Origin: Paludisphaera rhizosphaerae
GTDB taxonomy: Bacteria; Planctomycetota; Planctomycetia; Isosphaerales; Isosphaeraceae
Reading direction: 5' to 3'
Assembly: GCF_011065895.1 (NCBI RefSeq)
Contig: NZ_JAALCR010000008.1
Coordinates: 62,001-126,000, forward strand
DNA: 64,000 bases
The notes under the pieces are model-generated. The model was not told the DNA's origin and did no database searches. It saw nothing but the letters and a program-made list of their open reading frames with translations. Shown one piece after another: positions 1 through 64,000 of the stretch; positions within the stretch are counted from its first letter, which is position 1; each line of letters starts with the position of its first letter. A program made the position numbers and the translations under genes.

Positions 1-1
1 C

Positions 2-1306
2 GGCGACGCCGTTGCTCTGCCTGAGGGCGTCCTTTCGCTGGTCCGCATGACGCCCGGGCAGGTCGCGCAGGCGGGCGTCAAAACGGTCGCCGTGGGCTTC
101 AGACGACGAGACGAGCGGATGACGACGGTTGGGTCGATCAGCTTCGACGAGAGCCGCCGATTCCAGGTTGCGTCGAACGCCCGCGGCAGCCTCTGTCTCG
201 ATCGCGTCTACGCATCGTCCGAGGGCGTGACCGTTCAGGCGGGCCAACGGCTCGCCGACCTGTATGGCTACGACATGGCCCAGGCGATCCGAGTCTACCG
301 CGACGCCGTCGTCGCGCGCGAGGCCGCCCCCGCGGACAACCTGCCGGCGACCCCGCTCGGAGACCCCAAGGAACGAGTCGACCTCGCCATCCAGGGGCTG
401 AAGGTGCTTGGGGTGCGCCAGAACCAGATCGAAGCGATCGCCGCGGGGAGTCTCTCCTCGGAACTCCTTCCCATCCTCGCCCCGATCAGCGGCCACATCG
501 TTCGCAAGTCCATCCAGGAAGGTCAATACGTCTCGGAGGGGCAGTTCCTCTTCGAGATCGTCGACCTGAGCCGGGTCTGGTTCGTCGCCCAGGTCTTCGA
601 GGACCAACTCGGTCGCGTCGAGGTGGGCCGTCGGATCGAAGCGACCATCCCGACTTTCCCCGGCGAGGTCTTCACGGGACGCGTCGCGTTGATCGCCCCC
701 ACGCTCGACCCGACCACGCGTACGGCCGCGGTCCGCTTCGAGATCGACAACCCCGGACATCGTCTCCGGCCCGGGATGTACGCGACCGTCACGTTGAATC
801 TCGCGCCGGAGTCTCGGGAGGCCAAGGAGCCGACGACTTGTCCGGTCACGGGCCTTCGGCTCGGTTCGATGGGAAATCCGGTGGAAACCGAAGTGGACGG
901 GCGGACGATCCGGCTCTGCTGCGAAGGCTGCATCGCGAAGTTGAAATCCAATCCCGCGGCTTATCTCCCCAGGCCCGGCACCTCTTCGGAGGACGTCGTC
1001 CTCAGCGTGCCCGAGTCGGCGGTCGTCGACACAGGATCGCACAAGATCGTCTACGTCGAATCCGCTCCAGGGGTCTTCGAGGGGAGGTCGGTCGATCTCG
1101 GCCCGCTCTCCGGGGGGGATTACCCCGTTCTCGCCGGCCTCGCGTCTGGCGAACGAGTCGCAGCGGCCGGCGCTTTCCTGATCGACGCTGAGTCCCGCCT
1201 CAACCCGGGGGCGACGGTTGCGAAAAAGCCGGCAAGCGACGTCGCCGAGCCCCTTGCGAGCACCTCGCGACTTCGAGGCGGTCGGGAGCCTCGCCTGCAG
1301 CCCTGA
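2..1306 (+). CDS. RND efflux periplasmic adaptor (HlyD/CusB family), 5'-truncated by the window
   Basis: Membrane-fusion protein that would link an inner-membrane RND pump to an outer-membrane channel, probably for metal efflux. The reading frame is open to the left edge and the residues before the first ATG (47) read on smoothly (LPEGVLSLVRMTPGQ), so the true start lies outside the window. Adaptor features are the barrel-sandwich half 'GHIVRKSIQEGQYVSEGQ', the following 'LFEIVDLSRVWFVAQVFE' strand and the beta-barrel 'GRVALIAPTLDPTTRTAAVRF'. Around nt 836-980 there is an inserted cysteine-rich segment (CPVTGLRLG...CCEGC) resembling a YHS/TRASH metal-binding domain, unusual inside an adaptor. 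The pump gene is not in view downstream; the next gene is convergent. Family call is firm, metal specificity is inference. Confidence 0.85.
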   Translation, partial: GDAVALPEGVLSLVRMTPGQVAQAGVKTVAVGFRRRDERMTTVGSISFDESRRFQVASNARGSLCLDRVYASSEGVTVQAGQRLADLYGYDMAQAIRVYRDAVVAREAAPADNLPATPLGDPKERVDLAIQGLKVLGVRQNQIEAIAAGSLSSELLPILAPISGHIVRKSIQEGQYVSEGQFLFEIVDLSRVWFVAQVFEDQLGRVEVGRRIEATIPTFPGEVFTGRVALIAPTLDPTTRTAAVRFEIDNPGHRLRPGMYATVTLNLAPESREAKEPTTCPVTGLRLGSMGNPVETEVDGRTIRLCCEGCIAKLKSNPAAYLPRPGTSSEDVVLSVPESAVVDTGSHKIVYVESAPGVFEGRSVDLGPLSGGDYPVLAGLASGERVAAAGAFLIDAESRLNPGATVAKKPASDVAEPLASTSRLRGGREPRLQP

Positions 1307-1312
1307 GTCGGA

Positions 1313-4018
1313 TCACTCGGGAGGCTTGGCGGCCGCCGACTCGCGAAGCATGGCCGCCATCCCCTCGAACAGGGCGCCCAACGTCGAGGCCGCTTCGGCG
1401 GGTGCCTCGATGACGACGCCCCCCGAGTCGCTCCGACGCACGCTCAACTGCGAGAACAATCGTCGCACCTCGCCGTCAGATAGGGACGGGACGGCGGTCC
1501 GGGCCGATTCGACGGTCGGCGCGACGGGCGTCGGCGCGGTCACGACCGGCTCGGGAGCTTCGTCGGCAGGGGCGTCGTCGCCGGCCTCGACCAGTTCCTC
1601 GAACGGATCGGGCGCCTCGTCGACGACTTCCAGGTCGGACGGATCGAAGCCGTCGATCGCGCCGTCGCCGCCCAAAGCCGCGGCGGCGTTCTCCTCGTAG
1701 AGCTTCTGAGCCCGACTGAGGAACGACCCCGCCTGATCGAAGTGAACGGCGTCGCTCTCGCCGTCGAACAGGCCCTTGAAGAACGCCTGCTTCGAGCCGA
1801 CGAGGTCGGCGATCCGCGATTCGATCCCCTCCTCGGCGACGAGGTTGTACACGTCGATGGGCGACTCCTGGCCGAGCCGGTAGATCCGGCCGATCCGCTG
1901 CTCCAGCACGGCCGGATTCCAGGGGAGCTCCAGGTTGATGACGCTGTTGGCCGCACGCTGGAGGTTCAGCCCCACGCCGCCGGCGTCGGTAGCGAACAGG
2001 ATGCGGAATGCCGGATCGTCGTGGAACTCGACGATGTTCTGAGTCCGCCTCGACGCCTTCTCCGCGCCGGTGAAGTAACCCGCGCGGCCGCCGACCTCGG
2101 CCAGGATGTCGCCCACGGCCCAGTGCGCCAGGTGAAGCATTCGCCGCCACTGACTGAAGACGACGACCTTCCGCCCCTGATCGACGACAAGCTGTCGGAC
2201 AAGCTGACGCAGCTCCAACAGCTTGGGCGAAGCCAGGCTCTGCAGCAGGGGATCGTCCGGCTTCCTCCCCTTGAGGGTCGGCCAGACCTCATCGAAATCC
2301 TTCTGAGCGAGGCCGTTCGAGATGATCCGCTGAGCCGTCATCAGGCTCATCAGCCGCATGAATTCCTGCTGTGTCAACGGCCGTCTGCGAGCGATCGCAA
2401 GAATCTGAAGGATGGGCTGGTTGAGCGCGTCATGCTCTTCCAGTTGAGGCGGAGACATTTCGACCGGCACGCGGACGTCGGTCCGGGGCGGAAGTTGGTC
2501 GAGCACCTCTTGCCGAACGCGCCGGATCATGCAGGGGGATAGTCGCTGGCGAAGCGTCTCCAGGTTGCGGACGCCGACGACCTCGCGTTTGCCGTCGGCC
2601 CGGACCGCGTGGACCGAGGAGAGCCGCCACTTCGGCTCCAGAGCGTCGTCGTCGACCCACTCAACGACCGACGCCAGCTCCTCGACGCGGTTCTCCATCG
2701 GCGTGCCCGTAAGCACCAGTCGATACTTGGGGTCGAGCCCCTTCACCGAGAGCGCGGTCTTCGTCTGCCAGTTCTTGATCCGCTGCGCCTCGTCGAGCAC
2801 CACCAGATCGGGCGCCCAGCCTCTCGCCAGGTCGAGATCGCGGAGGAGTTGTTCATAGTTAATGATGAGAAACCCTTCGCGGGTCTCGTCGTACATCGCC
2901 TTGCGTTCAGTCGGCGAGCCGTCGACGATCCGGATCGGCAGGCCGGAGAAGTTGTGCCACTCGCGGGCCCACTGGGGTTTGAGGGCGGCCGGAACGATCA
3001 GAAGGCCCTTCTTGATCCGGCCCAGCTTCTTCAGAATCGTGCAGCAGGAAATCGCCTGCGCCGTCTTGCCCAGGCCCATGTCGTCGGCCAGGAGCATCCG
3101 GGTCGTCTGGAGGAACCGCGTGACCCCTTCCTTTTGATAGGGGTAGAGCGTCCGCGGCAGGATGTTGAAAGCCGTCTTCAATTCGGACGGCCAGACCCCG
3201 GCGTCGACGACGCGCCGGAGCCTCGACTTCTCGCGCGTGAGAACGGCCAGCAGCGCCGGGTCGAAGCGTGAGGCGTCGGGCTTCGCCGGAACGGCCTTCA
3301 ACAGAGCCTCGACCAGTTCGAGCCTTTTCTCGGGTGCGTCGTGATGCGTATTCCTCAGGACGGCCTTCTTATCGCCGTCCTCCTTGAACAGATATCGAAC
3401 GTCTCCCTTTCCCTGGGAGTGACGGGGGAGTTTGCCGCCGTTCTCAAAGCCGATGCCGTCGAGACGATCTCCCGACCCGACGAGCGGGCGGATCGCATCC
3501 CAGGTCAGCCCCTCGGAAGCGGCCCGCTCAGCCTGCTCCTTGCGAGCCTTCTCCAGATGCCTCGGCCTGGCGTAGACATGCAGCAAGACGGCCAGGACGT
3601 GCTTGCAAAGCCCCAGTGAGTTCTTGAGGTAGTCGGGGCAATCGCAACGGCCGACAATCGGATCGACGCCCAGGAGCATCGTCTGATAGGGACGGACGTT
3701 CGCCCCCTTTCGAGCCGTCGCATAGAGGCCGAGGATCTTCCCTCCCTCGGGTCGGCTCTTGATCCTCAGATCCTCCTTCCGCGCGGAGTCCAACCGCCGC
3801 AGGACTGCGTCGAGCGCATCGACGCGGACAGGCCACTCCTCAACGGGGACGACCGTCATCACGTGCGACGCGAGCAGATCGGCCGGGATCGGCTTCGACT
3901 TGGCGCCGACCTGACCCCGGAGCGTCTGAAAGGCCTCCAGCGCGCGGTCGATCTCGGCGGCCTCCCGGCCTTCGAGGACCTCACGAGCCTTCTCCAGAAG
4001 CGCGACGATCGAACTCAT
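1313..4018 (-). CDS. SWIM zinc-finger SNF2-family DEAD/DEAH helicase
   Basis: 901-residue ATP-dependent DNA translocase of the SNF2/Rad54-like superfamily. An N-terminal SWIM zinc finger is visible as C125-x-C127-x10-C138-x-H140. Helicase lobe 1 has motif I DDMGLGKT (312-319), motif II DEAQ (409-412) and LTGTPMENR. Lobe 2 has VVFSQW, a FATDAGGVGLNLQ block and motif VI QRIGRIYRLGQ. The last ~130 residues are acidic, Ala/Pro-rich and probably disordered. SWIM plus SNF2 proteins are widespread in bacteria and are thought to remodel or repair DNA, but no precise role is established. Nearest neighbours are convergent (adaptor, 6 nt away) and same-strand pgi 135 nt upstream, so it may be transcribed alone or with pgi. 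Confidence 0.92.
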   Translation of the reverse strand: MSSIVALLEKAREVLEGREAAEIDRALEAFQTLRGQVGAKSKPIPADLLASHVMTVVPVEEWPVRVDALDAVLRRLDSARKEDLRIKSRPEGGKILGLYATARKGANVRPYQTMLLGVDPIVGRCDCPDYLKNSLGLCKHVLAVLLHVYARPRHLEKARKEQAERAASEGLTWDAIRPLVGSGDRLDGIGFENGGKLPRHSQGKGDVRYLFKEDGDKKAVLRNTHHDAPEKRLELVEALLKAVPAKPDASRFDPALLAVLTREKSRLRRVVDAGVWPSELKTAFNILPRTLYPYQKEGVTRFLQTTRMLLADDMGLGKTAQAISCCTILKKLGRIKKGLLIVPAALKPQWAREWHNFSGLPIRIVDGSPTERKAMYDETREGFLIINYEQLLRDLDLARGWAPDLVVLDEAQRIKNWQTKTALSVKGLDPKYRLVLTGTPMENRVEELASVVEWVDDDALEPKWRLSSVHAVRADGKREVVGVRNLETLRQRLSPCMIRRVRQEVLDQLPPRTDVRVPVEMSPPQLEEHDALNQPILQILAIARRRPLTQQEFMRLMSLMTAQRIISNGLAQKDFDEVWPTLKGRKPDDPLLQSLASPKLLELRQLVRQLVVDQGRKVVVFSQWRRMLHLAHWAVGDILAEVGGRAGYFTGAEKASRRTQNIVEFHDDPAFRILFATDAGGVGLNLQRAANSVINLELPWNPAVLEQRIGRIYRLGQESPIDVYNLVAEEGIESRIADLVGSKQAFFKGLFDGESDAVHFDQAGSFLSRAQKLYEENAAAALGGDGAIDGFDPSDLEVVDEAPDPFEELVEAGDDAPADEAPEPVVTAPTPVAPTVESARTAVPSLSDGEVRRLFSQLSVRRSDSGGVVIEAPAEAASTLGALFEGMAAMLRESAAAKPPE

Positions 4019-4069
4019 GTAAGGTGCTCAGAGGATGTGACGTGATGTCGGATGAAGAAGTTGACGAGG

Positions 4070-4135
4070 CGTTGCCGATCGCCCCCTCATCCGGCCCTTC
4101 GGGCCACCTTCCCCCGCGAGGGAGGAAGGCCGATA
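4070..4135. repeat. Possible dispersed intergenic element with GGCCC/GGGCC hairpin
   Basis: The 135-nt spacer between the helicase and pgi holds a block reading approximately CCCTCATCCGGCCCTTCGGG followed by CCACCTTCCCCCGCGAGGG. It contains a short GGCCC-TTC-GGGCC hairpin. Similar 'CCTCATCCGGCC...CCACCTTC' strings occur as dispersed intergenic copies in other high-GC genomes (recollection, not checked). Only one copy is seen in this window, so its repeat status is inference. Confidence 0.3.
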
Positions 4136-4153
4136 TGGACCGGATTCGGAGCC

Positions 4154-5734
4154 TCACACGGTCTGGAACGTCGTCAGCCCCGGGTTCTCACCACGAGTCA
4201 TCCTGGCGCGGCCGTTGGCGGCGAGGTGTTCGAGGACGAGATAGACGGTCTCGGCCGCGTCGGGCTCGCCGACGGCCGCGGCGATCTGGTCGGCCGTCTG
4301 CGGCCCGGCGGAGAGCGCGGCGCGGGCCTTGTCCTGGAGCGAGAGGACACTCGCCGCGGCCTTCTTGCCGGCCTCAACGCCTGGCTGGTGGTAGGCGTTG
4401 ATATTGACGAGCGTGGCGTAGAGTCCGACGGCCCGTTCGAAGAGCGCGATCAACGCGCCGACGATCTTCGCATCGACCCGCGGGACGGTGATCGTGGCCG
4501 AGGTCCGGTCATTGGCGAAGAGGGCCTCGCGCGTCCCCAGCAGGAACCCGTGCAGGTAGTCGCCCGAGGTCACGCCGGGCTCGACCTCCATGCCGGAGCC
4601 GCCGTCCTCCAGCACGCGGATGAACGTGACGAAGAAGTTGTCGACGCCGTCGCGGAGTTGCTGAACATAGGCGTGCTGGTCGGTCGACCCCTTGTTGCCG
4701 TAAACGCTGATCCCCTGATCGACGCGGTTCCCCTCCAGATCGAGCCGCTTGCCCAGCGACTCCATCACCAACTGCTGGAGATATCGGCTGAACAACAGCA
4801 GCCGATCCTTGTAGGGGAGGACGACCATGTCCTTGGCCCCCTTGCCGTCGGTCGCCAGATACCAGGCCAGGGCCAGCAGGGCGGCGGGGTTCGTCTTCGC
4901 ATCGTGGACGCGAGTCGCGACGTCCATCGCGGCGGCGCCGTCGAGCATGGCCTTCATGTCGAGCCCCTGAAGGAGCCCCGGGACCAGACCAACGGCCGAG
5001 GTCTCGCTCGTGCGGCCGCCGACCCAATCCCACATCGGGAACCGAGCCAGCCAGCCCTCTTTCGTCACAGTCTGATCGAGCTTCGAGCCCGCTCCGGTGA
5101 CGGCCGCGGCATGCTTGGCGAAGTCGAGCCCCGCCTTCTTGTAGGCCTCGGCGACGACCAGCATGCCGTTGCGGGTCTCCGGCGTGCCGCCCGACTTGCT
5201 CATGACGACGACGAGCGTTTCGTCCAGCTTGTCGCCGATCCGCTCCAACTCGCGGGCGATGCCGTCGGGGTCGGTGTTGTCGACGAAATGCGGCTGGAGC
5301 TTGTCGGCCTTCGGCTCGCCCAGGGCGTCGGCGACGAACTCCGGCCCGAGCGCCGAGCCGCCGATGCCGATGGAGAGGACCCGCGTGAACCTCGGCTTGC
5401 GCTGGGGCTTCACCGCGCCGGAATGCACCTTGGCGGCAAAGTCGACGGCCTCGGCGAGGGCGTCCTCAATCTCCTTGGTGATCTCGGCCGTCGGGGCGAG
5501 CCTCGGTGCGCGGAGCCAGTAGTGGCCGACCATCCGGTCCTCGTCCGGATTGGCGATCGCCCCCTTTTCCAGGGCGTCCATCGCGGTGAAGGCCGCGTCG
5601 ATCGCCGGCTTCATGCGGTCGAGGAAGGTCGACTCGAAACCCATCCGGCTGACATCAAGCGAAACGTCGAGAGTGGGGACCTCGCAGAGGGATGACTGGA
5701 AGCGCTTCCACAGATCGGCGGCGTTGGTAGGCAT
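4154..5734 (-). CDS. pgi: Glucose-6-phosphate isomerase
   Basis: Cytosolic isomerase interconverting glucose-6-phosphate and fructose-6-phosphate. 526 residues, the usual family size. Diagnostic blocks are the phosphate-binding '[14 protein letters not shown]', the '[13 protein letters not shown]' block, '[13 protein letters not shown]' (the second PGI signature in the variant lacking the F-S of the E. coli form), '[14 protein letters not shown]' and the C-terminal '[11 protein letters not shown]' with the conserved lysine. It lies 37 nt downstream of the DUF202 gene on the same strand. No strong Shine-Dalgarno is visible before the chosen ATG, but the N-terminus ([13 protein letters not shown]) is reasonable and no better start is near. 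Confidence 0.95.
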
Positions 5735-5771
5735 GGTTCGGCTCGTCGGTTCTTATGTCAGGATCGATCGA

Positions 5772-6158
5772 TCAGGATGTCAGAATCATCAGCGCCATCG
5801 CCAGGCCGGCGCTCGCCAGGACCGTCGCCACAACGAGAGACGTCTGCATGGGAAGATTCGGGTTCGAGACGCCGGCCTGCAGCGACGCGACGTACTCCCG
5901 GTGGCGCAAGGCTGCGACCACGCAGACGTAAACACCAAAGACGACGATCGCGCAGCCCAGGAGCGAGGCGAACGGCGAACGAGCTCTCCCGAACTCTCCT
6001 TCGCCGGCTTCCAAGCCCCGGATGATGAAGCCGAAACGGGCGACCAGGAAGCCGAAGCCCATCAGCCCCAGCGACGTCCGCACCCAGGCCAGGTAGGTCC
6101 GTTCGGCGGCCAGGTAGACGCGCGGATCGTCCACCGGCTTGTGTACTTCGACGTTCAT
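5772..6158 (-). CDS. DUF202 (YidH-type) membrane protein
   Basis: 128-residue inner-membrane protein with three predicted transmembrane segments (about residues 30-46, 66-86 and 105-126). The N-terminal 'DPRVYLAAERTYLAWVRTSLGLMGFGF' block is the hallmark of DUF202/YidH proteins. Function of the family is not established. It lies between pgi downstream and the glycosyltransferase upstream (70 nt away), all on the minus strand. Nothing in the sequence ties it functionally to either. Confidence 0.85.
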   Translation of the reverse strand: MNVEVHKPVDDPRVYLAAERTYLAWVRTSLGLMGFGFLVARFGFIIRGLEAGEGEFGRARSPFASLLGCAIVVFGVYVCVVAALRHREYVASLQAGVSNPNLPMQTSLVVATVLASAGLAMALMILTS

Positions 6159-6227
6159 GGCGGCCCCGTGGGAATCGCGTCGTCAAGCCATCATCGCACG
6201 TCCATCGCTTGCGAGACACCCCGGACT

Positions 6228-7298
6228 CTACCGATCCGTCGAGTCGGCCGTCGGGCCTTGCTTGACCTCGCGCAGCAGGTACGTGGTCTTGTCCTGCGAC
6301 TCGTAGTAGGTCCGCATGATGAGTTCGGCCTGAATCCCCAGCAGGATGCTCATCCCGCCAGCCAGGAACAGCATCACGGCCACCGAGGGCAGGGGGGTTT
6401 CGATGAACGTCTTGGAATGGAGGTCGTTCGACCAGAGGAGCACCGACCAGAGCCTCGCCGGCCAGGGAAAGATGTACTTCAGGTAGAGCATGGCCGCGAA
6501 GCAGAGGAACCCGCCCCCGAACGCCCAGAGCCCGAACCGGCCGTAGAAGTGGATCGGCCGCTGGGAGTACTTCTGGAGGAACCGGATCAGGATCAGGTCG
6601 AGCACGACGTTGAACGTCCGGCCCAGCCCGTACTTGGTCTTGCCGGCGGTCCGGGCGCGATGGTTGACGACCTGCTCCGTGACCTTCGCCCCTTGCCAGG
6701 CGGCGAAGATGGGGATGAACCGGTGCATCTCGCCGTAGAGCCGCACCCCGGCCAAAACCCGGCGACGGTACGCCTTGAGCGTGCAGCCGTAGTCGTGGAG
6801 CGGGATCCCAGAGAGCTTCGCCACCAGGCGGTTGGCGATCCTCGAAGGGATCTTTCGGCTGAGGAGCGCGTCCTGGCGGTTCTTGCGCCAGCCGGAGACG
6901 ACGTCGAAGCCCTGGTCGAGCGTCGCCAGCAGCTTGGGGATGTCGGCCGGGTCGTTCTGACGGTCGCCGTCCATGGGGACGAGGACATCTCCCCGGGCCA
7001 GGTCGAGCGCCGCCGAGAGCGCGGCGGTCTGGCCGCAGTTCCGCCAGAGGAACGCCGCGCGGACGTGCTCGGGGTCGCGAGCCTGGATCGCTTCGAGCTT
7101 CGCCGTCGTGCCGTCGGTCGAGCCGTCGTCCACGAAGATCAACTCGTACCGCCAGCGCGACGGCCGGAGCACGGCGTCCAGTTCCTCATGCAACGGGCCG
7201 ACGTTGTCGACCTCGTTGAAGACCGGGATCAGGACCGAGAGGTCGACCGCGCCGGGCTCGACGGGCGCGGTCGCCTTTTGCTGCGAGATCGTCGTCAT
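6228..7298 (-). CDS. Family 2 glycosyltransferase, DPM1/ArnC-like with two C-terminal TM helices
   Basis: 356-residue membrane-bound GT2 enzyme, likely transferring a sugar from a nucleotide donor to a polyprenyl-phosphate or lipid acceptor. The GT-A fold is shown by '[13 protein letters not shown]' (20-33), '[10 protein letters not shown]' (55-64), the DxD-type motif MDGD (109-112) and the acceptor loop 'GCTLKAYRR'. Two hydrophobic helices follow near residues 265-290 and 310-335. I take the ATG at 7298 because it overlaps the upstream gene's stop in an ATGA (7295-7298), giving translational coupling. A longer in-frame extension exists but encodes low-complexity Arg/Pro sequence. Acceptor and donor cannot be told from sequence. 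Confidence 0.88.
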
Positions 7299-8239
7299 GA
7301 TCCGGCGCCGACGCCCCCACGCTTGCCGATGATGAACTGCTCCAGGTAGCGACGGCTGATGATGAGCGAGTCCTTCCGGTCCTCGATCGTTCCCTCGTAG
7401 GCCCGGTCCTCGACCTCGATGGCGAGGTGTCCCTTGTAGCCGGCGTCGGCCAGCGCCCCAAGGAACGCGCCCCAGTTGACGTCCCCCTGACCGGGGAGCT
7501 TGGGCGAGTGCCAGGAGTTGGGATGGGCGAAGACGCCGACCTGATTCAGCTTGGCCCGATCGATCCGCAGGTCCTTGGCGTGGGCGTGGTGGATGCGGTC
7601 CTTGAACTCGGCCAGCGGGGCGATGTAGTCCATCTGCTGGAGGACCAGGTGCGAGGGGTCGTAATTCAGGCCGAAGTTCGGGCTGGGGATGTCGGCGAAC
7701 ATCCGTCGCCAGATCGCCGGCGAGTGCGCCAGGTTCTTGCCGCCCGGCCACTCGTCCTTGCCGAACGACATCGGGCAGTTCTCGATGCCGACCTTCACCT
7801 TCTTGGCGTCGGCGTGGTCGATGATCGGCCGCCAGACCTCGAGAAACCGCGGCCAGTTGTCGTCGACCGACTTGGTCCAGTCCCGGCCGATGAACGTGTT
7901 CATCCGCCCAACGCCGAGGGCCGCCGCCAGGTCGATGACCTTCAGGATGTGCGCCTGGGCCGTATCCGCCTCTTCCTTGACGGGGGAGAGGGCGTTGGGA
8001 TAGTAGCCGACGCCGGAGATCTCGACGCCGTACTTCTTCAGCAGGTCGTGGGTCGCCTTGATCGCGCCGGCCGAAAGGTCGGAGGCGTCCAGGTGGGTGA
8101 CGCCGGCGTAGCGACGCTCAGCCTTGCCCGGCGGCCAGGCCATCAATTCGACGCTGGCGAATCCCGCTTCGCTCGCGAAGCTCAGCACCTGCTCGAGCGA
8201 ATAATCCGGCAGGATGGCGGACACGAATCCCAGTTGCAT
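7295..8239 (-). CDS. Sugar phosphate isomerase/epimerase (xylose isomerase-like TIM barrel)
   Basis: 314-residue TIM-barrel protein of the AP endonuclease 2 / xylose isomerase-like group, common in planctomycetes and usually linked to inositol or unusual sugar metabolism. Visible blocks include '[21 protein letters not shown]', the metal-ligand segment '[16 protein letters not shown]', '[17 protein letters not shown]', '[10 protein letters not shown]' and '[13 protein letters not shown]'. The start is ATG 8239 because the family pattern begins at MQLGF. The upstream in-frame extension to 8314 is Arg/Ser-rich. The gene overlaps the glycosyltransferase by 4 nt, so the two are co-expressed; whether the isomerase makes the transferase's sugar is inference. 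Confidence 0.88.
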
Positions 8240-8343
8240 GATCGGGCGCCTCGACGAGACCGACGAACCACGGGTCGACCGGTCCAGACTACCGCGCGGC
8301 GAGTCTCGAATCACCAGGGACGACCTTCGAAGCCGCCCTCGTT

Positions 8344-9075
8344 TCAGAACACCCGCAGGATGTTGGTGACGCCGTTGGTGTCGACGAGTCCCTTGAACAT
8401 GACCCCGGCCTTGCCCGAACGAGGGGCGTTGGCGAGCCGTTTGCCTCCCGCCCAGTAGCGGATGTCGAGCGTCCCTGAGCCGGTAGCGCCGGAGAAGGTG
8501 CCGCCGCTGGATCCGTCCACCGTCCAGTTGAAATGGGTGGGGCGGCCCGCGGAGTCGAGCGTACTGGTGTCGCCCTGAAGGTTGAGGACCAGGATGTTGC
8601 CGCTGTTCGAGGCGTTCTTGTCGATCAGGGCGGCGATCCCCGTCGTGGGCTGCGAAGAGTCGACGGGCGTGAACAGGCCGATCTGGACGTCTCCCTTCAG
8701 GAACGACGTCGACATGCCTCCGCCGGCGATGAAGAACTGGGCTTTCTGGTTGGTGTACCGACCAGGACCGGCGACGTAACTGCCTGAAAACTTGGCGGAG
8801 AACGCCTGGCGGGCCAGTTCACGGGCCGTCGGCTGGCCGACGTCCGTCGTGTCGGCGGTGGGAACTGCCGAGGTCGACGACCGCGTGCTCGCCAGCAGGT
8901 TGGCCAGGGAGGCCGAACCGGTGAGCAACGACGACGCGTAGGGGACGTCGCGGACTTCCAGCCGCTCAACGGCTGGCCTCAACTTCCTTCTGCCTCCCGA
9001 GCGCGTACCCATGAGGCCTGAAACCCTCCGCATCGGGGCGAATCGCCTTGCGACTCCTTGCGAGGCGTCCTTCAC
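8344..9075 (-). CDS. Exported or surface hypothetical protein with LEVRDVP-type N-terminus
   Basis: 243-residue protein of unknown function. Near residues 31-45 it carries '[17 protein letters not shown]', a variant of the LExR-x-(L/V) segment found at the start of many planctomycete extracellular proteins. The remainder is Gly/Ser/Thr-rich and predicted to be beta-structured, with no recognised catalytic motif. Start is uncertain: the GTG at 9075 has no good ribosome binding site, while ATGs at 9033 and 9012 are in frame and the latter follows GGAGGG. Flanked by same-strand rhomboid and isomerase genes with gaps of 77 and 104 nt. No function is proposed. Confidence 0.65.
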
Positions 9076-9152
9076 CGACCAAAAGGGTTATCGGACTCCA
9101 AGGGGCTGCTCGTTGAGGAATGACGGCCTACCGGCCCGAAACCGATCCGTCG

Positions 9153-10070
9153 TCAGAACCTCATCAAACCCATGACCATGCCGACGGCCAGACCGCCCAG
9201 GTGGGCAGCGTTGGCGATGGGACCGAGGAAGCCGGTGAAGCAGATGACCAACCAGGCCAGCATGATCACCACGTTCCGGGAGTCGATGTTCAACCCCTCT
9301 TCTGGGTGGTTCTCGCCCATCATCCAGATATAGCCGAAGAGGGCGTAGACGACGCCGGAAAGGCCGCCCCAGGGTGGGCTCGCACGCAGGCCCAGCATGC
9401 CCTCCTGCCAGTTCTCAATGTATGCGTACTCAGCGAAGTTCGACAGGATCGCCGAGACGACGATCAACGTCAGCAACTTCCAGGAGCCGCGTCTCACCTC
9501 GATGGCCGTGCCCAACGCCATCATCCACAGGCCGTTGAACAAGATGTGCCACGGGCCGAAGTGGAGGAAGATCGGGGTGACCGCCCGCCAAACCTGGCCG
9601 CCCATGATGTCGGCCAGTCCCTTGTGGGGGCGGAGGATCGCCGGCGACCCGCGCCAGTCGTAGTACCCCAGCCATGCGGTGGTCTGTCTTCCGTAGGACG
9701 AGTGCTGAAGCGTGAAGACAACGGCGGCGATGATGACCACGACGACCGTCACCGGCCGACGGCGAAACGTAGGAGCCCCCCAGATGTCGCCGGAGTCGCG
9801 GTTGTTCTTGCGGAACTCCCGTTCCTTTTTCGCGGTCTCCTTGCGCACCTCACGCGCCTTCGAGGCGTTGGCGCGGAACCGAGGATCGTCCGGATCAGCG
9901 ACGAAGTCTTGCAACTCCTTGCTGGCGGCCGCGACATGATCCTCGTTGATGATCCAGACGGCCCAACCGTCGGGCCGACGGTCGATCCGGGACTTCATCC
10001 CCTGGCCGAGCAGGTGGTCTTCCAGGATGCGGGGATCGAGGTTGCTGGGGATCTCGCCGATCAAGCGCAC
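9153..10070 (-). CDS. Rhomboid intramembrane serine protease
   Basis: 305-residue polytopic protease cleaving transmembrane substrates in the inner membrane. An N-terminal cytosolic segment (1-100) resembles the GlpG N-domain and ends in a highly charged stretch. The membrane core (105-304) has H175-x3-N179 (oxyanion hole), GGLSG with nucleophile Ser238, and the catalytic His290 in 'NAAHLGGLAVGMVMG'. All catalytic residues are present, so an active protease is expected. It is divergent from the unknown gene at 10244 across a 173-nt spacer. Confidence 0.93.
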   Translation of the reverse strand: MRLIGEIPSNLDPRILEDHLLGQGMKSRIDRRPDGWAVWIINEDHVAAASKELQDFVADPDDPRFRANASKAREVRKETAKKEREFRKNNRDSGDIWGAPTFRRRPVTVVVVIIAAVVFTLQHSSYGRQTTAWLGYYDWRGSPAILRPHKGLADIMGGQVWRAVTPIFLHFGPWHILFNGLWMMALGTAIEVRRGSWKLLTLIVVSAILSNFAEYAYIENWQEGMLGLRASPPWGGLSGVVYALFGYIWMMGENHPEEGLNIDSRNVVIMLAWLVICFTGFLGPIANAAHLGGLAVGMVMGLMRF

Positions 10071-10169
10071 GGGCGCGTCCTCCGTCGTCGGGCCCGAAGC
10101 GGCCGGCGCCGCGTCCTGGGTGGGGTATTATCTCGCGCCGGCCTTCGGCGTCCCAGCCCCCGCCCCCCG

Positions 10170-10199
10170 TTGGCGGCCCCACGTTGGGCGCGTTAGGAT
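10170..10199 (+). promoter_or_regulatory. Candidate sigma-70 type promoter for the unknown gene at 10244
   Basis: TTGGCG (10170-10175) and TAGGAT (10194-10199) are separated by 18 nt, about 45 nt ahead of the ATG. The match is moderate and found by eye. Confidence 0.3.
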
Positions 10200-10243
10200 C
10201 GAGATCGCCCCGGGCCCCTCGTCGCCGCGGAGACCGACCATCC

Positions 10244-11092
10244 ATGTCCAAAGCCCCGCCGCAATACCGCCTTGTCATCTTCGACGCGATCGAGGACCCC
10301 AAGGAACTGCGCGAACTCATCTGCAAGGCCACCGGCGCCCACCCGACCGACGCCGTCCAGTGGCTGGCGCGGACGCCCGGCCTCTGGCCCTGGCCGATCG
10401 ACGAGCCGACCGCCCGAACCCTGCTTGACGGTCTGTATGACTTCGGCGTCGCCGCCGAGGCCCGACTCGCCGATCAGGTCCCCGACCTGAGTCCTCCACG
10501 AACCATCCATCGCGCCGCCTGCCTGGACGAAGGTCTGCGCATTGAGGGACTTCGCGGCGAGCCGACTCACTGGGTCCCCTGGGACCGGATCGAGATGATC
10601 TGCGCCGGCCGGATCGGCTGGGAGGAGGTCGGCGGCTCTCCGCAACCAAAATGGCCCTCGGCCGTCGTCTCCGGCGTCCGGGCGCTGGCCCTCCGCAAAC
10701 CCAAACCGCTGAACGTCCGCCAGGCCCAGACCGCTCGCGAACCCGTCTCCGAGGTTCTCGTCGTCCGCAAGGATCCGCTCATCGCCTTCCGGTTCGTCGA
10801 GAACCAGATGAACTACGCTTATCTCGGCGATCGCCTCCGCCCCTCGGCCGCGGAGAACTTCCCCCTCTTCCTGGCTGACCTCTGCAACCGGGCGAAATCA
10901 GCCTACCTGTCCGACTCGACACGCTCTCTGATTGCCTCTCAAGACCCCGGCGAGTCCAACTTCCCCTCCTCCCAGGCCCTCCTCGACTACGCCACCATCC
11001 AACTCCTCTGGAGTTGGTACCGCCGCGATCGCCAGGCTTCGAATGAGCGCCTCCTTCACACCGACGAGGATCCGGACTCAGAGCCGCTCTGA
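10244..11092 (+). CDS. Conserved-looking hypothetical protein, possible L7/L12- or ClpS-like N-domain
   Basis: 282 residues from ATG 10244 (MSKAPPQYRLVIFDA). I do not recognise the family. The first ~75 residues (VIFDAIEDPKELRELICKA, then 'DAVQWLARTPGLWPWPI', then 'LLDGLYDFGVAAEARL') have the alternating strand/helix pattern and glycine turns of small alpha/beta domains such as ribosomal L7/L12 C-domain or ClpS; this is a weak resemblance only. The middle contains 'HWVPWDRIEMICAGRIG', and the C-terminus ends in an acidic tail. No signal peptide or membrane helix, so probably cytosolic. Codon use is like its neighbours. Confidence 0.75.
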   Translation: MSKAPPQYRLVIFDAIEDPKELRELICKATGAHPTDAVQWLARTPGLWPWPIDEPTARTLLDGLYDFGVAAEARLADQVPDLSPPRTIHRAACLDEGLRIEGLRGEPTHWVPWDRIEMICAGRIGWEEVGGSPQPKWPSAVVSGVRALALRKPKPLNVRQAQTAREPVSEVLVVRKDPLIAFRFVENQMNYAYLGDRLRPSAAENFPLFLADLCNRAKSAYLSDSTRSLIASQDPGESNFPSSQALLDYATIQLLWSWYRRDRQASNERLLHTDEDPDSEPL

Positions 11093-11174
11093 CGTCGTTC
11101 GACTGGACGGCTCACGGTCCTTGTGCTAGAAACCAGTGTACATTTGCGCCGACGCGACGACGGAGGGCTCCGCC

Positions 11175-11975
11175 ATGAGCACCGCCCGCAAGCCCAAGCC
11201 GCCCCAGGTCCAGGCCGCGACGAAGGGGTCGCATTACCTGGACGAGTACGACCCGACGTACCCCGACAGCGACGGCAAGCCGAGGGCCGACAACACCACC
11301 CAGGAGCGCTGGATCGCCACGATCAAAGGGGGGCTCGACGCCCTCCTCCGCGACCGGCAGGACGTGTTCGTCGCCGCCGACCTGCTCTGGTACCCCGTCG
11401 AGGGCAAGCCGAAAATTCGGCGAGCCCCGGACGCGTTGGTCGCCTTCGGACGCCCCAAGGGGAATCGGCACTCCTACAAGACGTGGGTTGAGGACGGAGT
11501 GGCGCCGCACGTCGTTTTTGAGATCCTCTCGCCGGGGAATACGCCCCTGGAGATGGTACGGAAGCTGGGTTTCTACGAGCGTTACGGCGTCGAGGAGTAC
11601 TACATGTACGACCCCGACGACGGCGATTTCCAGGGTTGGATTCGAACCGAAGGCCGACTGGAGCCAATTCCTTCCCCCAACGGCTGGACCAGTCCGCGCC
11701 TCGGCGTGACCTTCGAGGCTCCCCCCCGCAAGGAGGCCCTGATCGTCCATACGCCCGACGGAGGCCGCTTCGAACCCTACCTGGAACTCTACGAGGACCG
11801 CGAAGCCGAGCGCCGACGCGCCGACAGGGCCGAACGAGAACGGCTCCAGGCCGAACGTGATCGGCTGCACGCCGAACACGAGAGGGCCCAGGCTGAACGC
11901 GAGAGGGCCGACGCGGTCGCGAGAGCGGAGCGGTTGGCGGCGAGGTTGAAGGAGTTGGGGCTGGACGACGAATGA
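11175..11975 (+). CDS. Uma2 family (PD-(D/E)xK-like) protein with C-terminal coiled coil
   Basis: 266-residue Uma2 protein, a putative restriction-endonuclease-fold family much expanded in cyanobacteria and planctomycetes; cellular role unknown. The Uma2 core is seen in 'YPVEGKPKIRRAPDALVAFG', 'HVVFEILSPGNTPLEM' and 'KLGFYERYGVEEYYMYDPD' (candidate D...E-x-L catalytic segment). After the core, about 60 residues form a highly charged heptad-like coiled coil (repeated AERERLQAERDRLHA-type units). The ATG at 11175 is chosen over an upstream in-frame ATG (11136) because GGAGGG sits 7 nt before it. Flanked by unrelated genes on the same strand. Confidence 0.88.
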   Translation: MSTARKPKPPQVQAATKGSHYLDEYDPTYPDSDGKPRADNTTQERWIATIKGGLDALLRDRQDVFVAADLLWYPVEGKPKIRRAPDALVAFGRPKGNRHSYKTWVEDGVAPHVVFEILSPGNTPLEMVRKLGFYERYGVEEYYMYDPDDGDFQGWIRTEGRLEPIPSPNGWTSPRLGVTFEAPPRKEALIVHTPDGGRFEPYLELYEDREAERRRADRAERERLQAERDRLHAEHERAQAERERADAVARAERLAARLKELGLDDE

Positions 11976-12238
11976 TGCGACGCGTCGACACGCGTTCGGG
12001 GCTTCTTCCCAAATCCAATCGGCGTTGCTAAACTCGAATCTCGGCCATGGCCTTCGGCCGCGCGCCAGAGTCCCGCCGGCGCCCGCCTCGCCGCCCCTCG
12101 AAACGGAGACGGGACGGCTCGACCGGTCCGGGAAGCGCCCGCGACGTATCCCTACGAGACCGATCCCCTCGGGACCATCCGGCGTTCGAGCCGGCCGCGA
12201 CGGCTCCCGATTCGCAACACGGCAGGAGAAGACCGAAC

Positions 12239-13435
12239 GTGTCACAGAAAGACCGCTATCTGTTCACCAGCGAGTCCGTGTCGATGGGCCATCCCGACAA
12301 GATGGCCGACCAGATCTCCGACGGGATCCTCGACGCGATCCTGGAGCAGGACCCGTACGCTCGGGTCGCCTGCGAGTCGCTCCTGACGACCGGCCTGGTG
12401 GTTCTGGCGGGGGAGGTCACCACCAAAGCGATGATCGACTACCCGTCGGTCGTGCGCCAGGTCGTCCGTGACATCGGTTACACCTCCAGCGACCAGGGAT
12501 TCGACGGCACCACCTGCGCGGTCATGGTGGCGCTCGGCAAGCAATCGCCCGACATCGCGATGGGCGTGAACGAGGACGCGGAGAAGGGCAAGGACGTCGG
12601 CGCCGGCGACCAGGGCATGATGTTCGGCTTCGCCTGCAACGAGACGCCCGAGCTGATGCCGCTGCCGATCGCGCTGGCCCACCGGATCATCAACAAGATC
12701 ACCGAGGTTCGCCAGAACGGCACGATCCCCTGGCTGCGTCCCGACGCCAAGAGCCAGGTCTCGGTCGAGTACGAGGGCTACAAGCCCCTGCGGGTCGACA
12801 CCGTCGTCGTCTCCACCCAGCACGACCCGGGCGTGACCCACGCTGAGATCTGCAAGAAGATCCAGACCGAGGTCATCGACCCCTGCATCCCGACCGAGCT
12901 GAAGACCGGCAAGATCACGTACCACATCAACCCGACGGGCAACTTCGTCATCGGCGGCCCGCACGGCGACTCGGGCGTGACCGGCCGTAAGATCATCGTC
13001 GACACCTACGGCGGCATGGGCCGTCACGGCGGCGGCGCCTTCAGCGGCAAGGATCCCACAAAGGTCGACCGCTCGGCCGCCTACATGGCCCGCTACGTCG
13101 CCAAGAACATCGTCGCCGCCGGCCTGGCCGACCGCTGCGAAATCCAGCTCGCCTACGCCATCGGCGTCTCCGAGCCGGTCAGCGTCCACGTCGACACCTT
13201 CGGCACCGGCACGATCCCGGACTCGAAGATCGCCGACCTGGTCCGCAAGACCTTCTCGCTCACCCCGGCGGGCATCATCAAGCACCTCGACCTCCGCAAG
13301 CCGATCTACCGCAAGACGGCCAGCGGCGGCCACTTCGGCCGGACCGACGTCGAGTTCTCCTGGGAGAAGACCGATAAGGCCGACGCCCTCCGCGACGCCG
13401 CCGCCAAGCTTCAGCCCGTCGCCGCCGGCGTCTGA
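12239..13435 (+). CDS. metK: S-adenosylmethionine synthetase
   Basis: 398-residue cytosolic enzyme making S-adenosylmethionine from ATP and methionine. Diagnostic motifs: '[20 protein letters not shown]' near the N-terminus, '[13 protein letters not shown]' (signature 1) and '[16 protein letters not shown]' (signature 2, phosphate loop). I choose the GTG at 12239, preceded by a GGAGA box at 12223-12227, because the protein then begins exactly where MetK homologues do ([14 protein letters not shown]). The open frame continues upstream to 12047, but that part is Arg/Pro-rich and not MetK-like. No SAM riboswitch is evident in the ~260 nt before it. A strong hairpin follows the stop. Confidence 0.96.
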
Positions 13436-13461
13436 CGCCCGCCCCGCGACCCGTGGTTCGC

Positions 13462-13494
13462 GACGGCGATCGGGGGAGTCCCCCGATCGCCGTC
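13462..13494 (+). terminator. Perfect 15-bp hairpin after metK
   Basis: A 15-bp perfect inverted repeat beginning GACGGCGATC with a 3-nt loop (AGT), lying between metK and galK. No U-tract follows, so it may terminate with a factor, protect the 3' end, or form a partial terminator. Confidence 0.6.
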
Positions 13495-13546
13495 ACAGCC
13501 CCGCCCGCCTCCCCTCGCCTCTCTCCAAACGTCAGGACGCCTGAAA

Positions 13547-14779
13547 ATGACCCCCGTCGAACTGGAAGCCGCCGCCGCAAGGGCGTTCGAGGCGGAGTTC
13601 GGGGCTCGCGCGGAAATCGCCGCCCGCGCGCCCGGCCGCGTCGAGTTGCTGGGCAACCACACCGACTACAACGGCGGACTCGTGATGGCGGCCGCCGTCG
13701 ACCGTTATACGGCCGTGGTCGGCCGCGTCGCGCCGTCTTCCCGTGAAGCCCGCGTCTACGCCGCCAACTTCGAGGGCTCCGCCCGTTTCCCGCTCGCGGA
13801 GATCACCCGCGGCCCCGTCGGCACCTGGCCGAACTACGTCAAAGGCGTGGTCTGGGCTATGCATGAGGCCCTCGACGCCGAGCTGACCCAGGGCTTCGAA
13901 GCGGCCGTCGCCGGCGAGGTCCCCCTGGGCGCAGGGCTTTCCTCGTCCGCCAGCCTCCAGGCTTCGGTCGCCTTCTTCCTGCTCCAGGCCGGGATCGCGC
14001 CCGGCAAGACGGTCGAGCAATACGTCGGCGACCTCTCAGACACCGCTCGGATGGACCTGGCCATGGTCCTCCGCCGCTCCGAGAACGCCTTCGTCGGCGT
14101 CTCCTCGGGACTTCTCGACCAGTTCTCCAGCCTCTTCGGCCGCGAGGACCACGCCCTGTTTCTCGACTGCCAGTCGCTGGAATTCGCCCGGGTGCCGCTG
14201 GGCTCTCCCGGTCCGGCGATCATCGTCTGCGACTCCAAGACCTCGCGCAAACTGGCCGACGGCATGTACAACCGTCGGTTCGCCGAGTGCAACACGGTCG
14301 TCGACCACTTCAAGGCCAGGAAGGGCGCCGACGCGGTGAGCCTCCTCCGCGACGTGACCCTGGAAGAGCTTGAGTCCGAGTGGGACGCCCTGGACCCGGT
14401 CTGCCGCAAGCGGGCGCGACACGTCCTGACCGAGAACGAGCGCGTCCGCCAGGGAGTCGCCGCGTTGCGCGCCGGCGAACTCAAGACCTTCGGCAAGCTC
14501 ATCTCGGCCTCGCACGCCTCCAGCCGGGACGACTTCGAGAACAGCTCCCCCGCGCTCGACGCCCTGGTCGAGATCGCCGAAACCGCGCCCGGCTTCCTCG
14601 GAGGCAAGCTCTCGGGCGCCGGCTGGGCGGGCTGCACCGTCAACCTGGTCGAAGCGGACAAGGCCGACGAGTTCGCGGAAGCCGTCCGCCGCGGCTACGC
14701 CGATCGACAAGGCGTCGCACCTGACGTCCACATCTGTCGCGCCGCCGAAGGTGCGTCGAGTCGGTCGCTCGCCGACTGA
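13547..14779 (+). CDS. galK: Galactokinase (GHMP kinase)
   Basis: 410-residue GHMP-family kinase phosphorylating galactose with ATP in the Leloir pathway. It shows the galactokinase signature 'GRVELLGNHTDYNGG' (about residues 29-43), the ATP-binding GHMP motif 'VPLGAGLSSSASLQ' (125-138) and the C-terminal 'GGKLSGAGWAGCTVNLV'. Length fits the family. No other gal genes are adjacent. It sits 111 nt after metK, beyond the hairpin, and 48 nt before the DUF2784 gene. A related GHMP sugar kinase with other specificity cannot be fully excluded. Confidence 0.93.
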   Translation: MTPVELEAAAARAFEAEFGARAEIAARAPGRVELLGNHTDYNGGLVMAAAVDRYTAVVGRVAPSSREARVYAANFEGSARFPLAEITRGPVGTWPNYVKGVVWAMHEALDAELTQGFEAAVAGEVPLGAGLSSSASLQASVAFFLLQAGIAPGKTVEQYVGDLSDTARMDLAMVLRRSENAFVGVSSGLLDQFSSLFGREDHALFLDCQSLEFARVPLGSPGPAIIVCDSKTSRKLADGMYNRRFAECNTVVDHFKARKGADAVSLLRDVTLEELESEWDALDPVCRKRARHVLTENERVRQGVAALRAGELKTFGKLISASHASSRDDFENSSPALDALVEIAETAPGFLGGKLSGAGWAGCTVNLVEADKADEFAEAVRRGYADRQGVAPDVHICRAAEGASSRSLAD

Positions 14780-14827
14780 CGATGCCGGCGAGGACGTGCG
14801 GCCGGACGCCCCGATGAGGAGCCCTCG

Positions 14828-15226
14828 ATGAGTCCGGCCGTACTCGCGAACCTCGTGGCGCTGGTCCACTTCGCCTGGGTGATGTTCCTGGTGCTAGGGC
14901 TGGGGGCGATCCTGTTGGGGATCGCCTTCGGCTGGCGCTGGGTGCGGAATCGATGGTTCCGATCGATCCACCTGGCGATGATCGCGATCGTCGTCGGCGA
15001 GTCGCTGGCGGGCGTGCCGTGCCCGCTGACCGTCTGGGAGCACCGCTTCCGAGAACAGGCCGGCCAGACATCCTTCGAGGGCGACTTCATCGCCCACTGG
15101 GTCCATCGGCTGATCTTCTTCCAGGCTGAGCCCTGGGTCTTCACCGTCGTCTACGTCGCCTTCGGCGCTGCGGTTGCGGCGGCGTGGATCATCGCCCCGC
15201 CCCGATGGAGGCCGACCGATGCGTAA
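14828..15226 (+). CDS. DUF2784 membrane protein
   Basis: 132-residue protein with about four transmembrane segments. The family pattern is clear: an N-terminal 'NLVALVHFAWVMFLVLG' helix, the central 'GVPCPLTVWEHRFRE' block, and 'HWVHRLIFFQAEPWVFTVVYVAF' near the end. Family function is unknown. Its last codons overlap the next gene by 8 nt (15219-15226), so the two membrane proteins are probably made together. Confidence 0.88.
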   Translation: MSPAVLANLVALVHFAWVMFLVLGLGAILLGIAFGWRWVRNRWFRSIHLAMIAIVVGESLAGVPCPLTVWEHRFREQAGQTSFEGDFIAHWVHRLIFFQAEPWVFTVVYVAFGAAVAAAWIIAPPRWRPTDA

Positions 15227-15971
15227 GTCCTCCTCTCCGTGGAAGACCTGGGCGACCCGGCTCCAGCCGTTCTGGGAAGCGTCGGCCTTCACGCTGGCGT
15301 GGGGGCTCTTCGACATCCACAGCGGGCTGGTGGATTATCCGGCCGGCTGGCCCTTGTACGTCTTCCTGACGGCGGCCGTCGTCCTGGGGACTCGACATGC
15401 GGGCCGCGGCGCCTGGATGTGCTGGGCGCCGCTGGGAGGCGGCGTCTACTTGCTCCACCGGCTGGCGATCTTGCTGGGCTACGAGCCCCCCTACGTCGAG
15501 AAGAACGCCACGGCCGCGCGCGTTACGCTCTCACTCTTCCTCGCCGTGACGCCTGGGCTGCTCCTCGGCCTCGGAATCCGGACGGCGCTCTGGGAGTTCG
15601 GCCTGTTTCACCGCCGCGACGAGGACGAGCCTCCCCGGATCATCCCGGGGACCTTGCGCGGCCTCTCCATCATGATCGCCTGGATCGCGCTCGTGATCGC
15701 GGTCGTCGGCTGGGTGCTTTACGATTCGGGAACGGTCTACGCCCCGGGCTTCGACGAGGACCGGTTCCATCAGATCGCCGTCGGTGCGCCCGCCGACGAA
15801 GTCGAGAAGGTCCTCGGCCCGCCCCTCGCCCGAACCCCGTCGGGCAATCGGGGGATCGAGACCTGGGAATACACCGAATTCACCGAGACCACCCTGGGCT
15901 TCTGGAGGCGCTGGATCTACATCAAGGACGGCAAGGTGTCGGGTGTCTTGAGCGACTACTGGTACGATTGA
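15219..15971 (+). CDS. Membrane protein with C-terminal BamE/SmpA-like domain
   Basis: 250-residue protein starting at ATG 15219, inside the end of the DUF2784 gene. The first ~170 residues hold four or five hydrophobic segments (e.g. 'WPLYVFLTAAVVLG' and 'GLSIMIAWIALVIAVVGWVLY'). The last ~75 residues ('FHQIAVGAPADEVEKVLGPPLA' region, then 'GIETWEYTEF' and 'WIYIKDGKVSGVLSDYWYD') look like the SmpA/OmlA/BamE fold, with the typical G-x-x-x-x-EV-x-x-x-LG-x-P motif. Such domains are usually on lipoproteins; here the domain is tethered to a polytopic membrane part. Specific role unknown. Confidence 0.75.
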   Translation: MRKSSSPWKTWATRLQPFWEASAFTLAWGLFDIHSGLVDYPAGWPLYVFLTAAVVLGTRHAGRGAWMCWAPLGGGVYLLHRLAILLGYEPPYVEKNATAARVTLSLFLAVTPGLLLGLGIRTALWEFGLFHRRDEDEPPRIIPGTLRGLSIMIAWIALVIAVVGWVLYDSGTVYAPGFDEDRFHQIAVGAPADEVEKVLGPPLARTPSGNRGIETWEYTEFTETTLGFWRRWIYIKDGKVSGVLSDYWYD

Positions 15972-15992
15972 ACCTCGGCGAGTCCCTCCGCC

Positions 15993-16424
15993 ATGAGTGA
16001 CGCCTCACGCGGTTTCTTCACCATCGGCTACGGCGGCCGCCCCCCGGAAGAGTTCACGGGCCTGTTGCGAGCCCACGGGGTGAAGCTCGTCGCCGACGTC
16101 CGCGCCCGGCCGGATCGAGCCAGCATGGGGGCCTACACGAAGGCGAAGACCGCCGACAAGGGGATCGAGAAACTGCTGGCCGACGCCGGGATCGCTTACC
16201 AATGGCTGCCGGAGTTGGGGAACGTCTTCCTCGACCGTGACGAGTGGACGGCCCGCTACACCGAGTTGATCGACCGCGCCGGCGACCTCCTCACCGACCG
16301 GCTCGTCGAGCTGCCGGGCCCCTTCTGTTTGCTCTGCGCGGAGAAGCGCGTGGCCGATTGCCACCGCCGGACGATCGCCGACTTCCTGGTCCGGCAAGGC
16401 TGGCGGGTCGTGCACATCGAGTAA
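15993..16424 (+). CDS. DUF488 domain protein
   Basis: 143-residue cytosolic protein. It shows the DUF488 pattern: 'FFTIGYGGRPPEEFTGLLRAHGVKLVADVRARP', 'YQWLPELGNVF' and the cysteine segment 'FCLLCAEKRVADCHRRTIADFLV'. Function is unestablished; conserved Cys/His residues suggest metal or nucleic-acid binding. It begins 21 nt after the preceding membrane-protein gene, so may be co-transcribed. Its stop codon directly abuts the stop of the convergent DUF1501 gene with no spacer. Confidence 0.88.
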   Translation: MSDASRGFFTIGYGGRPPEEFTGLLRAHGVKLVADVRARPDRASMGAYTKAKTADKGIEKLLADAGIAYQWLPELGNVFLDRDEWTARYTELIDRAGDLLTDRLVELPGPFCLLCAEKRVADCHRRTIADFLVRQGWRVVHIE

Positions 16425-17594
16425 TCAGCCGAACAACGTCGGGACGGACTCGCGCCGACCGACGACGGCCGTTGGATCGACGTCCAGCCAGTCACGCAGA
16501 ACGCCCGAGTAGACGTCGCGGAAATCGACGGCGAAGAGCGGATCGCCCGTCTCGTCGAGGCGGCTCAGGTCCGGAGGCGGGCCGATCAAACCTCCCTTCA
16601 CTCCAGGGCCGACGAGCAGGACGGGGCCGGGAGCGCCGTGGTCGGTGCCGGCGTTGCCGTTCTCCTTCAATCGGCGGCCGAACTCGGAGAAGACCAGGAC
16701 CGCGACCCGTTCGTCCAGCCGATGTTCCTTCAAGCCGTCGAGCAGGGCGGCGATCCCCTTGCCCAGCGATTGAAGCAGCCGTCGGTGCGTGTACTGCTGG
16801 GCGGAGTGGGTGTCGAAGCCCTCCAGCGACGTGTAGTAAACCCGCGTCGAGGCGTCGGCCAGGATCATCCGGCGGATCGTTTCCATGCGGCCCTGGAACG
16901 GCAGATCATCGTCGCCGGCCGTCGTCGAGGCGGGGGGAAGGTCGTCGAGCTTCGCCAGCAGTTCCCGGGCCCCCTGGAACCGAGCCCTGACGGCATCGAG
17001 CGCCGGGCCGCCCTCCGTGATCGAGGAAGCGTCCAGCATGGCGCCAGGGGCCAGGTGGAAGTCGGCCGGATCGGCGATCGACTGCGGGACGACATGAACG
17101 CCGCGAACGCCCAGCGGCGCACCGGGCGGTCCGACGTGCCGCGCCTTCAGCTCGGGGCGAAGGTCGGCTGCGCGGCCCAGCCAGCCGGTGGGAAGCGGCT
17201 GGCCAGGGGCTCCTCCCTGCCAGATCGCCATCGACTCGAAGTGCGACCGATTCGGCTCCGGGTAACCGACCTGCTGCACCACGGCCAGGTCCCCGCGCTC
17301 CCAGAACGCGTGCAGTGGTTTGAGAGCGTCGTTCAGGCCGACGCGGTCGTCGAGCTTCAGCGTCTTGTCAGGCTTGACGGCCAGCGTCGGCCGGCTCTTG
17401 ACGTACACGTCGTCGCCGTGAGGGACGACCGTGTTGAGGCCGTCGTTGCCGCCGGTCAGTTCGACGACGACGAGAATCGTGGCATCCCGGCGAGCTTCCG
17501 CCGCTCCCGCAGCGCGTCGCCAGAACAACGGGGCCGACGCGCCGACCGAACACGCGGCGGCCGTCTCTTTCAGGAACGTGCGACGAGTGTGCAT
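16425..17594 (-). CDS. DUF1501 protein with Tat-type signal
   Basis: 389-residue exported protein of the DUF1501 family (alkaline-phosphatase-like/sulfatase fold), typically paired with DUF1800 in planctomycetes and other phyla; biochemical role unknown. The N-terminus MHTRRTFLKETAAACSVGA is a twin-arginine signal. Family blocks: 'ELTGGNDGLNTVVPHGDD', 'RSHFESMAIWQGG', 'YTSLEGFDTHSAQ' and 'VLVFSEFGRRLKENGNAGTDHG'. ATG 17594 is chosen because it places the Tat motif at the N-terminus; the longer frame overlaps the DUF1800 gene. Last gene of the BlaI-M56-M56-DUF1800-DUF1501 operon, 16 nt after DUF1800. Confidence 0.93.
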   Translation of the reverse strand: MHTRRTFLKETAAACSVGASAPLFWRRAAGAAEARRDATILVVVELTGGNDGLNTVVPHGDDVYVKSRPTLAVKPDKTLKLDDRVGLNDALKPLHAFWERGDLAVVQQVGYPEPNRSHFESMAIWQGGAPGQPLPTGWLGRAADLRPELKARHVGPPGAPLGVRGVHVVPQSIADPADFHLAPGAMLDASSITEGGPALDAVRARFQGARELLAKLDDLPPASTTAGDDDLPFQGRMETIRRMILADASTRVYYTSLEGFDTHSAQQYTHRRLLQSLGKGIAALLDGLKEHRLDERVAVLVFSEFGRRLKENGNAGTDHGAPGPVLLVGPGVKGGLIGPPPDLSRLDETGDPLFAVDFRDVYSGVLRDWLDVDPTAVVGRRESVPTLFG

Positions 17595-17610
17595 GCCGAC
17601 CTCCAGGGTT

Positions 17611-18975
17611 TCAGGCGAGTTGCCCTTCGGGTGATGAAAGCATGAGCCGAACGATCCGCGCCGCGTCGTCTTCGGCAAGCGAGCCGAGCGGAGCGGCGAG
17701 GAGCAACGTGGAGAAGCCGTCACGCCGTTCCTCGGCCGTCTTCCAGCCGTGGCGGTCGGCGAGATCCTGGAAATGACCGCCGGAAAGTCCGGACTCCGCT
17801 CCCGTGAACCACGCGGCGAAGTTGACGCGGGCGACGATTGTGGCGTCGTCGAGCCAGGACGGGCCCGCCGGCCATCCGGCGACCCCCGGCGGGTGGAACA
17901 ACCGCTGGCCCATCCGGCCGAGCCATCGTTCCAGCGCCGCCAGGTCGACGGGAGGGTGGAATCCCTCGCAGGCCCGCACGGCCCCGACGGCCAGCATCGC
18001 GGGGCTCTTGACCATCCGCGCCCGGCACTCGGCCGAGTGGAACAGCCGCGATCGCAGGATTGTCTCGATCCCTTTCGCCACGTCCACGTCGCCGTCGACG
18101 CGCATCGCCTCGGCGAGCGGGGCGATCAACTCGCGGCTCGGCGGGGCGTCGACGACGAACGTGCGATAAAGCCGTCGTGCGACGTGCTCGGCCGCGGCGG
18201 GCTGGCGCAGAACGATCCGCACGACATCGTCCTGGAGCCAGTCGCCCGTCTCGCCCAGGATGGTTTTGGAGGCGTGGTCGACGTCCTCCCCGTCCTGGAG
18301 GGCCTTCAGCGGCTGGTAAGACGTCCGCCGCCAGCCGGTGAAGGCGCGGGCGGTCTCGCGAACGTCCTTCTCGGTGTAGTTGCCGGGACCGAGCGCGAAC
18401 AGTTCCAGGAACTCACGGCCCAGGTTTTCGTTCGGCGAAGCCTTCGTGCTGCCGATCCCGTCGAGCCAGGCCAGCATCGCCGTATCCGACAGCATCGCCG
18501 AGTGCAGCCGGCTCATCCGCGCCCGCCAGTGCAGGCGGAGGGCTCGGTTCTGCTCCAGCATGGCCTCGGGCGAGCCGACCTTGTCCTGGCTGCTCGCGTA
18601 GTGCGAGTGCCAGGCCAGCGTCATCACCTCGGCCAGCGGGTGGGGCGAGAAGACCAGTCGATAGGTCCACAGGAGCGATACCCGCTCCATCGACGGCCTG
18701 CGGAAAAACGACTGCCGCATCGTTTCCACGAGCGACTCGAAGGCCGCCGCCTCGCGACCGTCCGGCGTGCGGGCCTCGCCGTCGAGCACGCGGCGGATCG
18801 AGGGCTCGAAGCCCTCGGCCGCGTCCCGCGTGATCTGCCCCCACGTCGCCCCGAAACCCGCCCGCCGGCGCAGGTGGGCGACCCGCGCCGCATCCCACGG
18901 CTCGGCCGACGAGGGGTTGTACGGTTCCCACGCGGCGCGGGGGTCGTCGAAGAGGGAAGGGGACGTACGCGTCAT
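17611..18975 (-). CDS. DUF1800 family protein
   Basis: 454-residue protein of the DUF1800 family, mostly alpha-helical, usually encoded beside DUF1501. Blocks seen: 'AARVAHLRRRAGFGATWGQI', 'LLWTYRLVFSPHPLAEVMTLAWHSHYASS', 'NENLGREFLELFALGPGNYTEKDVRETARAFTGW' and 'HPPGVAGWPAGPSWLDDATIVAR'. No cleavable signal is obvious. Its ATG (18975) overlaps the stop of the upstream M56 gene in an ATGA, indicating coupled translation. Function unknown; genetic linkage to a BlaI/BlaR-like pair is the notable point. Confidence 0.93.
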   Translation of the reverse strand: MTRTSPSLFDDPRAAWEPYNPSSAEPWDAARVAHLRRRAGFGATWGQITRDAAEGFEPSIRRVLDGEARTPDGREAAAFESLVETMRQSFFRRPSMERVSLLWTYRLVFSPHPLAEVMTLAWHSHYASSQDKVGSPEAMLEQNRALRLHWRARMSRLHSAMLSDTAMLAWLDGIGSTKASPNENLGREFLELFALGPGNYTEKDVRETARAFTGWRRTSYQPLKALQDGEDVDHASKTILGETGDWLQDDVVRIVLRQPAAAEHVARRLYRTFVVDAPPSRELIAPLAEAMRVDGDVDVAKGIETILRSRLFHSAECRARMVKSPAMLAVGAVRACEGFHPPVDLAALERWLGRMGQRLFHPPGVAGWPAGPSWLDDATIVARVNFAAWFTGAESGLSGGHFQDLADRHGWKTAEERRDGFSTLLLAAPLGSLAEDDAARIVRLMLSSPEGQLA

Positions 18976-21900
18976 CGCTCACGCTCCTTCAGGGTGAGGG
19001 TTCCGATGTCGCGGACCTCGCCCGGCTTCAGATCCCAGATGAGCATGGTGACCTCTCGATCGCCGCTTCCGCCGGCGATCTCGACGCCGGCTCCGGGGAT
19101 GAGCGCCTCGAAGGCGAACGTCCCATCCGGCTGGGGTTGGTCGCGGTGGAAGTAGAAATCCTCCTGGCCCAGGATGTTCGAATAGTGGCTGGCGACAGAA
19201 CCGTCGAAGAGTTCGTCCCGCTTGTACTCCTTCGGCACGGGCGAGAAGAGCAGCATGGGATAGACCTGAACGTTCCCCACGCCGCCGGCCACCTTCCCCT
19301 TGACGGTCGCGGTCGGCTGGAGTCGAACCTCCAGCGGCTTGCCCGTCGGATCCAGCTTCAACTCCGCGACGGTCGCCAAGCGGCGGGCCGTCGAGATGAG
19401 GTAGACGCGATACGTCTTCTCAGGATCGGCTCCGGGGATGCGGAACAGGCCGTCCGAGAAGCGCCGGCCCTGGTTCCAGACGTCGATCAGTTTGGCGTCG
19501 ATCCCCTTGAACATCGCCGTGAAGACGTCGACCGGCCGGCCGTCTGGGTCAAGGACGCGAGCCTCCAGCGTCTTCCCCTTGCGAAGCTCGATTTCAACCG
19601 GAGGGACGTCCCCCTCCTTGGGAATGTCGACTTCGAGAAGACCATGGGGGTGGATGTCTACTGATCGCATCGGGGATCGTCGGCTCGTCCGGATGTACTC
19701 GTCCTTCGGCGCCTCGACAGCCAGGAAGCCCTTGCCAGGGAGCACGGTGATACGGAACCGGCCGTCGGCGTCGACCGAAACGGGGCTCCTCAGGTCGTAG
19801 TCGCGTTTGTTGTTCGGGTTCTTGGGCTCAGGCTGGTAGACAACCGCCGCGCCGGCGACGGGCGTCTTGTCGTCGTGGTCGACCACCCGGCCGGCCACGA
19901 GTCGCCCTTTGTCGAGGGCCAGGTCAACCTTCAGCGACTTCCCTTGCGCCGTCGCCCCCTCTCGGCGCTCGGAGAGCGTCAGGTAGCCGGACCTCGCCGA
20001 GGGGAAGGCCGTGATGAAGTAGGTTCCGTCGGTTGTGTGGCCCGAAACGCGGTAGCGGCCGTCGGCGTCGCTGCGCGTCGAGAACGTCTGGCCGCCATGC
20101 CGACGCATGGGGATGACCTCGACGTACACGTCGGCCAGCGGGGCGCCGGTGTCATGATCGGTCACTCGGCCCTCGACGGGCCGCGCCGGCTCCAGGACGT
20201 GTTCGAACGTGGGCTCGACGGGCTCGATCTCGAACCCCTTGATGCCGGGGGAGAGGGTGCGCTCGGGGATTGTGTTGACCGTGACCTCGTCCACGGCGAA
20301 TTCCGGGTGGCGGAATTCCAGGTTGACGTACATGCCGACCGGGACCCCCTGCATCTCGAACCGGCCGTCGGCGTCGGTATGAACGGATCGCGGCCAGTAA
20401 TCGGGCAGGTCCTCGTCCTTCTCGACGTTGCCGACGAAGGCCCCGCGAAGATCCACGGGGTTGTTGTCGTTGTGGAAGCCCTGAAGCATGACCCGCACGC
20501 CCTCGGCCGGCATGCCGCCGGGCGTCAGCAATCGGCCGCGGACGACCTGCTCGCGCGGGAGGTTGAGCGTCACGCCTTCCGTCTCCTCCCTGGGTTTCAA
20601 GGCCACGCTCAGCATGCCGGTCCCCGGATGACGGACGACGAGCTGGATGTGGATCCCGTTGAATTTCTCGTAATCCTCATCGCGATATCGGGCGTCGATG
20701 GTGAAGCCGCCGTCTGCGCCGGTCTGCCCCCGGGCGATCGTCTCAACCCTTGGATGCGCCGCGCGGTCGCCACGGGGCATGGCCACGTAAGGGAGCCTCG
20801 GCTTGCGGCTGCCGATCCACATGACCGTCGCCCCCGGCACGGGCTTGCCGTCCGGGTCCAGAACCTTCCCGCGCACGGTCTTCATCGGAGCCTCCTCCTT
20901 CGGCGGGTCGGCGGCCTGCGGTGGTTCGTCCGGTTTAGCCGCGGGGCGAGCCTGGGCGAGGGCCGCGAGCGAGGCGGCCAGGAGCATCGCCAGGCAGGCG
21001 GCGGCCGTCCAGCGCGGGCCGGCGGCCGGATCGGGGAGATTGTCGGAGAGGATTCGGACGATCCGATGCCGCAGGCCGCTGCGGCCCGAGGCCGCTGCGA
21101 GAGCAGGGGAGTGCGGCTGGGGGATCAGTCCCAGGAGCGTCGCCGCGTAGTCCGAGGCCGACGTCCCTCCCGCGAGCACCCAATCGTCGCAGGCCAGTTC
21201 CGCAAGCCTTCCCAGCTGGGCCCGAACCGCCCAGGCCAGCAGATGCCAGGGGAGCAGGACCACGAGCAACTCGGCCGCGAGCGTCGAAAGGTGGTCGCGA
21301 CGCCGCCAGTGCGCCAGCTCGTGACGGAAGACGGCGACCCGGTCCACGCCCTCGCCGGCCGCCTCAACCATCGGCAGCAGCAGGAGCGGCCGGCTTCCCC
21401 AGCACCAGATCACCGGGCAGCGGACATCGGCCGATCGCGCCAGGGCAGGGGAGGCGTGCAGGCCCAGACCCAGGCCCTTCGCCGCCGCGGCAAGTCCCTC
21501 GTCAACGGCGCCATCAACGACGACCTCGGCCCGACGGACCAGCCGCCGACCACTCGCGAACGAGGCGGCAAGCCTGACGAGCATCACGGCCGACGCCGCG
21601 GCCCAGGCCGCCAGCAAGACCGACCGCCACGGGAAGGGCCGGGGGGGCAGAGAAAGGGGAGGGCTCTCGACATTCAGGGGGCGAGAGGGAGACGACGCGG
21701 GCGAAGAAGCGACCGGCATCGGGGAAGTGGAGGGAACCGGCCTTCGTTCCGGGTGCGACGGGATGGATGGAGCAGGAGTCGCCGCCGCGATGACCGACGT
21801 CACAGACTTCTCGCCCCACATCCCCAGGCCGAGCCGGCGGCCGGCCTCGGTGAGCAGCGGGGCGGCGACGGCCCCGAACATCGCCAGCATGAGCGCCTGG

Positions 21901-22028
21901 TGGGCCCGCGCCGGGCGTCGCCGAAGAGCGAAGCTCGCCGCCAGCCCCAGGGCGAGGAACATCGTCGCCTGCCAGGCGACCGTCAAGATCAGGGAATCGG
22001 CCGCCCGAAGCATCTCCAGCTCAGTCAT
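18972..22028 (-). CDS. BlaR1-like M56 metallopeptidase with carboxypeptidase-regulatory repeats (paralogue A)
   Basis: 1018-residue membrane protein. The N-terminal ~360 residues form a BlaR1/MecR1-type M56 peptidase: TM helices near 11-34, 44-60 and 135-157, the zinc site HELAH (236-240), 'ELACDDWVL' (277-285) and a last TM near 340-358. Beyond it, instead of a beta-lactam sensor, the extracytoplasmic part has repeated carboxypeptidase-regulatory/CnaB-like units such as 'KTVRGKVLDPDGKPVPGATV', 'EQVVRGRLLTPGGMPAEGVRV' and 'ARPVEGRVTDHDTGAPLADVYV'. It probably senses an envelope signal and cleaves a repressor. It overlaps paralogue B by 8 nt and DUF1800 by 4 nt. Confidence 0.9.
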   Translation of the reverse strand: MTELEMLRAADSLILTVAWQATMFLALGLAASFALRRRPARAHQALMLAMFGAVAAPLLTEAGRRLGLGMWGEKSVTSVIAAATPAPSIPSHPERRPVPSTSPMPVASSPASSPSRPLNVESPPLSLPPRPFPWRSVLLAAWAAASAVMLVRLAASFASGRRLVRRAEVVVDGAVDEGLAAAAKGLGLGLHASPALARSADVRCPVIWCWGSRPLLLLPMVEAAGEGVDRVAVFRHELAHWRRRDHLSTLAAELLVVLLPWHLLAWAVRAQLGRLAELACDDWVLAGGTSASDYAATLLGLIPQPHSPALAAASGRSGLRHRIVRILSDNLPDPAAGPRWTAAACLAMLLAASLAALAQARPAAKPDEPPQAADPPKEEAPMKTVRGKVLDPDGKPVPGATVMWIGSRKPRLPYVAMPRGDRAAHPRVETIARGQTGADGGFTIDARYRDEDYEKFNGIHIQLVVRHPGTGMLSVALKPREETEGVTLNLPREQVVRGRLLTPGGMPAEGVRVMLQGFHNDNNPVDLRGAFVGNVEKDEDLPDYWPRSVHTDADGRFEMQGVPVGMYVNLEFRHPEFAVDEVTVNTIPERTLSPGIKGFEIEPVEPTFEHVLEPARPVEGRVTDHDTGAPLADVYVEVIPMRRHGGQTFSTRSDADGRYRVSGHTTDGTYFITAFPSARSGYLTLSERREGATAQGKSLKVDLALDKGRLVAGRVVDHDDKTPVAGAAVVYQPEPKNPNNKRDYDLRSPVSVDADGRFRITVLPGKGFLAVEAPKDEYIRTSRRSPMRSVDIHPHGLLEVDIPKEGDVPPVEIELRKGKTLEARVLDPDGRPVDVFTAMFKGIDAKLIDVWNQGRRFSDGLFRIPGADPEKTYRVYLISTARRLATVAELKLDPTGKPLEVRLQPTATVKGKVAGGVGNVQVYPMLLFSPVPKEYKRDELFDGSVASHYSNILGQEDFYFHRDQPQPDGTFAFEALIPGAGVEIAGGSGDREVTMLIWDLKPGEVRDIGTLTLKERER

Positions 22029-25000
22029 GACGCTCCTCCTTCCGCCGTTCCTTCAGATTCAGAGTCCCGATGTCGCGAACTTCGCCCGGCTTAAGGTTCC
22101 AGACGATGGTCTCAACCTCACGAGCACCTGCACGCCCAGAAACCTGGTATCCGACGCCCGGAATTACCGCCTCGAAGGAGAAGGTCCCGTCCGGCTGGGG
22201 TTGGTTTTCGTAGAACTTGAAGTCCTTGAAGCCCAGAACGTGGCTGTAGAACTCCCAGTTTGCCTCGTCATCGCGTTCTCTTTGCGTGTACTCCCTGGGC
22301 ATCGGGGAATGGAGCATCCGAAGATCGGCCCGGAACCCAGGCCCCTTCCCCTCGATCTTCCCTTTGATGGTCGCGCTCGGCTGGAGGCGGACCTCCAGCG
22401 GTTTCCCGGACGGATCCAGCTTCAACTCGGCGACCGCCGCCAGGCGGCGAGCGGTGGCGACGAGGTAGACGCGGTAGGTCTTCTCCGGATCGGCGTTCGG
22501 GATGCGGAACAGGCCATTCGTGAAGGGACGGCCGTCCCCCCCGCCATGGACGAGCGCCGCGTCGATCCCCTTGTACATCGCCACGAAGGCGTCCATCGGC
22601 CGGCCGTCGGGGTCGAGCACGCGGGCCTCCAAAGGCTTGCCCTTACGCAACTCGATCTCTACCGGCGGGGCGTCGCGATCCAACGAAAGGTCGACGTCCA
22701 GCGCCCCGTGGGGATGCACATCGGCCAGATAGTTCATGCCTCGACGTCGCGTCGTGCGGACATATTGATCCGTTGGCCCTTCGACGGCCAGGAAGCCTTT
22801 GCCCGGAAGGGCGACGATCTGAAACCAACCGTCTCCGTCGGTCACGACGGAGTTGTCCAACACGTACTCTCCCTTTTCCTTCCGGCCGATGCGCTCCGCC
22901 TGGTAGATAACCGCCGCATCGGCTATCGGCGACTTGCCGTCGTCATCGAGCACGCGGCCGGAGACGACCTTTCCCCGGTCGAGGGCCATGTCGATTTCCA
23001 GCGACTTCGTCTCGGTCTTCGAGAGATCGCGGTAATCGCGCATCGCCACGTAGCCGGACTCGGTCGGCGGATAGGCATGGACCCAGTAGAACCAGTCCGC
23101 CATGTGACCCGAGACACGGTAGCGACCGTTGGCATCAGTCCGGATCTGGAAGAAGTGCCCCCCTCGTTCTCGCATGCTGGAAACCCGCATTTCAACGTCA
23201 GCGAGTGGGGCACCCGTAGCTCGGTCAGTCACGCGGCCTTCGACCGGTCTGGCTGGCTCCAGGACGTGTTCGAACGTCGGTTCGACGGGCTTGATCCCAT
23301 ACTTCTTGAACTCTGGGGAAAGGGCCTGATCGGGGTTCGTATTGACTGTCACCTCGTCGACGGCGAAGTCCGTATGCCAGAAGCTCAATGTCACGTACAT
23401 GGCGGCCGGCAGGCCCTCCATGACGAACCGGCCGTCCGAGTCGGTGAGGGTGGACCGAGGCCAGTAGTCGGGCAAGTACTCGTCCTTCTGGAGCCACGAC
23501 GTACTATCGCCGCGCATCTCGGTTGAATTGCCAGTGCCAAAGTCCTGGAGCACGACTCGAACACCCTCGGCGGGTACGCCGCTGGAAGTCAGCAGGCGTC
23601 CACGGACGACCTGTTCGCCCGGGAGGTTGAGCGTGAGGCCCTCCGCCAGATCCTGGGGCTTCACGAACACGCTCAGCAGGCCCGTCCCGGGATGTCGGGC
23701 GACGAGATGGATGTAGAAGGTGTCGAGTTTCTCGTAGTCGGCCTCGAGAAACTGTCCGCTCATCGCGAAAGTTCCATCCGCACCGGTCAACGCACGGCCG
23801 ATGGTCCTGATCTCGCGGCCGGTGCCACGCGGTAGAGCAATGAACGGAAGCTTGGAGGGCTGGGCTCCAACCTGCAGGACAGTCGCCCCGGCCAGGGGTT
23901 TGCCGTCGGGACCGAGCACCTTCCCGCGGATAGTCTTCGTCGAGGTATCGATTTTCGCGGAGGCACCGGCCTTCTCGGGCTCCTCCAACGTCGGGGACAC
24001 CGGCCGAGCTTGGGCCAGCGCGGCAAGAGAGGCGGCCAGGAGCATCGCCAGGCAGGCGGCGGCGGTCCAGCGCGGGCCGGCGGTGGGGATCGGCAGGTGG
24101 TCGGAGAGGATTCGGACGATCCGTTGCCGCAGCCCTCTGCGGCCCGAGGCCGCCGCCAGGGCGGGGGAGTATGGCTGCGGGAGAAGACCCAGGAGTGCCG
24201 CCGCGTAATCGGCGGCCGGCGTGCCCCCCGCGAGCACCCAATCGTCGCAGGCCGACTCGGCGAGGCTCCCCAGCCGAGCACGCGCCGCCCAGGCCAGGGG
24301 ATGCCAGGGGAGCAGGACGACGAGCAGTTCGGCGGCCAACGTCGAGAGGTGGTCGCGACGCCTCCAGTGCGCCAGCTCGTGGCGGAAGACGGCGACCTGA
24401 TCCATGGCTTTGTTCGGGTTCGCGCTCGGCATGAGGAGGAGCGGGCGAGAGCCCCAGCACCAGATGACGGGACAGCGGACCTCGGTCGACCTGGCAATCC
24501 CAGGCGTGACGTCCAAGCCGAGCCCTCGCGCCGCGGCGGCGAGCCCCTCATCGACAGCACCGTCAGCCACGACCTCGGCGCGACGGACCAGGCCTCGACC
24601 GGCCACGAACGACGCGGCCAGTCGAATCAGCAGCATGGCCGATGCCGCCCCCCACGTCGCCAGCAGGAGCGTGCGCCACGGGAAGGGCCGTGATTGCTGG
24701 TCGGCGACATCAATAACCGCATCGCCGCCCATCGCAGAAGGGAGAGGAGCCGGCGTCGCCCGAGGGGGCTCAGGTATCGCTGCGGGGGAAGGGACCGGCC
24801 CGACATCGGGTCTCGACCAGGCGGGGGCGGCCGCGACGGACGCGGCGAGGACCGGCGATTGAGAGTCCTCGGCCCAGAGGCCGAGGCCGAGACGTCGGCC
24901 GGCCTCGGTCAGGGCCGGGGCGGCCACGGCCCCGAGCATAGCGAGCAGCAAGGCCTGATGAGCCCGCGCGGGGCGTCGACGGAGCGCGAAGCTCGCCGCC

Positions 25001-25086
25001 AGGCCCAGGGCGAGGAACGTCGTCGCCTGCCAGGCGACCGTCCAGATCAGGGAGTCAACCGCTCGAAGCCACTGCAGGTCATCCAT
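22021..25086 (-). CDS. BlaR1-like M56 metallopeptidase with carboxypeptidase-regulatory repeats (paralogue B)
   Basis: 1021-residue tandem paralogue of the next gene, collinear along its whole length; HELAH falls at the same residues (236-240) and is followed by 'ESACDDWVLAGG'. Membrane helices, Pro-rich linker (75-130) and the CnaB-like repeats ('TIRGKVLGPDGKPLAGATV', 'ARPVEGRVTDRATGAPLADVEM' and others) match paralogue A. Divergence is concentrated in the linker and repeats, as expected if the two sense different ligands. It overlaps the BlaI-type regulator by 8 nt upstream and paralogue A by 8 nt downstream, so all three are translated as a coupled unit. Family assignment firm, signal unknown. 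Confidence 0.9.
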   Translation of the reverse strand: MDDLQWLRAVDSLIWTVAWQATTFLALGLAASFALRRRPARAHQALLLAMLGAVAAPALTEAGRRLGLGLWAEDSQSPVLAASVAAAPAWSRPDVGPVPSPAAIPEPPRATPAPLPSAMGGDAVIDVADQQSRPFPWRTLLLATWGAASAMLLIRLAASFVAGRGLVRRAEVVADGAVDEGLAAAARGLGLDVTPGIARSTEVRCPVIWCWGSRPLLLMPSANPNKAMDQVAVFRHELAHWRRRDHLSTLAAELLVVLLPWHPLAWAARARLGSLAESACDDWVLAGGTPAADYAAALLGLLPQPYSPALAAASGRRGLRQRIVRILSDHLPIPTAGPRWTAAACLAMLLAASLAALAQARPVSPTLEEPEKAGASAKIDTSTKTIRGKVLGPDGKPLAGATVLQVGAQPSKLPFIALPRGTGREIRTIGRALTGADGTFAMSGQFLEADYEKLDTFYIHLVARHPGTGLLSVFVKPQDLAEGLTLNLPGEQVVRGRLLTSSGVPAEGVRVVLQDFGTGNSTEMRGDSTSWLQKDEYLPDYWPRSTLTDSDGRFVMEGLPAAMYVTLSFWHTDFAVDEVTVNTNPDQALSPEFKKYGIKPVEPTFEHVLEPARPVEGRVTDRATGAPLADVEMRVSSMRERGGHFFQIRTDANGRYRVSGHMADWFYWVHAYPPTESGYVAMRDYRDLSKTETKSLEIDMALDRGKVVSGRVLDDDGKSPIADAAVIYQAERIGRKEKGEYVLDNSVVTDGDGWFQIVALPGKGFLAVEGPTDQYVRTTRRRGMNYLADVHPHGALDVDLSLDRDAPPVEIELRKGKPLEARVLDPDGRPMDAFVAMYKGIDAALVHGGGDGRPFTNGLFRIPNADPEKTYRVYLVATARRLAAVAELKLDPSGKPLEVRLQPSATIKGKIEGKGPGFRADLRMLHSPMPREYTQRERDDEANWEFYSHVLGFKDFKFYENQPQPDGTFSFEAVIPGVGYQVSGRAGAREVETIVWNLKPGEVRDIGTLNLKERRKEERHD

Positions 25087-25477
25087 GACGCCCCTCCTTC
25101 CGCCGCTTCTGATCGATCAACCGCTTGATCTCGGCCAGGTCCTCCGCGCTCAGCTCGTCGTCTTCCAGCAGTCGCCGGAACATCAGGAGCGGGTCGCCCC
25201 GGAAGGCCCGGTCGATGAACCGTCGCAGGGTCGACGAACCGGCCTCGTCCCGGCTCCGCGTCGGGAGGTAGACGTAACTCCTCCCCTCGGCCCGGTGACT
25301 CAGCCACCCGGCCTTCTCCAGCTTCTGCAAGACCGAGAGGATCGTCGTGTAAGCCGGCGGCGGGTCCCGGTCGAGCCGGTCCCGCACCTGCTGCACCGTC
25401 CCCTCGCCCAGATCCCAGACGGCCTCCATCGTGGCCTTCTGAAGCTCTCCCAGCTCGTCGATCGACGCTCGAGCCAT
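25079..25477 (-). CDS. BlaI/MecI/CopY family repressor
   Basis: 132-residue winged-helix DNA-binding protein of the Penicillinase_R family. Blocks: 'LGELQKATMEAVWDLGEGTVQQVRDRL', the recognition region 'PAYTTILSVLQKLEKAGWLSHRAEGRSYVYLPTRSRDEA', and a C-terminal dimerisation helix region. The ATG at 25477 is preceded by GAGAGGAC at proper distance; an alternative in-frame start at 25507 has no Shine-Dalgarno and lies next to the operator. First gene of the leftward operon with two M56 peptidases. By analogy with BlaI-BlaR1 it should repress the operon and be inactivated by cleavage triggered by the M56 proteins (inference). Confidence 0.93.
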   Translation of the reverse strand: MARASIDELGELQKATMEAVWDLGEGTVQQVRDRLDRDPPPAYTTILSVLQKLEKAGWLSHRAEGRSYVYLPTRSRDEAGSSTLRRFIDRAFRGDPLLMFRRLLEDDELSAEDLAEIKRLIDQKRRKEGRHG

Positions 25478-25513
25478 GGCCGTCGTCCTCTCGGCACTCA
25501 GCGACATTCGTCA

Positions 25514-25530
25514 TACTACATATCGTAGTA
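25514..25530. promoter_or_regulatory. Palindromic operator likely bound by the BlaI-type repressor
   Basis: TACTAC-ATATC-GTAGTA is a perfect 6-bp inverted repeat with a 5-nt spacer, 37 nt upstream of the repressor's ATG in an AT-rich stretch. BlaI/MecI/CopY regulators bind related TACA/TGTA-type dyads, so self-repression is the likely role. Confidence 0.65.
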
Positions 25531-25592
25531 CTTCGGCTCATAGTAATTCCGCTCGTACGGATGTCAAGCGAATTCCGAGGGGCCGATCGGGC

Positions 25593-25622
25593 TTGAATCC
25601 GCTGGGCTCGGCGGGGAAGAAT
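25593..25622 (+). promoter_or_regulatory. Candidate promoter for the phoU-like gene
   Basis: TTGAAT (25593-25598) and AAGAAT (25617-25622) with an 18-nt spacer, about 85 nt before the ATG. Moderate match by eye only. Confidence 0.3.
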
Positions 25623-25706
25623 GGAGGCCGTCCTTAATCCGCGTCGAGACGCCCGCGCCGAGGCTCGGTCCCGTCCTACCCCATCCTCTCTCCTGGAGGC
25701 CGAACC

Positions 25707-26411
25707 ATGGCGTCGAGTCGATCCTCGGAGGGTTCCGCCCCGTCTGGCGGCTTTCCCCGGCACACGTTCCGCGAGCAGGATGCGCTCTGGGCCGAATTGC
25801 TGGCGTTGGGGGACGCGGTGGTCGGCTCGCTGGAGAAGTGCGTGCAGGCTGTCTGCGAGGGCCGGCTCGACCTGATCGCCGAGGTGAAGGAGGAGGAGGA
25901 GGAATCGGACCGTAAGGAGGTGAAGATCGAGCAGGAATGCCTGCGGGTCCTGGCCCTCTACGAGCCGGTTGCGTCCGACCTACGCCGACTGGCGACGGTG
26001 TTGAAGGTGAATCGCGACTGGGAGCGGGTCGCCGACCTGGCCCTTCGTGTCGCCCGACGGGTGCGCAAGCTGGCCCGTAAGCACCCCGAGATCGTCGCCC
26101 CCGAAGACCTGAAAGACCTGGCCCGGGCCGTTTTCGTGCATGTGAAGGCCTCCCAGACGGCCCTTAAGCAGTCCGACGCCGAGGCCGCGCGCAAGCTGAT
26201 CGCCGGTGATCAGACGATCGACGACGCCTACCGCAACGTCCGCCGTGGTCTCAAGGAGCAACTCGCTGCCCACGCCGATCAGCTCGACGGCTGGCTCCTG
26301 CTGCTCAACTCGGCCCGTAACCTGGAACGGATCGCCGACCACGCCACGGGGATCGCCCAGGCCGTCATCTTCCTTCAGGAAGGGACCATCGTCCGACATT
26401 CGGCCAAATAA
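25707..26411 (+). CDS. PhoU-like phosphate signalling protein
   Basis: 234-residue all-helical cytosolic protein with two PhoU repeats. First repeat: 'ALGDAVVGSLEKCVQAVCEGRLDLIAEV', an acidic EEEEE metal-binding stretch, and 'EPVASDLRRLATVLKVNRDWERVADLA'. Second repeat: 'AFVHVKASQTALKQSDAEAARKLIAGDQ' and 'LLLLNSARNLERIADHATGIAQAVIFLQEG'. PhoU proteins restrain PhoR and phosphate uptake by Pst. No pst or pho genes are adjacent here, so it is an orphan in this window. GGAGG precedes the ATG. Divergent from the BlaI operon and convergent with the kinase gene. Confidence 0.9.
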   Translation: MASSRSSEGSAPSGGFPRHTFREQDALWAELLALGDAVVGSLEKCVQAVCEGRLDLIAEVKEEEEESDRKEVKIEQECLRVLALYEPVASDLRRLATVLKVNRDWERVADLALRVARRVRKLARKHPEIVAPEDLKDLARAVFVHVKASQTALKQSDAEAARKLIAGDQTIDDAYRNVRRGLKEQLAAHADQLDGWLLLLNSARNLERIADHATGIAQAVIFLQEGTIVRHSAK

Positions 26412-26647
26412 CCCGACCAGCCGAAAAGAACGGGCAAATCTGTCGTATCATCAAGATAGGGATGCATCCACATCCCGGCTCCTTGATAAGACGACGGGAT
26501 CAAGAAACGCGGACGGACGGGGTGTCGCCGAGCGCAACGAAAGTGCGCGAGCGAACCCAATCGCCAAAGACGCAAAACCAGATCACAATTGGATTTGTGT
26601 CGCGATCGCCGAAACAAGCGAACCCAATCGAAGCCGCCGCGACGGTC
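26412..26647. other. Convergent spacer between PhoU and kinase genes
   Basis: 236 nt of lower GC than the flanks, with no gene I can support. It contains a 13-nt direct repeat (GCGAACCCAATCG at 26551 and 26618) and a short imperfect CACAA/TTGTG hairpin that could end transcription from either side. Confidence 0.35.
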
Positions 26648-27958
26648 TCAGCAGAAGGGTTTCAGAGCCCGGCGCATGGTGGTGGCGTCGGGGAAGCGCT
26701 GCTCGGGATCGCGGGAGAGGCACTTGCCGATGACCGCGGCGAGGTCGCCGGGAACGTTGGGCCGACGTTCGAGGATGGGGATCGGGTGCTCTTCCAGGAG
26801 CATCTTGATGAGGTCGTCGCCGCCGGCGGGGTCGTCGTAGATGAATTTGGCGGTGAGCAGGAAATAGAGAGTGGCGGCGGTGGCGTAAAGGTCGGCCTGG
26901 GGACGAACCGTCCGGAAGTCGGTCATCTGCTCAGGGGGCATGAACGGGATCGTGCCGCGCATCTCGCCGGAGAAGGTCAGGCCAGAGAGTCCGACGCTGC
27001 GGAAGCTCTTGGCGAGTCCGAAGTCGGAGATCTTGGCGACCGAGCCCTCATCGGTCTGGCCGATCAGGATGTTTTCCGGCTTGATGTCGCGGTGAATGAA
27101 GCCTCGTTTGTGGGCGTGCTCCAGGCCCTTGAGGATCTGGCAGGCCAGGCGGCAGCCCTGGTCGGTGGGGTAACGGCCGGGGTCGATGTTGGCGAGAGCT
27201 TCAAGGTTGGGGCCGTTGACGTACTCCATGGCGAACCAGAACTGGCCGCGAGAGGCGCCCTGCTCGTACCATTCGACGATGTTCTCGTGGCGAAGCTGGC
27301 TGATGACCGACATCTCGCGCTGGAATCGGTCGATGGCCGCGCGGGTGGTGGCGGTCTCCGGCATGATCAGCTTCAGAGCGACCATCTTGCCGCTGCCGTT
27401 GTGCCGGGCCTGATAAACGACCCCCATGGCGCCGCGGCCCAGTTCGCGGATCATCGTATAGTGGGGCACCGGTTGCGGAAGCGCGGCGACCTCCGCCCGG
27501 CAGGCGGAGCACCACCACTCGACGGGCTCGTCAGGGCCGGCCCCGACGACGTTGTTGACCGTCAGGTTCATCGGCGCGGGGCTCCCGCAGCCGGCGCAGA
27601 TGATGGCGTCGCGAGTGGGGATCGCCATGCTCGAGGAGGGCGAACGGTTCGGCAGCGGGGGCGTGGACTCGACGACGATGCGGAAGAGGCTCTGTCCTGC
27701 GGCGATCAGATCGCCTGTGCTCAGCCGGGTCCGGTCGATCCGCTCATTGTTGACGAACGTCCCGTTGGTGCTGTCGAGGTCGCGGAGTTCGCAACGCGGG
27801 GGGTTGATCTCGATCAGGAAGTGGTCGCGCGACAGGGCTGCGTCGTTGATCGGACAGTGGACGAACTGCGAACGCCCCACGACGAAGGTGTCTTGTCGAT
27901 CGAAGATGAACGTCCGGCCCGTCCGGGGGCCTTTGAGGACTTCCAGGATCACGCGCAT
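26648..27958 (-). CDS. FHA-domain serine/threonine protein kinase
   Basis: 436-residue cytosolic kinase. Residues 1-95 form an FHA phosphothreonine-binding domain (GRS at 28-30, SRDH at 43-46, STNGTFVNNERI at 63-74). A zinc-ribbon-like segment follows (C121-x2-C124 ... C150-x2-C153). The Hanks-type kinase domain (167-436) has the glycine loop GRGAMG (174-179), Lys196, HRDIKPEN (289-296), DFG (312-314) and PPEQM (341-345). All catalytic residues are present. No membrane helix, unlike PknB. FHA plus kinase in one chain is frequent in planctomycetes. Substrates unknown; it stands alone between convergent PhoU and an exported protein. Confidence 0.94.
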   Translation of the reverse strand: MRVILEVLKGPRTGRTFIFDRQDTFVVGRSQFVHCPINDAALSRDHFLIEINPPRCELRDLDSTNGTFVNNERIDRTRLSTGDLIAAGQSLFRIVVESTPPLPNRSPSSSMAIPTRDAIICAGCGSPAPMNLTVNNVVGAGPDEPVEWWCSACRAEVAALPQPVPHYTMIRELGRGAMGVVYQARHNGSGKMVALKLIMPETATTRAAIDRFQREMSVISQLRHENIVEWYEQGASRGQFWFAMEYVNGPNLEALANIDPGRYPTDQGCRLACQILKGLEHAHKRGFIHRDIKPENILIGQTDEGSVAKISDFGLAKSFRSVGLSGLTFSGEMRGTIPFMPPEQMTDFRTVRPQADLYATAATLYFLLTAKFIYDDPAGGDDLIKMLLEEHPIPILERRPNVPGDLAAVIGKCLSRDPEQRFPDATTMRRALKPFC

Positions 27959-28173
27959 CGCGGTTTCCTGCGGGTTCGACGGGCTTACACGGCCCGGGCC
28001 TTCCTACCATACGGGCCGGCCGGGGTTTTGGGACGGCGATCGTCGCGTCCCGGAGGAGTTTCGCGTCGATCGCCATATCAGATAGTATCCCGGCTCTTCC
28101 TCCGCACAGTCCGCGACCGCAATTTTCTCGACGCAGACAATCAATCATCGGAACGATCGTCCACCCTGGCGGA

Positions 28174-29838
28174 TCATGGAGAGGGGGCCGGGGCGGTCTC
28201 GGCCGCAGTCCCCGTCGGCGATGGCAGCGAGCCGGGCTGGACGGGGGCGTCGGACGGTCCGAAAGTGAAGCTCTTGATGACCCCCTCAGCCTGTTCCCGG
28301 AAGGGGACGTGAAGGTCACGGGCCGTCAGAGCGGTCACCACCAGGTTCTGGTCTCGAGTGAACTGAACGACGTAGTAGTCGGCGTAAAGCCGGTCGCCCC
28401 GGATCGTAGCCTGCTCGCCGGTGGGCTTGAGAGCGGCCTCCAGACGGTAGACCTTGCGATGGAGCGGCGACCAGTCAGCCTCCTTGAGCCAGCCGGAATC
28501 CCCCATCTGAACCTCCTGGCCCTGGGCTCGCCATCGCTGAACCAGGTCCCGGCGATGTTCATTCGGGTCGGCGGCGACGCGGTCGCGTGAGGGATCGCCC
28601 GTCTTGGGAATGAAGTTGATGGAGACCGCGTCCTGGCCGTCCGGCCGGCGGTCGAGCAGATCGACGCTGCCGTCGGGATAGACGTGGACGACTCGTAGGT
28701 TCTGAGGATGGGCGAAATGGAACCGACCTTGATGATCGTCGTAGACCACCCAGGTATGGGCCTCGTCCTCTGGAGGAGCCTCGGGGACCGGAATCGGCAT
28801 GGCCGCCTCAGTCCCGAGTTCCGACGGCCGGGCGCGGCGTTCGACGATCAACTCACGAGTCCGCGTCAGGTTCAGTCGGCCGGTCTCGTCGCCGGGGACG
28901 GGGAGAGTGACGACCTGGGCCATCCGAATCTTGGAGATCCAGCCCTCAGCTTCGACAACGCCAGGCCTGGGCTTCGGCTGGCCGGGGGCGGCCGGCGCCG
29001 CAGGCGCATCCGCCGGAGGGGCGTCGAATGCGAACTCGATCTCCGCATTCAGCGACAGGGGGCCTTCCATCATGACGAGTTGCCCCTTGATCGCCAGGAC
29101 GGCCGTCATTGAGGAGGAGCCTGGGCCGGCGGCTCGAACGTCGGTCAACTCGGCCTCGACCTCGTAGCCCTCGTCGAGCGGCACCTCGCCGAAGAGCACG
29201 GCGATCGTCCCTCGGGGGACGGCCCAGCGGTCGCCCACCCTTCTCGGCGTCGTCGGAAGCAGAGTCGCCAGCTGCGGCAGGAACGGATTCTGGGTGATCC
29301 GGTCGAACTCCATCTGGCGCAGGATTCGGCCGTTGGACAAATTGGACAACTCCACCGGCCGTCCCGGCCGGAGGCGGTACCAAAGCGTGAGCCGCTCCAG
29401 GAAGCCGGGATTCTTGAACGGCCGGTGATCGGCGAGCGAGGTCGTCAGGTTAACGCGGTCGTAACGGCGGACGACGTCCGTCACGACGTGATTGGGCGTC
29501 GTCTTCAGCGCTCGCTCGGTATAGATGGTCTGGAGGGTCGTCTCGGACTTGTCGGGGGCCCCCTGGGCCTTCTCACGCGTTTCCTTGAGCTTCTCGCGGA
29601 CGCCCACCTGATACTGCGTGAGCCAGTTCGGATGGGCCGGGTCGGCGGTCTCGGCGTAACGTTCGACGAAGCGATAACGAAGGCTGAGAGGCTGGGTCTC
29701 CCCCTTCGAGTCGTCGACGTCGGCCGGCTCCTGAGCCGGCTCGACGGCCGGCGTCGGCGCGACGGCCTGACCGGGCGAGACTCCCGGGGCCGCTCCGCAC
29801 ACGAGCATCCAGATCCAGGTGATCGCCGCCGCCTTCAT
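28174..29838 (-). CDS. Exported hypothetical protein, large
   Basis: 554 residues from ATG 29838 (MKAAAITWIWMLVCGAAPG), which gives a clean signal peptide; an in-frame start at 29874 would add 12 residues before it. No family recognised. The body has beta-rich segments ('YRFVERYAETADPAHPNWLTQYQ', 'VELSNLSNGRILRQMEF', 'PTTPRRVGDRWAVPRGTIAVLFGEV'), an Ala/Pro linker, and a C-terminal part with 'HTWVVYDDHQGRFHFAHPQNLRVVHVYPDG' and 'SFTFGPSDAPVQ'. Overall organisation (signal peptide, beta-rich middle, C-terminal 'HTW..YDD/DRSWHTHWDD' type module) parallels the next gene upstream, suggesting related function in the envelope. Function unknown. Confidence 0.8.
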   Translation of the reverse strand: MKAAAITWIWMLVCGAAPGVSPGQAVAPTPAVEPAQEPADVDDSKGETQPLSLRYRFVERYAETADPAHPNWLTQYQVGVREKLKETREKAQGAPDKSETTLQTIYTERALKTTPNHVVTDVVRRYDRVNLTTSLADHRPFKNPGFLERLTLWYRLRPGRPVELSNLSNGRILRQMEFDRITQNPFLPQLATLLPTTPRRVGDRWAVPRGTIAVLFGEVPLDEGYEVEAELTDVRAAGPGSSSMTAVLAIKGQLVMMEGPLSLNAEIEFAFDAPPADAPAAPAAPGQPKPRPGVVEAEGWISKIRMAQVVTLPVPGDETGRLNLTRTRELIVERRARPSELGTEAAMPIPVPEAPPEDEAHTWVVYDDHQGRFHFAHPQNLRVVHVYPDGSVDLLDRRPDGQDAVSINFIPKTGDPSRDRVAADPNEHRRDLVQRWRAQGQEVQMGDSGWLKEADWSPLHRKVYRLEAALKPTGEQATIRGDRLYADYYVVQFTRDQNLVVTALTARDLHVPFREQAEGVIKSFTFGPSDAPVQPGSLPSPTGTAAETAPAPSP

Positions 29839-29992
29839 CCGGCGGCCTATCCCTCGGTTCGGCGCTTCACGCATGTCGGCGCACCTTCATGTTGAGAAAC
29901 CGGCGTGTTTGAGGACCCCCTTCGTCCACCATAGCTTTCGGGCGGGGCCTGGGGGAACCCTGGGTCTTGCTTTTTCCGGTCGAGAGGTCCGG

Positions 29993-31366
29993 TCATCGGC
30001 CTGAGGCCAACGGCGGATCGTTCCACTGAAGCGTCCCGACGATCGTCTCATCCTCGCCACCGAACGCCCCGGCGTCCGAATCCGCCATGGTGAACGTCGC
30101 CATGAGCTGCTCGCCGCGAGGGCTCGCCAGGAGGTAGTAGTACCAGACCACCCCCAGATCACCCTGCATCCCCTGGACGCCGAGCTTCCAGCGGAATCCG
30201 CCGTCGGCGTCGCCGGGAACCTCGCCGCCGCCGATCACGTGATCGATCCGATCCTTGAGTGCCCGTCGCACGTCCCGCTCAAACTCCTGGACGTCCTGGT
30301 GCTTCCCCTTGGGAGCATCGGGGCCGTAGACGAGGTTGCACTGAGCCTTGACCCGACCTTCGGCGTACTTCTTAAGAACCACTAATTTGCGGTCGTCCCA
30401 GTGGGTGTGCCACGACCGATCGTGGAGCAGGTTGTATCGACCGTCGGGAGCGATGAGTTGAAGCAACAGCCGCGAGGGGGTCGCCTCGGGCGAGAGCGCA
30501 GCGACAGCCGCGTCGGACAGCTCCGCGGGAGCCTCCAGACCTCCTCGACGAACGATCGTCAGCGTGCTTTTCAACTCCAGGCCCGCCTCGATCTCTCCGG
30601 GCCGCCGACTCTCGGTCCGGTTCAACTCCAGCGCCGTGATCATTCCCGCCTTGCGGTCGAAGGTGAGGAAGCCGTCGCAGGTCATGGCCCCCTCGGCCCC
30701 CAGGACCAGGCCCTTGACCTCTCCTCGGATCGTCACCCGAACCTCGTCGCCGGTCGTCGACTCGACCTCCCCCTTCATGGTGCTGGACGTCACCGAGTCA
30801 TAGCCCGTGATCGCCCACAATGCCGTTTTGCGGACGTCCCACGGCTTTCCTTTCGCAACAGGCGTTTCCGGCAGCAGGTCGAGCAGGCAGAGCGTGTCGC
30901 CCAGGCCCTCGACCAGTTCCAACTCGCCGCGGGTCAACGACCCGGCTGGGCTGAAGACCGTCGCCGAGCCGTCCGCGTCACGACGCTCAGCAACCAGCAG
31001 CGACAATTCGGGCCGCAACTCGCGGGCGGTCGGGCGGATCTCGCCGTTGATCGCCGAGGCCGCCTGCTTGACCAGACGCACCGACCGCCGCTTCGGCCCC
31101 GGCAAAAGTCGCTCCCGATAGACGATCCTGGTCTGAACGTCGACCTCAAGCGGTTTCGGGAGCTTGGCGTCGGCCGTCATGGCGTCGGGAGGGAGCGACC
31201 GCTGGAACTGGCCGTGGGCCTTCAGCTCGATCCGGGCCGCCGTGATCGCCCCCGGGCCGACCTTCTCCTCCATCGCGATCGGATCATCCGCCGCCAGGGC
31301 CGGAGCCGCCGCCAGAAGGACCGCTAGCCACCCCGCGCCGGCCGCCTTCCATCCGCAACGGTTCAT
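29993..31366 (-). CDS. Exported hypothetical protein
   Basis: 457-residue protein with an N-terminal signal peptide (AGWLAVLLAAAPALAADD, probable cleavage after ALA near residue 25). No family recognised. Middle part is beta-rich ('EVRVTIRGEVKGLVLGAEGAMTC', 'GMITALELNRTESRRPGEIEAG'), as in lipid-binding or PrcB/DUF-type periplasmic proteins. The C-terminus has 'GRYNLLHDRSWHTHWDDRKLVVLKKYAEGRVKAQCNL', similar in layout to the downstream exported protein. It is preceded by a very good promoter (31459-31486) with an 85-90 nt leader, and probably co-transcribed with the gene at 28174 (about 155 nt apart). Confidence 0.82.
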   Translation of the reverse strand: MNRCGWKAAGAGWLAVLLAAAPALAADDPIAMEEKVGPGAITAARIELKAHGQFQRSLPPDAMTADAKLPKPLEVDVQTRIVYRERLLPGPKRRSVRLVKQAASAINGEIRPTARELRPELSLLVAERRDADGSATVFSPAGSLTRGELELVEGLGDTLCLLDLLPETPVAKGKPWDVRKTALWAITGYDSVTSSTMKGEVESTTGDEVRVTIRGEVKGLVLGAEGAMTCDGFLTFDRKAGMITALELNRTESRRPGEIEAGLELKSTLTIVRRGGLEAPAELSDAAVAALSPEATPSRLLLQLIAPDGRYNLLHDRSWHTHWDDRKLVVLKKYAEGRVKAQCNLVYGPDAPKGKHQDVQEFERDVRRALKDRIDHVIGGGEVPGDADGGFRWKLGVQGMQGDLGVVWYYYLLASPRGEQLMATFTMADSDAGAFGGEDETIVGTLQWNDPPLASGR

Positions 31367-31458
31367 GCTCCACCTCCCTGCATTCCAAAACGCCGCGCAC
31401 GGTCCGCCCCGAAAATCGACGATTTACATGAAGGGGCAGGCCCTCGAAATTCGCGGTC

Positions 31459-31486
31459 ATTATGGGAAGACGCCCCAGGCTGTCAA
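31459..31486 (-). promoter_or_regulatory. Sigma-70 consensus-like promoter for the exported-protein genes
   Basis: On the minus strand TTGACA (31486-31481) and CATAAT (31464-31459) are separated by 16 nt. This is among the best -35/-10 matches seen in the window and points to the gene starting at 31366. Confidence 0.65.
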
Positions 31487-31592
31487 TTTCGGGCGTCGCT
31501 CCCAGACCAGATCGCCGTAGATCGCCAAGAAGCCTCGGCTCGCAAGCCGGCCCCAACCTGAGTTCCCGAGACTGCAATCGACTTCCCGTTTC

Positions 31593-31960
31593 CTAGAGAT
31601 CCACGCGTCGCTCATGACCGTTCATACGGATTGTTGGAGCAACATCGCCTCCCGTCCGAGGAAGAAATGCGAACTCGACGTCCCATTTCGGCGTCCAGAA
31701 CGTCGACGGACAACCGGCGGGCTCCTCACAGTCGCCGTTGAACAACCCAAACGGTACGAAACTTGCTGAAGTATCCACCCCAAGTCGACGACGCCGCTGC
31801 AAACGACGAAGTCGGCGGGATCTCCAAAGTCTCCCAAAAGATCGAGCGGACCGACTTCTATGGAAATCTTGATCCTTGCGACCTCGACGAACGTATAGAA
31901 TCTCAGAAGGTCCCCCAGTCGGGTCGGAGCGCTGGAAACTGACCCGAAACCGCCGAGAGG
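31593..31960 (-). pseudogene. Possible frameshifted remnant of a small gene
   Basis: The minus strand contains two protein-like stretches in different frames. The upstream frame reads 'LLRFYTFVEVARIKISIEVG' and continues to 'CSGVVDLGWILQQVSY' (about nt 31905-31755). The downstream frame reads 'PFGLFNGDCEEPAGCPSTFW', then 'KWDVEFAFLPRTGGD', to a TAG at 31593-31595. Joining them with one shift near 31755 gives about 110-120 residues without internal stops. No ATG/GTG start is visible upstream, and base composition is lower in GC than the neighbours. Family not recognised. It could instead be a chance open frame, or a sequencing frameshift in a real gene. Confidence 0.35.
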
Positions 31961-32057
31961 GTGGGCAGATCGACCCGCCGTCGCGATTCGGCCGGAGAAT
32001 TCGATAAGAATCGGCGGTCGATTTCGGCCAGGCCGAGAGAATCACCGGGAGGGTCGT

Positions 32058-33737
32058 ATGGGAAAGACGTACTGCCACCCGGCGATGAAGCAACTCAAGG
32101 ACCAGCAGACGCGGTACGCCCCTCGCGAGCGCCGGCTGGAGCAGGTCGAACGGGCCGAGCAACTGCTCGCCGAGATCGACCGGACCAAGCGATACCCCTA
32201 CGACTACCTCTGCTTCAGGATCACCGGCTACCGACCTGACAACTGGTCGGCCCTGATGATCGAGGGGGACGAGGCGCGTCGCGATCTCCGCCAGTTCGTG
32301 GAAGACCTCTCGGCGACCGTCCGACAGCCCGTCGAACAGGCGGCCGAGCCGGTTCTGACCGTCGACGAGGTGAGCAAGAAATACAACGTCTCCACCCGCA
32401 CGGTGACACGGTGGCGGCGGCAGGGCCTGGTGGCGCGTCGGTTCATTATCGACGGCCGCGCCAAGGTCGGCTTCCTGGAGAGCAGCCTGCAACGGTTCGT
32501 GGCCGAGCATCGCGGCCAGGTGGAACGAGGTTCGAGATTCAGCCAACTGACCGACGCGGAGAAGGATGAAATCATCCGCCGCGCCCGTCGCATGTCGCAA
32601 TTTCGCTCGGGCGAGGTCGGCCTGATCGAAGTCGCGCGGAGGATCGCTAGGAAAATGGCACGCTCGACCGAGACCGTCCGACTCACCCTCAAGGCGTACG
32701 ACCGCGAACATCCAGACCGCGCGATCTTCGGCCCCTCCTCGCCGCCGCTTGACGACGACGCCAAGGCCCAGATTTACCTGCGGCACCGTATGGGCGTCTC
32801 GGCCGACAACCTGGCCGTCGAATTCGGCCGCACCCGATCGAGCATCTATCGGATCATCAACGAGGTCCGCGCCCAGCGTCTCCTCGAAACCAAGCTCGAA
32901 TTCATCCCCAACGAAATGTTCGACGAGCCCAAGGCCAAGACCGTCGTCATGGCCCCGCTCCCCGAACCGGCCGACGGCAAGGCCCCGCGCCGGCCCAAGG
33001 CGCCCAAGGGTCTGCCCCCGTATCTTGCGAGCCTGTACGAGGTCCCGCTGCTCGACCGCGACCAGGAAGCCCACCTGTTCCGGCAGATGAACTTCCTGAA
33101 GTCCGAGGCCGTCAAGCTCCGCGAACAGCTCGATCCGGCCAAGGCCAAGACCGCCGTGCTCGACAAGATCGAGAATCTCCAGGAGCAGGCGCTCGCGGTC
33201 AAGAACCAGATCATCCGGGCCAACCTCCGCCTGGTCGTCTCCATCGCCAAGCGCCACGTCGGCCCCTCGAACAACTTCTTCGAGTTGGTCTCCGACGGCA
33301 ATATGAGCCTCATCCGAGCGGTCGAGAAGTTCGACTACGCCCGAGGCAACAAGTTCAGCACCTACGCCTCGTGGGCGATTATGAAGAACTACGCCCGCAC
33401 GATCCCCGAAGAGAACTACCGCCGCGACCGGTTCGTCACCGGCCACGAGGAAATGTTCGAGGCGGCCGCCGACAACCGGATCGACGAGCACGAATACGAA
33501 AGCGCCCTAAAGCGCATGCAAGAGGCGATTCGAGGCATGCTCGACCGTCTGGATGATCGCGAGAAGCTCATCATCACCAGCCGATTCGGCCTGGGTGGAA
33601 CCGCCGAGCGCACCCTGGAACAGCTCGGCCGCGAACTGGGGATCACCAAGGAACGCGTCCGCCAAATCGAATCCCGAGGCGTCGACAAGCTCCGTCGCAT
33701 CGCCGGCGAGCAGAAGCTCGACCTGCCGATGCTCTGA
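32058..33737 (+). CDS. Sigma-70 family RNA polymerase sigma factor with three N-terminal HTH-like segments
   Basis: 559-residue sigma factor of unusual build. Residues 99-131 are a MerR/excisionase-like HTH ('LTVDEVSKKYNVSTRTVTRW'). 183-215 and 241-272 are two further HTH-like segments ('EVARRIARKMARSTETVRLT', 'GVSADNLAVEFGRTRSSIYR'). A region 1.2-like stretch lies at 319-347 ('YLASLYEVPLLDRDQEAHLF'). Region 2 spans 381-450 ('RANLRLVVSIAKRHVG', 'NNFFELVSDGNMSLIRAVEKF', 'KFSTYASWAIMKNYARTIP'). Region 4 spans 495-548 ('TLEQLGRELGITKERVRQIE'). Only ~45 residues separate regions 2 and 4, so region 3 is absent or vestigial. ATG follows GGGAGGG. Not the housekeeping RpoD; regulon unknown. Confidence 0.9.
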   Translation: MGKTYCHPAMKQLKDQQTRYAPRERRLEQVERAEQLLAEIDRTKRYPYDYLCFRITGYRPDNWSALMIEGDEARRDLRQFVEDLSATVRQPVEQAAEPVLTVDEVSKKYNVSTRTVTRWRRQGLVARRFIIDGRAKVGFLESSLQRFVAEHRGQVERGSRFSQLTDAEKDEIIRRARRMSQFRSGEVGLIEVARRIARKMARSTETVRLTLKAYDREHPDRAIFGPSSPPLDDDAKAQIYLRHRMGVSADNLAVEFGRTRSSIYRIINEVRAQRLLETKLEFIPNEMFDEPKAKTVVMAPLPEPADGKAPRRPKAPKGLPPYLASLYEVPLLDRDQEAHLFRQMNFLKSEAVKLREQLDPAKAKTAVLDKIENLQEQALAVKNQIIRANLRLVVSIAKRHVGPSNNFFELVSDGNMSLIRAVEKFDYARGNKFSTYASWAIMKNYARTIPEENYRRDRFVTGHEEMFEAAADNRIDEHEYESALKRMQEAIRGMLDRLDDREKLIITSRFGLGGTAERTLEQLGRELGITKERVRQIESRGVDKLRRIAGEQKLDLPML

Positions 33738-33768
33738 GCCGACCGTCTCGCTCCGCTCGATAATTCCC

Positions 33769-33805
33769 AAGGCCCTCGCCCGGTGCGTCCGCAGGCGAGG
33801 GCCTT
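33769..33805 (+). terminator. Hairpin after the sigma factor gene
   Basis: 12-bp perfect stem (AAGGCCCTCGCC with its complement) and a 13-nt loop, 32 nt after the stop. Only a short T pair follows. It overlaps an alternative GTG start (33783) of the next gene, arguing against that start. Confidence 0.6.
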
Positions 33806-33836
33806 GTACGTCCAGGCCAATGAACGGAGCACGACG

Positions 33837-34403
33837 TTGAGCGACCGGCTCGATGCAGACGACGTCCACGCGTTGCTCGCGTCCCTCGGCCCTCAGGGCG
33901 ACGCCCACATCCTGAGGGCCTTCTCCGCCGTCTGCTGCCGGCGGATTTGGGAGCACCTGACTGCCGAGAGCCGCGCCGCCGTCGGAATCGTCGAGGCGTG
34001 GCTCGCAGGCCTGACGACCGACGAGGACCTCGTCAGAGCCTCACAATCGGCTGCCGACGCCGTTGCGACGGCCGAACGACGACTCGACATCCACATCGCC
34101 CGGAACGGCCACCTGTTCCATGCAGCCCTAGCCGCAGCCGCCTGCGCCTGGCTGCCAGAGACGAAGTTCGAACTTATCACCACCGGACGCGGTCGCGTCA
34201 TCAAAGACTCGCTGGAGGCTGCCGCCCTCTGCGCTTCGCAGTCGGCGACGGGCCACGCGATCGCAGGCTTCCAGCACCTGACCCCCGTCGAGGCGATGCA
34301 CGCCGCCGTGGAGACGGCCTGGATCGCCGAGTCCGCCGAACAGGCGGCGATTCTCCGGACCCTCCTCGAAGGCCAGGGCAATCACCCCGGCGACGAGGCG
34401 TGA
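33837..34403 (+). CDS. Hypothetical helical protein
   Basis: 188 residues from TTG 33837, chosen because a GGAG box sits 7 nt before it and because the upstream in-frame GTG (33783) lies within the terminator hairpin loop. Alanine-rich, predicted mostly alpha-helical ('HLFHAALAAAACAWLPETKFELI', 'AMHAAVETAWIAESAEQAAILRTLLEGQ'), no membrane helix or signal. No family recognised. It lies directly after the sigma factor, separated by the hairpin, and upstream of the tRNA-tuf operon. No function proposed. Confidence 0.7.
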   Translation: MSDRLDADDVHALLASLGPQGDAHILRAFSAVCCRRIWEHLTAESRAAVGIVEAWLAGLTTDEDLVRASQSAADAVATAERRLDIHIARNGHLFHAALAAAACAWLPETKFELITTGRGRVIKDSLEAAALCASQSATGHAIAGFQHLTPVEAMHAAVETAWIAESAEQAAILRTLLEGQGNHPGDEA

Positions 34404-34539
34404 AAATGAACTCCACAAAGCCAGTTCGACGAAGAAGATCGGATTTTCCGGCGGGGATCCCTTGCCGAAGGGGAGGGGAAGTCGCTACATTGATCCAACT
34501 GCGCCGATCGTGGTTCGCCCGGGTCGGTAGAGAAAAGGC

Positions 34540-34567
34540 TTGCATCCGGTCGGCCGCCCGATATACT
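34540..34567 (+). promoter_or_regulatory. Strong promoter of the tRNA-tuf operon
   Basis: TTGCAT (34540-34545) and TATACT (34562-34567) with a 16-nt spacer, ending 25 nt before the first tRNA. The near-consensus -10 fits a stable-RNA promoter. Confidence 0.7.
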
Positions 34568-34591
34568 TGGGAATTTCACGGCCCAAACGCC

Positions 34592-34664
34592 GCTGGCGTA
34601 GCTCAACCGGCAGAGCAACGGTTTTGTAAACCGTAGGTTGTGAGTTCGACTCTCACCGCCAGCT
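34592..34664 (+). tRNA. tRNA-Thr (TGT)
   Basis: 73-nt cloverleaf: acceptor GCTGGCG/CGCCAGC, anticodon stem ACGGT/ACCGT with loop TTTGTAA (anticodon TGT), T-loop TTCGACT, discriminator T, CCA not encoded. First of four tRNAs before tuf. Confidence 0.97.
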
Positions 34665-34763
34665 CTTCCGAACAAGAGCCTTCGCCGAGGCCGAACCTAC
34701 CGGACTTGCCGCCCCTCTACTTGACAGCCCGGGCGGCGGCCGTCGGCCAAGGTGTGAAACGAC

Positions 34764-34845
34764 GGGTGGATACCCAAGCGGCCAAAGGGGCCAGACTGTA
34801 AATCTGGTGGCTCTGCCTTCGCAGGTTCGAATCCTGCTCCACCCA
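34764..34845 (+). tRNA. tRNA-Tyr (GTA)
   Basis: 82-nt class II tRNA with long variable arm. Acceptor GGGTGGA/TCCACCC, anticodon stem CCAGA/TCTGG with loop CTGTAAA (anticodon GTA), discriminator A. CCA not encoded. Confidence 0.97.
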
Positions 34846-34914
34846 TGTGACTGAATCGGAGGACTGCAGCCAGGAGGGGGACGAGACGGAAATCGCCGGG
34901 AAAGCGGGATGCAC

Positions 34915-34985
34915 GCGGGTGTAGCTCAATGGTAGAGTCCCTGCCTTCCAAGCAGGTCGTGTGGGTTCGATTCCCATCACCCGCT
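34915..34985 (+). tRNA. tRNA-Gly (TCC)
   Basis: 71-nt cloverleaf. Acceptor GCGGGTG/CACCCGC, anticodon stem CCTGC/GCAGG with loop CTTCCAA (anticodon TCC), discriminator T. CCA not encoded. Confidence 0.97.
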
Positions 34986-35078
34986 CTGGCCCGGCGGATC
35001 GGGCCGGCCCCGCGAGGCGGCCGTCCGGTCGAAAACGAACCGATCCTTCAGGCTTCTGAAGACGTACAACGCGAACAC

Positions 35079-35151
<73 letters not shown>

Positions 35152-35314
35152 TTCGGGTCGGTCGCCCGTGATCGGGCGTTGAGGAGTTCGCCCCGCGACC
35201 AGCCCCGGTCGTCGGGGCAGGCCGTCCGAAACGGACCAGGCCGGCGGGTGGGGCTTGGTGACGGATCCCCGCCGAAAGACTTGACTTCGAGAATGCCGAA
35301 AAGGCGCTGAGCAC

Positions 35315-36526
35315 ATGGCCAAGGAAACCTTCACCAGAACCAAGCCTCACGTCAACGTGGGCACGATCGGACACATCGACCACGGCAAGACCACGCTGAC
35401 GGCCGCCCTGCTGGCCGTGCTGGCCGCGCGCGGCAAGGCGAAGACCAAGTCGTATTCCGACATCGCCAAGGGCGGTACTGTCCGCGATGCGACGAAGACG
35501 GTCACGATCGCCGTCTCGCACGTCGAGTACGAGAGCGACAAGCGGCACTACGCTCATATCGACTGCCCGGGCCACGCCGACTATATCAAGAACATGATCA
35601 CCGGCGCCGCCCAGATGGACGGGGCGATCCTGGTGGTTTCGGCGGCCGACGGCCCGATGCCGCAGACCCGCGAGCACATCCTCCTGGCCCGCCAGGTCGG
35701 CGTGCCGGCCCTGGTCGTCTTCCTGAACAAGATCGACCTGGTCGACGACGAGGAGTTGCTGGAGCTGGTGGAGATGGAGCTTCGCGAGTTGCTCTCCCAC
35801 TACAAGTTCCCGGGCGACGAGATCCCGATCGTCCGCGGCAGCAGCCGGCCCGCCCTTGAGAACCCGAGTGACGAAACGGCCGCCAAGCCGATTCTGGATC
35901 TCGTCCAGGCGATGGACGACTACATCCCGGATCCGGTCCACGAAGTGGACAAGCCGTTCCTGATGCCCATCGAAGACGTGTTCTCGATCAAGGGCCGCGG
36001 CACGGTGGGCACCGGACGCGTCGAGCGCGGTCGGGTCAAGGTCGGCGAGTCGGTCGAGATCATCGGTTTCGGCGTCAAGAAGCCGACGACCGTGACCGGC
36101 GTCGAAATGTTCCAGAAGACGCTCGACGAGGGCCTCGCCGGCGACAACGTCGGCGTCCTGCTCCGCGGCGTTGAAAAGAACGAGCTGGAGCGCGGGCAGG
36201 TCCTCTGCAAGCCGGGCTCGATCACCCCGCACACGAAGTTCGAGGCCGAGGTGTACGTCCTCAGCAAAGAAGAGGGCGGCCGCCACACCCCGTTCTTCAA
36301 GGGCTACCGCCCGCAGTTCTACATCCGGACGACCGACGTCACGGGCTCGATCCTCAACCTGCTGTCCGAGGACGGCACCGAGGCCGAGATGTGCATGCCG
36401 GGCGACAACATCAAGATGACGGTCGAGCTGCACACCTCGATCGCCATGGAGGAGAGCCTCCGGTTCGCCATCCGCGAAGGCGGCAAGACCGTCGGCGCGG
36501 GCGTCGTCACCAAGATCCTCGAGTGA
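35315..36526 (+). CDS. tuf: Elongation factor Tu
   Basis: 403-residue GTPase delivering aminoacyl-tRNA to the ribosome. G1 [11 protein letters not shown]3 DCPGHADY, G4 NKIDLVD, and domain 2/3 blocks '[17 protein letters not shown]' and '[15 protein letters not shown]' are all present. The segment '[21 protein letters not shown]' in the end of the G domain is slightly longer than in E. coli, a common variation. It is the protein gene of a tRNA-Thr-Tyr-Gly-Thr-tuf operon and has the same context as tufB in E. coli, followed by rpmG rather than directly by secE. No second tuf copy is in the window. Confidence 0.98.
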
Positions 36527-36539
36527 GTCAGGCCGATCG

Positions 36540-36563
36540 CGGGGCCTGTTGAATCAGGCCCCG
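36540..36563 (+). terminator. Hairpin downstream of tuf
   Basis: 9-bp perfect stem (CGGGGCCTG with its complement) and a 6-nt loop, 14 nt after the tuf stop. No U-tract, so perhaps an attenuator or processing site between tuf and rpmG. Confidence 0.45.
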
Positions 36564-36782
36564 GGGTCGAGCCCAATCCCGGGCGGCCCTTCCCGGCCGG
36601 CGGCTTCCGCCGCTTTCGGATCGGGGGGGCCGTCGCGACGTCCCAGAGAATCCGATATCCGTATCCCAGAAGCGGTGTTTGCGGCCCGTCTCGATTGGAC
36701 CGGCCGGCCCCACGCCGCGAGAGTTCGCTAGAACGAGTCCGGCGGGGCCGAGGCCGACCGTCGGGTCCGAGGTTTCATCACG

Positions 36783-36935
36783 ATGCGTGAATACGTTTGG
36801 CTTGAATGCACCGGCTGCGGCGACCGGAACTACCGCGTCCAGAAGGAGACGCGTGGGGCCAACCGCCTGGAGCTGAAGAAGTACTGCAGCCGTGAGCGGA
36901 AGCACACGCCGCATAAGGAATCCCGCAAGAAGTGA
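36783..36935 (+). CDS. rpmG: 50S ribosomal protein L33
   Basis: 50-residue ribosomal protein, MREYVWLECTGCGDRNY at the start and 'LELKKYCSRERKHTPHKES' near the end. It matches the zinc-ribbon form of L33, but only three of the four cysteines remain (C9, C12, C35). The position that is Cys in 'YCPRCKKHT' forms is Glu38 here, so zinc binding is probably weakened or lost. GAGG lies 10 nt before the ATG. Position between tuf and tRNA-Trp/secE agrees with many bacterial genomes. Confidence 0.93.
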   Translation: MREYVWLECTGCGDRNYRVQKETRGANRLELKKYCSRERKHTPHKESRKK

Positions 36936-37022
36936 CCCGCGGCGGACCGCGAGAACGCCCTGGGCGGCGGTCCTATGAACTCCGGCGGAGCGTCTCGTCC
37001 CTCGGCGACAGCTCCGGCACAC

Positions 37023-37095
37023 ACGAGCGTAGCTCAATTGGCAGAGCACCGGTTTCCAAAACCGGCGGTTGGGGGTTCGATTCCCTCCGCTCGTG
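37023..37095 (+). tRNA. tRNA-Trp (CCA)
   Basis: 73-nt cloverleaf. Acceptor ACGAGCG/CGCTCGT, anticodon stem CCGGT/ACCGG with loop TTCCAAA (anticodon CCA), discriminator G as expected for tRNA-Trp. Lies between rpmG and secE, a common arrangement. Confidence 0.97.
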
Positions 37096-37215
37096 CTTCG
37101 GCCGTCGCGAGTCGCGCGACGGCCGCCCCGGAGACGCCGAGGAGGCCACCCGCCGGGGAGCGGCGGCGGTCTCACGACGGAGCCAGCGGTTCTCCTTCCC
37201 GAATGGAACGGTCAC

Positions 37216-37740
37216 ATGGGCAAAGTGAAAGACGAAGTCTCGGGACAGAAGCCGACGAAGCCCGTCAAGGGGAAGCCGGGCGGGGGATCCGTCGGCGCTC
37301 TCGCCCAGTTCGTGGCCAACTTCTTCTCGACCACCCTCTACAAGCCGATGCAGGGCCGACACGCTCGCCTCTACACGGCGATCGGCCTGGGGATGATCGC
37401 CGCCGGGGCCGTCTGGCAGATTTACGAGCGGTCCCTCGATCTTGAGGCCGCCGCCCGCTTCGCGATTCCGGGCGCTGTCGCCGGTCTCCTCGCCTGGGCC
37501 ATCTTCCGGGTCGTCCACTATCCGCAGTTCGCCGAGTTCCTGATCGCCACCGAGGCCGAGATGAACAAGGTCTCCTGGACGAGCCGGGACGACCTTTACC
37601 GCTCGACCATCGTGGTATTGGCCACGGTCCTCCTTCTGGCCCTCTACCTGTTCGTGGTCGACTGGTTCTGGCTCTTCCTGCTGCGGATGCTTGGGGTCCT
37701 CCAGTTCAGCGGCGGAGGCGGCTTCGGCTCGACCTCCTGA
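37216..37740 (+). CDS. secE: Preprotein translocase subunit SecE
   Basis: 174-residue inner-membrane subunit of the SecYEG channel. The SecE core is at the C-terminus: 'FLIATEAEMNKVSWTSRDDLYRSTIVVLATVLLLALYLFVVDW' with the amphipathic helix and final TM. Upstream there are two more hydrophobic segments (about 56-75 and 82-102), so it is a three-TM form, as in E. coli. The ATG 37216 is used because the longer in-frame extension would run into tRNA-Trp. Followed by nusG, as usual. Confidence 0.93.
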   Translation: MGKVKDEVSGQKPTKPVKGKPGGGSVGALAQFVANFFSTTLYKPMQGRHARLYTAIGLGMIAAGAVWQIYERSLDLEAAARFAIPGAVAGLLAWAIFRVVHYPQFAEFLIATEAEMNKVSWTSRDDLYRSTIVVLATVLLLALYLFVVDWFWLFLLRMLGVLQFSGGGGFGSTS

Positions 37741-37836
37741 ACCAGCCCGCGACAGGACAGGCCCGGTCCCGCGCAGCGACCGAGGGCCTCGACCTTCCCC
37801 GCCTCCCTCAATCCAAGACGCGCCGTAGTACGTTCC

Positions 37837-38598
37837 ATGAGCCACTCGACCCACGAGAACGACGAACCGACCCCCGACGAGGTCGAATCCGAGACCCCGA
37901 ACTTCGAGGTCGAGGAGGAAACTCCGGACGGCGGCGTCGCGCACGCCCAGCCGCAACGGGCCCCCGAGCCTCAGGCTGACGAGCCGGACGACGAACCGGA
38001 GGACGCGCCTGAGCCGGTCGACGAGGACGCCGACCCACCGGTGGACCTGGTCTGGTACGTCCTGAAGGTGCAGAGCTCGCGAGAGGACACGATCGCCGAG
38101 GCTCTTCAGAGGCGGGTCAAGATCCAGGGCCTTGAGCGTTTCTTCGGCGTCACCGCCGAGGGGAAGCCGCGGATCGTCGTCCCGACCGAGAAGATCACCG
38201 AGATCCGCAACAACAAGAAGCGGATCGTCGAACGCAAGACGTACCCCGGCTACATCATGGTCCAGATGGAGCTGAACGAGAAGACCTGGTTCCTGGTCCG
38301 CGAGACTCCGGGCGTGGGGGACTTCGTCGGGGCGCATGGGACGCCCACGAAGATGACCGACACCGAGGTCAACCAGATGCTCAACCAGCAGGAAGAGCAG
38401 ACGACCGCCAAGTCTCCCACCGTTCGGATCGACGTCGAGCGGGGCGACAGAGTCAAGATCAAGGACGGCCCGTTCGAGAACTTCGAGGGGACCGTCGAGG
38501 AGGTCATCGAGGGCCGCGGCCTGGTGAAGGTGATGCTCATCATCTTCAACCGCCCCACCCCCGTCGACCTCGAATACTGGCAGTTGGAGCGGATCTGA
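37837..38598 (+). CDS. nusG: Transcription termination/antitermination factor NusG with acidic N-terminal extension
   Basis: 253-residue elongation factor binding RNA polymerase. The NGN domain starts at about residue 72 (LVWYVLKVQSSREDTIAEAL) and includes 'RKTYPGYIMVQMELNEKTWFLVRETPGVGDFVG'. A KOW domain follows (about 197-235; 'ERGDRVKIKDGPFENFEGTVEEV'). Residues 1-70 form a strongly acidic, Glu/Asp/Pro-rich extension absent from E. coli NusG (181 residues), probably disordered. Placed between secE and rplK as in most bacteria. Confidence 0.96.
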   Translation: MSHSTHENDEPTPDEVESETPNFEVEEETPDGGVAHAQPQRAPEPQADEPDDEPEDAPEPVDEDADPPVDLVWYVLKVQSSREDTIAEALQRRVKIQGLERFFGVTAEGKPRIVVPTEKITEIRNNKKRIVERKTYPGYIMVQMELNEKTWFLVRETPGVGDFVGAHGTPTKMTDTEVNQMLNQQEEQTTAKSPTVRIDVERGDRVKIKDGPFENFEGTVEEVIEGRGLVKVMLIIFNRPTPVDLEYWQLERI

Positions 38599-38692
38599 GC
38601 CCTCAAGGGCGCGGGCCGGTCCGCCGGACTGAGACGAATTCGAGACAAGCGAAGCGACAGCGAGAGACCCCCAAGGGGAGCGAGAATCCGCG

Positions 38693-39118
38693 ATGGCCAA
38701 GGTGATGACGGCGAAGGTCAAGCTGCAGTGTCCGGGGGGTCAGGCGACCCCCGCGCCCCCGGTCGGCCCCGCGCTCGGCCAGCACGGCGTGAACATCGGC
38801 CAGTTCGTGATGCAGTTCAACGAACGCACCAAGGACATGAGGGGGACCACGATCCCCGTCGAGATCACGATCTACTCGGACCGGACGTTCGAGTTCATCA
38901 CCAAGAGCCCGCCGGCCGCCGTCCTGCTGAAGCAGGCCGCCGGCATCGCCTCCGGCTCCGCGGTGCCGAACAAGACCAAGGTCGGGACCGTGACCGCCGA
39001 GCAGGTCCGCAAGATCGCCGAGACCAAGTTCCAGGACCTGAACGCCCGCGACCTCGACCACGCCTGCCGCGTGATCGCCGGCACGGCGCGGAGCATGGGC
39101 GTCGAGGTCAAGGGCTGA
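38693..39118 (+). CDS. rplK: 50S ribosomal protein L11
   Basis: 141-residue ribosomal protein at the GTPase-associated centre of 23S rRNA. Blocks '[33 protein letters not shown]', '[26 protein letters not shown]' and the C-terminal '[12 protein letters not shown]' are canonical. GGGAG precedes the ATG. First gene of the L11-L1-L10-L12 group, 94 nt after nusG. Confidence 0.98.
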
Positions 39119-39218
39119 GGCCCCAGAAATCATAAGAAGTCAAGGCCGCCGCGGGGGGCGCGTTCCCCTCGCGGCGACCGTCGGTAACGGGGGGAGCGGG
39201 CCGACGCCCCTCCCTTCG

Positions 39219-39239
39219 CCGTCCCGGAACCCGGGACGG
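39219..39239 (+). other. Perfect hairpin in the rplK-rplA spacer
   Basis: 9-bp stem (CCGTCCCGG with its complement) and AAC loop in the 218-nt gap between rplK and rplA. No T-run follows. It may be a partial terminator or a translational control element; I cannot match it to the L1-binding site. Confidence 0.35.
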
Positions 39240-39336
39240 AAGCCGGTCAGACCAGGCGCGACCGCCCGCCGTCGACCGGAGCAGAGACCCGAGCATCGAA
39301 GGCGGCAGCCCCCGAAGGGGCGAAAGGAGAGTCCAC

Positions 39337-40017
39337 TTGGCCTACCGCTCCAAACGCTATCGCGCGCTGGCGGCGAAAAACAAGGCGCAAGCCACGTTGC
39401 CGCTGGCCGAGGCGGTGAAGATCCTCAAGGGGTTCAACACCACCAAGTTCAACCAGACCGTTGAGGTCTCGACCCACCTGGGGATCGATCCTCGGCAGAG
39501 CGACCAGAACGTCCGCGGGTCCGTGGCCCTGCCGCACGGGATCGGCAAGGCCGTCCGGGTGGCCGTCTTCGCCCAGGGCGAAAACGCCGAGAAGGCCCGC
39601 GCGGCCGGGGCCGACATCGTCGGCGCCGACGACCTGGCTCAGCAGATCAAGTCCGGCGTCATGGACTTCGACGTGGCGCTGGCGACTCCCGACATGATGG
39701 GCGTCGTCGGTCCCTTGGGCCGCGTGCTTGGTCCTCGCGGCCTGATGCCGTCACCCCGCTCGGGCACCGTGACGACCGACATTGCGTCGGCGGTCAAGGA
39801 GTTCAAGGCGGGCAAGATCGAGTTCCGCAACGACAAGGGCGGCAACGTGGCGGTCCCCGTGGGGAAGATCAACTTCTCCGAGGATCAGATCGTCGAGAAC
39901 GTCACGGCGTTCCTGAACTACCTGAGGACGCTCAAGCCGGCGGCCTCGAAGGGGACGTACATCCAGACGATCACGATCTCCGCCACCATGAGCCCCGGCG
40001 TCCGGGTCTCGGCGTGA
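39337..40017 (+). CDS. rplA: 50S ribosomal protein L1
   Basis: 226-residue ribosomal protein of the L1 stalk. Blocks: '[49 protein letters not shown]' (split by small gaps in reading), '[23 protein letters not shown]' and '[19 protein letters not shown]'. It starts with TTG at 39337 behind a strong AAAGGAGA box; [11 protein letters not shown] is a normal L1 beginning. In many bacteria L1 represses translation of its own operon. 218 nt separate it from rplK, longer than usual. Confidence 0.97.
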
Positions 40018-40069
40018 CCATGGGACGCTACCAAACCATTACGTCGAGGCCGGAGCCGCGGACCCACAG

Positions 40070-40618
40070 ATGAGCAAATACGTCAAAGAAATGATGATGG
40101 ACCAGCTCCGCAGCGACCTGGGCGACGCCCGGTCGATGCTGGTCGTCGACTTCAAGGGGCTGGACGCCGTCAGCGAACACCAGTTCCGGATGGACCTCCG
40201 CAAGAAGTCGATCAAGGTGCGGACGTTGAAGAACACCCTGGCGCGACGGGTCCTGGCGGACCTCGGCGTGGACGGGCTGTCGAAGTACCTGGAAGGGCCT
40301 TCGGTCCTGGTCTGGGGCGGGGACGGTCCGGCCGAGCTGGCCAAGGAGCTGTCGGCCCAGGTCAAGAAGCTGAAGAAGCCCGCGATCAAGGGGGGCGCCG
40401 TCGACGGCGTCGTCATCGGCCCGGAACAGGTCGAGGACATCACCAAGCTCCCCAGCCGCGAGGAATTGATCGGTCGCATCGTCTCGCTGGCCCTGGCCCC
40501 GGCGGCCCGGATCGTCAGCCTGGCGAACGCCCCGGTCTCGGCCCTGGCCAGCCAGATTCAGTCGATCGCCGAGGGGGCCCCGGCCGCCGAAGGCGAGGCC
40601 GCCCCGGAAGGCGCCTGA
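40070..40618 (+). CDS. rplJ: 50S ribosomal protein L10
   Basis: 182-residue stalk base protein binding L7/L12 dimers. N-terminal RNA-binding part 'SMLVVDFKGLDAVSEHQFRMDLRKKSIKVRTLKNTLARR' and C-terminal helix 'SREELIGRIVSLALAPAARIVSLANAPVSALASQIQSIAEG' for L7/L12 binding are clear. It lies 52 nt after rplA. No L10 leader structure could be recognised with confidence. Confidence 0.97.
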   Translation: MSKYVKEMMMDQLRSDLGDARSMLVVDFKGLDAVSEHQFRMDLRKKSIKVRTLKNTLARRVLADLGVDGLSKYLEGPSVLVWGGDGPAELAKELSAQVKKLKKPAIKGGAVDGVVIGPEQVEDITKLPSREELIGRIVSLALAPAARIVSLANAPVSALASQIQSIAEGAPAAEGEAAPEGA

Positions 40619-40686
40619 CCCCCGAAGACAACCGGCGGAGGCCCGACGGCCGCCCGCCTGTAAGACCTACTTCTGATTCTCCACGG

Positions 40687-40704
40687 GTACGTCCAACGAC
40701 GTAC
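40687..40704 (+). other. Small hairpin in the rplJ-rplL spacer
   Basis: GTACGT-CCAACG-ACGTAC, a 6-bp perfect stem within the 139-nt gap before rplL. Possible attenuator or mRNA-stability element; weak on its own. Confidence 0.25.
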
Positions 40705-40757
40705 GCCGAACGAACCGCCTGATCTTTCGATCGAGTGAAGAAAGGACCGCTCTCGCC

Positions 40758-41165
<408 letters not shown>

Positions 41166-41614
41166 TTTTCGCCGCCTCCCGGACCGCCCTGCGGTCCGGG
41201 AGCGCCGGCTGAATCCGGGGTGGAAGCGACGGCGAGTAATCGCCGCAGGCTGATCCGCCCCCGCAACCTCCCTCTGCTGTCCTCTGCTCGGCCCGCGACC
41301 GCCATGCGGCTGCGGCGGCCCCCGGCCCGGACGATGATGCTCCACCGACTCGCAGGACAGGCCGAAACCGTCCCGACGGGCTCCCAGGACGAGCCCGTTC
41401 GCGAAGCCGCAGCCTCGGCCCCGTCGTCGCCGTTCCACCGCATCGAGACCCTTGAACGTCGTCCCCAGGAGTCGCCCGCGGCCATCCGCGGGCCGTTGCC
41501 GTTTGGGACGGCCGCCGCCCAGACCGACCCGCCCGGACGGACGACGACGCGATCGCGACCGCCGACGCGACCCCGGCCCGTGCCCCTTTCCTAATTCGAG
41601 GAGCGCGCCCTCTT
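41166..41614. other. 449-nt spacer between rplL and rpoB
   Basis: Apart from the hairpin at 41176-41202 I see no gene: open frames here are Arg/Pro-rich and start-less or lack ribosome sites. No clear promoter by eye. The last 15 nt carry GAGGAG before the rpoB ATG. Confidence 0.5.
41176..41202 (+). terminator. Perfect hairpin after rplL (attenuator/processing site)
   Basis: 12-bp perfect stem (CTCCCGGACCGC with its complement), 3-nt loop, 11 nt after the rplL stop. No U-tract. In E. coli an attenuator and an RNase III site lie in the same place between rplL and rpoB. Confidence 0.55.
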
Positions 41615-45334
<3,720 letters not shown>

Positions 45335-45422
45335 GTCGGTGGTTTTCCCCCAGGCCGGCGACCCCGCCCTCCAACGCCAGGAGAGCGGGGCCGCCTTGGC
45401 CCCGACCGCGCGCGGTCGGACC

Positions 45423-45641
45423 TTGAGATTTTTTCGGAATTTCGCTTGGAATCGGCCCTGGGTTTGCTTAGGATCAACGGATGCGACTTCGTCGCGGGAC
45501 GATCTTCCGCGCCTTGCGATCGTCGACGCTCGGGGGAAGCGCCGATCGATCCTGCGCGGAGTCGACGACGGGATCCTGCGGATCCCGGTCAAGGAGGAGC
45601 CGAACTTGGCGATCCGGGTCCCAGGACGACCTCTATCATAA
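45423..45641 (+). CDS. Possible short ORF between rpoB and rpoC
   Basis: This frame ends in TAA just before the terminator hairpin. From the TTG at 45423 it would encode 72 residues; no ribosome binding site is evident and the start is not secure. The second half looks protein-like with the genome's usual codons: 'LPRLAIVDARGKRRSILRGV' followed by 'GILRIPVKEEPNLAIRVPG'. Alternatively, the candidate promoter at 45446-45474 would transcribe only the later portion, which has no start codon, so the transcript may be non-coding. Family not recognised. Listed with low confidence because frame quality and the neat fit before a terminator are suggestive. Confidence 0.25.
   Translation: MRFFRNFAWNRPWVCLGSTDATSSRDDLPRLAIVDARGKRRSILRGVDDGILRIPVKEEPNLAIRVPGRPLS
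45446..45474 (+). promoter_or_regulatory. Sigma-70 like promoter between rpoB and rpoC
   Basis: TTGGAA (45446-45451) and TAGGAT (45469-45474) with a 17-nt spacer, within an AT-rich patch. Found by eye, but spacing and both boxes are good. It would start transcription near 45481. Confidence 0.5.
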
Positions 45642-45644
45642 GCA

Positions 45645-45696
45645 CCGCGGGGAGCCCCGACGCCGTCGGGGGGCCCGTCCGCGGCTTTTTTTGTTT
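45645..45696 (+). terminator. Intrinsic terminator with U-tract between rpoB and rpoC
   Basis: CCGCGG pairs with CCGCGG enclosing an inner GC-rich stem (GCCCCGAC/GTCGGGG type), immediately followed by CTTTTTTTGTTT. It is the only hairpin with a long T-run that I find in the window, located 191 nt before the rpoC start. Confidence 0.7.
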
Positions 45697-45886
45697 CGGG
45701 GCGACGAGAGTCGGGACGCGCGCCCCGGCGCTTCCCGGTCGCACTCCCTGACGTGAGCATGGGCTTGGTTTGATCTCGCCCGAGGGGGCCGGCCCCTGGC
45801 TGAGGACGCGACGAAGGCGACCGTCGCTCCTCACCCGCCGACCCGCCCGCCCTCGGATTCGCCGGAACCGCGGAGGAGAGTGTCTC

Positions 45887-50155
<4,269 letters not shown>

Positions 50156-50182
50156 TCCTTCCTGCGATCCACGACAAAACCC

Positions 50183-50219
50183 GACGGCCCGCCCGATCCT
50201 CCGATCGGCGCGGGCCGTC
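50183..50219 (+). terminator. Terminator after rpoC
   Basis: GACGGCCCGC plus CCGATC pair with their complements (one bulged base, 4-nt loop), followed closely by ATTTTCC. It ends the tRNA-tuf-to-rpoC cluster. Confidence 0.7.
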
Positions 50220-50293
50220 CGCATTTTCCGGCCAGGCAGATTCGCTACAATTCACTGGGAAGGCCGACCCTTCGATCCCTCCGGAGCGCCGCC

Positions 50294-50986
50294 ATGTCGA
50301 CCGTCGCCAAGCCGACCCAGTCCACGATCCCGCCCCTGGAAAACGGCGACCGTTTGACTCGCGCCGAGTTCGAACGCCGGTATGAGGCCATGGCCGGAGT
50401 CCGCGCCGAGTTGATCGAAGGAGCCGTCCACATGCCCTCGCCGGTCCATGCCGCTCGTCATGCCGAGCCCCATGCCCACCTCATCGGTCTGCTGTTCAAT
50501 TACAAAATTGCGACTTCGGGAGTTCGGCTCTTCACGGATTCAAGCGTTCGCCTCGACCTCGACAATGAGCCCCAGCCAGACGCTTCCCTTACGATTGACC
50601 CTCGCTGTGGCGGGCAGTCCAAACTATCTCAAGACGACTATATTGAAGGCGCCCCGGAACTGGTCGCCGAGGTCTCCTCGAGCACGGTCAGCATCGACCT
50701 AGGGTCTAAGTTGAATGCTTATCGTCGCAATGGGGTCCTCGAGTATCTGGTCTGGCGGGTCCGCGACCGGGCCTTCGATTGGTTTATTCTTCGCGAGGGA
50801 AGCTATGTTCCCCTCGTCCCCGACGCCGACGGCCTCCTGAAGAGTCAGACTTTCCCCGGCCTCTGGCTCGACCCTGAGGCGATGCTCGCCGACGACCTGC
50901 CGCGTGTGATCGCCGCGTTGAATCGGGGGCTTGCCTCGCCGGAGCATGCGGCGTTCGTCCAGCGGCTTCAGGAGGGCGGGGGATGA
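50294..50986 (+). CDS. Uma2 family (PD-(D/E)xK-like) protein
   Basis: 230-residue Uma2 protein, putative nuclease fold, role unknown. N-terminal 'LTRAEFERRYEAMAGVRAELIEGAVHM' and core 'VRLDLDNEPQPDASLTIDP', 'GAPELVAEVSSSTVSIDLGSKLNAYRRNGVLEYLVW' are typical; the conserved D (in QPDAS) and E (in VAEVS) are candidate catalytic residues. Unlike the copy at 11175 it has no coiled-coil tail. Its stop overlaps the next gene's start in an ATGA (50983-50986). Its middle third is of lower GC than neighbours. Confidence 0.9.
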   Translation: MSTVAKPTQSTIPPLENGDRLTRAEFERRYEAMAGVRAELIEGAVHMPSPVHAARHAEPHAHLIGLLFNYKIATSGVRLFTDSSVRLDLDNEPQPDASLTIDPRCGGQSKLSQDDYIEGAPELVAEVSSSTVSIDLGSKLNAYRRNGVLEYLVWRVRDRAFDWFILREGSYVPLVPDADGLLKSQTFPGLWLDPEAMLADDLPRVIAALNRGLASPEHAAFVQRLQEGGG

Positions 50987-51639
50987 GCACGCGGGTCGAA
51001 GTCGCCGCTTCGGAGAAGGCGAAGCGGCGGCTGGTGACATTGAACGCGGAGATCCGCGAGTGTCGGCTCTGCCACGCGGCGGGGTATCTGAACGAGGCCG
51101 ATTCGGTCCCCATCGCCCGCGATCCCGAGCCAGACGCCCCCATGCCGCGGATCTTGCTCGTTGGCCAGGCGCCGGGTCTACGCGCAACCATCACCGACCG
51201 ACCGTTCGCGGGTGCCGCCGGAAACAAGCTCCGCGATTGGTTCGAGGCCGGTGGGATTCCTCGCGAGGACTTCTGGCGGAGGATCCACTTCGCGGCCGTC
51301 ACCCGCTGCTACCCGGGTCGACTCCCCGGCGCAAAGGGGGACCGCGTTCCATCACCCTCCGAACAGGCTCTCTGCCACCCCTGGCTCAACGGCCTCATCG
51401 ACGTCATCCGCCCCCGAATCGTCCTCCTGGTCGGCCTGCTCGCCGTCCGCACGTTCCTGGGCCCGGTCAAGTCGCTGGCCGCCGTGGTCGGCGAAGCGAC
51501 CGAACGCGACGGCGTCCTCTACATCCCCCTCCCGCATCCCTCCGGCGTCAGCCGATGGCTCAACGAGCCCGCCAACGTCCATGCCGTCGCCCGCGCGATG
51601 GCGATCCTCCGGTCGGCGTTGCGAGAACAGCGTGCCTGA
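50983..51639 (+). CDS. Uracil-DNA glycosylase family protein (Fe-S type)
   Basis: 218-residue DNA repair glycosylase of the family 4/5 type, removing uracil or related deaminated bases. Four cysteines match the Fe-S ligand pattern: C27-x2-C30 ('CRLC'), C109 ('VTRCYPG') and C131. Motif 1 is 'LLVGQAPG' (58-65), followed by 'DRPFAGAAGNKLRDWF', and motif 2 is 'PLPHPSG' near residue 178. The motif 1 residue is Gln-Ala in place of the Glu-Ala of family 4. Coupled by 4-nt overlap to the Uma2 gene, suggesting joint expression. Confidence 0.88.
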   Translation: MSTRVEVAASEKAKRRLVTLNAEIRECRLCHAAGYLNEADSVPIARDPEPDAPMPRILLVGQAPGLRATITDRPFAGAAGNKLRDWFEAGGIPREDFWRRIHFAAVTRCYPGRLPGAKGDRVPSPSEQALCHPWLNGLIDVIRPRIVLLVGLLAVRTFLGPVKSLAAVVGEATERDGVLYIPLPHPSGVSRWLNEPANVHAVARAMAILRSALREQRA

Positions 51640-51861
51640 CGAATCGACGATCGCGTCGATCTCAGACAGCACCAACCAACGTTCATCTCACAAATGATGT
51701 CAAACATCGACGATCCGACTCATGACGTGAACTGTCCCCACAAAATGTTCGGGACGGAAGGATGCCGTTTCCCTCCTCTCGTTCCTGGTTGATAGAATCA
51801 CAACCTGAACTCACATCGCGCATCGACGAATCGTCGGCTTGGGAACAAGTAGGTCGTCGCC
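51640..51861. other. 222-nt spacer of reduced GC before the methyltransferase-like gene
   Basis: Clearly less GC-rich than its surroundings. Contains TAGAAT at about 51794 as a possible -10 box without a clear -35. No gene supported. Confidence 0.3.
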
Positions 51862-52722
51862 ATGCACTCACTGAAATTGACCACCAAGTGCGCCGTCTCA
51901 TCAACACTGCGGAATCCCGCCGTTTGGTTCGGCGTTCAAAGCTCGCTCGGCAAGGCGGGCCGCTGGTTCTCATGGCTTGAGCATGTGCGCCGATGGAATC
52001 TCGACGAACAGGGCCGCGTCGAGGGATTCCGCAGCAAGTGCCGGAGCGTCTTTTCCGATCTGAAGGTCTTGAACGGGCCGTTTCGAGGAATGACTTATCC
52101 GTCGATGAGTTCACACGGCAGCGCGCTTTATCCCAAGCTGCTGGGGAGTTACGAGGGTGAGCTCCATGGCGTCCTCGAAACGATGATGAGCCGAAACTAC
52201 GACGCGATCGTCGACATCGGCTGCGCAGAAGGCTACTACGCCGTCGGCCTCGGTCGGTGCATGCCGCAAGCGCGAATCTACGCATACGACACCAACGCGG
52301 CCGCAGTTCAGCAGTGCGTCGAGATGGCCCGCATGAATGGCGTCGAAGTCACGACCGGAGGCTTCTGCGACCAGGCCGTCCTGAAAAGCCTCGATCTCGG
52401 CAAGCGCGCTCTCATCATCTCCGATTGCGAGGGCTACGAGAATCAGCTCCTCGATGCGAACCTCGCGAAGGCGCTCAGCCAACACGACTTCCTCGTCGAA
52501 ACCCACGACTTCATCCAGATCGAATCGACGCGCAACGTCCTGAAAGCCCTCGAAGCGACGCACGACTGCACGGTCATCGACAGTATGGATGACATCCACA
52601 AGGCCTATGCCTACAACCAGCCGCAGCTGGCGAGTTTCGATCTCACGGAACGGCACTGGCTCCTCGCCGAGCATCGGCCGGCGATCATGAGGTGGGTTTT
52701 CGCGTCTTCACGCGTTGGGTGA
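51862..52722 (+). CDS. SAM-dependent methyltransferase-like protein
   Basis: 286-residue protein. A Rossmann methyltransferase core starts near residue 113: motif I 'AIVDIGCAEGYYAVGLG' (D118, G120), an acidic residue at the end of strand 2 ('IYAYDTN', D143), and 'ALIISDCEGYEN' in the position of motif IV. This layout is FkbM-like. The N-terminal ~100 residues are not recognised. No partner genes beside it; both flanks have long spacers. Codon use and GC are lower than neighbours, which suggests acquisition by transfer (inference). Substrate unknown. Confidence 0.78.
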   Translation: MHSLKLTTKCAVSSTLRNPAVWFGVQSSLGKAGRWFSWLEHVRRWNLDEQGRVEGFRSKCRSVFSDLKVLNGPFRGMTYPSMSSHGSALYPKLLGSYEGELHGVLETMMSRNYDAIVDIGCAEGYYAVGLGRCMPQARIYAYDTNAAAVQQCVEMARMNGVEVTTGGFCDQAVLKSLDLGKRALIISDCEGYENQLLDANLAKALSQHDFLVETHDFIQIESTRNVLKALEATHDCTVIDSMDDIHKAYAYNQPQLASFDLTERHWLLAEHRPAIMRWVFASSRVG

Positions 52723-52925
52723 TCCATTCGCCCCGTTTCCCAGAGACTCCCCCCTCGTCTCAACATGAGCACGACCATCGATCGACGATGATCGCGATGG
52801 TCGCAAGCTCATTGCCCATGTCTCAACCTGACCTCTCGGGTCTGTGAAATCCTTCGCCCTCGATCCTCCATTCGAGGGACGAACGGCTCGTCATCGCATC
52901 CCGCCGCCAAGAACTCCACCCTCCC

Positions 52926-52954
52926 TTGACATTCGTCCGACGCCCGCCAATACT
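52926..52954 (+). promoter_or_regulatory. Promoter of the GntR-ABC operon
   Basis: Consensus TTGACA (52926-52931), 17-nt spacer, AATACT (52949-52954). The operator overlaps its -10 end, consistent with repression by the first gene product. Confidence 0.7.
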
Positions 52955-52973
52955 GTATTAGTTCGCTAACACA
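52954..52973. promoter_or_regulatory. Operator for the GntR/YtrA-type regulator
   Basis: Inverted repeat TGTATTAG-TTCG-CTAACACA with 7 of 8 positions paired, just before AGGAGG (52976-52981) and the ATG. Typical placement for an autoregulatory site. Confidence 0.65.
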
Positions 52974-52987
52974 CTAGGAGGCCGAGA

Positions 52988-53395
52988 ATGCTGATCGACC
53001 TGAACGAGTCGGACGGCCGGCCGATTTACGGGCGGATCGCCGATCGGATCAAGTTCGCGATAGCGGGAGAGGTTTTGCGGCCCGGGGAGTTGGCTCCATC
53101 AGTCCGCGAGCTGTCCAAGCAGTTAGTGGTGAACCCCAACACGGTGGCGCGGGCGTACCGCGATCTCCAGGGAGAGGGGTTGTTGGAGCCGGTGCGAGGG
53201 ACGGGCCTGCAGGTCGCCGTCGGGGCGACTGAGCGTTGCCGGCTGGCTCGAAAGGACCACGTTCGCGCCCGCCTCCGCGCGGCGTTCGACGAGGTCCGCG
53301 AGACGGGACTGCCGGCGGGGGAGATCGAGGCCATCCTCCATGAGGAGTGGTCGCGAGGGCAGGGCGGGGACCAGGCGAACGGGAAGGGGGCCTGA
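52988..53395 (+). CDS. GntR family (YtrA subfamily) transcriptional regulator
   Basis: 135-residue winged-helix repressor. N-terminal HTH: 'RPIYGRIADRIKFAIAGEVLRPGELAPSVRELSKQLVVNPNTVARAYRDLQGEGLLEPVRGTGLQV' in which the recognition helix and wing are clear; a short C-terminal helix pair, as in YtrA rather than FadR types, completes it. It is the first gene of a GntR-ABC-permease operon; ABC start is 2 nt after its stop. Likely binds the dyad at 52954-52973. Effector unknown; YtrA-type systems often respond to cell-envelope stress or antibiotics. Confidence 0.92.
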   Translation: MLIDLNESDGRPIYGRIADRIKFAIAGEVLRPGELAPSVRELSKQLVVNPNTVARAYRDLQGEGLLEPVRGTGLQVAVGATERCRLARKDHVRARLRAAFDEVRETGLPAGEIEAILHEEWSRGQGGDQANGKGA

Positions 53396-53397
53396 CC

Positions 53398-54360
53398 GTG
53401 GACGACCGAATCGCCATCTCGATCGAAAACGTGAGCAAGTTCTACCGCGATCAGGTCGCGCTCGACGGCCTCTCGCTAAGCGTCCCCGAAGGCTCGGTCT
53501 TCGGGCTGCTCGGCGAGAATGGGGCGGGCAAGACGACGACGATCCAGATCCTCCTGGGAATGATTCGAGCCGACGCCGGTCGAGCGAAGGTGCTGGGGCT
53601 GGACCCGGGTACGGAGGGATTGGAGGTCCGCCGTAGGGTCGGCTACGTCCCCGAGGTCCCGACGCTCTACGACTGGATGACGGTCGCCGAGATCGGCTGG
53701 TTCGCCGCTGGCTTCCATCCGGAGCCGGTCGTCGGTCCGGCTGGTTTTCTCGCGCGTTACGGCGAGTCGACCCGCGGCTTCGGCTTGCCGCCGGACCGGA
53801 AGATCAAGGCCCTCTCAAAGGGGATGCGGGCCAAGGTCTCGCTCTCGCTGGCGATGGCCTCGGATCCGGGACTGCTGATCCTTGACGAGCCGACGTCGGG
53901 CCTGGACGCGATGGTCCGGCGCGAGTTCCTGGAGAGCATGGTCGACCTCGCCGCCAGCGGGCGGACCGTCTTCCTCTCCAGTCACCAACTCGGCGAGGTG
54001 GAACGCGTCGCCAGCCATGTGGCGCTCTTGCACAAGGGCAAGCTGATCCTGGCCGAACCGCTCGAGGACCTCCGCGCCAGGACCTTCCTGTTGGCGGTGA
54101 ATTTCCAGAGCCGAGACCATGACCCGGCCCCGCCGGCCTCGCTGCCGCTGGAGTTGATCGACGCGGCCGACGCTCCACGGCAGGCCCACTGGCTGGTTCG
54201 CGCTCGCGACCGCTCGGCCTGCGAGGCCGTCCGCAACCTTCCGGGCGTGGAGTCGGTCCGAATCGAGACTCCCTCGCTCGAAGACGTGTATGTGGGCTAC
54301 ATGCGAGGTCGACGCCCGACGCCGTCCTCGCCTCCCTCGAGTGCGATCCACGTCGCCTGA
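53398..54360 (+). CDS. ABC transporter ATP-binding protein
   Basis: 320-residue ATPase. Walker A 'GLLGENGAGKTTT', Walker B 'LLILDEPTSGLD' and switch His in 'LSSHQLGEVERV' are present; the signature is 'LSKGMRAKVSLSLAMA' in place of LSGGQ, as in other exporter-type (ABC-2) ATPases. The C-terminal ~80 residues form an accessory region. GTG 53398 is chosen because it follows the regulator's stop by 2 nt and removes an overlapping Gly/Arg-rich extension. Works with the permease encoded 36 nt downstream. Confidence 0.92.
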   Translation: MDDRIAISIENVSKFYRDQVALDGLSLSVPEGSVFGLLGENGAGKTTTIQILLGMIRADAGRAKVLGLDPGTEGLEVRRRVGYVPEVPTLYDWMTVAEIGWFAAGFHPEPVVGPAGFLARYGESTRGFGLPPDRKIKALSKGMRAKVSLSLAMASDPGLLILDEPTSGLDAMVRREFLESMVDLAASGRTVFLSSHQLGEVERVASHVALLHKGKLILAEPLEDLRARTFLLAVNFQSRDHDPAPPASLPLELIDAADAPRQAHWLVRARDRSACEAVRNLPGVESVRIETPSLEDVYVGYMRGRRPTPSSPPSSAIHVA

Positions 54361-54396
54361 CCCTTCCTCGTCCTTCGATCCCGAAAGGAGGATCGC

Positions 54397-57297
54397 ATGT
54401 TCGCGCGATTGTGGTGGAAGGAGGCGCGGCAGACGTGGCCGGTCTGGGCGTTTCTGGCGGTGGTGGGCATCGCGATTCAGGCGCTCATCGTCGGGTATGC
54501 CCAGGGCGACGGCGAACCGCGGGGGCTGGCGATCCTCGCCGAAGTCGTCACCTTGATTTACGTGTTCCTGATCGCGGCCGCGGTATTCGCCGGCGAACGC
54601 GAGAGCAGCACGCTCTGGATCCTCGACGCCTTGCCGGTTGAACGCCTGCGACTCTGGGCGGCCAAGGCGTCGTTCGCCTTCGCGACGGCCCTGGGGCTGG
54701 GTGGCCTGTTGCTGATCAGCGCGTTGGCCCTCGGAGGCTACTCGACCTACTGGCGGGACATCTCCGGCGTGGCCCTGCTGGTGGGGCTGGTCGCGATGGG
54801 CTGGGGCTTGTTCTGGTCGTCGCTGCTGGCCAATGCAATGACCGCCGCCGTGCTGGCGATGGTCTCGCTTTCCGTCACGCTGCTGGCGTTGGTCAATCTC
54901 CAGACTGAGTCGGGGGCCATCGACGCGGCGCCGCTGCTCCTGCTGGTCGCGGCGCTGTCCACGGCGGCCTCGGCGTGGATCTTCCGGCGCTTCGGGCCGC
55001 CGCGATGGGAACCGCGACGGGCTCGGCCCGCCGTCACCGCGGGGGAGGTCGAGGGCCCGGTGTCGAACATCCTCCTGGACACGCCTCCGCCGGCCGGCCG
55101 GCTCGCCCGAGTCTGGAAGTACTCCGTGCCGAGGCTCCTGTGGGAAACCCTGCGGCAAGTGCGGTCAGAAATGTGGACGCTCATCGGTCTGGCGATCGCC
55201 AGTGGAGTGGGGCCGTTTCTGCTCTTCTGGAACACTCGAGGCGGCGGCGCGGATACCTCGCTGATCTACCTCGGCTCGGCCATCCTGGCGCTGACGACCG
55301 GCGTCCTGGCGTTCAACGGTGAGAACCGAGGCCAGACGCAGCGGTTCCTGCTTCAGCACGGGGCGCGGCCCGGTGTGGTCTGGGCGGTCAAGGTCGGGAC
55401 CTGGTGGCTGACGGCGCTCGGCCTGTGGGCGATCACCTTCGCGCCGATCGTCTCGACGACGACCTCGCATTCGATCGCGAACAATCCCCCGTTTCTTCGA
55501 GACTTGGCGTCGATCGCGATGTGGGTCGTCGCAGGCCTGACGATCATCTTCGCGATTGGCGTCCTCTGCGGGATGGCTTTCCGCCGCGGGATCATGGCGG
55601 GGATGATCGCCCTCGTCGCAAGCCTTGCAACAGCCCTGCTCCTCGTGGGGATGCTGGCGTCGCAGATCATGTTCCCCTGGTACTGGCCTTACCTCGCGGT
55701 CGCGCTGCTGGCGGTCGGCTGGGCGTGGAGCGCTGACTGGCTGTACGACCGCCCCGGTTGGGGGCGATGGGCGCGGTTGGCGGTCTACGCGGCGGCCGTC
55801 CCGGCGATCCTGGGGCCGGCCTACATCGCCAGCCGCGCCTGGGGAGCGCCGCTCATCCCGGCCAGCCAGTATGACTCGATCTTTCAGCAATCGAGGATCG
55901 TCGCACCGGTCGCCGACGAGGACAACGCTGCGCCGCTGTACCGGGAGGCGGAGCGCATTCTCGCACGCAACGGCTATCCAGCCTCGGTTCCGGAAGGCAA
56001 GGCGGCGCCGTGGATCACGGACGTCCGGTCGCTCGATCAGGCTTCCTTCGATCCGATTCCGCGGGAAGTCCTCGAATGGCTTGGTCGGATCGAACCCGCG
56101 CTGGTCAAACTGCGCGAGGCGGCCCGGAAGCCAGCGTGCCGCTTTCAAGATCTCCGCAAGGCGAGCACGCTGGATGTGGCCGACGAACCGCCCCTTCACC
56201 CGCTGATCACGGCCCTGGCCGTCTCCGCCCGCGTCCGACTCGCCCAGGGAGAGATGGAGGGGGCCTGGACCGAGGTTGAATCGTTGGAGCGGATGGCCCG
56301 GCAGTATTCGTACAGTTCGCGCTGGTCGAGCCGGCTGATCGACCCCTTGGCGTCCGGCATGGCCCTGCGCTGGACGGTCGACCCGCGCCAGACGGCGGCG
56401 ACTCTGGAGAAGGCGGCCCGAGCCTGGAAGGCGCTCCCCGAGGCCACGTCTCCGGCCGACCGGATTCGGGCCGACGCGGCCCTCTTCCATAACATGCTCG
56501 ACCTCCCGGGGGACAGCCTGGTCGATCTGCTCCTCTATGGACCCAACCTCGATCGCAAGAAGGCCAAGGTCGGGTCGCTCGACAAGTTGAGGTACGACGT
56601 CCAAACAACCTCCTGGGAACGAGCCCGCGCCCGACGAGTCTACGATCTGCTGGCCGCGGCCCAGATCCGTCGATTCGAGGGAGAAGCCTCTCCCTTCCGC
56701 TCGGCCGGCGGCGGGATTCCATCAGAGCGTTGGCGATGGATCCGAGCCGGGGTCGATCCCCATCGGGAATTCGTCCTGCTCGATCATGGCAAGACGCAGA
56801 CCTTCACGCCGGACGATCTGAACACGTTGTCCATCTCGACGCCGCTGCTGGATTACTCCGAACTGGGCCGCGACTTCGACGTCATCGGCCGCAATGAAAC
56901 CACCCGCCGCGCCGTGTGGTTGGTGCTCCTTCTGCGGCTCTACCAAACCCGGCACGACGGCAAGCTTCCGACGTCCCTGGACGCGATCACCGCCAAGGAG
57001 GATTCGGACGAACTGGGCGCCAAACCCCAGGATCTCGTCGACGTCTTCTCCAGCAAGCCATTCGGCTACGTGCCGTCGCAGGGGCAGTCGCTCCTGCCCA
57101 TCGGCTCGATCGACCCTCTCGCGTCGAACCATCTGGCGACTGCCGACCATCGCCAGCAGTCGACCGAGGGCTGCATGCTGCTCTACAGCGTCGGCCCCGA
57201 CGAGACCGACGACCGCGCCGAACGGAACGTCGGCTACGACGGCCGCGGCGATTTCGTCTTCCCGATCAAGAACGACGTCAAACCGCCTGCATCCTGA
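54397..57297 (+). CDS. ABC-2 type permease fused to a large planctomycete-type C-terminal domain
   Basis: 966-residue membrane protein. Residues 1-470 carry about 11-12 hydrophobic segments ('VWAFLAVVGIAIQALIVGYA', 'LIYVFLIAAAVFAGERESSTL', 'PVALLAVGWAWS'-like helices), arranged as two halves typical of ABC-2 permeases. After the last TM near 480, residues 500-966 are soluble and likely outside or in the periplasm: 'DEDNAAPLYREAERIL' (~507), a helical middle, and 'RLYQTRHDGKLPTSLDAI' to 'GCMLLYSVGPDETDDRAE' (~845-935), a module recurring in planctomycete proteins. Permease plus this module in one chain is unusual. A 12-bp hairpin follows. Confidence 0.85.
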   Translation: MFARLWWKEARQTWPVWAFLAVVGIAIQALIVGYAQGDGEPRGLAILAEVVTLIYVFLIAAAVFAGERESSTLWILDALPVERLRLWAAKASFAFATALGLGGLLLISALALGGYSTYWRDISGVALLVGLVAMGWGLFWSSLLANAMTAAVLAMVSLSVTLLALVNLQTESGAIDAAPLLLLVAALSTAASAWIFRRFGPPRWEPRRARPAVTAGEVEGPVSNILLDTPPPAGRLARVWKYSVPRLLWETLRQVRSEMWTLIGLAIASGVGPFLLFWNTRGGGADTSLIYLGSAILALTTGVLAFNGENRGQTQRFLLQHGARPGVVWAVKVGTWWLTALGLWAITFAPIVSTTTSHSIANNPPFLRDLASIAMWVVAGLTIIFAIGVLCGMAFRRGIMAGMIALVASLATALLLVGMLASQIMFPWYWPYLAVALLAVGWAWSADWLYDRPGWGRWARLAVYAAAVPAILGPAYIASRAWGAPLIPASQYDSIFQQSRIVAPVADEDNAAPLYREAERILARNGYPASVPEGKAAPWITDVRSLDQASFDPIPREVLEWLGRIEPALVKLREAARKPACRFQDLRKASTLDVADEPPLHPLITALAVSARVRLAQGEMEGAWTEVESLERMARQYSYSSRWSSRLIDPLASGMALRWTVDPRQTAATLEKAARAWKALPEATSPADRIRADAALFHNMLDLPGDSLVDLLLYGPNLDRKKAKVGSLDKLRYDVQTTSWERARARRVYDLLAAAQIRRFEGEASPFRSAGGGIPSERWRWIRAGVDPHREFVLLDHGKTQTFTPDDLNTLSISTPLLDYSELGRDFDVIGRNETTRRAVWLVLLLRLYQTRHDGKLPTSLDAITAKEDSDELGAKPQDLVDVFSSKPFGYVPSQGQSLLPIGSIDPLASNHLATADHRQQSTEGCMLLYSVGPDETDDRAERNVGYDGRGDFVFPIKNDVKPPAS

Positions 57298-57661
57298 GTT
57301 CGCTGATCCTCACACGGAGCCCGGCGCAGGCCGGGCTCCGTCCTCCCCCGCAAGCGTTCCAAAGGCGAACCTCCTACGGCCTTCGCTTCTGATCCTGCAG
57401 AATCCCCCGAATAAATCCTGCTCATCCACGATTACATCTGAAAGACAATCAGACCGCCTGTGAAGACTAAGAGGGAGCCTTAAGCAAGACTCCTTGTCGA
57501 AGCTCTCGACCTCCATCGAGCGCCGCGTTCCCGCCGCCGGAAACGGTGTTCCGGCTCACGCCATCGTCAACGCACGAACCAATTTCCGACATCACCCGGC
57601 GGGCGTTCCGCCGAGATCTTGAACTCATCACAACAGCGCTTCAACGCGTCAGGAGGGCAGC
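57298..57661. other. 364-nt spacer between permease and paralogue cluster
   Basis: After the hairpin, a moderately AT-richer stretch (57360-57480) without a convincing promoter or gene. The last nucleotides carry AGGAGG before the GTG at 57662. Confidence 0.4.
57314..57341 (+). terminator. Hairpin after the ABC permease
   Basis: 12-bp perfect stem (ACGGAGCCCGGC with its complement), 4-nt loop, 17 nt after the stop. Followed by CCTCCCC, no U-tract. Confidence 0.6.
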
Positions 57662-58195
57662 GTGCGCCTTCGCAGATCGACGGGCGGCCTGCTGGATGCG
57701 ATCGTCCGCCAGTCGGGGGTGATCGCCTTCGCCGGGTTGGCGGTGTTGCTCGTGCTGGTTCCCTTGCGCCTGCACTATTCGCTGGGCGCCGATCCAGCGG
57801 ATGAGGTTCCACTCGACGCAAGTCGCACCGTCGCCCGCGTCATCCTGGAGGAGAGTTCGGGATCAAAGGGCTTCGAGAAGCTGGCTGCAGCCGTTTCTCA
57901 GCTTTCCGATCAGCCGACTCAGGAGGCCATCCGCCGGCTGATGGAGGAACAAGGCTGCACCGACCTGCACTACAGCCGACGCCTGCGCTGGGTCCTACGC
58001 GACGGCCATGACTATACAATCACATACAACCTCATACCCTATGATGACGTCGACGGCGTCTACCGCGAGCACTTGCTCGATTTTCTGAAACACGGTCCGG
58101 AATCGACCCCTCGCCTCCTGTTCGACGAGTCCGACGCACCCGGCCCGCTCGAGCGCGACACGGAAGCCGAGACTCTAAAAAATTTTCATCCCTGA
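57662..58195 (+). CDS. Membrane-anchored hypothetical protein, paralogue 1 of 3
   Basis: 177 residues from GTG 57662, preceded by AGGAGG. One N-terminal TM helix (about 19-37, 'VIAFAGLAVLLVLVPLRL') then an extracytoplasmic or soluble domain of ~130 residues. The core 'GFEKLAAAVSQL', 'IRRLMEEQGCTDLHYSRRLRWVLRDGHDYTITY', 'IPYDDVDGVYREHLLDFLKHGP' recurs in the next two genes. No known family recognised and no catalytic motif. First gene of a same-strand tandem of three downstream of the GntR-ABC operon. Confidence 0.75.
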   Translation: MRLRRSTGGLLDAIVRQSGVIAFAGLAVLLVLVPLRLHYSLGADPADEVPLDASRTVARVILEESSGSKGFEKLAAAVSQLSDQPTQEAIRRLMEEQGCTDLHYSRRLRWVLRDGHDYTITYNLIPYDDVDGVYREHLLDFLKHGPESTPRLLFDESDAPGPLERDTEAETLKNFHP

Positions 58196-58201
58196 TTTGA
58201 T

Positions 58202-58231
58202 TTGAAACATTCGCACGCACCCGCGTAAAAG
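58202..58231 (+). promoter_or_regulatory. Candidate promoter for paralogue 2
   Basis: TTGAAA (58202-58207) and TAAAAG (58226-58231) with an 18-nt spacer, ~125 nt before the ATG. Moderate match. Confidence 0.35.
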
Positions 58232-58354
58232 ATCTTGTCTCTGCCTCGTGGGGAAAGCCAGGACCTCGGCCGCGAAGTCGACCGTCGTCCTCTCTGAAAG
58301 GCTATTCGTCCAAGTCGCCGAAGCCCATCTCAGTGGCGACGAATCGGGGGAGCC

Positions 58355-58966
58355 ATGAATCGATCGAACGTCGGGCGCTGCCTGTCCGGTGCGGGGCGGA
58401 CCCTGGGGATGATCAGCGGAATGGGATTCACCGCCGTGGTCGTCCTCGTTCCCCAACTCTTGAAAGAGCCGCTGGATTCAGGCGCGTCGGGAGAACGCTC
58501 AGCCAGCGAGCGCAAGGTCGCGCAGGCTGAGTTGTTGGACTTCTGGGCCTCCGAGGGCTTCATCGAACTGGCCAAGGAGGTTGCCGCCGCCCCTCACGAA
58601 CCGAGGTGGGAGGATCTCCTCGCCCTGATGGAAGCCCGTGGTTGCACGGAGCTCCGCTATAGCCTTCGAGTCCGCTGGACCCTCAACGACGGCCTCATCG
58701 ACGACATAACTTACATGCGACGCCCCTACGCAGAACCATGGCACGCCAGGGAGTTCACATCGATTCTACGAGGAGGTCCCCGCGCAGCAGGGCTCCTCCC
58801 GGAGACCCAGCCGCGGATCATCAAGCTCCAACCGGAAGAAGGACTCGCTGTCCCGGATTCGATCCTTGAAGATCTCGTGAAACACGCCGAGCACTTGCCT
58901 GACATCGCATCGTCGACCGGGCCAATTTTTCGAGACAGCGATGACAGGGCGTTCCCAAAGCAGTAA
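58355..58966 (+). CDS. Membrane-anchored hypothetical protein, paralogue 2 of 3
   Basis: 203 residues. N-terminal hydrophobic helix (about 17-36, 'LGMISGMGFTAVVVLVPQLL'), then the shared domain: 'GFIELAKEVAAAP', 'LLALMEARGCTELRYSLRVRWTLNDGLIDDITYM' and 'RPYAEPWHAREFTSILRGGP'. It differs from paralogue 1 by a longer C-terminal tail (~60 residues) with 'LPETQPRIIKLQPEEG'. No known family. It follows paralogue 1 by 159 nt with a possible promoter between. Confidence 0.75.
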   Translation: MNRSNVGRCLSGAGRTLGMISGMGFTAVVVLVPQLLKEPLDSGASGERSASERKVAQAELLDFWASEGFIELAKEVAAAPHEPRWEDLLALMEARGCTELRYSLRVRWTLNDGLIDDITYMRRPYAEPWHAREFTSILRGGPRAAGLLPETQPRIIKLQPEEGLAVPDSILEDLVKHAEHLPDIASSTGPIFRDSDDRAFPKQ

Positions 58967-59116
58967 ACTCCTGCGTGATGCGAACGGTTCTTGAGGCGCG
59001 ATGCGGCGAGAGAATCGACTTCGACGCTGGAAGGCTGATCGTCGTCTTCGCCCATCCCAAACGGGCCGACGCGAGGGTCGTGCGAAATCTCTGTTCGATT
59101 CCAGTCGCGGGGTTAT

Positions 59117-59704
59117 ATGAATCGGGCTCCCGAGTCGACGACAGGTGGCCGGCGGTTCATTCCCCCGTTTCGCACGTTGATGTGGTGGACCCACGCGGTC
59201 GTCATCGTCCTGGGCTCGATCGCAGCCCTGGCAGCCCCACTACACCTGGTCATCCGCGCGAATAGTGGGCCGGCCAACGACGCCGAGCTGAGAAGAGTGG
59301 GCCAGGGACGATCGATCATCGGCGCCGCCCTGGTCGAGGTGCAGGTGTCCGAGGGCTTTCAGGAACTCTCCGAGATCGCCGCCCTCACCCCTGAACCGCC
59401 GCCGTGGCAGGCGCTCCATCGCTTGATGAAGGAGCGTGGTTGGGACGACGTCGCCTACGCGCTCCGCGTCGTCTCGATCCTGGACGACGGCCGCACCACC
59501 GAGGTGCTCTACAAGCGCAGGCCCTGCCATGACGCCCAGCCGGCGACGGAGGAGTTCCTCCGGCTTCTGGCCGTTGCACACGGCCGAATCACCGGAGATC
59601 AGGTCCAGCTTCCGCCCTGCGAGATCGACCTTCGCCCGGACAAGATCAATGCGTCGGCCCGGGATGTCGTGATGTTGCTGCTGGACCGCATCGCTCCCGA
59701 ATAG
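59117..59704 (+). CDS. Membrane-anchored hypothetical protein, paralogue 3 of 3
   Basis: 195 residues. N-terminal TM (about 22-45, 'WWTHAVVIVLGSIAALAAPL') followed by the shared domain in its most divergent form: 'GFQELSEIAALTPE', 'LHRLMKERGWDDVAYALRVVSILDDGRTTEVLYK', 'RPCHDAQPATEEFLRLLAVAHG'. The conserved Cys of the other two (GCT) is replaced by Trp (GWD). Convergent with the lipase-like gene 12 nt away. Function unknown. Confidence 0.73.
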   Translation: MNRAPESTTGGRRFIPPFRTLMWWTHAVVIVLGSIAALAAPLHLVIRANSGPANDAELRRVGQGRSIIGAALVEVQVSEGFQELSEIAALTPEPPPWQALHRLMKERGWDDVAYALRVVSILDDGRTTEVLYKRRPCHDAQPATEEFLRLLAVAHGRITGDQVQLPPCEIDLRPDKINASARDVVMLLLDRIAPE

Positions 59705-59716
59705 TCCGCGGGTCGA

Positions 59717-61411
59717 TCAGCTTCCAGCGTGGAGACGGAGGATTCGCTCGACCTCAACGAGCGTGTACTCGCTGGGGTTGATCGTCGTGTGGGTCTCGGG
59801 AACGAGGGTCTCGCTGGCAGCCCCCTCGTGATGGGCGCTGCCGACGGGGACGACGCCGTCGCCGTGGGAGATCGCCGCTGGCAGAATCCGCCCGGTGCCG
59901 GCGATGGTGTGATACTGGATCGCAGGATCGATCGCCAGGTCGCGGAGCGCCCGGTGGGTGGGCTCGCGACGCCGGAGCATACCGATGCAGTTGGGCAGGT
60001 CGTGCATGTAAGGGAGGATCGCGCCGGGGTTGTCGCGGTTGAGCTGCCCGATCAGGCCGTCGAGGTCTCTGGGGCGTCGAGTCAGGGCCTCGGTAATCAC
60101 GCCGCCGGGCTGGGCTGCGGCGCTGAGGCCGTTGTGAGGGGTCGCCACAAAGATCGCCCGCCGGATCGTGGGGACCGGTTCGAAGAAGAACAGGGCCGAG
60201 AGCGAGGCCCGCGACTGCTCCGCGGTCGCCAGCGCCTCCAGAGGACGGTTGCAGACCTGGTTCCAGAAGGTGCAGCCGGACGAGACCATCAGCGTCTTCA
60301 TGACCAGGCCGCCCATACTGTGTCCGACCAGCACGGAGTTCTGCACGCCGGGGTCTGCCTGCGCGGGGTCGACGGCGGCGGCGAAGCGGTACATGTCGCG
60401 ACGGAAGAGGGCCGCCGTGTGCAGGAAGGTCAGGCCGGTGGGATAGCGATAGCCCACGATCTGGTAACGGTCCAGAAACCCCGGCCGCAACCGCAGGCCG
60501 TTCATCAGGTCGGTGAACGTGTACGGGCTGTCATACAGGCCGTGGACGAAGACGACAGGAGTTTTGCCCGGCTGAAACGGCTCCAGCAGGTTCAGGAACG
60601 CCCGGTTGGGATCCTGGCTCGGGTTGACCAGGCCTTCCCAGCCCGACTGAAACGGCCCGATCGTCTCGTGTTCGAGGAAGGCGATGGGAGCGTCGAGATC
60701 ATAGGCCAGGGGACGGCCGGCCCCTGGACCCTCCACGCAGCCGACGCGAAGGGGATCGACGAGTTCCAGCACGTCGCCCGGCCCGGGTCCGCCGCCGTTG
60801 AGCCAGGCGTCGAGGTCAGGCCGAAGGGCGGCCGTGGCGGGAAAGTAGCTGGTGGTCGGCAAGAAGGCGTCAGCGGCCGTCGCCTGCGGATTGCAGCGCC
60901 GGACCACCTGGGGAGCCCCCAGGCCGGCCCGGGTGTGGTCGCGGGCGTTGGACGGATTCCGGGGGGCGGTGGAGGGGGGGATCAGCCCGTGGAACTCGGA
61001 GGGGGACCAGACGAACCCGCGATGGACGATCGGTACGGCGACCTCGCCCCGGGACGTCCGGAGAACCAGGCTCGACCGGGGGTCGATCGCCCGATGACGG
61101 GACGCGACCCGCAGGCAACCGGCGAGGCACTCGTTGTAGAGAGCCATCGCCCGGCCCGATTCGCGGCCGGTCGGGTCGGCGGCCATCGCGGCGTAGGCGA
61201 AGACCGCCGCCTGATAGTAAAGCTCAACCCCGTCTCGACTTCCGGCGTGCTCGGCGAGATGGGCCTTGAGCTTCGTCGAGCCGGCGTGGTTCAGCGCATG
61301 ACCGGAGTCGCCCGCAGCCTGAACGAGCGAGGGCCCGGCCATCGCAGCGGCGGCCCCCCAAAGGAAGCGCCGTCGCGCCACGGGGACGCCGATCCGCCGA
61401 GCATCATCCAT
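59717..61411 (-). CDS. Tat-exported lipase-like alpha/beta hydrolase
   Basis: 564 residues from ATG 61411, chosen because it places a twin-arginine signal (VARRRFLWGAAAAMAGPSLVQA) near the N-terminus; an upstream in-frame start (61477) would add 22 charged residues. Hydrolase core: oxyanion block 'PVVFVHGLYDSPYTF' (~286-300), nucleophile elbow GHSMGG with Ser365, 'FVATPHNG', and a C-terminal 'HGDGVVPVGSAHHEGA' with Asp/His candidates. Probably a periplasmic or secreted esterase/lipase. N-terminal ~260 residues are an unrecognised extra domain. Neighbour of htpG without apparent functional link. Confidence 0.85.
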   Translation of the reverse strand: MDDARRIGVPVARRRFLWGAAAAMAGPSLVQAAGDSGHALNHAGSTKLKAHLAEHAGSRDGVELYYQAAVFAYAAMAADPTGRESGRAMALYNECLAGCLRVASRHRAIDPRSSLVLRTSRGEVAVPIVHRGFVWSPSEFHGLIPPSTAPRNPSNARDHTRAGLGAPQVVRRCNPQATAADAFLPTTSYFPATAALRPDLDAWLNGGGPGPGDVLELVDPLRVGCVEGPGAGRPLAYDLDAPIAFLEHETIGPFQSGWEGLVNPSQDPNRAFLNLLEPFQPGKTPVVFVHGLYDSPYTFTDLMNGLRLRPGFLDRYQIVGYRYPTGLTFLHTAALFRRDMYRFAAAVDPAQADPGVQNSVLVGHSMGGLVMKTLMVSSGCTFWNQVCNRPLEALATAEQSRASLSALFFFEPVPTIRRAIFVATPHNGLSAAAQPGGVITEALTRRPRDLDGLIGQLNRDNPGAILPYMHDLPNCIGMLRRREPTHRALRDLAIDPAIQYHTIAGTGRILPAAISHGDGVVPVGSAHHEGAASETLVPETHTTINPSEYTLVEVERILRLHAGS

Positions 61412-61563
61412 GAACCCCTCGCAGATCGGTCCCCGACCTTCACGCCGCTCCGCGACGCGTCCTTGTTTCTCCCTCATGCAATCGGCCTCCGGGCCGGAAA
61501 GCGTTCACGGAATCCTTACCAGGAACCAAGAATTCCCCCCAGCCCGAATCGTCAATCGACCGC

Positions 61564-63480
61564 TCACATGACGATTAACGGCGAGCGTTTCTCCGCCGCC
61601 TCGTCCATGAACGACTCGATCCGGGAGGTCAATTCGCGGGCGTCCGGAGTGACGCCTTCCAGGATCAGGGCGTTCGACCAGAGCTGGAGTCCGCACTCCT
61701 TGATAAAGGCGTCGTGGTCCGTGTTGGCGCTCAGACGGGTCAGGCGACGGATCAACGGAGCCTTCGGGTTGATCTCCAGAATCCGCTCGGCCTCGGGCAT
61801 GTCGCGGTTGGCCATCTTCAGGATGCGCTGCATCTGAGTGGAGAGCGTGCCGTCGGCGTTGACCAGGCAGCAGGGGCTGTCGGTCAGGCGATGGGACTCG
61901 CGGACCTCTCGCACCCGGCTGCCGAGAGCCTCGCGGAAGAGGGTCAGCACCCGCTCGAAGCCCGGCTCGGCTTTCGACGCCTCCGCATCCTCGGCCTTGC
62001 CTTCCTCGGCGGGGGCCTCGGGGAGTTCCAGGTCGTCGGAGTCGATCGAGGTCAGCCGCTTGCCGCCGTACTGCCCGAGCGAGTTCATGACGAATTCGTC
62101 GATGGGCTCGGTGAGGTACAGGACCTCCAGCTTGCGCTTTCGGAAGACTTCCAGATTGGGGTTCTTCTCGATCGCGGCGAGGTCAGGGCCGCCCAGGAAG
62201 TAGATCCGCTTCTGGTTCTCGGGCATCCGCGCGACGTAGTCGTCCAGCGAGACGTCGAGCTTGTCGTCGGCCTTGTGCGAGGAGCCGAACCGGATGAGCT
62301 TCGCCAACCGCTCGCGCTGGGCGAAGTCGACGATCACGCCTTCCTTGAGCATCATGCCGAACTGGTCGGTGAACGTTTGGAAGGCCTCGGGCTCATCCTT
62401 CGCGAGTTGCTCCAGGCGGTCGAAGATCGACTTGAGCAGCGAGCCCCGGATCCGGCGGATCACCGTGTTGTCCTGGAGCGTCTCGCGCGAGACGTTCAGC
62501 GGCAGGTCTTCGGAGTCGACCAGGCCGAAGAGGAACCGGAGGTAGTCCGGCAGCAGTTCGCGGCAGTCGTGCTGCACGAGGATCCGCTTGGCGCACAGGC
62601 TGACGCCGTGCTCGACGCGCGGGAATCCCATCCGCTCCAGGTTCGTCGGCGGGCAGAAGAGGACCGCGTGGAACTGGATCGGCGAATCGACCGAGACGTG
62701 CAGCCGCCAGAGCGGCTTTTCATCCCCGTGGTGGCTCAGGTGCTGGTAGAACCGCTCGTACTGCTCGTCGGTGACCTGGCGCTTGGGCTCGACCCAGATC
62801 GGCTTCTGGTCGTTGAGGACCTCGGCTTCGGGGAGCAGCTTGATCGGGTGGGGGACGAAGCTGGAGTACCGCTTGACGGCGTCCTTGATCCGATACGGCT
62901 TGGCGAAGTCGTGGGCGTCATCCTTGAGGTGGAGGATGATCTCGGTGCCGCGGGGCAAGGGGGATTCGACGGACTCGATGGTGAACCGGCCGGTGCCGTC
63001 GGACGACCACTCCCAGCCGTGCTCCTCGCGGTAGCTCCGCGTCCGGACGCGGACCTGGTCGGCGATCATGAACGCCGAGTAGAAGCCGACGCCGAACTGG
63101 CCGATCAGCGACAGCTCGGCCTTCGACTTCTGTTCGGTCGAGAGCCCCTTGAGGAACTCGCCCGAGCCGCTGTGGGCGATCGTCCCCAGGTTCGTCACCA
63201 ACTCGTCACGCGTCATGCCGACGCCCGTGTCGCGGATCGCCAGGAGATGCGTGGCGTCGTCGGGCTCGATGGTGATCTCCAGCAGTCCGCAATCGCGCTG
63301 AGATTCGTCGGTCAGCGAAACGAACCGCATCTTGTCGAGCGCGTCGGAAGCGTTCGAGATCAACTCCCGAAGCGCGATCTCCCTGCTCTGATACAGCGAG
63401 TGCGACAGCAGGTGCAGGAGTTGCTTGATCTCCGCCTGGAAGGTGAATTCCTGCTTGTCATGAGTGTGTTCGGTCGTCAT
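61564..63480 (-). CDS. htpG: Molecular chaperone HtpG (Hsp90)
   Basis: 638-residue ATP-dependent chaperone. N-terminal GHKL ATPase motifs: 'SREIALRELISNASDALDKMRF', 'IRDTGVGMTRDELVTNLGTIAHSGSGEFL' and 'GQFGVGFYSAFMIADQVRVRTRS'. Middle and C-terminal blocks include 'GVVDSEDLPLNVSRETLQ'-type sequence ('LVDSEDLPLNVSRETLQDN') and 'RLTDSPCCLVNADGTLSTQMQRIL'. Start is ATG 63480 (MTTEHTHDKQEF), where family members begin; the longer frame upstream is not HtpG-like. A CATAAA box about 30 nt before it may be part of a promoter. Confidence 0.97.
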   Translation of the reverse strand: MTTEHTHDKQEFTFQAEIKQLLHLLSHSLYQSREIALRELISNASDALDKMRFVSLTDESQRDCGLLEITIEPDDATHLLAIRDTGVGMTRDELVTNLGTIAHSGSGEFLKGLSTEQKSKAELSLIGQFGVGFYSAFMIADQVRVRTRSYREEHGWEWSSDGTGRFTIESVESPLPRGTEIILHLKDDAHDFAKPYRIKDAVKRYSSFVPHPIKLLPEAEVLNDQKPIWVEPKRQVTDEQYERFYQHLSHHGDEKPLWRLHVSVDSPIQFHAVLFCPPTNLERMGFPRVEHGVSLCAKRILVQHDCRELLPDYLRFLFGLVDSEDLPLNVSRETLQDNTVIRRIRGSLLKSIFDRLEQLAKDEPEAFQTFTDQFGMMLKEGVIVDFAQRERLAKLIRFGSSHKADDKLDVSLDDYVARMPENQKRIYFLGGPDLAAIEKNPNLEVFRKRKLEVLYLTEPIDEFVMNSLGQYGGKRLTSIDSDDLELPEAPAEEGKAEDAEASKAEPGFERVLTLFREALGSRVREVRESHRLTDSPCCLVNADGTLSTQMQRILKMANRDMPEAERILEINPKAPLIRRLTRLSANTDHDAFIKECGLQLWSNALILEGVTPDARELTSRIESFMDEAAEKRSPLIVM

Positions 63481-63595
63481 ATCGGTGAGGACCTCGGGAG
63501 GGCTTTCTTTATGGAACGGGACTGGAATGGTCGTCAGCGACGACGGTAGTTCCCTCTCCCCCCGGGAGACGGGACCTCTCGTCATCGGCTGTTGG

Positions 63596-64000
63596 TTACA
63601 TCCCACGAAACTCCCGGACGATGGCGACATACTTCGAAGCCAGATCGCGAATCCGGGCGAAATCTCCGGCGGCGACGGCCTTGGGTTCGACGAGCGAGCC
63701 GCCGACGCCCAGGCAGCAGGCGCCGGCCTTGAGGAACGCGGCGGCCGTGTTGAGGTCGACGCCGCCGGTGGGCATCAGCTTGATCTGGGGGAGTGGACCG
63801 CGGACCGCCTTCAGGAACGGAGGGCCGCCGATCTCGGCGGGGAAGACCTTCACCACGTCGGCGCCGGCTTCCCAGGCGGTGAGGATCTCTGTGGGCGTGA
63901 ACGCGCCGGGCATCACGGCCTTGTCGTAGCGCCGGGCGAGACGGATCACGTCCAGGTTCACGGTCGGGCTGACGAGGTACTCGGCCCCGGCGAGGATCGC
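63596..64000 (-). CDS. KDPG/KHG aldolase, 5' end outside the window
   Basis: Aldolase of the 2-dehydro-3-deoxyphosphogluconate / 4-hydroxy-2-oxoglutarate family (Entner-Doudoroff step giving pyruvate and glyceraldehyde-3-phosphate). About 134 C-terminal residues are visible: 'GAEYLVSPTVNLDVIRL', 'VMPGAFTPTEILTAWEAGAD', the Schiff-base lysine in 'VVKVFPAE', 'LMPTGGVDLNTAAAFLKAGACCLGVGGSLV'. The frame remains open to the right edge, so the N-terminal ~70 residues are missing. It is 115 nt upstream of htpG on the same strand. Confidence 0.92.
   Translation of the reverse strand, partial: AILAGAEYLVSPTVNLDVIRLARRYDKAVMPGAFTPTEILTAWEAGADVVKVFPAEIGGPPFLKAVRGPLPQIKLMPTGGVDLNTAAAFLKAGACCLGVGGSLVEPKAVAAGDFARIRDLASKYVAIVREFRGM

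Follow-up and report, generated by a model that had tools for sequence, protein, structure and literature searches.

A probable alternative sigma factor of Planctomycetota without region 3 and with three predicted helix-turn-helix folds at its N terminus

What kind of sigma factor is encoded ahead of the translation and RNA polymerase genes of Paludisphaera rhizosphaerae, and how could it select its promoters? The question is raised by a plus-strand ORF within the stretch of 64,000 nucleotides analysed here (the window; the genome has 8.05 Mb), which extends from an ATG at 32058 to a stop at 33737 and encodes 559 aa, exactly as an earlier note on this DNA had placed it. Taken jointly, the observations are on balance probably best explained by an alternative sigma factor of hybrid-like build that is conserved through one Planctomycetota class. 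No description of it was found in the open-licence PMC literature searched.

The protein passed the Pfam cut-offs for sigma-70 region 2 (PF04542, residues 386-441, 50.9 bits vs. 24) and region 4 (PF04545, residues 495-546, 66.7 bits vs. 24.1), which places it in the sigma-70 family in the broad sense. The top NCBIfam match was MzaA (148.7 bits vs. a cut-off of 800), followed by the RpoD, SigA and RpoS models; none of these four was passed, and the sole NCBIfam model passed was that of the broad sigma70-ECF superfamily (103.9 vs. 42.9 bits). The closest protein of the same genome is RpoD, with 45% identity over residues 379-452, and the nearest named relatives belong to Paludisphaera soli (93%), then to Aquisphaera and Singulisphaera. 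Family members are 541-578 aa long and have a median pI of 9.5 (n = 153; in this set, as in the 204-sequence set taken for residue and spacing counts, some orthologs represent one genome under two loci). AlphaFold2 modelled the full protein from 79 sequences with a mean pLDDT of 83.9 and a pTM of 0.45, and residues 1-290 with values of 87.4 and 0.60, the inter-domain arrangement being uncertain in both models. The parts of the ORF are as follows.

32058..33737, + strand: ORF of a sigma factor without region 3, 559 aa (ORF call, Pfam, NCBIfam, genome scans)
32058..32339, + strand: N-terminal cap, residues 1-94, with helices 8-20, 23-39, 48-56 and 70-88 and strands 45-47 and 67-69 (AlphaFold2, class conservation)
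32340..32510, + strand: predicted HTH1, residues 95-151, winged, MerR/Xis/BldC-like (Pfam, AlphaFold2, fold search)
32553..32708, + strand: predicted HTH2, residues 166-217, trihelical (AlphaFold2, alignment)
32754..32888, + strand: predicted HTH3, residues 233-277, trihelical (HTH_29/23/28, AlphaFold2)
33009..33413, + strand: sigma regions 1.2 and 2, SigA-like, residues about 317-452 (coordinates for 318-452; Pfam, superposition, profiles)
33360..33407, + strand: region 2.3/2.4 stretch TYASWAIMKNYARTIP, residues 435-450, with the equivalents of W434A, Q437K and T440A at residues 440, 443 and 446 (alignment)
33414..33512, + strand: ECF-length linker replacing region 3, residues 453-485 (~35 residues vs. 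~95 in RpoD; model, profiles)
33513..33713, + strand: sigma region 4, residues 486-552 (Pfam, superposition, profiles)

Region 3 is missing. Searching the whole genome with PF04539, its Pfam model, gave five places, with RpoD first and none at the sigma gene, and PF04539 was not among the 25 of 26 Pfam matches listed for the protein (E up to 1). From the FSTY motif to the ERxRQ motif of region 4 the family spans 100 residues (94-104, n = 144), compared with 158 in all 30 RpoDs, so that the median is 58 residues shorter; the distance between regions 2 and 4 is 36-37 residues, against 95-98 in the RpoD_Cterm and MzaA models, and 44 residues where the ECF model has 45. What remains between them is a mildly acidic linker (median charge -2 over 28 residues) that has a 0.7% hhalign value against RpoD region 3 and is disordered in the AlphaFold2 model, residues 456-475 having a pLDDT below 50. 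The earlier note had proposed precisely this, a sigma factor without region 3 and with a short gap between regions 2 and 4, and had named the presence of a region 3 as what would overturn it; neither the sequence nor the model contains one. A region 1.1-like part was not recognised either. In lacking region 3 and having a short linker, the protein thus departs from primary sigma factors and resembles the ECF group.

The part directly upstream of the linker is SigA-like. Residues about 317-452 superpose on regions 1.2-2 of four SigA rows (128-138 residues, 3.1-3.8 Å, Z 13.2-13.4, 35-37% identity), and the profile matches to these regions start at residue 322; regions 1.2, 2 and 4 are all in place as previously listed. 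Conservation within the family is highest in region 2, where 32 of 74 positions are invariant among the 18 relatives (out of 39) that are most distant. The face directed to the -10 element was compared in sigma-70 numbering, assigned by ungapped offsets, in the 204-sequence set, of which nine sequences (eight of them orthologs) lack the anchor motif. W433 is retained in 146/146 family sequences, while its partner W434 is replaced by alanine in 144 (serine and cysteine in one each); at Q437 and T440, which we take to be the readers of position -12, lysine (139) or arginine (7) and alanine (146/146) are found. The RpoDs of the same group have W, W, Q and T at these four positions in 30/30 cases. 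In primary sigma factors the tryptophan pair forms the wedge at -12/-11, and in group-3 sigma factors its positions are not conserved, according to PMC6411747. The pocket for -11A is largely kept: F419 and Y430 are present in 146/146 sequences, E420 is replaced by D in 145, R423 is retained in 115 and replaced by K in 29, and Y425 is N in 126 (n = 146). These residues point to an altered preference at -12 with capture of -11A maintained. The earlier note, which had quoted the region 2.4 stretch correctly, had deduced from it an altered -10 element; the replacement of the residues facing -12 and of half of the melting tryptophan pair gives that idea a form narrowed to -12, whereas most of the -11A pocket is unchanged, and the ECF-type promoter of the gene described below is only a candidate for the -10 element of this factor.

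Region 3, a hallmark of primary sigma factors, is missing and region 1.2, which ECF sigma factors do not have, is present; the protein, within the sigma-70 family, most likely works as a primary/ECF hybrid with an added, predicted DNA-binding module. With RpoD/SigA (groups 1 and 2) it shares regions 1.2, 2 and 4, with profile probabilities of 99.7% for region 2 and 99.2% for region 4, and it differs in the missing region 3, in the replaced W434, Q437 and T440, and in the three HTHs in front. With the ECF sigma factors (group 4) it shares the linker length, the lack of region 3 and an ECF-type promoter ahead of its gene, but its region 2 is SigA-like, it carries an N-terminal HTH module, and it has region 1.2, which group 4 lacks according to the same source (PMC6411747). 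Primary-type sigma factors without region 3 are already known: RpoX of Vibrio alginolyticus, which is RpoS-like, is one, and the passages of PMC6134601 on it, with which the comparison was made rather than with its sequence, mention no HTH module. MzaA of the MZA anti-phage system matches in regions 1.2-2 and 4; it differs in that its equivalog cut-off is not reached, in the 98 residues that it holds between regions 2 and 4, room enough for a region 3, and in the window neighbourhood, which consists of translation and RNA polymerase genes. Separately, five human faecal phage records (MT836798.1, MT837028.1, MT836863.1, MT840071.1 and MT835896.1) contain RpoD-like sigma factors with 27-31% identity, the spacing of whose matches is too short for a region 3 (15 of 51 records listed).

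The N-terminal half begins with an alpha/beta cap (residues 1-94), conserved in the class and overlooked by the earlier note. It belongs to no Pfam family, and a Foldseek search with the N-terminal half returned 427 matches at E ≤ 10 and 0 at E ≤ 0.001; the cap is therefore left without an assigned fold, which is not proof of a new one. Three predicted HTHs follow, at or near the places proposed earlier (99-131, 183-215 and 241-272), and all three segments fold as such in the model, the check by structure prediction thus coming out in favour of the proposal. HTH1, excisionase/MerR-like in the earlier note, matches HTH_17 at 99-151 (28.1 bits vs. a cut-off of 27) and is modelled as a winged fold with a strand at 99-101, helices at 102-109 and 113-122, and a two-strand wing at 127-140, as in MerR-type domains; the HTH_BldC profile matches it at 4.9e-5. 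As to the MerR family proper, in which a dimerisation helix and an effector domain come behind the HTH, PF00376 and PF13411 stay under their cut-offs. In the fold search, residues 97-153 matched BldC (6ama; Z 6.4, 2.5 Å over 54 residues, 32% identity), a terminase small subunit (7lwr, Z 7.2) and Pukovnik Xis (4j2n, Z 6.3), all three within 2.3-2.5 Å. BldC, Xis, MerR and terminase winged HTHs are stand-alone DNA binders, whereas HTH1 is fused to a sigma factor and its binding is a prediction. HTH2 matches no Pfam family and is trihelical in both AlphaFold2 models (helices 166-182, 189-199 and 204-217; pLDDT 65-67 around 181-190), and HTH3, with helices at 233-244, 249-256 and 260-277, passes the cut-offs of HTH_29 (236-275), HTH_23 and HTH_28.

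These features are family-wide. HTH_17 and HTH_23 are matched by 79/79 aligned relatives (the alignment omits L142, owing to a problem with its frame or a stop, and L114, owing to its length), and the residues invariant across the 79 rows include T115, R118, W119, R120, G123 and L124 of HTH1 and R202, E205 and R208 of HTH2. The net charge in the window protein is +7 for the HTH1 stretch, +5 for HTH2, -2 for HTH3 and +1 for the cap. The proposal that the sigma factor brings its own sequence-specific DNA-binding array hence gains from three predicted HTH folds, present class-wide and basic in HTH1 and HTH2, and loses from HTH3, which is not basic, and from forms in which the array is dispensable (see below); DNA binding by the array is putative.

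The fold search also hinted that HTH2-HTH3 might represent sigma regions 3 and 4 in a displaced copy, region 3 then having been moved and not lost: residues 163-286 align in order with SigA regions 3-4 (9uma_F 263-423, Z 7.1, 105 residues aligned). The rmsd of that alignment is, however, 19.5 Å, and a Z below 8 is at a level common for the fold-search tool. Profile comparison spoke against the idea, with 3.7% for HTH2 vs. RpoD region 3, 2.9% for HTH3 vs. RpoD region 4 and 0.5% for both jointly, whereas the true regions reach 99.7% and 99.2%. We rejected the displacement on account of this gap in kinship and hold it to be very improbable. HTH3 gave 45% against the family's own region 4 and HTH1 gave 86% against HTH3, values that we read as general HTH likeness.

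The full-length arrangement is widespread in one class and also occurs in other Planctomycetota. Within the class, 58 of 59 genomes (including that of P. rhizosphaerae) were matched at E ≤ 1e-30, and 55 of 59, again including its own and counted from rows, hold a near full-length form; the other four (G008, G015, G020 and G026) are drafts of 68-92% completeness. In a Pirellulaceae-like family 88/98 genomes were matched at E ≤ 1e-100, and nine of the ten misses belong to one genus, g222. A draw of 244 genomes from the phylum gave 58 matched genomes, with all 25 same-class genomes among those listed being matched and 14 genomes outside the class matching nearly full length, and the N-terminal profile was found in 57 of the 244, nearly always in ORFs of at least 379 aa. 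The best 80 loci of a scan of bacterial genomes carry planctomycete names or plain 'bacterium', and no plasmid or phage record covers 80% of the sigma factor. Rhodopirellula baltica RB12251, a 567-aa 'RNA polymerase specialized sigma factor' of pI 9.4, fits as a candidate member by length and pI; in one table of PMC2754498, the text of which calls it rfaY, heat, cold and salt repress it along with genes for ribosomal proteins. For essentiality in Planctopirus limnophila, only 'the housekeeping sigma factor' is named in the excerpted text of PMC10632474.

Shorter forms show how the parts can be uncoupled. Many of these genomes also contain paralogs consisting of HTH3 plus the sigma half or of the sigma half alone. 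In genus g222 the HTH3-plus-sigma form occurs in 10/13 genomes and the N-terminal profile, which finds 57/244 in the phylum, in 0/13. A tree built from 58 rows set the RpoDs apart (100/100) and placed the g222 genes among the full-length ones of the family to which they belong (100/99), which indicates that the module was lost in g222; two rows were skipped, and the Isosphaeraceae paralogs were not firmly placed. The N-terminal module is thus separable, because one genus and several paralogs do without it; as they retain the sigma half while cap, HTH1 and HTH2 are absent, not all forms of the protein require the array. The g222 genes L222-L231 amount to a natural truncation experiment. Outlying relatives of another kind (L234, L235, L236, L239, L240 and L242; for example L234:946-2520, L235:2009-4699, L239:929-2611 and L240:751-2928) keep the N-terminal half and have a region 2 that Pfam does not recognise, and such genes as L234, L235, L239 and L240 could possibly encode sigma-derived factors without promoter melting.

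Two readings of the N-terminal module bear on promoter selection. It could be a regulatory part, not a promoter-selecting one, and act by binding a partner, a ligand or a single operator, or by folding back onto regions 2/4 to keep the factor inactive until a signal arrives, in the manner of region 1.1 or of fused anti-sigma extensions. Consistent with this are the poorly conserved tether of 38 residues to region 1.2 (3/38 positions invariant), the loss of the module with retention of the sigma half in g222 and the paralogs, the nearly neutral cap without a known fold, and a cap-like stretch joined to a sigma half with the HTHs between them missing in L237 (381 aa) and a similar match in G094; it is countered by three consecutive HTH folds, two of them basic and with invariant residues near the recognition helix, and by Pfam, which shows no ligand-binding or transmembrane domain in the protein. 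We regard this regulatory role as rather unlikely. Conversely, the protein could be a sigma factor and transcription factor in one, with a tripartite promoter in which the HTH array takes an upstream site, region 4 the -35 element and region 2 a non-T -12; such a factor would need no region 3, would regulate its own gene and would determine how strongly a small regulon connected with tRNA and translation genes is expressed. This fuller proposal is tentative and, taken as a whole, rather improbable as well.

The features of the neighbourhood and of the promoter of the gene are given next.

29993..31366, - strand: divergent neighbour, 457 aa, signal-peptide-like start, no Pfam family (ORF call, Pfam)
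31459..31486, - strand: sigma-70-type promoter-like TTGACA-N16-CATAAT of the divergent gene (sequence pattern)
31869..31896, + strand: ECF-type promoter-like TTGATC-N17-CGTAT of the sigma gene (pattern, in 5/6 genomes of the genus including its own)
34592..50155, + strand: cluster from tRNA-Thr, -Tyr, -Gly and -Thr to rpoC (gene finding)
35315-36526, + strand: tuf
37023, + strand: tRNA-Trp
37069-37740, + strand: secE
37837-38598, + strand: nusG
38693-39118, + strand: rplK
39337-40017, + strand: rplA
40070-40618, + strand: rplJ
40758-41165, + strand: rplL
41615-45334, + strand: rpoB
45770-50155, + strand: rpoC

The gene context is conserved, a point absent from the earlier note. Among the 48 named loci that extend 4 kb or more downstream, 29 have a same-strand tuf behind the sigma gene and the other 19 do not adjoin tuf; the tRNA order Thr-Tyr-Gly-Thr-Trp occurs in 29 of 50 scanned loci (out of 80). 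The divergent neighbour is kept in 56 of the 73 loci having 1.5 kb upstream. Control of the tRNA-tuf operon by the sigma factor was considered and rejected: a GATC-N17-CGTA before tRNA-Thr(GGT) at 35041 is not conserved elsewhere, and the operon is preceded by an RpoD-type promoter, the look of which was recognised by eye in about 15/17 loci. Control of rpoD was likewise rejected; the pattern occurs in 5/30 rpoD upstream regions vs. 1.3 expected, yet the matches lie in what by eye looks like protein-coding sequence. Upstream regions of the paralogs have the site in 1/20 cases (0.4 expected).

Conserved ECF-type promoters, not noticed in the earlier note, do precede the sigma gene itself. In its upstream regions, dereplicated from 154 to 140 and still related (13 of those with GAAC-N16-CGTC come from one genus), the 8-mers GCGAACTT (26 vs. 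1.0 expected) and GAACTTTT (30 vs. 1.7) are over-represented. GAAC pairs with CGTC or CGTA solely at a spacing of N16-17, where GAAC..CGTA also peaks, and GAAC-N16/17-CGT[AC] occurs in 73/140 regions vs. 3.6 expected, and in two on the opposite strand. A recount gave 72/138, with controls of 0/50 for tuf, 1/14 for L11, 1/24 for L1 and 1/46 for the divergent gene; 27/140 regions are without a site even under a loose definition. Isosphaeraceae beyond the window genus often have a distal GCGAACAA..CGTCTGTTT plus a proximal GAYC-N17-CGTA. In the six genomes of the window genus TYGATC-N17-CGTAT was found at 49 places, those recurring being the sigma-gene site (five genomes) and one identical 28-mer (five genomes); the reversed control gave 0, a weak comparison since CTAG, which it includes, is rare.

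Across 17 genomes of one Pirellulaceae genus, GAACTTTT-N12/13-CGTC has 66 places vs. 62 for the reversed pattern, hence no genome-wide excess, which leaves two options: a small regulon, or a pattern other than the signature of this sigma factor. Sixteen of the 66 places are the sigma gene (16/17 genomes), and of 12 other stretches nine lie inside ORFs of at least 100 aa and three outside (L260, being at a different place, was dropped from five further stretches). As an observation apart, 6/17 genomes of one genus have GCGAACTTTT-N12-CGTC ~260 nt ahead of a cluster that holds five tRNA-like genes and one for an HNH endonuclease (L246:1253-1509; L254, L256-L259), with a terminator-like hairpin and T run just ahead of the first tRNA, an arrangement of sequence that is suggestive of an unannotated RNA some 220 nt long.

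Which sigma factor reads these sites? GAAC-N16/17-CGTC is the textbook form of an ECF promoter. A sigma-H promoter, for comparison, has GGAACA at -35 and GTT at -10 (PMC6411747). The sites may thus belong to a planctomycete ECF sigma factor, in which case the protein would be the second tier of an ECF cascade and its own promoters would be something else. Besides the form of the site, this account is favoured by the SigA-like region 2, which, given its retained -11A pocket, would not lead one to expect a CGTC -10 and rather weighs against the factor reading GAAC/CGTC itself, and by the occurrence of the site before a tRNA cluster in one genus. It is opposed by the retention of GAAC-N16-CGTC in at least four of the nine truncated g222 genes examined and, weakly, by G301, a genome without the sigma gene that has 0 matches of GAACTTTT-N12/13-CGTC, the main site sitting at the gene and the assembly being 92% complete. 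We consider the ECF cascade an even call. If the sigma factor does read GAAC-N16-CGTC, it does so without HTH1 and HTH2, because the g222 genes keep the site. Autoregulation, that is, the factor reading its own ECF-type promoter, is on these patterns conceivable and somewhat short of an even chance, and the retention of the site with a truncated protein and in 16/17 genomes of another genus speaks more for some kind of fixed circuit.

For the alternative sigma factor of hybrid-like build, the following mode of action may be envisaged. Regions 2 and 4 would bind core RNA polymerase, and the linker would, by analogy, thread the active-site cleft as ECF linkers do, the roles of that linker and of the tryptophan pair being those described in PMC6411747. 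Region 2 would capture the flipped -11A, read a different base at -12 and melt the DNA with one of the two tryptophans. Lacking region 3, the factor would make no extended -10 contact, so that its promoters would need a good -35 element and/or extra contacts, and the basic N-terminal HTHs, on their ~38-residue tether, could supply such contacts to promoter DNA. The gene would be expressed from ECF-type promoters (GAAC or GAYC, N16-17, CGTC or CGTA), either by its own product or by an ECF sigma factor, the latter making it the second tier of a cascade.

Planctomycetes have an unusual cell biology, and the literature examined holds little on their promoter choice beyond lists of ECF sigma factors. 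A single-copy, class-wide sigma factor with an altered -12 face and a predicted HTH array would provide a direct handle on that choice. It would also be a natural test of the need for region 3 and for the second melting tryptophan, and of the ability of sigma factors to bring along an activator domain themselves.
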